Assembly: GCA_001793895.1 (NCBI GenBank)
Contig: MGIT01000001.1
Coordinates: 214,059 to 247,472, forward strand
From: Candidatus Wolfebacteria bacterium RIFOXYB1_FULL_54_12
Lineage (GTDB): Bacteria > Patescibacteriota > Minisyncoccia > UBA6257 > UBA9933
Length of the DNA stretch: 33,414 nt
Reading direction: 5' to 3'
The notes beneath the pieces are model-generated. The model worked only from the letters and a program-made list of their open reading frames with translations. It made no database searches and was not told the origin of the DNA. Positions 1-33,414 of the stretch are shown here, piece by piece. A program made the translations under genes and the position numbers. Each line of letters opens with the position of its first letter. Within the stretch, counting starts at the first letter, position 1.

Positions 1-24
1 CCTTCGCGGGAATGACAGAATTAA

Positions 25-1803
25 CTAAGGCGTCAACGTCGCCTTATATTGCTGCCAATCGCCGCTGATGGAAACCGCTTCATCGGCAAAGGTCTGGAAT
101 CCCGTCTTGCTCACCGTAATGGTGTGGGTTCCGGGACCAAGATCGTTAAACAATGCCTGCCCGGTCGGCGTACAGCTCGCGTTGAAATCGATCGCGATAT
201 CTTTGAACGACGTCACGGTCGTTTCCCCGTCGAGATAAAAATATATCTTATATTTCAAATACCGCCTGCCGTCGAGCGATGTGGGTAGTAACGTATTGCT
301 CGCAGTGAAGTAGGTACCTTCCGTTCCATCGGGCCCGACGAAATTCCACGTAGCATTGTCGTTGTTGGTCGCTATTTGAATGCGCACCGCATCGGGACTC
401 GGATGCGCCGGCTGCAGCTGCGCATCAAAGCGCAAATGATAAAAGGTCGTATTGGCCGAACCCATGTCATAGGTATTGGAAATAAGCCATTCACTACTGG
501 TCGCCCCGCCGCCCGCGGCCTGTATCTGCAGTTCGGTGGTCGGACTACTGTAGCCCACATTGCCGCTTTGCGAATCGTAATTCGCCCCGCCCCAATCGGT
601 CTGCCCGATGGTCCGGCGCGCCGTATAGCGGGTCTGATCGTACGAACCCGTCTTTACCAGTCGCACGATCGCATGATCTACCGGTTGGCCGATATTGTCG
701 ACTACGGTTACCATTAATGATTTGGGCACCTTTGGTTCAAATAAAAGCCTTACATCAACCGTCGAAGCGGGGTTAAGCACGAACGGCATGAACGGCATGA
801 TGCCGGTAAACTCCAGAGATCCTACGCTTGCAACGCTGTAGCTATCCCACTCGAGATTGGAAATGGTCTTTCGCCCCGCGCTATCGGTGGTAAAGGTGGT
901 CGCGGGATATTTCAATACATCAGGATTGACACCGATCAGCTTGGAACCGGAAAGCGCAAAGCCAAGGCCGGGAATCGGCGCACACTGCGCGTCGGTGGCA
1001 AGCACGTTGACCGTTCCCGTGCGGTCGATAAAGAAGCTGACGGAAGTGACCTGCTGGGTTGCGACAGTGGCGTGCGGCTGCAGCGGGCTTGGATTGCCCG
1101 GCACATCAAGATCGGCGGTCCCATCGGTGGAATAGCCAGCTTTGGTAACGGTGATCTCGTACCCATTCACGCTCGGCGGAATATCTACTAATTGCAAAGC
1201 GCCGTCATTGTTCGTTTCGTCGTCGATGGTAATGTCGGGGCTCAAGGCGGTATTGACCACATGCACGTTCGCATTCGGCACCGGCGCACCGCTCGCGTCG
1301 AACACATTGATAAATAGCGAACCGTTCGTACTCGCGCTTTCAAGCCCTTTCGCGGAAATGGTGGTGGTCATGGCGATTGGAACGAACGTTCCGCATGTGG
1401 TGCATGCGATCTCGAACTCCACGATTTTGTAATCAGCCGGTGCGGTATCGTTTGGCGAGCCGCCCAGCGTTCCGTCAAACGGATCGTCGATATTGCGCAC
1501 CGTAGTGGTTAATGCAAATGTATTACTCTCATAGGAAAGATCTTTGCTTGCCGCCAGTTTCCCTGCCGGGTAGCCACCCAAAATACCCACGTCAACATAA
1601 GGCATGTTGCGCACCGTTTCTATTTCTCCTTTCACAAGCGCTATGGCATCGCTCCGCACCTGACTGCGCGAAATAGCCTCGAGCACGTTTTGAAATGCAA
1701 AGTATGTCGATGTACCAATGACCACGAACAACGACGCCGAAATAAGCATTTCAATTAAGGTAAAGCCGCTATTATTTTTTGAAGAAGTAGGAGATAACTG
1801 CAT
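25..1803 (-). CDS. Large pilin-like surface protein with type IV prepilin leader
   Basis: The N-terminus carries a type III signal: a short polar leader ending in Gly, followed by FTLIEML and a hydrophobic helix. This is the substrate of prepilin peptidase PilD, which cuts before Phe and methylates it. The rest (~590 aa, far longer than a ~150-aa major pilin) is predicted extracellular. It shows carboxypeptidase-regulatory-like beta-sandwich segments: roughly residues 160-250, a segment starting near 365 (KSLMVTVVDNIGQPVD), and a C-terminal GPGTHTITVSKTGFQ stretch. A lectin/jelly-roll-like insert seems to split the last domain. It lies downstream of pilB and pilC on the same strand, so it is probably a minor pilin or tip adhesin of that pilus. 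I prefer ATG 1803; an upstream in-frame ATG at 1818 lies inside a TGTCATTCC repeat and would add five residues. Ligand unknown. Confidence 0.8.
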   Translation of the reverse strand: MQLSPTSSKNNSGFTLIEMLISASLFVVIGTSTYFAFQNVLEAISRSQVRSDAIALVKGEIETVRNMPYVDVGILGGYPAGKLAASKDLSYESNTFALTTTVRNIDDPFDGTLGGSPNDTAPADYKIVEFEIACTTCGTFVPIAMTTTISAKGLESASTNGSLFINVFDASGAPVPNANVHVVNTALSPDITIDDETNNDGALQLVDIPPSVNGYEITVTKAGYSTDGTADLDVPGNPSPLQPHATVATQQVTSVSFFIDRTGTVNVLATDAQCAPIPGLGFALSGSKLIGVNPDVLKYPATTFTTDSAGRKTISNLEWDSYSVASVGSLEFTGIMPFMPFVLNPASTVDVRLLFEPKVPKSLMVTVVDNIGQPVDHAIVRLVKTGSYDQTRYTARRTIGQTDWGGANYDSQSGNVGYSSPTTELQIQAAGGGATSSEWLISNTYDMGSANTTFYHLRFDAQLQPAHPSPDAVRIQIATNNDNATWNFVGPDGTEGTYFTASNTLLPTSLDGRRYLKYKIYFYLDGETTVTSFKDIAIDFNASCTPTGQALFNDLGPGTHTITVSKTGFQTFADEAVSISGDWQQYKATLTP

Positions 1804-1812
1804 ACATTGTAT

Positions 1813-1877
1813 TGTCATTCCGGCGAAAGTGGGAATTTATATGTAAGGAACTGGATTCCCGCCTTCGCGGGAATGAC
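1813..1877. repeat. TGTCATTCC...GGAATGACA dispersed palindromic repeat
   Basis: Two half-elements face each other: TGTCATTCCGGCGAAAG at 1814 and CTTCGCGGGAATGACA ending at 1877, with an inner CCCGC/GCGGG hairpin. The same ends recur throughout the window, including its first bases. The left half overlaps the alternative start of the pilin gene. Confidence 0.75.
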
Positions 1878-1895
1878 ATGCACACTATGAGTAAA

Positions 1896-2019
1896 AGAAT
1901 GTGTGCGGTTGAGTGAAGCGCAAGGCGCGGGGAGATCGGCAAGGGAGCTGTATTTACTGATACAGTGACCGAGCCGATGGGGCCCCGCAACACAGCGATT
2001 CGCCAACCCCACGCATTCT
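1896..2019 (-). repeat. ~124-nt structured 3'-UTR element, copy 1 (after pilC)
   Basis: On the minus strand this starts three bases after the pilC stop codon. A 16-bp outer stem pairs 2004-2019 with 1896-1911 (one mismatch and one position that is G-U on the plus-strand transcript). Inside are nested stems GCGGGG/CCCCGC, ATCGGC/GCCGAT and a CTGTAT/ATACAG hairpin. The core is shared with 30732-30854, but the outer arms have an unrelated sequence. The run of A on one side and T on the other means it could act as a terminator in either direction. It is a structured mobile repeat or an RNA element; the function is unknown. Confidence 0.6.
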
Positions 2020-2022
2020 TTT

Positions 2023-3117
2023 TTATTTGGTTTTTAATCCTTGCGTAATTCCGTAGATGGGCGTAATAATCGCCAACGCCACAAACCCCACTGCCACACC
2101 CATGACCACCAACAAGAGCGGCTCAAGAATGCCCGACAGGTTCTTGGTCACCTCGTCGACCTCGTTTTCGTAAAACTCGGCAAGGTAGGCAAGGTTGTTA
2201 TCAAGGTTACCCGTCTTCTCACCTACTTCGATCATGCGCCCGACCGTAGGCGGAAACAGATGTTCATGTTCTTCGAAATAGGCATACAGTGTTTTTCCTT
2301 TTTGGATCTCGATGACCGCTTCCTGCAACGCCTTGCGATAGACCATATTGGATGAAGCATCTGCGGTAATGGAAACGGCCTGCACGATCTTTTCTCCGCT
2401 CTTCAGCAACATACCCAAAACGCGCGTCATATTCGCCATATTGAAACCGATGGATATGTTTCCAAAGATAGGCAACGAAAGCAATATGCGATGCAATATA
2501 TACCGCGTAACAGGGATGCGACGCAAGACAAGCATTATTACGATGACCGCAATAAGAATGAACCCGATAAGAATAGTGTGCGACCGCAACGCGTCGGACA
2601 CGGCCATCAACGCGCGCGTCGTGAACGGAAGCGTCACCTTGAGGCTTTTGAATATCGGCAGGATCTTCGGGAGGATAAAGAAAATCAACCCGCCGACCAC
2701 GCCGATAGTGGCTGCAAAGATGACCGCCGGATAAATAAGCGCGCCGCGCACCTTCGAGCGAAGCGACTGGCTCTTTCTCATTTCAAGTGCAAGGTAGTCG
2801 AGGTTTTCCGATAGCGTTCCACTCAGCTCGCCTATTTTTATGATGTTGACGAACAGGTCCCCGAACACACGGTTATATCGCGCAAGCGCGGTGGAAAGCG
2901 CCTGTCCGTTTTCAACACTCATGATGATGTCGTCAAGTATGGTCAAAAATCCCTTATTCCTTATCTGACTGCGAATGAGCCGCAAGCTCTCCACCTCGGT
3001 CATGCCCGAATGGATCATCATAGACATGTGCTTCACAAACATAATACGCTCAGCAAGCGAAACGCGCGTGAATGCATTGGTAAACGATTGGTTAAGCGAA
3101 GCGATGAAGTTAGCCAT
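2023..3117 (-). CDS. pilC: Type IV pilus inner-membrane platform protein PilC
   Basis: PilC/GspF family polytopic membrane protein that anchors the assembly ATPases and drives pilin extraction from the membrane. Two T2SF domains are visible. The first opens with RVSLAERIMFVKHMSMMIHS and runs to the hydrophobic helix ALIYPAVIFAATIGVVGG. The second repeats the pattern (FNMANMTRVLGMLLKSGE) and ends in a long helix, EPLLLVVMGVAVGFVALAI. At 364 aa it is slightly shorter than the usual ~400. ATG 3117 overlaps the pilB stop by eight bases, indicating translational coupling; an upstream TTG (3141), ten bases after an AAGGA, would add eight residues. The structured element at 1896-2019 follows the stop directly. 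Confidence 0.92.
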   Translation of the reverse strand: MANFIASLNQSFTNAFTRVSLAERIMFVKHMSMMIHSGMTEVESLRLIRSQIRNKGFLTILDDIIMSVENGQALSTALARYNRVFGDLFVNIIKIGELSGTLSENLDYLALEMRKSQSLRSKVRGALIYPAVIFAATIGVVGGLIFFILPKILPIFKSLKVTLPFTTRALMAVSDALRSHTILIGFILIAVIVIMLVLRRIPVTRYILHRILLSLPIFGNISIGFNMANMTRVLGMLLKSGEKIVQAVSITADASSNMVYRKALQEAVIEIQKGKTLYAYFEEHEHLFPPTVGRMIEVGEKTGNLDNNLAYLAEFYENEVDEVTKNLSGILEPLLLVVMGVAVGFVALAIITPIYGITQGLKTK

Positions 3118-4339
3118 GAATAACGCGAAGAATTTCTTCAAGTGTCGTAAGTCCTTGTACCGACTTGCGAATGCCGTCTTGCAGCATGGTGGTCATGCCT
3201 TCATGCACGGCGATCTTTTTCAGCTCATCGGCACTTACGCGACCGATGATCGCCTCACGAACGGCATCGGACACATCCATGACCTCATAGATAGGAAGTC
3301 GGCCAAGGTAGCCCGTGTTGTTACACGTCTTACAGCCCTTTCCTTTGAAAAAGTTCATATCTGCGGTAATGGTACCGGCCGGGAAAGCGGCGCCGAGCGT
3401 TTCCAGTGCGGAAACGGAGTATTTTTCTTCTTGCTTGCAGACCGGGCATATTTTGCGGACCAAACGCTGGGCAATGGCGATGTTGACGGTGGAAGCGATT
3501 AGAAACGGTTCGATGCCCATATCAAGCAATCGAGGCAGTGTAGTGGCGGCATCATTTGTATGCAAGGTAGACAGCAACAAGTGCCCCGTAAGTGCGGCGT
3601 TCACGGCAATGGATGCGGTTTCTTCATCGCGGATCTCACCCACCATGATGATGTTCGGATCTTGGCGTAAAATAGCGCGTAATCCATTCGCAAAGGTAAG
3701 GCCGGTTTGGGCATTTACCTGTATTTGATCAACACCCTCAAGTGAAAACTCCACCGGATCTTCGATGGTAATAATGGAAACATCGGGCTGGTTCAACTTT
3801 TTCAACATCGTGTACAACGTTGTTGTCTTGCCCGAGCCGGTCGGTCCGGTGATCAACAGCATGCCGTACGGCTTTGCGATGGCGTTTCGCACAATGCCAA
3901 GATCGCGCTCGGAAAACCCGAGTGTTTCAAGTTCACGCGCCGCTTGTCCCTCTTGGATCAAAAGTCGCATGACGGTGTTTTCTTCGTGGTAGGTCGGTAC
4001 GATGGAAACGCGAATGTCAAACTTTACCGCATCGGATGTAATGAATTGCAAACGACCGTCCTGTGGGATTTGATGCTCGTCCGTACGCAGACCGGACAGC
4101 ACCTTGATACGACTGATGACCTCGGGGTGGATATTTTTGGGAATATGAAAAATATCGTGCATTACGCCGTCGATGCGAAACCGCACGATCAATTTATCCT
4201 CGGACGGGTCGAGATGGATATCGGATGCGCGGGACGCGTAGGCGAATTCAATAATCCCCTTCACCAGCTCGATGATGGAAATTGCCTCCTCCGGCTGTTT
4301 TAACAATTTGTCGATCGAATCTTTGTCTATTGCGGCCAT
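3110..4339 (-). CDS. pilB: Type IV pilus assembly ATPase PilB (GspE/PilT family)
   Basis: Hexameric cytoplasmic ATPase powering pilus extension. Visible landmarks in order: an N2-like segment (ASDIHLDPSEDKLIVRFRID), Walker A GPTGSGKTT, the Asp box IITIEDPVEFSLEGVDQIQV, Walker B-like IIMVGEIRDEETA, the His box LLLSTLHTNDA, and a tetracysteine zinc site (CPVC and CKTC) typical of PilB/GspE and absent from PilT. At 409 aa it lacks the long N1 domain of E. coli-type PilB (~560 aa), a reduced form. I chose ATG 4339 over the TTG at 4357 because an extended -10 (TGCTATACT) ends eight bases before it. It overlaps pilC. No pilT retraction ATPase is in the window. Confidence 0.93.
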   Translation of the reverse strand: MAAIDKDSIDKLLKQPEEAISIIELVKGIIEFAYASRASDIHLDPSEDKLIVRFRIDGVMHDIFHIPKNIHPEVISRIKVLSGLRTDEHQIPQDGRLQFITSDAVKFDIRVSIVPTYHEENTVMRLLIQEGQAARELETLGFSERDLGIVRNAIAKPYGMLLITGPTGSGKTTTLYTMLKKLNQPDVSIITIEDPVEFSLEGVDQIQVNAQTGLTFANGLRAILRQDPNIIMVGEIRDEETASIAVNAALTGHLLLSTLHTNDAATTLPRLLDMGIEPFLIASTVNIAIAQRLVRKICPVCKQEEKYSVSALETLGAAFPAGTITADMNFFKGKGCKTCNNTGYLGRLPIYEVMDVSDAVREAIIGRVSADELKKIAVHEGMTTMLQDGIRKSVQGLTTLEEILRVIHG

Positions 4340-4347
4340 ACTGTAAT

Positions 4348-4356
4348 AGTATAGCA
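4348..4356 (-). promoter_or_regulatory. pilB promoter, extended -10, leaderless spacing
   Basis: Minus strand reads TGCTATACT, an extended -10, with only eight bases between the hexamer and the pilB ATG. The transcript should begin within about two bases of the start codon. No clear -35 is needed with TGn. Confidence 0.6.
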
Positions 4357-4408
4357 AAGAATGTGATCCTATTCCATGTAAAAACGGCGCAGAACATACG
4401 AGTTCCTA

Positions 4409-4417
4409 TGGTATAAT
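4409..4417 (+). promoter_or_regulatory. Promoter for the GIY-YIG gene (extended -10)
   Basis: TGGTATAAT matches an extended -10. Transcription from here would read through the heptad repeat and give a leader of about 45 nt before the ATG at 4468. The spacing differs from the leaderless genes nearby. Confidence 0.45.
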
Positions 4418-4428
4418 AAATTGTATAT

Positions 4429-4465
4429 CCCATACCTTATACCTTATACCTTATACCCCATACGC
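4429..4465 (+). repeat. Heptanucleotide tandem repeat (ATACCTT)n
   Basis: Imperfect tandem 7-mers: ATACCTT three times, then ATACCCC ATACGCC. The same unit recurs at 7020-7120. It forms the 5' leader of the GIY-YIG gene. Confidence 0.8.
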
Positions 4466-4467
4466 CA

Positions 4468-4716
4468 ATGCACCCCCCCTACTTCATCTATATTCTCGAA
4501 TGCTCGGACGGGTCCCTCTACACGGGCATCGCAACCGACGTCGCGCGCCGCTTTGCCGAGCACTCGGCAGGAAAAGGCTCTAAATACGTCCGAGCTCGTG
4601 GCGCAAAGCGCATAGCATACACGGAAGAAGCATCCTCGCGCAACGAAGCACTTAAACGGGAGCTGGTCATAAAGCGACTATCGAAATCGGCAAAATTAGC
4701 CCTTATAAACACCTGA
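4468..4716 (+). CDS. GIY-YIG domain protein (UPF0213/YhbQ-like)
   Basis: An 82-aa stand-alone GIY-YIG nuclease-fold domain. The signature is FIYILECSDGSLYTGIATDV, where the paired Y/I motif (YIL...YTG) replaces the classical GIY-YIG spacing. It is followed by the basic helix ARRFAEHSAGKGSKYVRARG with the conserved Arg and His, and a downstream conserved Glu (NEALKRELVIKRL). Length matches the UPF0213 family (80-100 aa). The biochemical role of these small proteins is poorly defined; DNA repair or structure-specific cleavage is presumed. It is a single gene lying after a heptad repeat, with no obvious Shine-Dalgarno. Confidence 0.88.
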   Translation: MHPPYFIYILECSDGSLYTGIATDVARRFAEHSAGKGSKYVRARGAKRIAYTEEASSRNEALKRELVIKRLSKSAKLALINT

Positions 4717-4750
4717 ACATCAGCATATATAGCCCAAAACAGGCACTGTA

Positions 4751-4759
4751 TGGTACAAT
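4751..4759 (+). promoter_or_regulatory. Promoter of the membrane-protein pair (extended -10)
   Basis: TGGTACAAT ends nine bases before the ATG at 4769, so the transcript is predicted to be leaderless or nearly so. Confidence 0.55.
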
Positions 4760-4768
4760 GCATACATT

Positions 4769-5398
4769 ATGGACCATAAACTATTCCCCAGAACGAGTCT
4801 TTTTGATCAAATCAGCTTTCTCATGGTCGGCGCAATAGCGACGATCATTACCGTATTGGACGTGGCATACATGTTTACCATGCCGCTTCCCGTGATCGAT
4901 CTCGGATCGGCGTTGGCTTGGCTGGCTATCGCCTACTTCGCCGGGCACCTGATACAGATCCTATCCAACGCGATCCGCGACATCCCGCTAATCCCCTTGC
5001 TCGACTGGGAAGCGACGCCGAGCTACCTGCCGCACGAAAAAAAGCTATTCGAAGAAGCAAGGGTTTATTTCAAGCAGAACGATCAGGAACACAAAGCCGA
5101 CTACCTGTGGAACATCTGCTATATGTTTGCAATAGGAAAGGACGCAACGGGCCAGGTGGAAACCTTTAGCGCATATTACAATCTGTACCGCGGTTGGTTT
5201 ACCACACTCCTCTTGGAAGCAATCTTGCTTGGCTACCTGTCGGTTGTTGCCTATACGCCGACGGTCTTGGCATTCTTTCTGCTTTCCCTATTGGGCTCCT
5301 TCCTATTCTATCGGCGCGCAAAACGCTTTTGGCAATATTTGAACGATAAGGTATTCGGCATATTTACCATCATCAAAGCGGAAACGGCACGACAATGA
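4769..5398 (+). CDS. Hypothetical four-helix membrane protein
   Basis: Not recognised. The 209-aa product shows two hydrophobic segments in the first third (about residues 14-36 and 45-66). A soluble middle rich in charged and aromatic residues follows (about 85-140). A second hydrophobic pair lies near 146-182, then a basic tail (FYRRAKRFWQYLNDKVF). The layout suggests a small integral protein with a cytosolic middle domain. Its TGA overlaps the ATG of the next gene by four bases (ATGA), so the two are translationally coupled and probably act together. Predicted leaderless from TACAAT at 4754. Function unknown. Confidence 0.75.
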   Translation: MDHKLFPRTSLFDQISFLMVGAIATIITVLDVAYMFTMPLPVIDLGSALAWLAIAYFAGHLIQILSNAIRDIPLIPLLDWEATPSYLPHEKKLFEEARVYFKQNDQEHKADYLWNICYMFAIGKDATGQVETFSAYYNLYRGWFTTLLLEAILLGYLSVVAYTPTVLAFFLLSLLGSFLFYRRAKRFWQYLNDKVFGIFTIIKAETARQ

Positions 5399-6159
5399 AC
5401 GACTCTACCCATAACACGACAATGCTACAAGAATTCTATAAAAAACCTATCCTCTCGGGCATCGTAATCGCGGCGATCATCCATAGTATTGCGATCCTCA
5501 CGCGCGAACTGTCGCCTACTCCCGTGTTTCCCGTCATCATCAACGCGCTCGCATTTAACGGTTCGTGGATCTATATGGCATGCGTCGGATTGATGCTCAT
5601 CATCAATGCAAAAAAGGTAGGGGATTTCTTCACGTGCATACCGCAAAGGGTGGGCGCGAAAACGATCGAAGGACAGAAGCTGGTGCTCGGATACGAATTC
5701 ATATCCTTGTTCATATTACTATTCGCATTTCCGGCAATCACCTATTTCTACGGGCAGGTCGAACACTATTTCGCCGCACAACATCCCGAGTTGCACCGTT
5801 TTATCGATTACATGCCGTTTACCGATCTGATCAACCGTGCCATGACGTCGTTTCCGTTCTTTATCACACTGTTTGTCCTTGTGAGTCTGATTTGTGTCAT
5901 TGCCCCGCACACCTACTTCGCATACAAATGTGCAAAACGATCGACCGATCCGCTCCATTCGGCAATCGGGTTCAGCATCCTACTGTCGACGATCGTAATG
6001 GGAATCGTATTCGAATTAGTGTTCTTGAATATCGAATCATGGATGGCCATTGCGCTCATCGCAACCGGCCCGGTGGTTCTCATATCGCTCATCATCATAA
6101 ACATCATGATGTTGCGCTATCACAACAAATTCATCCTCTGCGATGAACTGAGCGATTAA
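5395..6159 (+). CDS. Hypothetical multi-spanning membrane protein, partner of the preceding gene
   Basis: Not recognised. The 254-aa sequence has about six hydrophobic stretches, among them ILSGIVIAAIIHSIAIL, FISLFILLFAFPAITYF, FFITLFVLVSLICVIA, GFSILLSTIVMGIVFELVFL and IALIATGPVVLISLIII. A short positively charged loop (CIPQRVGAKTIEGQK) lies between helices 2 and 3. The start overlaps the upstream stop (ATGA), defining a two-gene operon that ends at a very long perfect hairpin (6158-6209). No signal peptide, enzyme motif or transporter signature is visible. Confidence 0.75.
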   Translation: MNDSTHNTTMLQEFYKKPILSGIVIAAIIHSIAILTRELSPTPVFPVIINALAFNGSWIYMACVGLMLIINAKKVGDFFTCIPQRVGAKTIEGQKLVLGYEFISLFILLFAFPAITYFYGQVEHYFAAQHPELHRFIDYMPFTDLINRAMTSFPFFITLFVLVSLICVIAPHTYFAYKCAKRSTDPLHSAIGFSILLSTIVMGIVFELVFLNIESWMAIALIATGPVVLISLIIINIMMLRYHNKFILCDELSD

Positions 6160-6209
6160 AAAACCGTACGTCCGTCCGCCAGTTGGCGGACGGACGTACG
6201 GTTTTTTAT
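6158..6209. terminator. Bidirectional terminator between convergent genes
   Basis: Perfect 23-base arms (6158-6180 and 6185-6207) around the loop AGTT, with six A on one side and six T on the other. It can end both the membrane-protein operon and the pseudouridine synthase gene. It overlaps the upstream TAA and ends just before the rluF stop. Confidence 0.93.
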
Positions 6210-6932
6210 TTATTGGGCCATGCCGATGCCCTTTAACAACGTCTGCAATTCGGCACCTTTCAGTTGGCGGAACTCGCCCGCCCGCAGATCGCGCAAGCGC
6301 ACGTTCATGATGCGAATGCGCAACAGGTCGGTCACCGCATAACCCAACGCTTCGCACATGCGACGGATCTGCCGCTTTTTACCCTCGGTCAAAACGATAC
6401 GAAATTGTTTCGCCCCCGTGGATTCCACGGTGCATTTTTTTGTCACATACCCATCATCGAGTTTTACGCGGTTGCCCATCTTTTCGATGAACTCAGGATT
6501 GACCGGCTTGTCGACGCGCACAAGATATTCCTTTTCATGCTCGCCTTCGGGGTTCAGCAGCTTATCGGTAATGCGTCCGTCGTTGGTCAATATGATCAGC
6601 CCGCGGGAATCCTTATCGAGCCGCCCGATCGGAAACAGGCGCTCCCCGAAATCAAAGATGTCGGCAATGCTTTTTTGGCCCCGCTCCGGACTATGGGTCA
6701 CGATGCCTTCCGGCTTGCAGAACGCAAGATACACGCGTTTCTTCGCGAGCGCCTTTACCCCGCTGCCCACCGTTACCTTGTCTCCTTTTTGAACCTTATC
6801 ACCCACCACGGCAATGTTACCGTTGATGCGCACCTGCTTGTCGGCAATAAGCCGGTCGGCCTCGCGGCGACTGGCGTACTGCTGCAACGCAAGATAGCGG
6901 TTTATGCGGATGGGATATTCGATCGGTTCCAT
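6210..6932 (-). CDS. rluF: 23S rRNA pseudouridine synthase, RluF-like (RsuA family)
   Basis: Isomerises a uridine in 23S rRNA (E. coli RluF: U2604, also tRNA-Tyr U35). An N-terminal S4 RNA-binding domain (about residues 6-60, IRINRYLALQQYASRREADRL) precedes the catalytic domain. The active-site loop is GRLDKDSRGLIILTND, with Asp in RLD as the nucleophile. The later segments VTKKCTVES and KKRQIRRMCEALGY resemble RluF more than RsuA or RluB. At 240 aa it is somewhat shorter than E. coli RluF (290). I start at ATG 6932 (MEPIEYP), six bases after a TATGCT -10; ATG 6959 lies upstream of that -10 and would add nine residues. Confidence 0.88.
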   Translation of the reverse strand: MEPIEYPIRINRYLALQQYASRREADRLIADKQVRINGNIAVVGDKVQKGDKVTVGSGVKALAKKRVYLAFCKPEGIVTHSPERGQKSIADIFDFGERLFPIGRLDKDSRGLIILTNDGRITDKLLNPEGEHEKEYLVRVDKPVNPEFIEKMGNRVKLDDGYVTKKCTVESTGAKQFRIVLTEGKKRQIRRMCEALGYAVTDLLRIRIMNVRLRDLRAGEFRQLKGAELQTLLKGIGMAQ

Positions 6933-6938
6933 GTATTG

Positions 6939-6966
6939 AGCATACGTATTTACGACCATTATGCAA
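6939..6966 (-). promoter_or_regulatory. rluF promoter (TTGCAT-16-TATGCT)
   Basis: Minus strand: -35 TTGCAT at 6961-6966, a 16-bp spacer, -10 TATGCT at 6939-6944, then six bases to the ATG. Predicted leaderless. Confidence 0.6.
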
Positions 6967-7121
6967 CCCCCCGCATCCCGTCATCGGTCATCAGTCATCA
7001 GTTACCCCCCCCCTCCCCCTCCGACACCCCCCATACCCTATACTGTATACCTTATACCTCCTACTCCTCCCCCTTCCCCCTCCCATACCCTATACCTTAT
7101 ACCGCATACCTTATACCCTAT
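6966..7121 (+). repeat. Low-complexity intergenic block with heptad repeats
   Basis: Opens with CCCGCATCCCGTCATCGGTC and a run of GTCATCN heptads, a motif also seen at 13186 and 13236. It passes through C/T-rich sequence and ends in ATACCYT heptads like those at 4429. No credible gene is encoded; the short ORFs here use repeat codons. Confidence 0.75.
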
Positions 7122-7128
7122 TGGCCAT

Positions 7129-7157
7129 TTGCTATTTACAGAAAGGTGGTTTATACT
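7129..7157 (+). promoter_or_regulatory. Distal promoter for the RRM gene (TTGCTA-17-TATACT)
   Basis: -35 TTGCTA at 7129-7134, a 17-bp spacer, -10 TATACT at 7152-7157. The transcript would start near 7164 and carry a leader of about 135 nt, unlike the leaderless norm here. Confidence 0.6.
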
Positions 7158-7285
7158 GTGAAAAGTAAGTTTTCTCAGTTTGCTTCCAATCCCGAACTGC
7201 TGTAGCGGATGTGGATAATGAAGGTAAAACGTTTTGTTTTATGCGCTCTCGAGGCCTATGAGAAGGGTCGACTTACAGAATTAAA

Positions 7286-7291
7286 TATACT
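7286..7291 (+). promoter_or_regulatory. Proximal -10 for the RRM gene
   Basis: TATACT ends eight bases before the ATG at 7300, the leaderless arrangement. No good -35. It may be an alternative to the distal promoter. Confidence 0.45.
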
Positions 7292-7299
7292 ATCTCAAT

Positions 7300-7650
7300 A
7301 TGGGCAAAAAATTATACGTAGGTGGATTGCCGTATGCAACCACCCAAGACGCATTGAACGATCTGTTCTCCCAGGCAGGATCCGTAGAGTCGGCCATGAT
7401 CATCATCGATAAGATGACCGGCCGCTCGAAGGGTTTTGGCTTTGTAGAAATGGCAACCGAAGAGGATGCCGAGAAAGCGATCGACATGTTTAACGGAAAG
7501 GACTTCGAAGGACGTTCTTTGACCGTGAATGTTGCTCGTCCGATGGAGGAGCGCGCTCCTCGCCGCGAAGGTGGCTTCGGAGGAGGACATGGAGGAGGAG
7601 ACCGTGGTGGACGAGGAGGCTTCGGCGGTGGATATCGCAGCAGCTACTAA
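7300..7650 (+). CDS. RRM-domain RNA-binding protein with Gly-rich tail
   Basis: A single RNA recognition motif: RNP2 LYVGGLPY (residues 5-12) and RNP1 KGFGFVEM (about 44-51), with the aromatic residues that stack on RNA bases. The fold spans residues 3-80. The tail (about 85-116) is an RGG/Gly-rich low-complexity segment with Arg, Phe and Tyr. This is the bacterial glycine-rich RBP type known from cyanobacteria and many CPR genomes, thought to bind mRNA and often cold-induced. The two stacked promoters and ~135-nt leader hint at post-transcriptional or autoregulatory control (inference). A strong terminator follows directly. Confidence 0.92.
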   Translation: MGKKLYVGGLPYATTQDALNDLFSQAGSVESAMIIIDKMTGRSKGFGFVEMATEEDAEKAIDMFNGKDFEGRSLTVNVARPMEERAPRREGGFGGGHGGGDRGGRGGFGGGYRSSY

Positions 7651-7669
7651 GTCACACGACTTCAAAATA

Positions 7670-7706
7670 AAAATACCGACTGGCTCAGCCAGTCGGTATT
7701 TTTTAT
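7670..7706 (+). terminator. Rho-independent terminator after the RRM gene
   Basis: Twelve-base perfect arms (ATACCGACTGGC and its complement) around TCA, followed by a T run. Confidence 0.93.
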
Positions 7707-7719
7707 TTGCCTTTTCCAG

Positions 7720-7725
7720 TATAAT
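7720..7725 (+). promoter_or_regulatory. -10 element of the Nramp-like gene
   Basis: TATAAT ends eight bases before ATG 7734; predicted leaderless. Confidence 0.5.
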
Positions 7726-7733
7726 TATCGCAT

Positions 7734-9089
7734 ATGGTCCAGTTCCCCGACGAAATACTCAACGAGGTGGTAGAACAAAAAACGCAAGAAAAACCCGCGG
7801 AGCATAAGCGCCTGAAACGGTTTAGCCGCTTTTTGCGGATCCTCGGCCCCGGCATCGTAACGGGCGCGGCCGACGACGATCCGTCGGGCATCGCAACCTA
7901 CTCGCAAGCAGGTGCACAATTTGGCTTCCAAATGCCATGGACCATGCTTATCACCTATCCGCTCATGACGGCGGTACAGGAAGCATGCATGCGCATAGGA
8001 GCCATTACGGGCAAAGGCCTGGCCGCGGCGGTGCGCGAACATTATCCGAAAAAAATACTCTATCCGGTCGTCGGACTGGTAGTGCTTGCCAACACGCTTA
8101 ACATCGGCTCGGATATCGGCGCGATGGCCGCCAGCGCGGAATTGCTCGTACCTGCGCTGCCCTTTCCACTGCTCGCAATCGCCTTTGCACTGCTCATCAT
8201 ATTGCTCGAGGTATTTATTTCCTATCATACCTATATCCGCATTCTGAAGTGGCTCTCCATGGCTTTGTTCGCCTATTTCATCACCGCTTTTTTGATCGAT
8301 GTTCCGTGGCTCACAGCGCTCAAGGCGACACTCATGCCGCGCGTGGAATGGAGCGCCGCATACCTCTATATCATCGTCGCCATTTTCGGAACGACCATTT
8401 CACCTTATTTGTTTTTTTGGCAGACAAGCAACGTAGTTGAAGAAGAGATCGCCAGCCATAGGCTCCCGCAGCATGGTGGCATTCCCCATCTTACACGATC
8501 GTACCTAAAACGGTTACGGATCGACACAGCCATCGGCATGCTGTTTTCCAATGTCACCGCATGGTTCATCATCATCGTAGGCGCCGTAGTACTGAACCAA
8601 GCAGGCATCACTACGATAGAAACAGCTGCCGATGCCGCTCGCGCGCTCGAACCGCTCGTGCATACATTCCCCAACGCCGGCTTTCTTGCGAAGCTGATCT
8701 TTGCCATAGGCATCATCGGCATAGGCCTGCAAAGCATCCCCGTATTGGCCGGCTCCTCTGCCTATGCCGTTGCGGAAACATTCAGCTGGCGCGAAGGACT
8801 GTATAGAAAGTTTCGGCAATCGCACAATTTCTATTTTGTCATCATCTTTGGCACCTTGGCTGGACTGCTGTTTAATTTCATCGGCTTCAATCCCATCAAG
8901 GCGCTTGTCTTCACAGCGGTGTTCAACGGCATAGCAGCCGTACCGCTCATCTTCCTCATAGCACGCATCTCGAGTCGGGAAGATGTTATGGGAGAATACA
9001 AAAGCGGATGGGTCTCGAAGCTGGGCCTGTGGACGGCATTCACGATCATGAGTGCGTTCGCCATTGCACTATTAGTATCGTTTATTTGA
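7734..9089 (+). CDS. Nramp-family metal ion transporter (divergent subgroup)
   Basis: A 451-aa LeuT-fold transporter with about 11 hydrophobic segments after a charged N-terminal tail. The helix-1 region reads GPGIVTGAADDDPSGIATY. Classical Nramps carry DPGN there for Mn2+/Fe2+; here the Asp-Pro is kept but Gly-Asn is replaced by Ser-Gly. The helix-6 region IFGTTISPYLFFWQTSNVVE lacks the metal-binding Met of the classical MPHN motif. This subgroup resembles Nramp-related proteins reported to move Mg2+ or with unknown substrate, so I avoid naming a metal. Monocistronic, between its own -10 and a bidirectional terminator at 9324. Confidence 0.85.
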   Translation: MVQFPDEILNEVVEQKTQEKPAEHKRLKRFSRFLRILGPGIVTGAADDDPSGIATYSQAGAQFGFQMPWTMLITYPLMTAVQEACMRIGAITGKGLAAAVREHYPKKILYPVVGLVVLANTLNIGSDIGAMAASAELLVPALPFPLLAIAFALLIILLEVFISYHTYIRILKWLSMALFAYFITAFLIDVPWLTALKATLMPRVEWSAAYLYIIVAIFGTTISPYLFFWQTSNVVEEEIASHRLPQHGGIPHLTRSYLKRLRIDTAIGMLFSNVTAWFIIIVGAVVLNQAGITTIETAADAARALEPLVHTFPNAGFLAKLIFAIGIIGIGLQSIPVLAGSSAYAVAETFSWREGLYRKFRQSHNFYFVIIFGTLAGLLFNFIGFNPIKALVFTAVFNGIAAVPLIFLIARISSREDVMGEYKSGWVSKLGLWTAFTIMSAFAIALLVSFI

Positions 9090-9124
9090 TATAGCCTATA
9101 CACTTTGAATTACGAAACTCATTT

Positions 9125-9276
9125 TGTCATTCTGAACTTGACCCTCGGCGTTGCTAGTGAGTGAAGCGAGCGTGCAACGTGCCGGGATACTCGAAGCGCA
9201 TAAAGTTTTCGCGCTTCAAGTGTTTCAGAATCTAATTGATATCACCAAGAGATCCTGAAATAAATTCAGGATGACA
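9125..9276 (+). repeat. Composite intergenic repeat, copy 1 (~150 bp)
   Basis: Outer ends TGTCATTCTGAAC and TTCAGGATGACA are inverted repeats. The core (about 9147-9221) contains CGGCGTTGC paired with GCAACGTGCCG and GAAGCGC paired with GCGCTTC. Related copies lie at 10845-11029 (inverted) and 12904-13020. Confidence 0.8.
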
Positions 9277-9323
9277 GTGCTATTTAAAAGCAGTAAAGGA
9301 AGTTTCGTAATGCAAAGTATACA

Positions 9324-9357
9324 TAAAAAACAGCCCTTGTGGGGGCTGTTTTTTATG
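9324..9357. terminator. Bidirectional terminator (Nramp gene / rnpB)
   Basis: AAAAAACAGCCC paired with GGGCTGTTTTTT, loop TTGTGG. It lies ten bases beyond the 3' end of rnpB (minus) and ~240 bp after the transporter stop (plus). Confidence 0.88.
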
Positions 9358-9365
9358 TTGTAGTC

Positions 9366-9894
9366 ACCGCTATATCGGCAGGTAATAGGCCGGATTCTGT
9401 GTCTCGACGATAATGTATCTGGACCTTGGATCGCTCCAAAGTTCGTGCGGTACCCCCCTGCCCTCCGGGCAAGAACCCAAAACTCATGACCATTAACTCA
9501 TGACGAGAATTCCCGTTATTAGTTATTAGTCATAAGTCATAAGTTCTTGTCCGAAGGACAAGAGTACGACCTTGCACCCGATAAGGATTTAGCCGTTTCA
9601 CCTCCCATGTTTCCATGGAAGCTACCCTGTACCATACGGTACGGGGCCCGCAATCTTTTCAAATTGCGGCGTCTCTGCTCGCACCTCGAGGATCGCTCCC
9701 GGCGGCTGTTAGCCGCTATCTTGTTAGATATCCCACCGATCAGATCAACATCCCGCGACAACACGAAGCGGTAGCGCGGTTGCTTCAACCGTTGCCGCAA
9801 GACATTGGCCTGATCGGTGGGACAAATGAGTGTCCGGACCTTCCTCCCCTCTGCCGAAGCAAAAAGGTAATCGCCTCCCTACCGACATAGCGGT
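9366..9894 (-). ncRNA. rnpB: RNase P RNA
   Basis: Catalytic RNA that removes 5' leaders from pre-tRNAs. Minus strand 5' and 3' ends pair as helix P1 (ACCGCTATGTCGGTAGG against CCTGCCGATATAGCGGT). Conserved region I reads GAGGAAGGTCCGGACACTC near 9831-9849; most RNase P RNAs have GAGGAAAGUCC, so one base differs. Another conserved stretch is GGTGAAACGGCTAAATCC followed by ATCGGGTGCAAGG. The 3' part has CAGAATCCGGCCTATTA. The gene is about 529 nt, longer than the usual 350-400, partly because a heptad-repeat segment (9480-9543) sits between the hairpins GTCCTTCGGAC and GCCCGGAGGGC. Ends are estimated from P1. Confidence 0.93.
9480..9543 (-). repeat. Heptanucleotide repeat inserted in rnpB
   Basis: Plus strand shows GTTATTA twice and GTCATAA twice in exact 7-base register, preceded by ACTCATG ACCATTA ACTCATG. 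The preceding bases TTCCCG match the TCCCGTTAT junction seen at 13190. A short AAGAAC/GTTCTT helix would enclose it in the RNA, placing it in a peripheral loop. Confidence 0.8.
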
Positions 9895-9951
9895 AATTAC
9901 AACTGATATATTAATACCCTAAAATGCAAATCATGTCAAACTTCCGCACGC

Positions 9952-10809
9952 TCATTTAGACGCACGCTTGACCCACGGCAACTCCATCTCCACATCAAAT
10001 GCAAACCCGGCCGACGCCTTGTGTCCTCCCCCGCCATATCGCTGGGCAAGTTCGGAAACATCCGTCTTGCCGTCGGAACGCAACGACACGCGTACATCCC
10101 GCCCTTTGTATGCCCAAATGATCCCGATCGCCTTTCTATGCTTCACGATCCAATTGCCAATCTCCGACTCAAGGATGGGTGAATTGACCGCGTAGGCCGT
10201 CTTCCCTTCAAACTCGACCCGCTCGGCGTGCCGGATCAAGCGATCAATAATACGATCTTCATATTTTAAAATGGACTTTCCATCTTCGATATACTTTTTT
10301 ACGGCCTCCTTATCTTCCCATTCTTGCGCGATCTTGTTCCACGGCTTAAACTCGAACGGATATTCATTCAACGCAGCCATCAATTCCCGGGTATGTGACA
10401 CCTTGAACTTCCATAGATCTAAATCCTGTATGTGCTTCAATAATTTCGGGATCGACGCATCGGGGAAAAAATACTGCCATGCGATCACCGAACCGGACCG
10501 GGCGTTATCATACACGTATTCCGTAGAAATGCCGACGGCATCACGCTGGCTGATATGATGGTCGAGTACGATCACCTTTCTGTTCTTTGCCAGCAGGTCG
10601 CGCATGACCTCGACGGAAAAACAAAGGTCTATCAAGTAAACCTCTTTATCGACAATATCGTCCACCATGACTCTGCCATGATCGACGGAAACATACGTGG
10701 CCTTGTTTTTAAATGTCTGCCACGCGGCCCATGCGCCACCAAACCCGTCACTGCACCCGTTATGATAAAGCACGACGATATTTTTCAGTTTTGTTTGTTG
10801 CTGTTTCAT
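9952..10809 (-). CDS. DHH/DHHA1 family phosphoesterase
   Basis: Probable Mn2+-dependent phosphodiesterase or nanoRNase-type enzyme. The first metal motif is VLYHNGCSDGFGGAWAAW, the second is DLCFS in a strand end, the DHH box is VIVLDHHIS, and the C-terminal DHHA1 substrate loop is YGGGGHKASAGF. The 285-aa length fits the compact DHH group. It resembles the family with H-x-x-C-x-DGF motifs rather than RecJ (larger) or GdpP (membrane-bound). Substrate could be short oligoribonucleotides, pAp or a cyclic dinucleotide product; sequence alone cannot tell. Start ATG 10809 preferred over a TTG at 10833. It lies between rnpB and pgk, alone. Confidence 0.85.
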   Translation of the reverse strand: MKQQQTKLKNIVVLYHNGCSDGFGGAWAAWQTFKNKATYVSVDHGRVMVDDIVDKEVYLIDLCFSVEVMRDLLAKNRKVIVLDHHISQRDAVGISTEYVYDNARSGSVIAWQYFFPDASIPKLLKHIQDLDLWKFKVSHTRELMAALNEYPFEFKPWNKIAQEWEDKEAVKKYIEDGKSILKYEDRIIDRLIRHAERVEFEGKTAYAVNSPILESEIGNWIVKHRKAIGIIWAYKGRDVRVSLRSDGKTDVSELAQRYGGGGHKASAGFAFDVEMELPWVKRASK

Positions 10810-10844
10810 GTGCGCGTTATTTTCAAAAATCAAATCGTGTACAA

Positions 10845-11029
10845 TGTCATTCCGGCCCGGAGCCTGCCCCGTACCGCGATACGGGGAGCCGGAATCTCAT
10901 CAAATTAACACAAGATCCTGAATCACTTGAAGCGCGAGACCTTATGCGCTTCGAGTATCCCGGCACGTTGCACACTCTCCGTTGGCTGACGGATCGTTAG
11001 CAACGCCGAGGGTCAAGTTCAGGATGACA
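10845..11029 (-). repeat. Composite intergenic repeat, copy 2 (inverted)
   Basis: Minus strand shows the same core as 9125-9276: CGGCGTTGCTA, then GTGCAACGTGCCGGGATACT and CGAAGCGCATAA paired with GCGCTTC. The apical part differs completely (a CCGT/ACGG hairpin) yet still closes the stem. Ends are TGTCATTCCGG and AGGATGACA. Confidence 0.8.
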
Positions 11030-11045
11030 AAAATTCGCATTTTGC

Positions 11046-12224
11046 TTACTTCTTTCTTCCCTTTCCTTTTTTCTCGCGCAACGCTTCGATACCGGGCAAT
11101 TTGATCCCCGACAAATACTCCAACATCGCCCCGCCACCCGTCGAAAGAAACGTGTTCTTTTTCAGCGGGATGCCCGCAAAGGCAAGCGCCGTTTCGCCGC
11201 CGCCCACCACGGAAAACGCCTTGCTTTTTGCAATTGCCTGCGCAATGGCGATGGAGCCCTTGGCAAATTTTTTGTTTTCGATAACTCCCACCGGACCATT
11301 CCAAATGATCGTCTTCGCATTTTTTATGATCTCAACCCATTCGTCCGTAGTCCCCGCTCCATTATCTACAATCTTTCGTTCAGAAATGACGACGTCCATC
11401 GGCACGATGACCTTGTTCGTTTTTATGATCTTTTTTGCAACGGGGATCATGTGCGCTTCGTAAATGGAATCGCCGATCGGCAGACCATCGGCCGCAAAAA
11501 ATGTATTGGCCACACCGCCTCCCGCAAGGAAATAATCAGCCTTGCCGATGAACCGTTTGATTAGGCCCATCTTGTCGGTCATTTTTGCGCCACCCAAAAT
11601 GACCACGAGTGGATGCTTATAGTTATTGATGGCTTCGTCCATATGAAACACTTCCCTTTCCAATAGAAGCCCTGCACACGACGGCAACAGCTTGGTGATG
11701 GCAACAACCGAAGCATTCTTGCGATGACTAACGGCAAATGCGTCATTCACATAAAACGTACCCAGCTCCGCAAGCGGACGCACAACAGCGGAATCGTTCT
11801 TTTCTTCACCGGCAAAGAACCGCATGTTCTCGAGCAGAAACACAGACCCATTCGGCGCCTTCCTGATCTTCTCGGCGCTCGCATCCGAAAACAACCGATA
11901 TTCTTTCGTATCGTGCGGAATAAACGTAACGTCTTTCTTCAGCAATCCGCCAAGTATCTTCGCAAACGGCTTGAGCCCGAATTCTTTTATGTTATTGGTT
12001 ATCGGTTGTCGGTTATCGGTTACGCCCGCAGGGCGACCCCGATGGCTGACCAGCACGACTTTCGCGCCGCGCTTCGTTAAAAAACGAATCGTCGGGACGA
12101 TAGAGGTTACGCGCAAATGAGACCCGTTTGCACGCAAGGTCTTGTTGTTGATATTCAGATCGATGCGAACGATGACGATCTCTTCGGAAAGATTCCGATC
12201 GTACAATGCGGAAAGGTTTTTCAT
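11046..12224 (-). CDS. pgk: Phosphoglycerate kinase
   Basis: Glycolytic enzyme converting 1,3-bisphosphoglycerate and ADP to 3-phosphoglycerate and ATP. Visible family motifs: VIVRIDLNI (canonical RVDLNVP, here without the Pro), VVLVSHRGRP, FLLENMRFF, FYVNDAFAVSHR, LVVILGGAKMTDKMGLI, the ADP-binding segment and the C-terminal hinge VVGGGETALAF plus LSTGGGAMLEYL. At 392 aa it is near normal length. Residues ~68-77 (TDNRQPITNN) are encoded by a heptad repeat and expand the loop after SHRGRP; the family normally passes straight to the LKPVA helix here (LKPFA). Gene starts three bases after the stop of the upstream membrane-anchored gene, indicating an operon. Confidence 0.95.
   Translation of the reverse strand: MKNLSALYDRNLSEEIVIVRIDLNINNKTLRANGSHLRVTSIVPTIRFLTKRGAKVVLVSHRGRPAGVTDNRQPITNNIKEFGLKPFAKILGGLLKKDVTFIPHDTKEYRLFSDASAEKIRKAPNGSVFLLENMRFFAGEEKNDSAVVRPLAELGTFYVNDAFAVSHRKNASVVAITKLLPSCAGLLLEREVFHMDEAINNYKHPLVVILGGAKMTDKMGLIKRFIGKADYFLAGGGVANTFFAADGLPIGDSIYEAHMIPVAKKIIKTNKVIVPMDVVISERKIVDNGAGTTDEWVEIIKNAKTIIWNGPVGVIENKKFAKGSIAIAQAIAKSKAFSVVGGGETALAFAGIPLKKNTFLSTGGGAMLEYLSGIKLPGIEALREKKGKGRKK
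11991..12022. repeat. Heptanucleotide repeat inside the pgk reading frame
   Basis: Plus strand is GTTATTG GTTATCG GTTGTCG GTTATCG GTTA, the same 7-mers as at 13141-13266. It is translated on the minus strand as TDNRQPITNN. Confidence 0.85.
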
Positions 12225-12227
12225 ATG

Positions 12228-12854
12228 TTATTGGTTAAGCGACCCCATTCCCCGAGCCTGCCGTAAAATGTCTATATACGAACCGGTGCACACTTGCAAC
12301 AATTGCTCTTCATCGGATGCCCTCAACACGCGCAACAACTGATCTTTCGGAAGGTTACATTGCACGTCAAGGCCCTCGAGCAATGCGGCGTCTCCGGGCG
12401 CAAATACGATTGTTGACCGATAGCGGCATATTCCGCCAGCCAATCCGCCTACAACATGTTCAACGCGCACTCCGGTACGTCTATCGGTAAGCGTCCCCCT
12501 CGCAGACGTACAGTTGGTAATATGCTCAAACATGCACGCATCGGCAGTCGCTCCCGACCCGCACTCGACGGGCTTGGCTTGCACGGGCTTCGGCGCAGTA
12601 ACAGGCTTTGCGACTGCGGGTTCTATGGCGACCGCTTCACTTTCAGTCGAAGTCGTAGTCTCATCGGTCTTTTGTTCCACAACGGCAACCGGCTCACTCG
12701 GAGCAAGCGCAGCATCGGGACGCGATGCGAAATAAAATCCGCTTCCGACCGAAACCACGAACAATGCGACTACAACGACAAAAAAGGTAGGCGCAAATCC
12801 GCGGCACCAAAACAAATGGGACGCAAGGGAACGGTTGCAATGCGGATGCTTCAT
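12228..12854 (-). CDS. Membrane-anchored protein with Pro/Ala-rich linker and Cys-containing domain
   Basis: Not recognised. One N-terminal transmembrane helix (about residues 23-45, FFVVVVALFVVSVGSGFYFA) is followed by a low-complexity linker rich in Ala, Pro, Val, Lys and Glu (to about residue 95). A ~110-aa domain with five Cys follows (VECGSG, ACMF, TNCTS, GICRY, VQCN, QVCTG), likely outside the membrane and possibly disulfide-bonded. It precedes pgk by three bases. A TAAAAT -10 ends eight bases before the ATG. The positive residues before the helix and the linker suggest a surface-exposed domain; function is unknown. Confidence 0.7.
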   Translation of the reverse strand: MKHPHCNRSLASHLFWCRGFAPTFFVVVVALFVVSVGSGFYFASRPDAALAPSEPVAVVEQKTDETTTSTESEAVAIEPAVAKPVTAPKPVQAKPVECGSGATADACMFEHITNCTSARGTLTDRRTGVRVEHVVGGLAGGICRYRSTIVFAPGDAALLEGLDVQCNLPKDQLLRVLRASDEEQLLQVCTGSYIDILRQARGMGSLNQ

Positions 12855-12862
12855 ATGCCGTT

Positions 12863-12868
12863 ATTTTA
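12863..12868 (-). promoter_or_regulatory. -10 element of the membrane-anchored gene/pgk operon
   Basis: TAAAAT on the minus strand, eight bases before ATG 12854; leaderless spacing. The -35 is not clear. Confidence 0.4.
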
Positions 12869-12903
12869 ACATTTTTTATACCATTTCCACAGGCCCAGAA
12901 GTT

Positions 12904-13020
12904 TGTCATCCCGGACTTGACCCTTGGCGTTGCTAGCGAGTGAAGCGAGCGTGCAACGTGCCGGGATACTCGAAGCGCATAAAGTTTGCGCGCTTCAAGT
13001 GATCCGGGATCTCGTCAACA
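12904..13020 (+). repeat. Composite intergenic repeat, copy 3
   Basis: Nearly the same core as copy 1 (TTGGCGTTGCTAGCGAGTGA to GCGCTTCAAGTG), opening with TGTCATCCCGGACTTGACCC and closing with a GATCCGGGATCTCGTCAA tail. Confidence 0.8.
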
Positions 13021-13079
13021 ATAGCACCCGCATATTTTTAACGACATTAAATGTCATTAATTTTCAAATTTCTTAATCC

Positions 13080-13266
13080 ATGATCCCATGATTTTTCCAT
13101 GAGATTCCGGCTCGTAGGCCGGAATGACAGCCTTTGCATTTCGTTATTGGTTATCGGTTATTGGTTATTGGTCATCGGTTATTTTCCCGCATCCCGTTAT
13201 CGGTTATTGGTTATAGGTTATAGGTTATAGGTTATTTTCCCGCATCCCGTTATCGGTTATCGGTTA
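13080..13266 (+). repeat. Palindromic repeat plus heptad array
   Basis: GAGATTCCGGCTC...GCCGGAATGACA at about 13101-13130 is a TGTCAT-type half element. From 13141 an array of GTTATTG/GTTATCG/GTCATCG heptads runs to 13266. It is interrupted twice by the same junction, TTTTCCCGCATCCCGTTATC, so a ~50-bp unit is itself duplicated. The array reaches the polX stop codon. Confidence 0.85.
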
Positions 13267-15009
13267 TTTGATCATCTTCTTCATCTTCTCCACCGGCCAC
13301 GCATTCACGATATCGCTTCGCTCCGCCCAACCCCTGCGGGCCTGCCCCACGCCCCACGCAAGATACGACAAATGCGCAACGGCATGCGCATCGGTACCGA
13401 TGGACAGTTTTACTCCCGCGCGTACGCACTTGCGTACATATTCATCTTTAAGATCAAGCCGATCAGGAAATGCATTAATCTCGAGCGCCGTCTTGGTACG
13501 CTTCGCCGCCTCAATAATGGCATCCATGTCCACATCATAGGCAGGTCGCCTATTGATGACCCGCCCCGTCGGATGAAAAATAATATCCACATACGGATTT
13601 TCCATGGCGGCAATGATGCGTTTCGTTTGCGCTTCGCGCGGCAAATTAAAATACGAATGCACCGAGGCACCCACCACATCCAGCTTCGCCAAAACTGCAT
13701 CGGACATGTCGAGGGATCCATCCTTCAAAATGTCCACTTCACTACCTTTAAGTACAGCGAACTTCTTCCCTTCTTTTTTCAGTTTCGCATTTACTGCATC
13801 AACCGCTTTCATATGCTCAAGGAGCCGAGCTTCATCAAGCCCGTTGGCAACGGTCAATCGCTTCGTATGATCTGTGATGACGATATATTCCAAACCCAAA
13901 GCCATGGCCGCATAAGCAAGCTCCTCGATCGTATTTGCGCCATCGCTCCAATTGGTATGCATCTGCATATCTCCTTTCATGGCATCGTAATCTACCAATA
14001 CCGGCAACTTATGATTTTGCGCAAGTTCAAGTTCGCCGACATCCTCGCGCATCTCCGGTTCTACATAGGTAAGACCCAAGGCGTTATAAATACCCTCTTC
14101 CGTATCGCCGGCGATCATCTTTTCCTCCTTTCCCCCCTTCATGCGAAACAACCCGTATTCGTTCAGCTTCAATCCTTTTTTAATGGCCATTTGCCGCAAG
14201 GCAACGTTATGCGCCTTTGAGCCGGTAAAGTAAAGAAGTGCGGCTCCATATGATTCCCGCGCAACAACGCGGACGTCCACGTCAATGCCCGGCTTAATGC
14301 GCACCGAAGCTTTTGTTTCGCCCTGCGCATGCACATGCACGACCTCGTCCATGTGCACAAAAAAATTCATTACAGGGCCGGAATCCTTTGCCATGGCCAG
14401 CAGATCAAAATCGCCCACCGTCTCCTTTTTCCGCCGCGCCGAACCGACAATATCAACGCGCTCCACTCCTTTGACTTTCGCGAGCACGTCCTTGATATGC
14501 TCGATCGCAGGAAATACATTGCCCAAAATAAGCCGCCCTCCCGACGTCTTCACGAACTCGATCCCTTTTAGAATATTCTCCACCGACTTCGAGCCAAACC
14601 CTTCCACTTTTGCAAGCGCGCCCGAAGCGGCCGCCTTTTCCAAGTCGTCCAAGTTTTTTATATCGAGCGCCTTGTATAACTTTTTGATCTTCTTCGGGCC
14701 CAAACCTTCGACCGCCGTTAAGCTGCGCAGATCGACAGGGATCTTTTTCTTCAGTTCTTCATATTGGGCGATGCGCCCCGTTTGTATATATTCTTCGATC
14801 GTTTTTGCAATGGAAGCGCCCACGCCGGGAATGGCCGAAATGGCTTTTGACCCGCCTTTTTTATGGATCTCGACAATTTCTTCATCCAAAGCCGCGATGG
14901 CATCTGCCACCTTTTGGTACGCACGCGGCTTGAACGGCACATCGTCCATTTCAAGATATTCCGCTATTTCGCTCAACAATTGTGCGATCTCGGCATTGGT
15001 GATCCTCAT
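13264..15009 (-). CDS. polX: DNA polymerase X with PHP domain (PolX)
   Basis: Bacterial family X repair polymerase, base-excision gap filling with an associated nuclease. Order: 8-kDa domain (residues 1-~75), two helix-hairpin-helix motifs (SAIPGVGASIAKTIEEYI and AVEGLGPKKIKKLYKAL), palm domain with DIVGSARRKKETVGDFDLLA (the DxD pair) and a third Asp in GIDVDVRVVA, then a C-terminal PHP domain from about residue 340. PHP metal ligands are visible: MQMHTNWSDG, VITDHTK, GSEVDI, HSYF, HPTGR and GTDAHAV. The 581-aa length matches the family (~570). Start ATG 15009, six bases after a TATACT, is preferred over the TTG at 15036. Confidence 0.94.
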   Translation of the reverse strand: MRITNAEIAQLLSEIAEYLEMDDVPFKPRAYQKVADAIAALDEEIVEIHKKGGSKAISAIPGVGASIAKTIEEYIQTGRIAQYEELKKKIPVDLRSLTAVEGLGPKKIKKLYKALDIKNLDDLEKAAASGALAKVEGFGSKSVENILKGIEFVKTSGGRLILGNVFPAIEHIKDVLAKVKGVERVDIVGSARRKKETVGDFDLLAMAKDSGPVMNFFVHMDEVVHVHAQGETKASVRIKPGIDVDVRVVARESYGAALLYFTGSKAHNVALRQMAIKKGLKLNEYGLFRMKGGKEEKMIAGDTEEGIYNALGLTYVEPEMREDVGELELAQNHKLPVLVDYDAMKGDMQMHTNWSDGANTIEELAYAAMALGLEYIVITDHTKRLTVANGLDEARLLEHMKAVDAVNAKLKKEGKKFAVLKGSEVDILKDGSLDMSDAVLAKLDVVGASVHSYFNLPREAQTKRIIAAMENPYVDIIFHPTGRVINRRPAYDVDMDAIIEAAKRTKTALEINAFPDRLDLKDEYVRKCVRAGVKLSIGTDAHAVAHLSYLAWGVGQARRGWAERSDIVNAWPVEKMKKMIK

Positions 15010-15015
15010 GTCATA

Positions 15016-15024
15016 AGTATACCA
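15016..15024 (-). promoter_or_regulatory. polX promoter (extended -10)
   Basis: TGGTATACT on the minus strand, six bases before the ATG; leaderless spacing. Confidence 0.6.
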
Positions 15025-15039
15025 CTTTTGCTGCATCTA

Positions 15040-15215
15040 TTTCTGCCATACCGGCTCTTTGGCGGATCCAGCCGGTATCCGGAGAACATGGAACTGGATT
15101 CCGGCTCGGAGGCCGGAATGACAATACGGGGAGTGTGTCATACCGGCGGGTGAGGGCCTGTCCTCGACCTGATCGGGGACCGGTATCCAGAGAGGCGAGA
15201 ATCTTACCCCACTCC
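15040..15215. repeat. Intergenic palindromic repeats
   Basis: CATACCGGCTC...CCGGTATCC and GGATTCCGGCTC...GCCGGAATGACA, followed by GTCATACCGGCGGG...CCGGTATCC. These are variants of the TGTCAT-type repeat. No gene is visible between polX and the pyrE-pyrF fusion. Confidence 0.7.
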
Positions 15216-15230
15216 CCGCTATCAAACCCA

Positions 15231-15257
15231 ATATAACATCATCGCAAGATGTTATAT
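15231..15257. repeat. ATCGCAA-loop hairpin a
   Basis: Ten-base arms ATATAACATC / GATGTTATAT around the loop ATCGCAA. First of a local series sharing the loop but not the arm sequence. Confidence 0.75.
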
Positions 15258-15278
15258 TTAAACCAAAACCTGCCACAC

Positions 15279-15307
15279 TTTACATTTCTAAAATTGTATG
15301 GCATAAG
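15279..15307 (+). promoter_or_regulatory. Possible promoter of the pyrE-pyrF gene
   Basis: TTTACA at 15279-15284, 17-bp spacer ending in TGG, then CATAAG. The -10 is weak; low confidence. Confidence 0.3.
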
Positions 15308-15345
15308 TAATCCAGTACCCAACAACAATTTTTATCAAAAAATAC

Positions 15346-15351
15346 AGGAGG
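15346..15351 (+). promoter_or_regulatory. Strong Shine-Dalgarno AGGAGG
   Basis: AGGAGG eight bases before GTG 15360 fixes the non-ATG start. Such a site is rare in this window. Confidence 0.85.
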
Positions 15352-15359
15352 AATAACGA

Positions 15360-16700
15360 GTGAAAGACATCGCAAGCGTATTGTTTAGCCCCAGCTTTCC
15401 GACAGGCCATTTCTTGGACCCGTCGGAACAGGAGCAACTCGTGGCAGGCCTCGCCTACTACGGACTGCTTAAACTGTCCAACGCACGGGATCTGCCCCTG
15501 AAAAAGGGCGGCTTCACGGACATCTACATCAACATCCGTGATTCCCGCAACCACTGGGAGGCCGTCGCGTTCCTCGCCGATCTCTATGCCCCGGCAATGA
15601 AACGCCTGAGGGTAGACTGCTTTGCGGACATACCCCAGGCGGTAAGCCATCTAGCCGGTTCCATAGCCGAGCGCACTCGCCTGCGCATGATTACAATCCG
15701 TGAGCAAGCAAAGGAAGGGCGCGCGACGAAAGGGCTCATCATCGGCAATGTAAAGCCGAGCGATCGGGTTGCGATTTTCGATGATGTCATCACCGATGGC
15801 GGCTCAAAGGCTGCCCCCTACTTCGCACTCTCTGCGATGGGCATCATGCCGTATTTGATCGTCATGGTAGACCGGCAACAGGGCTGGCAGCAAAAGTTCG
15901 CTCAGCTCGGCATCAACATGCCCGTCTGGTCCGCCACCGATCTGCACACCGTCCGTCGTCATGTCATCGACACCTTCGGACTTATGCAACGCTGTGACCA
16001 CGAGATGGAAGAAAAAAACCCGTTCATCGTTTCGCTCGACGGCAAACCGTGGGAGGAAATTCTCCCGATCATCGATGTGCTTCGGCCGTCAGGCTCGATC
16101 TTCAAGATCAACGACCTGTTGCACGACCAAAATCGCACGCACATCGTCCGCGATGTCGGCGTCTACGGCAAGGTCATGGTCGACTTCAAAGGCCACGACA
16201 TTCCGGAAACCGTATACAACTCCTGCATGCGTTATCGGGAGCACCCACCATGGGCGGTCACCGTGCATGCAAGCGGGAATGGCGAAATGGTCCGCGCTGC
16301 TATGAAGGCATTCATGGGCACGCCCACCAAGGTGTTGGCCGTCACGGCGCTCACCTCGCTGAGCGACAACGACTGCAAAACGATCTATGGACACAAACGC
16401 CCCCGTACGGTAAAGCATTTGGCATCCATCGCCAGCGAAGACGGCGGCTGTCACGGCTTTGTCTGTTCGGGAAAGGAAGTGAGTGCGCTTCACTCGATTT
16501 TCCCCGGCCGGACATTCGTCGTCCCCGGAACGCGTTCGCCCGGTGCAGAGGCACATGACCAGAAAAACGTTGTCACCCATGCCGAAGCGCTGAAAAACGG
16601 AGCGACGCACCTCGTCGCCGGCCGCCAATTCCTGCGCGCCCCCGATCCGGTAGCCGAACTCAAGCGCGTCATGACCGAAGAACTCGGCATCGCGCTCTGA
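15360..16700 (+). CDS. Fused orotate phosphoribosyltransferase / OMP decarboxylase (PyrE-PyrF)
   Basis: Bifunctional UMP synthase-like protein making UMP from orotate and PRPP. Residues 1-~210 are PyrE: KGGFTDIYINIRD and the PRPP loop VAIFDDVITDGGSK. Residues ~220-446 are PyrF: FIVSLDGK, the catalytic D-K-x-x-D tetrad in MVDFKGHDIPETV, TVHASGN, VTALTSL, VPGTRSPGAEAHDQ and the phosphate site HLVAGRQFLRAPDPVAEL. The PyrE-first order is that of animal and plant UMPS. It starts at GTG after AGGAGG and uses more GC-ending codons than its neighbours, followed by its own terminator. Together this suggests acquisition by transfer (inference). No other pyrimidine gene is in the window. Confidence 0.93.
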   Translation: MKDIASVLFSPSFPTGHFLDPSEQEQLVAGLAYYGLLKLSNARDLPLKKGGFTDIYINIRDSRNHWEAVAFLADLYAPAMKRLRVDCFADIPQAVSHLAGSIAERTRLRMITIREQAKEGRATKGLIIGNVKPSDRVAIFDDVITDGGSKAAPYFALSAMGIMPYLIVMVDRQQGWQQKFAQLGINMPVWSATDLHTVRRHVIDTFGLMQRCDHEMEEKNPFIVSLDGKPWEEILPIIDVLRPSGSIFKINDLLHDQNRTHIVRDVGVYGKVMVDFKGHDIPETVYNSCMRYREHPPWAVTVHASGNGEMVRAAMKAFMGTPTKVLAVTALTSLSDNDCKTIYGHKRPRTVKHLASIASEDGGCHGFVCSGKEVSALHSIFPGRTFVVPGTRSPGAEAHDQKNVVTHAEALKNGATHLVAGRQFLRAPDPVAELKRVMTEELGIAL

Positions 16701-16724
16701 CCGACCTCCGTCCCCTTTTTTGAT

Positions 16725-16759
16725 AAAACCCCCGACTCGCAAGAGTCGGGGGTTTTTAT
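16725..16759 (+). terminator. Terminator of the pyrE-pyrF gene
   Basis: ACCCCCGACTC paired with GAGTCGGGGGT, loop GCAA, followed by TTTTTATT. Confidence 0.93.
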
Positions 16760-16772
16760 TCCCTCCATCATA

Positions 16773-16799
16773 TATGTACGTCATCAGATGACGTACATA
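16773..16799. repeat. Palindrome b
   Basis: Thirteen-base arms TATGTACGTCATC / GATGACGTACATA around a single A. The centre GTCATCAGATGAC resembles the GTCATCGCAAGAC core of the neighbouring hairpins. Confidence 0.75.
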
Positions 16800-16826
16800 A
16801 TATGGATCCCCCGATTTAGCTAATCC

Positions 16827-16872
16827 TAAATTGTTACAATATTTCGCGACCGCGAAATATTGTAACAATTTA
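16827..16872. repeat. Palindrome c (22-bp arms)
   Basis: Perfect 22-base arms, ending inward in ATTTCGCG and CGCGAAAT, around AC. It is the longest perfect palindrome of the cluster. Flanking sequence 16873-16965 holds nothing else I can assign. Confidence 0.85.
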
Positions 16873-16969
16873 CCCCCCCCTGATTTGAATGTCATTACCA
16901 CAAAGAATGGGTCATGAAAAGCGGCGACTTTCTTTACGCGGGCGGGAATCCATCACCTATTAACACAAT

Positions 16970-16990
16970 TTCCGTCATCGCAAGACGGAA
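16970..16990. repeat. ATCGCAA-loop hairpin d
   Basis: TTCCGTC / GACGGAA around ATCGCAA, immediately upstream (plus) of the 41-bp terminator block. Confidence 0.7.
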
Positions 16991-17003
16991 TATTAAATAC
17001 GCT

Positions 17004-17044
17004 AACAAAAACCCCAGCGGACCTTTCGGCTGACTGGGGCGTTT
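17004..17044 (-). terminator. 41-bp terminator block, copy 1
   Basis: On the minus strand CCCCAG...CTGGGG with an inner CAGC/GCTG pairing is followed by TTTTTGTT. Identical over 41 bases to 18469-18509. It would end the Fic-gene transcript and the small ORF at 17051. Confidence 0.8.
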
Positions 17045-17050
17045 CTATCC

Positions 17051-17173
17051 TTAATATACCGAATATATTTGCGTCATCGCAAGACGCAAATATTTTACAC
17101 CCCAAAATGATCCCCGATTCGGCCCTGGCAGTATTTCGATCATTGCATCAATTGTGCAGCAGGTGGAATTCAT
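17051..17173 (-). CDS. Small ORF (40 aa), conserved with 19548-19607
   Basis: Starts 32 bases after the Fic stop. Its N-terminal part MNSTCCTIDAMIEILP aligns with MHPTYHTIEAMIEMLP at 19607. In the shared part several third-position changes are silent (GCA/GCG, GAA/GAG, CCA/CCG) and replacements are conservative (Asp/Glu, Ile/Met), which suggests selection on the peptide. After residue 16 the two differ, and this copy reads through hairpin e. It could be a small protein or a truncated remnant of a larger gene. No strong Shine-Dalgarno. Confidence 0.4.
   Translation of the reverse strand: MNSTCCTIDAMIEILPGPNRGSFWGVKYLRLAMTQIYSVY
17065..17093. repeat. ATCGCAA-loop hairpin e
   Basis: Eleven-base arms ATATTTGCGTC / GACGCAAATAT around ATCGCAA, inside the small ORF. 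Confidence 0.75.
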
Positions 17174-17205
17174 AGATCCAAAAAAATAATAGAATGCATA
17201 TATTT

Positions 17206-18273
17206 TTAAGAAGCTCTAAAGTAATTATTGACCGCAAATTCAAACTGTTCAATAAATAATTTTTTGAAGTACGAGAGATTATTCCTCTCATAAAACAATA
17301 TAACAGCTTTCTTGTATTCAATCTCGTCAACACTTCGATACGAAAGTGGGCAAAGGTCATACGCCAACAGTACGGCATTTGACATTAACCGGCTCGTACG
17401 CTTATTTCCATCTTCAAATGGCTGTATGTAAGCGATAAGCAACGACAGAAGGAGGGCCTTCCCAAACGGATCCGTCTCATTATTTACTTCGATGCACGCT
17501 TGCTCAAGCGCCTCCCTTATTTGAAATTCATTATCCAATGGGCGATACGCAGTACCGACTATACCAACTGGCATTTTTCGTACATTCGGAGAAATCCCAA
17601 GATTCTTAGTGAGTAGGCGATGCACATGCTCAATATCTCGAACAGAAATCGTCCTAAACGCTTGTTTATTTTTCACAATATAATCAAGCGTGGTCTTATG
17701 ATTTAATATCATAATAGCTTCTTCCTTCTTATGCCCGCTCGCTTCCTTATGTTCTTTGATAAGAGCTTCCGTTTCCAAAAGATTATATGTATTGCCTTCT
17801 ATCTGCGAAGATTTCCAGCTTAGCTCTATGGTCAATCGTTCAAATTCCCGAGCTATGGATCGATCCGCAAGTTGTTCGATGTTGTCCTGATAGACCTTAT
17901 TAAGCTTATGCAAATGGAATAGCTCGTCTTCATAGAGTGGGTCGTGTACCAATGGAAATAAGGCAAGATTAAAACGTAACTGAGCCTCCCGCTTATCCGC
18001 CTCTTTTTTAAAATAGTGGTCGACATCTATTTTTTGCAAAAGACTATATCGCCCCGATATTGCATATGTGATTGCGCGCCCACTCCCTCCCCGCTCGATC
18101 AGCCCAAGACGCAATAACGCATTCAGGTCTCGATTAACTGTTACTTTCGCTATTTCGCCGAATTGTTTTTGTATCACGCCGACTATTTCCGAAATGCCCA
18201 AATACCCCCTGTCTTGCAACAGGTTTATGATAAAATCTTGACGCTTGTTCAGTTTCTGCCCAATATTTTTCAT
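17206..18273 (-). CDS. Fic-domain protein with N-terminal winged helix; catalytic His replaced by Gln
   Basis: Fic proteins transfer AMP or other nucleotide moieties to target proteins. Residues 1-~75 form a winged helix-turn-helix (VTVNRDLNALLRLGLIERGG), probably DNA-binding. Residue 155 starts the self-inhibitory motif SSQIEGN (class II, N-terminal helix), with Glu159 expected to block ATP. The Fic core is IQPFEDGNKRTSRL. The first residue of the H-P-F-x-D/E-G-N signature is Gln284 (CAG, 17422-17424) instead of the catalytic His, while Phe, Asp, Gly, Asn and Arg are kept. The protein may bind nucleotide but not AMPylate. The promoter region holds repeated ATCGTATCA sites, suggesting autoregulation. 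AT-rich relative to neighbours. Ends 32 bases before the small ORF. Confidence 0.88.
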   Translation of the reverse strand: MKNIGQKLNKRQDFIINLLQDRGYLGISEIVGVIQKQFGEIAKVTVNRDLNALLRLGLIERGGSGRAITYAISGRYSLLQKIDVDHYFKKEADKREAQLRFNLALFPLVHDPLYEDELFHLHKLNKVYQDNIEQLADRSIAREFERLTIELSWKSSQIEGNTYNLLETEALIKEHKEASGHKKEEAIMILNHKTTLDYIVKNKQAFRTISVRDIEHVHRLLTKNLGISPNVRKMPVGIVGTAYRPLDNEFQIREALEQACIEVNNETDPFGKALLLSLLIAYIQPFEDGNKRTSRLMSNAVLLAYDLCPLSYRSVDEIEYKKAVILFYERNNLSYFKKLFIEQFEFAVNNYFRAS

Positions 18274-18279
18274 ATATTT

Positions 18280-18323
18280 ATCGTATCATTTTTATACTAA
18301 AATCGTATCATTTTTGATACGAT
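18280..18323. promoter_or_regulatory. Probable operator of the Fic gene
   Basis: A 22-bp palindrome, ATCGTATCA-TTTT-TGATACGAT (18302-18323), plus a direct repeat of its left 14 bases at 18280-18293, exactly 22 bp away (two helical turns). It covers the likely -10 (TATAAA) and lies 7-50 bases before the ATG. The protein's own wHTH is the obvious ligand (inference). Confidence 0.7.
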
Positions 18324-18351
18324 TTCGCAACTCTCGCGTACCGCTTTATAA

Positions 18352-18380
18352 AATGTAACGATGTCTGACGTCGTTACATT
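18352..18380. repeat. Palindrome f
   Basis: AATGTAACGATGTC / GACGTCGTTACATT around T, with one T-G pair. Its outer arms match those of hairpin g. Confidence 0.7.
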
Positions 18381-18433
18381 GCATCATATTCCCGTCATCT
18401 CAAGGAGGAGATAGCACGCATCATGGAAATCAA

Positions 18434-18464
18434 AAATGTAACGTCTTGCGATGACGTTACATTT
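18434..18464. repeat. ATCGCAA-loop hairpin g (loop inverted)
   Basis: Twelve-base arms AAATGTAACGTC / GACGTTACATTT around TTGCGAT, the complement of ATCGCAA. Directly precedes the second 41-bp terminator block. Confidence 0.75.
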
Positions 18465-18468
18465 ACCG

Positions 18469-18509
18469 AACAAAAACCCCAGCGGACCTTTCGGCTGACT
18501 GGGGCGTTT
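18469..18509 (-). terminator. 41-bp terminator block, copy 2
   Basis: Same 41 bases as 17004-17044; minus strand stem CCCCAG/CTGGGG then TTTTTG. It overlaps the kinase stop by two bases, so it terminates the Nudix-kinase operon. Confidence 0.85.
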
Positions 18510-19101
18510 ATGTATTCTTCGCCAATATCTTTCGGGTAGCTTGCAGTGCAGTTTCAAAATCTTCAAACACGGCGTAGCCGTATTTTTCTGCTTCTTCTTT
18601 ATACCGTGGCCGTTCGACATTGAAAAACATATTCGCCTCCATTTCCTGCAAACGGGCGTTGTCATCGCTCCAACGCGGGTCTTTCTGATTGCGCTCAAGC
18701 GTTTCCTTATAAGAAGCGCCTATCAGGCAAACACCCGGAAATCCAAGATCACGATGGGCAAGATGGGGGAGAATATTTACGCTCTCAAAAATAACCAAAG
18801 CCGGCTCTTCAGCATATGAATCAATGTGTTCCAAAAATGCAGGCCATAAGGCCTCAGATTGAAGTTTCAAATTTTCCCACATCTGCTCGGGACTGGTAGT
18901 AGTAAGATAGGTTTCCTCGTCTTGGTTGAAATAAAAATTGACCCATTGCTTATACCGGTCATCAAACTCCAAGGCATCTCTAAAATCATCAAGCTTTACC
19001 ACAATACCACCCATTTCTTCGGCAAGCATTGCCGCAAGATACGATTTCCCCGAGGTTGGGATACCTGTTATAAATAATCGCCTTCCTTTATGTTCCCTCA
19101 T
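18508..19101 (-). CDS. P-loop nucleotide kinase-like protein
   Basis: A 197-aa P-loop NTPase. Walker A is FITGIPTSGKSYLA (residues 10-23). A Walker B-like strand ends in ALVIFESVNILPHL, and a basic/charged lid region ERNQKDPRWSDDNARLQEM is typical of small-molecule kinases. LDDFRDAL after the second strand resembles the DD/R substrate pocket of nucleoside or chloramphenicol-type kinases. The substrate cannot be assigned. It overlaps the Nudix gene by four bases (ATGA), so the two are coupled; a joint role in nucleotide or modified-metabolite salvage or house-cleaning is an inference. Confidence 0.75.
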   Translation of the reverse strand: MREHKGRRLFITGIPTSGKSYLAAMLAEEMGGIVVKLDDFRDALEFDDRYKQWVNFYFNQDEETYLTTTSPEQMWENLKLQSEALWPAFLEHIDSYAEEPALVIFESVNILPHLAHRDLGFPGVCLIGASYKETLERNQKDPRWSDDNARLQEMEANMFFNVERPRYKEEAEKYGYAVFEDFETALQATRKILAKNT

Positions 19102-19529
19102 ATATGTATATCCCGTATATGTTTAATGGCCTCAACAAAAACATCTTTCAATTCTTCAAAAGAAAGTTCTTTTAAAACATCTTCTTTCGATTTCCACGCG
19201 ATGCTCGTCAAATCCCCTGTATGGGAAATGTCACTCAATGAATCAGCATTGGCTAAAAATACCGCATAAGACCCTTTTTGTCCTGTGCGTTCGGATTTTT
19301 TACTTCCAAAAATAAATTCGTGCGCAACATCCGTTGGCACGAGCGCATATTGGGTCGGGCTTAACCCCAACTCTTCCTTGACCTCTCGCTGGGCCGTTTC
19401 TTCTAAAGTCTCCCCTGTCTCCCGTCCGCCACCGACAAAGCTGATGTTCCCGGTCTTTGCATTTTGCACAATAAGAAACTCTTGGCGACCGCCATGGTTT
19501 CGATGAAATATAATTATTGCTCCGTTCAT
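19098..19529 (-). CDS. Nudix hydrolase
   Basis: Hydrolyses a nucleoside diphosphate linked to another group. The full Nudix box, G-x5-E-x7-REVKEELG, is present at about residues 34-56 (GRETGETLEETAQREVKEEL). The N-terminal strand GAIIIFHRNHGGRQEFLIVQ and WKSKEDV fit the fold. At 143 aa it is a single-domain enzyme; the specific substrate is not predictable. It heads a two-gene operon with the P-loop kinase, and a 19-codon ORF lies just upstream. Confidence 0.9.
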   Translation of the reverse strand: MNGAIIIFHRNHGGRQEFLIVQNAKTGNISFVGGGRETGETLEETAQREVKEELGLSPTQYALVPTDVAHEFIFGSKKSERTGQKGSYAVFLANADSLSDISHTGDLTSIAWKSKEDVLKELSFEELKDVFVEAIKHIRDIHI

Positions 19530-19547
19530 GGTTTTATGTAATATCCG

Positions 19548-19607
19548 TCAATTCAAATCCGGCAGCATCTCGATCATCGCTTCAATTGTGTGGTAGGTGG
19601 GGTGCAT
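19548..19607 (-). CDS. Tiny ORF (19 aa), conserved with 17051-17173
   Basis: MHPTYHTIEAMIEMLPDLN then TGA. It lies 27 bases after the stop of the coiled-coil membrane protein and 18 bases before the Nudix ATG. The first 47 bases match those at 17127-17173 without gaps (about 79 percent identical), with silent and conservative changes. It could be a small protein, a leader peptide for the Nudix gene, or a decayed gene fragment. Confidence 0.35.
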   Translation of the reverse strand: MHPTYHTIEAMIEMLPDLN

Positions 19608-19634
19608 AATTTTATTATTAAAATAATAAATATA

Positions 19635-20504
19635 TTATTTACCAAGTTTTTTTTGCAAATTAAGCAATATTATATCTTTATTCTCATCTGTAAATGAAAT
19701 TTTTGATAAATCTCTTATTAAATTATCAATTTGCTCATTGCCTTCTTCCTGGATTTCTTTTAATAGCTGTTCGTCCTGAGTAAGTCTTGCTAACGTCCTA
19801 AACACAAGACGCCAATATCCCTGCTTAAAAATATCACTCCCCTCATAAGATTCTAATCTATTTATTATAGAAAGGAGCGTTCTAAATTCATTCATGGGAA
19901 TCTTGTCCCATATATAATGCTCACTCCAAAGCTGATCGATTTCTAATTCCTGAGCTGTAACTTTAAGGTTTTTAATCTCCTCTCTCGCATCACTTTCAAT
20001 TCCCTTGACTTGCTCTTCTGTTTTAGCAATCGTTTTAGAAAATTCTCCTCGTAAGTCAGAAAGCTCATCTTGCACTAATTTTTTTAGTTCAGAGCTCGTA
20101 TTGCTTATCTTTGCCTCCGACGTCGCTTGAGTAACTTTAAATTTTTCGTTTAGTAATTCAAAGTCCTTTTGATTATTTTCTCTCATACCTATTAGACTTT
20201 TTTCTTGTTCATCTATTTTTTTCGCAATTGGACGAAAATTAAAAAGGTAAACTAATCCGGCAAATGCGAGTAAAATAGTAACTGCTATAGTAAGATAAGT
20301 TACATTTAAACTCGCAAGTTGATAAATTGATTCTCGTTGAAAAATGGCTAATTGCAGTAAATAAGAAGCCTCATCAGTAGACTTATTCAAAGCATCTACA
20401 TTTATATTTACAAAAGTAGAGGTAGCGGCAGCACTAACCCTTTCAACAAAAAATAAGCTTACTATCCCAACATATAAAATTGCGCATCTTAATTTATTAA
20501 ACAT
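19635..20504 (-). CDS. Secreted/membrane coiled-coil protein of unknown function
   Basis: Not recognised. A signal peptide (residues 1-~26, hydrophobic ILYVGIVSLFFV, then VSA-AA) is followed by a short exposed segment. A transmembrane helix lies near 65-90 (YLTIAVTILLAFAGLVYLF). Then comes a long charged coiled coil (about 95-170: KKIDEQEKSLIG... SDLRGEFSKTIAKTEEQV) and a helical C-terminal domain. Base composition is clearly more AT-rich than parB and its neighbours. ATG 20504 sits one base after the parB stop and has GGAGA seven bases upstream within parB, so it is probably translated from the parB message. A GTG at 20519 is an alternative. Confidence 0.75.
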   Translation of the reverse strand: MFNKLRCAILYVGIVSLFFVERVSAAATSTFVNINVDALNKSTDEASYLLQLAIFQRESIYQLASLNVTYLTIAVTILLAFAGLVYLFNFRPIAKKIDEQEKSLIGMRENNQKDFELLNEKFKVTQATSEAKISNTSSELKKLVQDELSDLRGEFSKTIAKTEEQVKGIESDAREEIKNLKVTAQELEIDQLWSEHYIWDKIPMNEFRTLLSIINRLESYEGSDIFKQGYWRLVFRTLARLTQDEQLLKEIQEEGNEQIDNLIRDLSKISFTDENKDIILLNLQKKLGK

Positions 20505-20505
20505 G

Positions 20506-21759
20506 TTATATCTCCCCACCCGGGTTTATCCTCTTCACAACTCCGTACAATTCCTCGGGGGAATAGAAGCTGATTACGATCTTGCCGCTGTCGCCGCGCT
20601 TGTCTATGCGCACATCGGTGCCCAGGGCGCTTTTGAGTCTATTTTGCAGGTCGCGCATTTCGAGGTCTTCACCCTGTTGGCCGGCAAAATCGACCCGTGC
20701 GCCCTGTGGTATGGGCGGGTTATGAATGTTCTTTATTTTCGCCTTCAGTTCGCGCACGCTGAAGTTTTTGGTCAACAGGTCGGCAAATAGTTGCTTCTGC
20801 ACCGTCATGTTCGGAATGGAAAGCAATAACCGAGCCTGGCTTTCGTTGATCTGGTTATGTGCCAATGCGTCCTGTATTTCTACCGGCAAGCTCAACAAAC
20901 GCAATGCATTGCCGATGACTTCGCGACTCTTACCAAGCCGTGCGGCCACTTCGCGCTGGGTCATACCAAACTCGTCTTGCAGGCGCGCATATGAACGGGC
21001 CATTTCTATGGTGTCGAGGTTTTCGCGCTGGAGGTTTTCAATGATGGCGAGCTCGAGCTGTTCAGCGCGCTCCGCGGCCTGACGAATGATGACCGGCACG
21101 CGTTCCAAACCGGCACGCTTCGACGCCATCAATCGGCGCTCGCCTGCGATGAGCTGGTATTCTACTTTTGTTCCGCTGTCGGTTTCCGTTTCAACTTTCG
21201 AAACGACCAGTGGCTGTAAAATGCCAAACTCGCGAATGGAACTGGCAAGGTCCTTCAACGCACCCTCGTCAAAATGCTTACGCGGCTGATACGGGTTCGG
21301 TTTGATCTTGTCTACCTCTATGTGAAAGATAGCATCGTGAAGTGCTGTCTTTTTGGAAAATCCGACCGCCCGCTTGGTGGCGGCAAATTCGGAATCATCT
21401 TGTGCAAGCGTATGGTATGCAACATCGCGCGCGACGTCTGCGCGTTCCTGCGGAGTTACTTCGACACCCGCTACATTCGGATACTCGGCCGCTTCATGGA
21501 TCGCCTTGATGGCGCTCTCGGCATGCTGATCGGCGCGCATCTGCTCCGGGTCCACATGGATCACTTCCGCAATTCGCGAAGCATCCTGAGCTTGTCGGAT
21601 AGACTGCGATTGGTTTGGGGCAGGAATGGCAGAAACAGGCACTTGAGGCTGCGCCTGCGGTGCCTGCGGTTGCGTTGAGCCCTGCGCTTGTCCGGTGGAC
21701 TGCTCGGGCTTCTGTGGCTCCCTTGGCGGTATTAATGAATTAAGTCCCTGTCCTATCAT
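20506..21759 (-). CDS. parB: Chromosome partitioning protein ParB
   Basis: CTP-dependent clamp that loads at parS and, with ParA, segregates the chromosome. The ParB/Srx domain is at about residues 145-235: KIKPNPYQPRKHFDEGALKD, then the CTP motif YQLIAGERRLMASKRAG and IENLQRENLDTIEMA. A helix-turn-helix (MTQREVAARLGKSREVIGNA) follows, then a linker and a C-terminal dimerisation domain (DVRIDKRGDSGKIVISFYS). At 417 aa it is longer than usual (~290) because of a ~145-residue N-terminal extension rich in Gln, Pro and Ala. The peptide SIRQAQDAS in it is encoded by a dispersed repeat relic (21581-21606). No parS (TGTTTCACGTGAAACA) was seen nearby. Confidence 0.93.
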   Translation of the reverse strand: MIGQGLNSLIPPREPQKPEQSTGQAQGSTQPQAPQAQPQVPVSAIPAPNQSQSIRQAQDASRIAEVIHVDPEQMRADQHAESAIKAIHEAAEYPNVAGVEVTPQERADVARDVAYHTLAQDDSEFAATKRAVGFSKKTALHDAIFHIEVDKIKPNPYQPRKHFDEGALKDLASSIREFGILQPLVVSKVETETDSGTKVEYQLIAGERRLMASKRAGLERVPVIIRQAAERAEQLELAIIENLQRENLDTIEMARSYARLQDEFGMTQREVAARLGKSREVIGNALRLLSLPVEIQDALAHNQINESQARLLLSIPNMTVQKQLFADLLTKNFSVRELKAKIKNIHNPPIPQGARVDFAGQQGEDLEMRDLQNRLKSALGTDVRIDKRGDSGKIVISFYSPEELYGVVKRINPGGEI

Positions 21760-21785
21760 AATTAATGAGTTAAATGCTTGTGTAT

Positions 21786-21868
21786 TGTCATTCCGAGCTT
21801 GTTGAGGAATCTGAAGTCATAAAGCAGATTCCTCGACTACAAAGAGTACTTCTTCGCTCGGAATGACA
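21786..21868. repeat. TGTCATTCC-type repeat between parA and parB
   Basis: TGTCATTCCGAGC at the left and GCTCGGAATGACA at the right, enclosing GAGGAATCTGAAG and CAGATTCCTC. It fills the gap between parA and parB. Confidence 0.8.
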
Positions 21869-21879
21869 ATCGCGTGTAT

Positions 21880-22851
21880 CTAAAAATAAAATGCGGTATC
21901 GCGAACTGGCTCCTCCGCTACCACGACTGGCGGTTGCTCAGACTGCACCTGCGGTTTTATATCTATTAAAATATCGGCCATGTCCTGAGCGGAGTCGAAG
22001 GATTCATTTGGCAATGGAGTTACGACCTGCTCTTGCCTTGGATCAGCGGCGGGGATCATTTGACTTGGCATCTGAAACTGCTTCGGCGTTTCCTGCGCGA
22101 TCAATTCTTTTGCGAGCTGTTCATATGCGCGCGCGCCGGTGGAGTTCGGATCGTGCAAAATAACCGGACGGCCGTAGCTCGGCGCTTCGGAAAGCGCGGC
22201 GGAACGCGGGATGCGCGTTTTGAAAACATTATGCGGAAAACTCGCCGCGATATCGCCGGCGATCTTATGGGACAACGGCTCGTTTTCGTCGAACATGGTC
22301 ATGACCGCGCCCGATACCTTCAACCCTTGTGCGGAAATATTCTTGTGGACCAGCTCGATGATCTCGAGCAGCTGACTCAACCCTTCCATGCTGAAATAAT
22401 GGCTCTGTACCGGAATGACTATTTCATCGGCCGCAACCAACCCGTTAATGGTCAACAAACTCAAAGACGGCGGCATGTCGATAAAGATGTAGTCGTACTT
22501 ATCGCGGATCTTATCGATGAACTGTTTCAGTTTATATTCCCGCTCGGGGATGTTTACCAATTCAATAAGCGCGCCGGCAAGATGCTGGCTCGACGGGATA
22601 AGATGATAATTATAAAAAATAGTCGGCTTAGTGAGCGCATCGGGCTCGGCAAGACCGAACAAGCCGTGATAAATGCTGCCCTCGTTCAATTTTGTGGGGT
22701 GACCCAAACCGGAGCTCGCGTTGGCCTGCGGATCGAAATCGATCAACAAGACCTTTTTACCTTCAAGCGCCAGGTACGCCGACAGGTTTACGCACGTCGT
22801 CGTTTTTGCCACTCCTCCCTTTTGGTTGTATACCGCAATAACCCTGGCCAT
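21880..22851 (-). CDS. parA: Chromosome partitioning ATPase ParA
   Basis: Deviant Walker A ATPase that positions ParB-bound origins. Visible: YNQKGGVAKTTTCVNLSAYL (KGGxxKT with the signature Lys), VLLIDFDPQANASSGLG (Walker A'), and YDYIFIDMPPSLSLLTINGL (Walker B). The catalytic core ends near residue 255. The remaining ~70 residues are a low-complexity Gln/Pro/Val tail, in which FDSAQDMA is encoded by a dispersed-repeat relic at 21981-22002. Start ATG 22851 matches the family N-terminus and lies six bases after TATACT; the upstream ORF extension is not needed. Confidence 0.94.
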   Translation of the reverse strand: MARVIAVYNQKGGVAKTTTCVNLSAYLALEGKKVLLIDFDPQANASSGLGHPTKLNEGSIYHGLFGLAEPDALTKPTIFYNYHLIPSSQHLAGALIELVNIPEREYKLKQFIDKIRDKYDYIFIDMPPSLSLLTINGLVAADEIVIPVQSHYFSMEGLSQLLEIIELVHKNISAQGLKVSGAVMTMFDENEPLSHKIAGDIAASFPHNVFKTRIPRSAALSEAPSYGRPVILHDPNSTGARAYEQLAKELIAQETPKQFQMPSQMIPAADPRQEQVVTPLPNESFDSAQDMADILIDIKPQVQSEQPPVVVAEEPVRDTAFYF

Positions 22852-22857
22852 ACGCTT

Positions 22858-22863
22858 AGTATA
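22858..22863 (-). promoter_or_regulatory. parA -10 element
   Basis: TATACT on the minus strand, six bases before the ATG; predicted leaderless. Confidence 0.55.
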
Positions 22864-22978
22864 CGGCATCCCGTATAAAGAATAAAGCCGTGAAATGCGG
22901 CTCTTTGCCATTCCGATCCGCCCAATAGAACTGCCAAAAAACGACCCCTTATACCATCCCCAATTAATTTGTTCCTTC

Positions 22979-23040
22979 TGTCATCCCCGCGAAGGCGGGG
23001 ATCCAGCATCATATAGATTCACGCATCCGCGGGAATGACA
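22979..23040. repeat. TGTCATCCCCGCGAAGG repeat
   Basis: CCCCGCGAAGGCGGGG hairpin plus an opposing CGCGGGAATGACA end at 23040. It is not coding. The surrounding 22864-23071 shows nothing else. Confidence 0.75.
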
Positions 23041-23071
23041 AACATTCGGAATTAGTTAATTAGATTTGGTA

Positions 23072-23812
23072 TTACAGGGTCAATTTTGACGTGGCAAAGA
23101 TAAACAACAGACAAACGATCAAGATGGTCACGTTGTTCAACACAATCTGCCGGCTAAGGGCGCCTTTCAAGTGATGATAAATAAGATCCTCGAAAACAAA
23201 CACGATCAACACGATCAATGCCGCGGAATTAAGGAACCCGATCGGCAATATGCCGACGATACCGAGAAACTCCATGATCAACAGGGTCGAACCGATGGCA
23301 AGCACTTCCTTTTTGCGCTTTGGCGCATCTTCCATGAAAAAATCGATGGATTCCTTTATGAGCAGGTAAAACACCACCGATGAAAGCAGTGCGTATAAAA
23401 GAAACGAACCGCCGGCATCTTTATCGGCTACGAAAAACGAACCGCCGACAAAGAAGTAAAGTGAGCCGGAAAGAAAGTTGAAAATGGCCTGTCGCCGCAA
23501 GAACACAAATTCCTTAATGCCGAGCAATAGAAAAAATAGGGCGCCAAACAACGCGGACGCAAGCCACACCGGCGCAACGCCCGAAGAAACATTCGTTTCT
23601 GTCGCATAATACAGAAACGAAGTGTCAAGATACGCATACAGCGTCAAAATAAGGAACGAGCAAAAAAACGTATCCCATTCAAATGACGAACGAAAGTACC
23701 AGTAGAACGCAAGCCCGAAGAAAACCGCTCCCCAAAAGAATCCGCCTTCAAACACGGCGACCGCAAGCGCGATCGCAAACAGTGCCGACTTTATGATGGA
23801 GGGCATCAACAT
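23072..23812 (-). CDS. Hypothetical multi-spanning membrane protein
   Basis: Not recognised. From ATG 23812 the 246-aa product has about seven hydrophobic segments: IIKSALFAIALAVAVFEGG, FWGAVFFGLAFYWYF, FFCSFLILTLYAYL, ASALFGALFFLLLGI, LLYALLSSVVFYLLI, LIVLIVFVFEDLI and VTILIVCLLFIFA. Only short charged loops link them. The reading frame is open back to 23980, inside clpB, but the N-terminal Ser/Arg-rich stretch there is unlikely to be translated. The gene follows clpB by about 70 bases and may be co-transcribed. A second ATG lies two codons in (23806). Confidence 0.7.
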   Translation of the reverse strand: MLMPSIIKSALFAIALAVAVFEGGFFWGAVFFGLAFYWYFRSSFEWDTFFCSFLILTLYAYLDTSFLYYATETNVSSGVAPVWLASALFGALFFLLLGIKEFVFLRRQAIFNFLSGSLYFFVGGSFFVADKDAGGSFLLYALLSSVVFYLLIKESIDFFMEDAPKRKKEVLAIGSTLLIMEFLGIVGILPIGFLNSAALIVLIVFVFEDLIYHHLKGALSRQIVLNNVTILIVCLLFIFATSKLTL

Positions 23813-23882
23813 GGGCAACCGCAACCGTCGCGCAAGACGCGCCGCGGAAGCGGTGGCAATTTTGCCAAAATATCTCCCCGCC

Positions 23883-26549
23883 CTAAGCGCGAGCGGAAAC
23901 GATGTTGAGACGATGATCCTTGAAGCTGATCTTAATCTTTTTAACATTGTTGAATTCGCCTTTGATGATCTTATCGGCAAGCTGGTCCAAGATGGTCTTC
24001 TGGATCAATCGTTTGATCGGACGCGCGCCATAATCGGGATCAAACCCGTGCTCGGCGATGTACTTTTTCACCGACGCGTCGATGGTGACATTCAGATTGC
24101 GCTGGGCAAGCCTGCGCAACACCTCGTTGACCTGTATTTCCACGATCTCCCCTATTTCCTTTTGGGTCAGCGGATTGAACACGATGATCTCGTCCAATCG
24201 GTTCAGGAACTCCGGACGGAATGTATCTTTCAACGATGTGTTGACCCGTTCCTTGAACAATTCTTCTTGTCGCTCGACAACTTCTTCGTCTTTGCCCGTA
24301 TCGAACCCGAGCTTGGACATTTCATGGAAAAATTCACTGCCTACGTTTGATGTAAGAATGATGATGGAGTTTCTAAAGTTCACGCTCTTGCCCTTGCTGT
24401 CGGTCAAGCGGCCATCATCAAGCACCTGCAATAGAATGTTGAACACATCAGGGTGCGCCTTTTCTATTTCATCAAACAGCACAAGGCTGTATGGGCGATG
24501 ACGCATGGCTTCCGTCAGTTTGCCGCCCTCTTCGTGGCCGACATAGCCCGGAGGTGAACCAATCAGGCGGGACACCGAGTGCCGCTCCATGTATTCGGAC
24601 ATGTCCACGCGGACCAACGCCCTTTCGTCGTTGAACATGATCTCGGCAAGCGCCTTGGCAAGCTCCGTTTTTCCGACCCCCGTGGGCCCCAAGAACATAA
24701 AGGAACCAAACGGTCGCTTCTCGTCGGAAAGGCCCGTACGGGCGCGACGCAAGGCATTGGCGATGGCCTTGACGGCATCTTCCTGCCCGACGACCCGGGC
24801 CCTCAGCTGATCTTCGATGGTCGAAAGTTTGTTCGCTTCCGACTCGATCATCTTCATGACCGGAATGTGGGTCCACTTCGAAACCACGGCGGCCACATCG
24901 TGTTCATCGATGGCCTCCTTGATGAACTTTTCATCGCCTGCCTTTATTTTCTTTCCCTTTGGTTTGCCGGTTTCAACGAACTTCTTTTCAAACACCTTCA
25001 AGTCCTTTTCCGCCTGCGGCAATTCTCCATAGAGGATCTTTGCGACCTTATCGAGACTTCCCTCACGCTCGGCAAGCTCCGCCTGGCGACGCAGGTCTTC
25101 GATTTTCTTTTTCAGATTATGAAACTCTTCGAAGGTCAGCTTTTCGGCATGCCACTTCGCGGACAGTTCATCGTTGCGGTCTTTGAGCGCATTCAGCTCC
25201 TTTTCGATCGCCTTCAAACGGACCTTTGCCTTGTCGGCAGTCTCCGTGGACAGCGCGGACTTTTCGATCTCCAGCTTGATGATCTCGTGGCGCACCTTGT
25301 CTATTTCAGATGGCAGACTTTCCGATTCAAGCCGGCGGGCCGCGGCCGCTTCATCGATCAGGTCGATGGCTTTGTCCGGCAAAAAGCGGTCCGTCAAATA
25401 ACGGGCAGACAGGTTCACCGCGGACACGATAGCTTCATCGCTGATGCGAATGCCGTGATGCAATTCATATTTTCCTTTCAGTCCGCGCAAAATGGCGATG
25501 CTATCTTCGATGGTCGGCTCCTCTACCATAATGGGCTGAAACCGGCGCTCGAGCGCCATGTCTTTTTCAATATGCCGCTGGTATTCAGTGATAGTCGTTG
25601 CGCCTATGGCATGCAATTCTCCGCGCGCCAAAGGCGGCTTCAACAAGTTCGATGCGTCGATGGCACCCTCTGCGGCGCCCGCCCCCACGATCATGTGGAT
25701 CTCGTCTATGAACAAAATGATGCGCCCTGCGGAGTTTTGCACTTCGCGCATGAACGCCTTCAGGCGGTCTTCAAATTCGCCGCGGAACTTTGTTCCCGCG
25801 ATCAACGAACCAAGATCAAGCATGACTATTTCTTTTCCTTTCAGCGGCTCGGGTACATCGCCCGTAATGATGCGCTGGGCAAGACCTTCGACGACCGCCG
25901 TTTTTCCGACGCCCGGTTCGCCGATCAATACCGGATTGTTTTTCGTGCGGCGGCTCAACACCTGTATCACGCGGCGCAATTCTTCATCACGGCCGATGAC
26001 CGGGTCGAGCTTGCCGTCCCGCGCCATGTCGGTAAGGTTGACGCCGTACTTTTCGAGCACCTGAAACTTTGTTTCCGGTGTTTCATCGGTGACCCGCGAA
26101 GAACCGCGCAACTGCGCCAAAATGCGAATGGCCGCATCGCGCTTCAACCCGAGCGTTACCAAAATACGGGACGCCTTCGACGACCCTGCTTCAAGAATGG
26201 CAAGCAACAAATGCTCGCACGAAATATATTCATCTTTTTGATGCTGGGCGATCTTCCCCGCCTTGTCGAGGATGTTCATCAATTCCTGTGACAGGTACAG
26301 CTGAGACAAATTAACATTGCCCATGGCCTTGGGCTCGTTCATCAATTCCACGATGGCTTCGGAACGCACATCGTCGGAACTCACACCCGCCTTGGCAAGC
26401 AACGGCCGCACCAATGTACTTTCATCGCTCACGAGCGCCACCAACAAATGGAGCGCCTTGAGTTCGCCGTGGTTTTCTTTCGCGGCGAAATCTTGCGCGT
26501 TTTGCAACGCTTCCTGTGCCTTGATTGTAAACCGATTGAAATTATTCAT
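23883..26549 (-). CDS. clpB: ClpB-type disaggregase
   Basis: AAA+ unfoldase that rescues aggregated proteins with DnaK. Clp N-domain repeats occupy residues 1-~145 ([13 protein letters not shown]...). AAA1 has Walker [17 protein letters not shown] and Walker [16 protein letters not shown] long coiled-coil middle domain at about 405-540 (rich in Glu, Lys and Leu) distinguishes ClpB from ClpA. AAA2 has [32 protein letters not shown] and a sensor-2 region [10 protein letters not shown]. The 888-aa length is normal for ClpB (~860). No IGF/L loop for ClpP binding is obvious. No CIRCE (TTAGCACTC) operator is seen upstream. The leader is ~40 nt, so this gene is not leaderless. Confidence 0.93.
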
Positions 26550-26592
26550 GTAAACCTAAAATATCGATAGAGTGTTATGTTTTCTTTCTACT

Positions 26593-26598
26593 ATTATA
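26593..26598 (-). promoter_or_regulatory. clpB -10 element
   Basis: TATAAT on the minus strand within TATAGTATAATAG, 43 bases before the ATG. A direct repeat TTTGCAGT occurs twice just upstream. Confidence 0.45.
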
Positions 26599-26678
26599 CT
26601 ATAGCACACTGCAAATGGCCCGAAAAAGAGTACTGCAAACCTTAGCAATAAACCGCCCAAACCGCAATGCCGCAACCC

Positions 26679-27995
26679 TTAGGCCCGCAAAACGGCACGC
26701 AATGCTTCAACGGCGCCGTCGATGTCTGCCTGAGTCGTGTGACGCCCAAAACTGAACCGCAAACTGCCGCCCGCGCGGGCATCATCGAACCCAAGCGCCA
26801 TAAGCACATGGGAAGGCTTTGCGGAAAATGCCGCGCATGCGGATCCACTGGAAACCGCAATGCCGCGCATGTCGAGCGCGATGAGCAGATCCCCTCCCTT
26901 TTGTCCTGGAAAATACACATTTAAAATATTGGGTAAACTTTGCCCCATTTCATCCCTACCCTTCTCTTTGTCATCCTGAACCGACATGTAATCATGTCGT
27001 CCTGAACTTGATTCAGGATCCGGGATTTGATTCAGGATCCCATCGGCAGAAAATCCATTCCGATCTGCTATGGGATAAAAATCTTTAATCCTCCTCCAAA
27101 GCCGCTCCCGCAACTCCGCAAGTCTCTTGGATTCGTTGGCCCGATATGTGCCAGCCAGCTCGACCGCTTTCGCGAAGCCCGCGATGGCGGCCACATTTTC
27201 CGTGCCTGAACGCATGCCAAATTCTTGCCCGCCTCCCGATACGCGAGGACGTATCATGTGGACGCGATCGTCTTTCGCGTGCATAACCGTATTCATGGTG
27301 CGTGCATACAACGCACCGATGCCTTTCGGTCCATAGATCTTATGTGCCGAAAGCGTCATCAGGTCGACACCCAGCTCATCGACAGTGCAATCCAAAAATT
27401 GAAACGCCTGCACCGCATCGGTATGTAACAGCGGATAATACGGCAATGCATGTTCCCGTTCGCGAAACTTTTTAAGTATATTTGCGATTTCTTTGATCGG
27501 CTGTATGGACCCGATCTCGTTGTTCGCATACATGATTGATACCAGCACGGTCCGTTCGTCGAGCGCCGCCTCGAGTTTTTGCACATCCACAAATCCATGT
27601 TCGTCGACCGGAATGCGCACCACCTCTACTCCCTCTTTTTCCAAATCCCGCACAGCGGCCAAAATGGAATCATGCTCTATGGTCGAAACGATGACCTTCA
27701 TCGGCCGGCCATCGGCAATTTTGTTAAAAGTCTCACGCGCATGCATAATAGCACCCCGTATTGCCAAGTTATTCGCCTCAGTAGCGGAGCCCGTAAAAAT
27801 GACCTCCCTAAATCGAGCACCAATGGCGCTGGCGATCGTTTCGCGTGCCCGGTCAACGGCCGCCCGCGCCTGCTGGCCAAACCAATGCAACGAGTTCGGA
27901 TTGCCGTATGTATCGCCAAAATAAGGCTCCATGGCCTGTTTTACTTCGCTATCCAGCGGCGTGGTCGCCGCATTGTCCAAATAAATACGCTGCAT
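26679..27995 (-). CDS. Cysteine desulfurase (NifS/IscS family)
   Basis: PLP enzyme that strips sulfur from cysteine for Fe-S clusters or tRNA thiolation. Motifs: IYLDNAATTPLD at the start, ATEANNLAIRG, VSTIEHDS, LVSIMYANNEIGSIQPI, LHTDAVQAF, the PLP-Lys site LMTLSAHKIYGPKG and the catalytic Cys in IAVSSGSACAAFS. At 438 aa it is longer than usual (~390). About 24 extra residues around 319-342, encoded by a dispersed repeat at 26969-27040, sit before PNILNVYFPG, a surface loop in the family. ATG 27995 follows a good promoter by ten bases. No iscU or thiI is nearby. Confidence 0.93.
   Translation of the reverse strand: MQRIYLDNAATTPLDSEVKQAMEPYFGDTYGNPNSLHWFGQQARAAVDRARETIASAIGARFREVIFTGSATEANNLAIRGAIMHARETFNKIADGRPMKVIVSTIEHDSILAAVRDLEKEGVEVVRIPVDEHGFVDVQKLEAALDERTVLVSIMYANNEIGSIQPIKEIANILKKFREREHALPYYPLLHTDAVQAFQFLDCTVDELGVDLMTLSAHKIYGPKGIGALYARTMNTVMHAKDDRVHMIRPRVSGGGQEFGMRSGTENVAAIAGFAKAVELAGTYRANESKRLAELRERLWRRIKDFYPIADRNGFSADGILNQIPDPESSSGRHDYMSVQDDKEKGRDEMGQSLPNILNVYFPGQKGGDLLIALDMRGIAVSSGSACAAFSAKPSHVLMALGFDDARAGGSLRFSFGRHTTQADIDGAVEALRAVLRA
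26969..27040. repeat. TGTCATCC-type repeat inside the desulfurase frame
   Basis: TGTCATCCTGAACCGACATG, an ACATGTAATCATGT hairpin, CCTGAACTTGATTCAGGATCC and a second TTGATTCAGGATCC. It is exactly 72 bases, so 24 codons, and is in frame. It resembles the intergenic elements at 9125 and 10993-11029. Confidence 0.85.
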
Positions 27996-28005
27996 ATGTA
28001 TGGTC

Positions 28006-28034
28006 TGTATAGCCATTATAGTACAAAAGGTCAA
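28006..28034 (-). promoter_or_regulatory. Desulfurase promoter (TTGACC-17-TATACA)
   Basis: -35 at 28029-28034, 17-bp spacer, -10 at 28006-28011, ten bases to the ATG. A near-consensus sigma70 promoter with almost no leader. Confidence 0.7.
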
Positions 28035-28055
28035 GGCGACATATATGCCTGATAT

Positions 28056-28084
28056 TTGACAAGTAAATAAGGTCATGCTATTGT
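28056..28084 (+). promoter_or_regulatory. Promoter of the 55-aa gene (TTGACA-17-TATTGT)
   Basis: Consensus -35 TTGACA, 17-bp spacer ending in TGC (extended -10), -10 TATTGT. It is divergent from and next to the desulfurase promoter. Confidence 0.7.
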
Positions 28085-28149
28085 ACAGCCAGCTGTTTAA
28101 CTACCCAACCTGAATAAGGAAGGGCAACCCAACATTACGGAGGCTCACA

Positions 28150-28317
28150 ATGAGCAAGAAGACCGTGTCGAAACGGAGCGGAGACCAGACCAAGACCAAG
28201 ACCTACACCAACGGCGAGTGCACCCGTATCCAGCACACCAACAACCGGACCGGGAAAAACCACGACCATGCGGTAAAACACGGCATCGGCGGCTCCTCCG
28301 CCGGCAAGAAGAAGTAG
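28150..28317 (+). CDS. Small basic protein (55 aa), unknown function
   Basis: Not recognised. MSKKTVSKRSGDQTKTKTY opens the protein, which is rich in Lys, Thr, Gly, Asn and His, has one Cys (NGECTR), and ends GGSSAGKKK. It has no transmembrane segment and is probably disordered or nucleic-acid-binding. The evidence for a real gene is strong: a consensus promoter, GGAGG eight bases before the ATG, GC-rich codons, and a perfect terminator 30 bases after the stop. The ~60-nt leader and Shine-Dalgarno contrast with the leaderless neighbours and resemble the pyrE-pyrF gene. Confidence 0.75.
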   Translation: MSKKTVSKRSGDQTKTKTYTNGECTRIQHTNNRTGKNHDHAVKHGIGGSSAGKKK

Positions 28318-28345
28318 CCGACAACCTGGCCGCCATCTGCCTAAA

Positions 28346-28375
28346 AAAACCTGCGCACTGCGCAGGTTTTTCTTT
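28346..28375. terminator. Bidirectional terminator between convergent genes
   Basis: AACCTGCGCA / TGCGCAGGTT around a single C, flanked by A and T runs. It lies between the 55-aa gene and the M3 peptidase stop. Confidence 0.88.
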
Positions 28376-28383
28376 ACATATAC

Positions 28384-30399
28384 TCATTCCCCCGCCGCTT
28401 CCCCGTGCTCGTCCCGAGTAGCAAGACCCATGTCCTGCAGGAACGCTTTGTTGTTCGGGACCCGGCCAAGAAAATCTTTGACCGATTCAATCTCATCGCG
28501 GCTCGAACCGACTTCCAATATCTTTTTTCGGTAGTCCATGCCGACCTTCGGGTCAAGCACGCCTTCCGCACGGAAACGGGCGAACATGTCCGCCGCATAG
28601 ACCTCGGACCACAGGTACCCATAATAGCCTGCATCGTACCCCATTAAATGTCCAAAGCCCGCAGCCCACAATTGGTCAGACGACGAATCCAGCTCGAATG
28701 TCTTTTTATACAAATCAGCATAGACCTGCACCGGATCGACCGGCTCGACAGTCGTGTGCATTGCCATATCGAATGTGCCCAAAAACAATTGCCGCAATAC
28801 GGAATACCCCTGTGCATGGTTCTTTGCGCGAATAATCCGGTCGATTAGATCATCGGGCAACGGTTCGCCCGTTGCGTGATGCTTTGACATCTTCTTGAGC
28901 AGATCTTTTTCCCATACCCAATATTCAAACATCTGCGACGGCGCCTCCACAAAATCGCGCGCCGTGCTTGTGCCCGCTTGGGATGCATACGGCGCAACGG
29001 TGACCAATGTATGTATGGCATGACCGAATTCATGGAACAGTGTTTGCACTTCCCCGTGGCTCAACAATGCAGGCGTATCGCCGGCGGGAGGATTAAAATT
29101 CGCAACCACCGCGCAGGTCGGCGTAGCATAGACCGATTGCGGGTCACGCGAAACCATGCGCCCCTGCACAATAGGTTGCATCATCGCATGGCCATATTTA
29201 CCTTCGCGCGGAAACAGATCGAGCGCAAAATACCCGACCAACGAACCATCCGTATTATTGACGCGATACCATTGCACGCTCTCGTGCCACGCGGGAAATT
29301 GTTCCACAGAAAATGAAAGCCCAAGCACGGTCGAGTAAAGATCGAACATGGTCGCCTTGACCGCTTCCAAAGGAAGATATTCCCGTATCGCTTCATCATC
29401 GACGGCGTACCCGTTCATTTTATCCTGCTGGATATAATAGCCGATATCATAATACGCAAGACGTGCAGACGGATCGCCCAGGTCTTTCTGCTTCATGGCG
29501 GCAAGCAATTGCAGGTCGAACTTCGCCGAATTACCGACCGCGGTACGAAGATCATCATAAAAAGCATTCACGGCATCAACCGTTTTTGCCATGCGATCTT
29601 CCAGCTTGAATGCCGCATGATGCGGATAACCCAACAGCACGGCGTTTTCGGCGCGTAGCTCAAGGATGCGCCTCAGGCGTTCCATATTCGCCACGCCACC
29701 ACGGCGATTGAACTTGTCCATCAATTCCTTGCGTCGCGGAGCGGAATCGCACCGCTCGCAAAATGGAATGTAATCGGGATAGGCCAGCGTTACGATATAA
29801 TTTCCCTCCTCATCGCGCTTCAGCCCGTTGATATAAGCTTCGGGCAATCCGCGGAGTTCTTCCCGACGGACAAGAATGCGATCCGCATGATCCGCAATCG
29901 CCTTTTCAAATCCGGATGCAAGCTCGGCCGTCTCTTTGAGATTATCCTTAAGCTGTTTTTGCTTCTCGGTCTCGAGAGCAAAACCCATACGCTTATAGGC
30001 ACGCATCGTATCGGCGAACAATTGCGCATCGGCGCCTTTGAGCTGTTCGTTCTTTGCCGCATACTCCTGCACGGCACGATACATGGCTTCATCGTATTCG
30101 ATATCGATCATCGCCTTTTGCAATTCCTCGATAGCTGATTGCGCGGCATCGCGCACCTCCTTAGTAGGACTGACATGCGTCAAAAAACCGATCGCCCCCA
30201 TGGCGTCGTCATGATCGTAGCTTGATGACTCAATGGCAACGATCGTATTTTCAAAGGTGCGCGCTTCGGGAGCAATCGCCTTGATGGTCGCATAGCGGGC
30301 CTTCTTTGCTTCGATTGCTTCCTGTATTTTTTGTGCGATGATTTCGGGGGTCCAGCTTACCCATGCGAAATCTTCCGGAGTATAGTTCTTTCGATTCAT
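28384..30399 (-). CDS. M3 family oligopeptidase (thimet oligopeptidase/Dcp-like)
   Basis: Zinc metallopeptidase that degrades short peptides in the cytoplasm. The zinc site is LFHEFGHAIHTLV (HExxH) with the downstream Glu in RDFVEAPSQMFEYW. The catalytic chamber segment YGHAMMQPIVQGRMVSRD and the C-terminal GYDAGYYGYLWSEVYAADMF are typical of the Dcp/PrlC/thimet group. At 671 aa it has the normal length and no signal peptide. ATG lies six bases after a TATACT. Peptide recycling would fit an amino-acid-scavenging CPR lifestyle (inference). Confidence 0.92.
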   Translation of the reverse strand: MNRKNYTPEDFAWVSWTPEIIAQKIQEAIEAKKARYATIKAIAPEARTFENTIVAIESSSYDHDDAMGAIGFLTHVSPTKEVRDAAQSAIEELQKAMIDIEYDEAMYRAVQEYAAKNEQLKGADAQLFADTMRAYKRMGFALETEKQKQLKDNLKETAELASGFEKAIADHADRILVRREELRGLPEAYINGLKRDEEGNYIVTLAYPDYIPFCERCDSAPRRKELMDKFNRRGGVANMERLRRILELRAENAVLLGYPHHAAFKLEDRMAKTVDAVNAFYDDLRTAVGNSAKFDLQLLAAMKQKDLGDPSARLAYYDIGYYIQQDKMNGYAVDDEAIREYLPLEAVKATMFDLYSTVLGLSFSVEQFPAWHESVQWYRVNNTDGSLVGYFALDLFPREGKYGHAMMQPIVQGRMVSRDPQSVYATPTCAVVANFNPPAGDTPALLSHGEVQTLFHEFGHAIHTLVTVAPYASQAGTSTARDFVEAPSQMFEYWVWEKDLLKKMSKHHATGEPLPDDLIDRIIRAKNHAQGYSVLRQLFLGTFDMAMHTTVEPVDPVQVYADLYKKTFELDSSSDQLWAAGFGHLMGYDAGYYGYLWSEVYAADMFARFRAEGVLDPKVGMDYRKKILEVGSSRDEIESVKDFLGRVPNNKAFLQDMGLATRDEHGEAAGE

Positions 30400-30405
30400 G
30401 GTTTT

Positions 30406-30433
30406 AGTATACTAAATAACCTATAACTAACAA
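30406..30433 (-). promoter_or_regulatory. M3 peptidase promoter (TTGTTA-16-TATACT)
   Basis: -35 at 30428-30433, 16-bp spacer, -10 at 30406-30411, six bases to the ATG. The -35 and spacer lie inside a heptad-repeat block. Confidence 0.55.
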
Positions 30434-30532
30434 CCCATAACCAATAACGGAAGGCAAAAAGTAAGGCGCGTTGTCATTCCTGCGAAAGCAGGAATCTTCG
30501 GCGATGCAGATTCCTGCTTTCGCAGGAATGAC
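30412..30532. repeat. Heptad block plus TGTCATTCC palindrome
   Basis: 30412-30450 is a degenerate ATAACCN heptad run. 30473-30532 is TGTCATTCCTGCGAAAGCAG...CTGCTTTCGCAGGAATGACA, a full-length perfect inverted pair with a central CTTCGGCGATG. Confidence 0.8.
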
Positions 30533-30542
30533 AAAAACACCC

Positions 30543-30579
30543 TTAAGAAAATAGACCTCAAAAGGTCTATTTTTCTTAA
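30543..30579 (-). terminator. Terminator after tRNA-Trp
   Basis: AATAGACC / GGTCTATT with an A-rich base and TTTTCTT on the minus strand, four bases beyond the tRNA. Confidence 0.8.
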
Positions 30580-30582
30580 ATG

Positions 30583-30653
30583 CGGGGGATGAAGGAATCG
30601 AACCCTCGACTTCTCTTTTGGAGAGAGAAATTATACCATTTAACTAATCCCCC
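30583..30653 (-). tRNA. tRNA-Trp (CCA)
   Basis: Acceptor GGGGGAT / ATCCCCC, D stem GTTA/TAAT, anticodon stem TCTCT/AGAGA with loop CTCCAAA (anticodon CCA), T arm GAGGG-TTCGATT-CCTTC, discriminator G. The CCA tail is not encoded. The rpmG-tRNA-Trp order is common in bacteria, but secE and nusG do not follow here. Confidence 0.93.
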
Positions 30654-30731
30654 GTTATAAACCTTATAAAAAATGCGCCAAAAGCATATTCAGTATACTT
30701 ATGGCGCATCGTTTACGCAACTTCGCTATAT

Positions 30732-30854
30732 AAAAAGCGCTTGCTTGAGTGGAGTACAAGGCGCGGGAAAGCCGGCGGGGAAGGTGTGCTAATTGCACAT
30801 CGACCGAGTCGGCAGGGGCCCGCAACGCCGTAATCCGCCAAGCAAACGCTTTTT
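30732..30854 (-). repeat. ~123-nt structured 3'-UTR element, copy 2 (after rpmG)
   Basis: Starts one base after the rpmG stop. Outer stem of 16 bp (30839-30854 with 30732-30747; its one odd pair is G-U on the minus strand). The core matches 1896-2019: GTTGCGGG, CTCGGTC, a TGTGC/GCACA hairpin, GCCG and CCCGCGCCTTG. The arms AAAAAGCG... are unrelated to those of copy 1. Confidence 0.6.
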
Positions 30855-30855
30855 A

Positions 30856-31026
30856 TTACCGGCGTGCCTCCTTATGCGTAGTATGAACACGGCACCAATC
30901 ACAGAACTTGTTCAGTTCGATCTTCCGGGAAACGGACTTTTTGTTCTTCCGGGTATGATAATTGACGTGCTTACAGGTCGCACAGCGCAAACGGGTCAGT
31001 TGTTCTTTAAGCTTTGATTTCGCCAT
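30856..31026 (-). CDS. rpmG: 50S ribosomal protein L33
   Basis: A 56-aa protein, MAKSKLKEQLTRLRCATCKH and so on, with the L33 fold and two CxxC pairs (Cys15/18 and Cys42/45). This is the zinc-binding C+ form. NYHTRKNKKS and KIELNKFCDWCRVHTTHKE are diagnostic. A TATAAT ends seven bases before the ATG, so it has its own promoter. It ends with tandem TAA TAA directly before the structured element. Confidence 0.95.
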   Translation of the reverse strand: MAKSKLKEQLTRLRCATCKHVNYHTRKNKKSVSRKIELNKFCDWCRVHTTHKEARR

Positions 31027-31033
31027 AGTCTTT

Positions 31034-31039
31034 ATTATA
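31034..31039 (-). promoter_or_regulatory. rpmG -10 element
   Basis: TATAAT on the minus strand, seven bases before the ATG; leaderless spacing. Confidence 0.55.
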
Positions 31040-31111
31040 TATCACTATTTTTACGGTTTTGCAAGTAACTTTGCGATTAGATTACAAAAATATCACTATA
31101 TGGCCCAAAAA

Positions 31112-31891
31112 TCAACTAAATTCCCACTCTTCGATCTGCTGGGCAAATTCCTCCTGCAGTTCCAGATATTCATCCTTTAAAATAAGCATTAATTCGAGAT
31201 CGGGGTACATTTTTCTAAAATTCTCATCCCGATCACGCGAATAATCCGAAAGAAAGTTTTTAATCTCGATCCATGTATCGGAATCGGGAAGATAGAAATC
31301 GGGGGTATACATATGCTCACCTATATCAAATGTCCTGCATTGATATTGCCATGGTATACCAAGCAGATTCAATATGCGGGCAAAATTCGCCTCCCAGCGA
31401 CTATAGAAATAAAATTCCTGACCGATGTCATCCCTAACTCCAGCCACCCCTCGCGCAGCCTTTGGCGAGGTTGGCCTACCACCAATCACATCCATCGCGC
31501 ATTGCGTACTACAAAATTTTCTGCATGCCCATTGCGCCGCAATGAATAATTTTTCACACTTTTTATTGGCACATACAAGAGTTACTCGAGGAACCTTGAG
31601 GATGCCCTTTGATGGGCTCGACTTGCCCATTAACTGCTTGGATATCTTCAGTCTTACGCATGGAGGCATTTCGCCTCGCACCACATTATTAACCATTGCC
31701 GCACAACTGCGACTGCAATACTTTTTAGGGTCACTTAGAATAGTTTCGAATATATTCCAGCAACCATCTCTTTTGCAAATTCTCTTATCCTTTTTATATA
31801 ATGCGCTAAAAACTCCGCTTTCCCAATTTTTCTTGGTCAAGTTACTCTGCTTACTTCTATAAGCTTCGCTTTTATAAAATTGATAAGCCAC
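31112..31891 (-). CDS. PD-(D/E)XK nuclease with two zinc-finger motifs, homing-endonuclease-like
   Basis: The C-terminal half holds a nuclease core: EFYFYSRWEANFARIL, MYTPDFYLPDSDTWIEIKNF (Asp and E-x-K of PD-(D/E)XK). The N-terminal half has two zinc-knuckle-like pairs, CKRDGC...YCSRSC and CANKKC...FCSTQC, usual in DNA-binding parts of mobile-intron or free-standing homing enzymes. There is no ATG near the start. I use GTG 31891, three bases beyond the 3' end of tRNA-Thr(UGU); a GTG at 31918 would lie inside the tRNA. It may have lost its original start, or be read from the tRNA transcript. AT-rich. Function inferred only from motifs. Confidence 0.65.
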   Translation of the reverse strand: MAYQFYKSEAYRSKQSNLTKKNWESGVFSALYKKDKRICKRDGCWNIFETILSDPKKYCSRSCAAMVNNVVRGEMPPCVRLKISKQLMGKSSPSKGILKVPRVTLVCANKKCEKLFIAAQWACRKFCSTQCAMDVIGGRPTSPKAARGVAGVRDDIGQEFYFYSRWEANFARILNLLGIPWQYQCRTFDIGEHMYTPDFYLPDSDTWIEIKNFLSDYSRDRDENFRKMYPDLELMLILKDEYLELQEEFAQQIEEWEFS

Positions 31892-31893
31892 TG

Positions 31894-31967
31894 AGCCGCC
31901 TGGGGGATTCGGACCCACCGACCTGATGCTTACAAAGCAACTGCTCTACCAGCTGAGCTAAGGCGGC
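31894..31967 (-). tRNA. tRNA-Thr (TGT)
   Basis: Acceptor GCCGCCT / AGGCGGC, D arm GCTCAGCTGGTAGAGC, anticodon loop TTTGTAA (TGT). The anticodon stem GTTGC/GCATC has a T-T mismatch. The T arm reads GTGGG-TCCGAAT-CCCCC with one mismatch and TCC in place of TTC. No encoded CCA. Confidence 0.88.
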
Positions 31968-31986
31968 AATATCTGACAAAAAAATG

Positions 31987-32059
31987 AGCCGATGAAAGGA
32001 TTCGAACCTTCGACCTGCTCCTTACCATGGAGCTGCTCTACCAACTGAGCTACATCGGC
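31987..32059 (-). tRNA. tRNA-Thr (GGT)
   Basis: Acceptor GCCGATG / CATCGGC, anticodon stem GCTCC/GGAGC, loop ATGGTAA (GGT), T loop TTCGAAT. Regular cloverleaf. Confidence 0.95.
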
Positions 32060-32130
32060 ACCCTGTGTTATTTGACCTTCTGCATTATAACCACCCGTTT
32101 TCTAATCCGCAAGCGGGTTAAAACTTGGTG

Positions 32131-32214
32131 TGGGTGAGGTGAGAGTCGAACTCACGCGAGTACATGCCTGACAGATTTACAGTCTGCTCCCGGCCCCTAC
32201 GGGACTACCCACCC
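32131..32214 (-). tRNA. tRNA-Tyr (GTA)
   Basis: Acceptor GGGTGGG / CTCACCC (one G-T), anticodon loop CTGTAAA (GTA), long variable arm as in class II tRNA-Tyr, T arm GTGAG-TTCGACT-CTCAC. Discriminator A. Confidence 0.93.
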
Positions 32215-32241
32215 AGTTTTCCAATAATGCCTTATTGGAAA

Positions 32242-32700
32242 TTATTTTGCAAGGTCTGATTCCTCCTTTTTTATGGCCTCGGGTACCTCGGTAGAGCGGG
32301 TCTGCGCCTCATCGCGCTCCGCTATCGCCTTCAGCAGATCTGGTTCACCTTCTACGGTCTCCGCAGGCTCAAACAGCGCAAATTTCTTTTGCTGTTTTCG
32401 GTGCGTACGCTGCTTGACCTTCTTGAACTGCTCCAAGTGATGGGTCAGATAATTATCAAACCGTGCAAGCACCAGCTTCATTTTGCGGACGTTCTTTTCC
32501 AAAAATTGGCTTACGGCAAGGTCGAACCGATCAAGCGGCAGCCGCCCAAGCAGAAGCTCTATGCGGTACCAGACCCCTTTGGATTGGCCGGTGGTATCTT
32601 CGGCAACCGTATCCGATATTTGCGGAATCTTGCGGGCGGCCAAATAGACCAATACACCCAACGAGATCATGATCAAAATTTGCAATACAAAGTGATACAT
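32242..32700 (-). CDS. Hypothetical single-helix membrane protein with charged tail
   Basis: Not recognised. From ATG 32700 the product is 152 aa. One transmembrane helix near the N-terminus (MYHFVLQILIMISLGVLVYL) is followed by a strongly charged, mostly helical cytosolic region with KKVKQRTHRKQQKK and an acidic Glu-rich tail. TATAAT ends nine bases before this ATG, which argues against the upstream start at 32781. It sits between tsf and the tRNA cluster on the same strand. Confidence 0.7.
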   Translation of the reverse strand: MYHFVLQILIMISLGVLVYLAARKIPQISDTVAEDTTGQSKGVWYRIELLLGRLPLDRFDLAVSQFLEKNVRKMKLVLARFDNYLTHHLEQFKKVKQRTHRKQQKKFALFEPAETVEGEPDLLKAIAERDEAQTRSTEVPEAIKKEESDLAK

Positions 32701-32709
32701 AATTACTTT

Positions 32710-32739
32710 ATTATACGGCGATTGCCCCCTAAAAAACAA
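32710..32739 (-). promoter_or_regulatory. Promoter TTGTTT-18-TATAAT
   Basis: -35 at 32734-32739, -10 at 32710-32715, nine bases to ATG 32700. Leaderless spacing. Confidence 0.55.
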
Positions 32740-32796
32740 ATCCCAAATGGCATGCCATTCGGGATTTATCTTATCTCGCACCTCTAATCTCTAATC

Positions 32797-33240
32797 TTAG
32801 AGCTCAAATCGAATAAACTTCTCAACCTTCATGTTTTCCCCGATAGTTCCGATCAAATTTTTGACCAGCTCCTCGACGGTCATGGAAGGATCCTTTACAT
32901 ACTGCTGGGCATAGAGCTCTTCAACGGTTGCCGGATCCATTGCAGCGATGTGTATGGCGATGTCGTGCGCCAAGACCTGAAACTTTTCATTGCGCGCCAC
33001 AAAATCGGTCTCGCAACGCAGCTCGAGCATCACGGACACGCGGCCATTGTGGATATAAGTCTCCAACAATCCCGCGCCGGTCGCACGTTCGCTCTTTTTC
33101 TCGGCCCGGGCGATACCCCGCTCGAAAATGATATCCTTTGCACGGTCAAAATCACCCTCTGCCTCATCGAGTGCCTTTTTGCACTCCACAACGCCCGCTC
33201 CGGTCAACTCCCGCAATTTTGCTACATCTTCCATTGCCAT
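32797..33240 (-). CDS. tsf: Translation elongation factor Ts (short form)
   Basis: Guanine nucleotide exchange factor for EF-Tu. An N-terminal UBA-like module is present: VAKLRELTGAGVVECKKALD, then the conserved EGDFDRAKDIIFERGIA. The core has GRVSVMLELRCETDFVARNE, the TDFVA motif whose Asp-Phe inserts next to the EF-Tu Mg2+ site. At 147 aa it is about half the E. coli length (283) and lacks the second core subdomain and coiled-coil, as in other CPR genomes. rpsB, its usual upstream partner, would be beyond the window end. A TATTTT ends six bases before the ATG. Confidence 0.94.
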   Translation of the reverse strand: MAMEDVAKLRELTGAGVVECKKALDEAEGDFDRAKDIIFERGIARAEKKSERATGAGLLETYIHNGRVSVMLELRCETDFVARNEKFQVLAHDIAIHIAAMDPATVEELYAQQYVKDPSMTVEELVKNLIGTIGENMKVEKFIRFEL

Positions 33241-33321
33241 AGTGATAAAATAGTTTAATTATTTTTTATCCTGAGCCCTCTGTGCGAGCCTGTAAAAATG
33301 ACGGGGGCAACATCTAATTCA

Positions 33322-33391
33322 TGTCATTCCGGCCCACGAGCCGGAATCTCGTCAATAATCATCGAGATCCCGGGTCAAGCCCGGGATGACA
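33322..33391. repeat. TGTCATTCC-type repeat
   Basis: TGTCATTCCGGCCCACGAGC...GGAATCTCGTCAA then GATCCCGGGTCAAGCCCGGG and ATGACA. Same family as at 10845 and 12904. Confidence 0.8.
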
Positions 33392-33414
33392 GCATATGGT
33401 ACTCCGGCATTTTT

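Follow-up and report, generated by a model that had tools for sequence, protein, structure and literature searches.

The DNA analysed here is a stretch of 33,414 nt (the window, whose numbering is used below) from the genome of Candidatus Wolfebacteria bacterium RIFOXYB1_FULL_54_12 (G000). A preliminary description of the interval 15231-18464, around pyrEF and a fic gene, reported four hairpins with the loop ATCGCAA and three further palindromes, and treated all seven as one local family. We confirmed the four ATCGCAA hairpins, both in position and in the perfection of their arms (11, 7, 11 and 12 bp); the three further palindromes also lie at the stated coordinates. The features of the interval are as follows.

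15230..15258, plus strand: hairpin with loop ATCGCAA (loop at 15241), 11-bp perfect stem AATATAACATC, between a polX-like gene and pyrEF
16773..16799, no strand: perfect palindrome TATGTACGTCATC-A-GATGACGTACATA, 13-bp arms
16827..16872, no strand: 46-bp palindrome with a CGACCG apex and 22-bp arms, family membership uncertain
16970..16990, plus strand: hairpin with loop ATCGCAA (loop at 16977), 7-bp perfect stem TTCCGTC
17065..17093, plus strand: hairpin with loop ATCGCAA (loop at 17076), 11-bp perfect stem ATATTTGCGTC
17206-18273: gene for an HTH-Fic protein, with a DeoR-like N-terminal HTH
18300-18325: operator-like palindrome of fic itself
18352..18380, no strand: near-perfect palindrome AATGTAACGATGTC-T-GACGTCGTTACATT, 13/14 pairs
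18434..18464, minus strand: hairpin with loop ATCGCAA (loop at 18446), 12-bp perfect stem AAATGTAACGTC

Ordinary terminator-like hairpins adjoin these features (16725-16756, and a 41-bp repeat at 17004 and 18469), and dRS3-like copies are present in the same intergenic gaps.

The four perfect hairpins share the pattern GTC/ATC-ATCGCAA-GAC/GAT. When the window was searched for RTCATCGCAAGAY with at most one mismatch, five matches were obtained against 0.34 expected, a number reached in none of 100 shuffles; the fifth, at 11716, has one mismatch (GTCATCGCAAGAA) and a broken GTC/GAC pairing. A palindrome census, which covered the window and selected stretches of the genome, counted 17 palindromes in the window whose arms reach 10 bp or more, compared with 0-1 in Markov shuffles. 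As single-stranded DNA, all seven palindromes fold far better than shuffled sequence (z -4.3 to -11.5). An Rfam scan of the window returned tRNAs only above the gathering score and no RNA family for the hairpins.

The exact motif occurs ten times in the 825-kb, 98%-complete genome, compared with a single occurrence of the reversed-pattern control and a chance expectation of about 0.1 for the whole genome by simple arithmetic. All ten copies have paired arms, 6-13 bp long. Neither outcome that the preliminary description had named as fatal to a hairpin family, a loop at chance level genome-wide or unpaired arms, was encountered. Its proposal of a local family tied to pyrEF and fic was not supported, as six of the ten copies lie elsewhere in the genome and four inside 15231-18464. 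The stems around this single apex fall into the classes AATGTAAC, ATATTTGC, (A)TTTCC and AATATAAC-ATC. The motif also recurs in other genomes: among 40 relatives searched for CGTCATCGCAAGACG, copies were found in each of the three remaining genomes of the genus, in three genomes of the family and, seven times, in G034, which belongs to another family of the order. The 17065 stem ATATTTGCGTC differs by one base pair from the ATATTTACGTC hairpins of G020 and G034, and stem changes are paired substitutions (window ATATTTGC.GCAAATAT, G020/G034 ATATTTAC.GTAAATAT), indicating that the arms are held in pairing. A HepT/MntA-like gene pair sits between two ATCGCAA hairpins in G011 and G020 and was considered possible cargo.

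Linkage to a Y1/REP-type transposase, which had been put forward as a way of checking the family, holds both in this genome and in G034. The genome of the window encodes four PF01797 (Y1, HUH) proteins, none of them from a gene inside the window. Three belong to one clade, are 65-68% identical to each other, and each has a palindrome set of its own:

C1:40617-41324: Y1 gene, palindromes GAGCGACAT..ATGTCGCTC
C1:301674-302402: Y1 gene, palindromes TATGTACGTCATC..GATGACGTACATA (family of 16773)
C4:60722-61516: Y1 gene, palindromes AATGTAACGACGTC..GACGTCGTTACATT (family of 18352)

The fourth (C1:204.7k) is from a different clade and is without a hairpin set. The 16773 palindrome is a solo copy of the hairpin flanking the second of these genes; this TATGTACGTCATC..GATGACGTACATA (ATGTAC) hairpin is found at 12 genomic places, of which three are at its Y1 gene and nine are solo. 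Likewise, the 18352 palindrome is a solo representative of the hairpin found both at the third gene and within it. The seven palindromes are accordingly not one family but at least three: the ATCGCAA family with four members, two sister families represented by 16773 and 18352, and, standing apart, 16827, to which no transposase is assigned.

The ATCGCAA loop itself finds its enzyme in G034, where a 224-aa Y1 gene on contig C15 has the GTC-ATCGCAA-GAC hairpin directly 3' of its stop codon, in frame inside it, and directly 5' of its start codon. Four further copies in G034 are solo. The C15 gene represents the type cognate to the ATCGCAA loop. Pfam and family-profile searches of the genome of the window found no ATCGCAA-flanked Y1 gene; the four window copies are therefore left over from an enzyme since lost, unless one of the three close relatives in this genome uses them as substrates. 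The hairpin family is unchanged between Y1 orthologues in two pairs, one 91% and the other 87.5% identical.

Pfam assigns the transposase to Y1_Tnp (PF01797), and AlphaFold predicts an HUH fold for it (pLDDT 84). A fold search placed 4er8, TnpA-REP in complex with a REP hairpin, at the top (E 4e-6), followed by the IS608 and ISDra2 enzymes; a PDB sequence search with the Y1 protein gave no match. Against NF047646, the NCBIfam model for REP-associated tyrosine transposases (cut-off 80 bits), the four hairpin-bearing proteins score 32-37 bits and the protein of the other clade 72.6 bits, all below the cut-off. By motif only (NHYH, LFQG/LFEG, YIHLNP), the enzyme would fit subclass 2.1 of Quentin 2018 (PMC6006769). 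In the model, a low-confidence loop (residues 48-57) follows the first helix and precedes the second strand; it overlaps the segment that the in-gene hairpin encodes.

The three-place arrangement is common among related genes. Palindromes were scored in 63 Y1 ORFs of the order with a threshold of at least 8: one was present at the 5' place in 41, within the ORF in 30 and at the 3' place in 45, compared with 1 of 63 for a control stretch of the same ORFs. Hairpins matching one another were found at all three places in 23 ORFs and at two places in a further 21 (at least two in 44/63). The median identity of the central 19 bases was 0.947 within elements and 0.526 between them. The 5' copies lie directly upstream of the start codon, and the in-ORF copies keep a fixed place, mostly 60-96 nt upstream of the HUH codons, with L098 and L108 as exceptions (+226). 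ATCGCAA or close variants recur as the apex of 11 of these elements with very different stems, and this explains the impression of a fixed loop on freely varying stems. Where elements have this asymmetric apex (L128, L086, L106, L095), the coding strand shows ATCGCAA in the in-ORF copy and the reverse in the 5' copy; coding constraint alone could force this orientation of the in-ORF copy, since the opposite one contains TGA in one reading frame. A second, partly overlapping sample comprised 80 named loci out of at least 568 candidate Y1 loci listed, mostly from Parcubacteria-type MAGs (Patescibacteria). Matching hairpins were found in 56 of the 80, with an in-ORF match in 40 of these, against 1/80 in the control. 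Apex type clusters only weakly on the protein tree (21 changes, compared with 26.3 with shuffled labels).

Hairpin types also turn over between close relatives. G003 shares synteny with the window at ~90% identity and retains the 16970 hairpin at the orthologous place. The 15230 hairpin and the 16773 palindrome are without G003 counterparts, the G003 gap at the former being hairpin-free and not alignable. The 17065 hairpin is absent from the syntenic place in G003 between alignable flanks, and it provides the one usable empty-site comparison, the other sites holding different hairpins or unalignable gaps. Elsewhere, hairpins of different type occupy the same place in the two genomes: at C4:818, ATGTACGTC-ATCAGAT-GACGTACAT stands against ATGTACGCC-TTCGCAA-GGCGTACAT, and at C4:5073 a TTTTCC hairpin stands against a TGTAAC hairpin. 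Such replacement would fit exchange or re-insertion. In the G003 comparison, the intergenic gaps are repeat mosaics and no insertion stood out cleanly with a signature at its target site, so we infer hairpin movement from this turnover only.

We consider it probable (about 0.83) that the window hairpins are REP-like solo copies of the ssDNA recognition hairpin of a clade of Y1/HUH transposases (IS200/TnpA-REP type) in this lineage of Patescibacteria. Of the alternatives raised in the preliminary description, namely cruciforms, folded ssDNA sites and recombination sites, our data support a folded ssDNA site of a Y1/REP-type enzyme. Judged by association, fold and dispersal, the system works like a REPtron or TIRtron with solo REP-like hairpins. 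In this reading, each transposase gene carries its own palindrome on both sides, immediately ahead of the start codon and immediately behind the stop, and many members have a third copy in frame within the gene. The palindrome would fold once the DNA becomes single-stranded, presumably on the lagging strand; the enzyme would bind apex and stem and then nick nearby through its tyrosine. Hairpins copied or moved in trans would be left as solo copies in intergenic gaps. The in-gene copy may have a role or may be tolerated baggage. A bolder proposal, which we regard as unlikely, is that rewriting affects the in-gene, 5' and 3' copies jointly, which would keep changes in the recognition site coupled to changes in a surface loop of the protein that recognises it. 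This self-encoded specificity switch, if true, would account for the fast divergence of hairpin families while the enzymes stay alike.

The hairpins might instead act mainly in RNA, autoregulating the transposase mRNA, with the 5' copy hiding the start, the in-ORF copy causing stalling, and the solo copies arising as by-products. IS200 mRNA is regulated by a 5' hairpin, and the 5' copies directly upstream of the start codon and the fixed in-ORF place are in keeping with this. However, RNA-level action alone accounts neither for 3' copies outside the ORF nor for dispersed solo copies, and as the main explanation we think it improbable; it is not exclusive of an ssDNA site, and both can hold together. 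Less probable still is that the hairpins are intrinsic terminators or stabilisers of mRNA ends that merely share sequence. They are intergenic and close to gene ends, and two of the four ATCGCAA hairpins carry weak T-rich tails on the minus strand, a detail that tempers the earlier statement that T runs are not consistent, which otherwise stands. Yet the stems are AT-rich, the weak tails occur on one strand only, and a GC-rich stem followed by a T run is lacking, while hairpins of the ordinary terminator kind adjoin; we therefore rejected termination as the main explanation. Termination also leaves the fixed loop and the matching copies upstream of, within and downstream of Y1 genes unexplained, in agreement with the earlier judgement that it is a poor explanation.

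We give very little credence to the hairpins being operators of a DNA-binding regulator such as the HTH-Fic protein. Palindromes do lie near fic, whose product has an HTH and whose gene has an operator-like palindrome, but the hairpins are also found near unrelated genes across the genome, the G003 locus has a hairpin and no fic, and a fixed apex on variable stems is unlike a duplex operator. Equally slight is the chance that these are sequence-neutral palindromes kept perfect, with no protein involved, by template-switch repair of quasi-palindromes. The 16827 palindrome would suit such repair, since its arms differ between G000 and G003 and remain fully paired around the same apex. Template switching, however, cannot account for a Y1 gene with three matching hairpins in fixed positions or for the solo copies that match them elsewhere in the genome.

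Read as recognition hairpins of Y1 enzymes, these sequences account for a class of unannotated perfect palindromes in these genomes and point to active or recently active ssDNA-processing elements in Patescibacteria. To our knowledge, the reduced genomes of this group are not usually linked with REP systems, and no description of such elements in Patescibacteria was found in the literature searched. The three-hairpin architecture, with its element-specific matched copies, offers a natural data set on what HUH enzymes recognise in a hairpin, apex or stem, and on enzyme-site coevolution.

Among known systems, IS200/IS605 elements share a Y1 enzyme and hairpins near both ends, but no near-identical multi-copy element exists here, and membership was rejected on that ground. 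Unlike in REPs and IS200/IS605, no conserved guide or cleavage tetranucleotide was found beside the hairpins. Integron sites of the attC kind, with their GTTRRRY core, do not fit and were also set aside. CGTC-tagged REPs and dRS3 (Di Nocera 2013, PMC3733652) are likewise small palindromes with CGTC; membership was rejected because there CGTC is an unpaired end tag, whereas here it is paired within the stem. That study found no transposase for CGTC REPs, while the hairpins here do have one.

The likeness to REP/RAYT (TnpA-REP) REPtrons (Nunvar 2010, PMC2817692; Quentin 2018, PMC6006769) is broader: a Y1/HUH gene with its own palindrome family at both ends (ATCGCAA in G034, sister families in the genome of the window), solo palindromes dispersed over 10 and 12 places and mostly extragenic, several enzyme-specific palindrome families per genome, and a predicted fold nearest to the REP-bound enzyme 4er8. 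Canonical REP membership was nevertheless rejected, since inspection of the flanks revealed no GTAG/GTGG tetranucleotide at the 5' foot; moreover, the palindromes here are perfect, number about 10 (10-12 per genome) rather than the hundreds of REPs, and accompany enzymes with the motifs NHYH, LFQG and YIHLNP. TIRYTs, which form TIRtrons (PMC3733652), resemble the present elements in having a Y1 gene between element-specific inverted repeats, some of them self-complementary and genome-dispersed as here, and they share with subclass 2.1 and our enzymes the motifs NH[YF]H, FQ and Y[IV]HLNP and a protein of about 225-265 aa. The TIRtron motif GGGGWSAS, not universal in TIRYTs either, was not seen on inspection of the survey hairpins; here, each repeat is itself a hairpin, and a third copy lies in frame. 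For subclass 2.1, no REP-like structures were found by Quentin 2018 (PMC6006769), who described in-gene REPs in subclass 2.4, generally between HuH and Y. Subclass 2.4 tnpA-REP genes have in common with the genes studied here an in-frame palindrome copy within a variable outer loop; the insert here, however, usually precedes HuH and sits at a constant position, after the first helix and before the second strand. We file the system as a variant of the Y1 enzyme-plus-palindrome kind, its unusual feature being the in-frame hairpin upstream of HUH.

The HTH-Fic gene (fic, window 17206-18273) lies between the copies of a direct repeat, with operator-like elements at its upstream side:

window 17004-17044 and 18469-18509: 41-bp perfect direct repeat, one copy on each side of fic
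window 18281-18325: operator-like repeats ATCGTATCA and palindrome AAATCGTATCATTTTTGATACGATTT, immediately upstream of fic

In the syntenic relative G003, the corresponding locus contains a single copy of the 41-bp repeat and lacks fic, and for this reason the fic segment of the window has the appearance of a cassette that was either gained or lost. The repeat itself (AACAAAAACCCCAGCGG..) is terminator-like. The gene is probably autoregulated via the elements at 18281-18325.

Two relatives' genomes carry a MntA/HepT-like toxin-antitoxin pair flanked by two ATATTTAC-GTCATCGCAAGAC-type hairpins:

L131 4464-5290 (stretch of G011:C6)
L130 3106-3943 (stretch of G020:C8)

In L131, these hairpins sit in 118-bp direct repeats of 86% identity. 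The pair is possibly cargo of the hairpin system.

Further palindromes were found in the window, its genome (G000) and G003:

window 16827-16872 and G000:C4:36885-36934 (stretch L068): perfect palindromes of very great length (each arm 22-24 bp), common CGACCG apex
window 6157-6208: 52-bp perfect palindrome, includes GTCCGCCAGTTGGCGGAC
G000:C4:7316-7346 and G003:C3:102730-102760: identical AAAAATAACGACATCGTAAGTCGTTATTTTT hairpin

The G003 counterpart of 16827-16872 has different arms that still pair fully. The AAAAATAACGACATCGTAAGTCGTTATTTTT hairpin lies inside a 281-bp stretch that is 100% identical between the two genomes, an unusual degree of conservation compared with its surroundings. Short TCCGCCAGCTGGCGGA palindromes recur in further stretches of the window's genome.

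Other repeats resemble known small elements:

window 30471-30534: head-to-head dimer of TGTC-ATTCCTGC..GCAGGAAT repeats, dRS3/CGTC-1-like
window 15048-15208: more fragments resembling these repeats

Similar repeats occupy many intergenic gaps in the window's genus.
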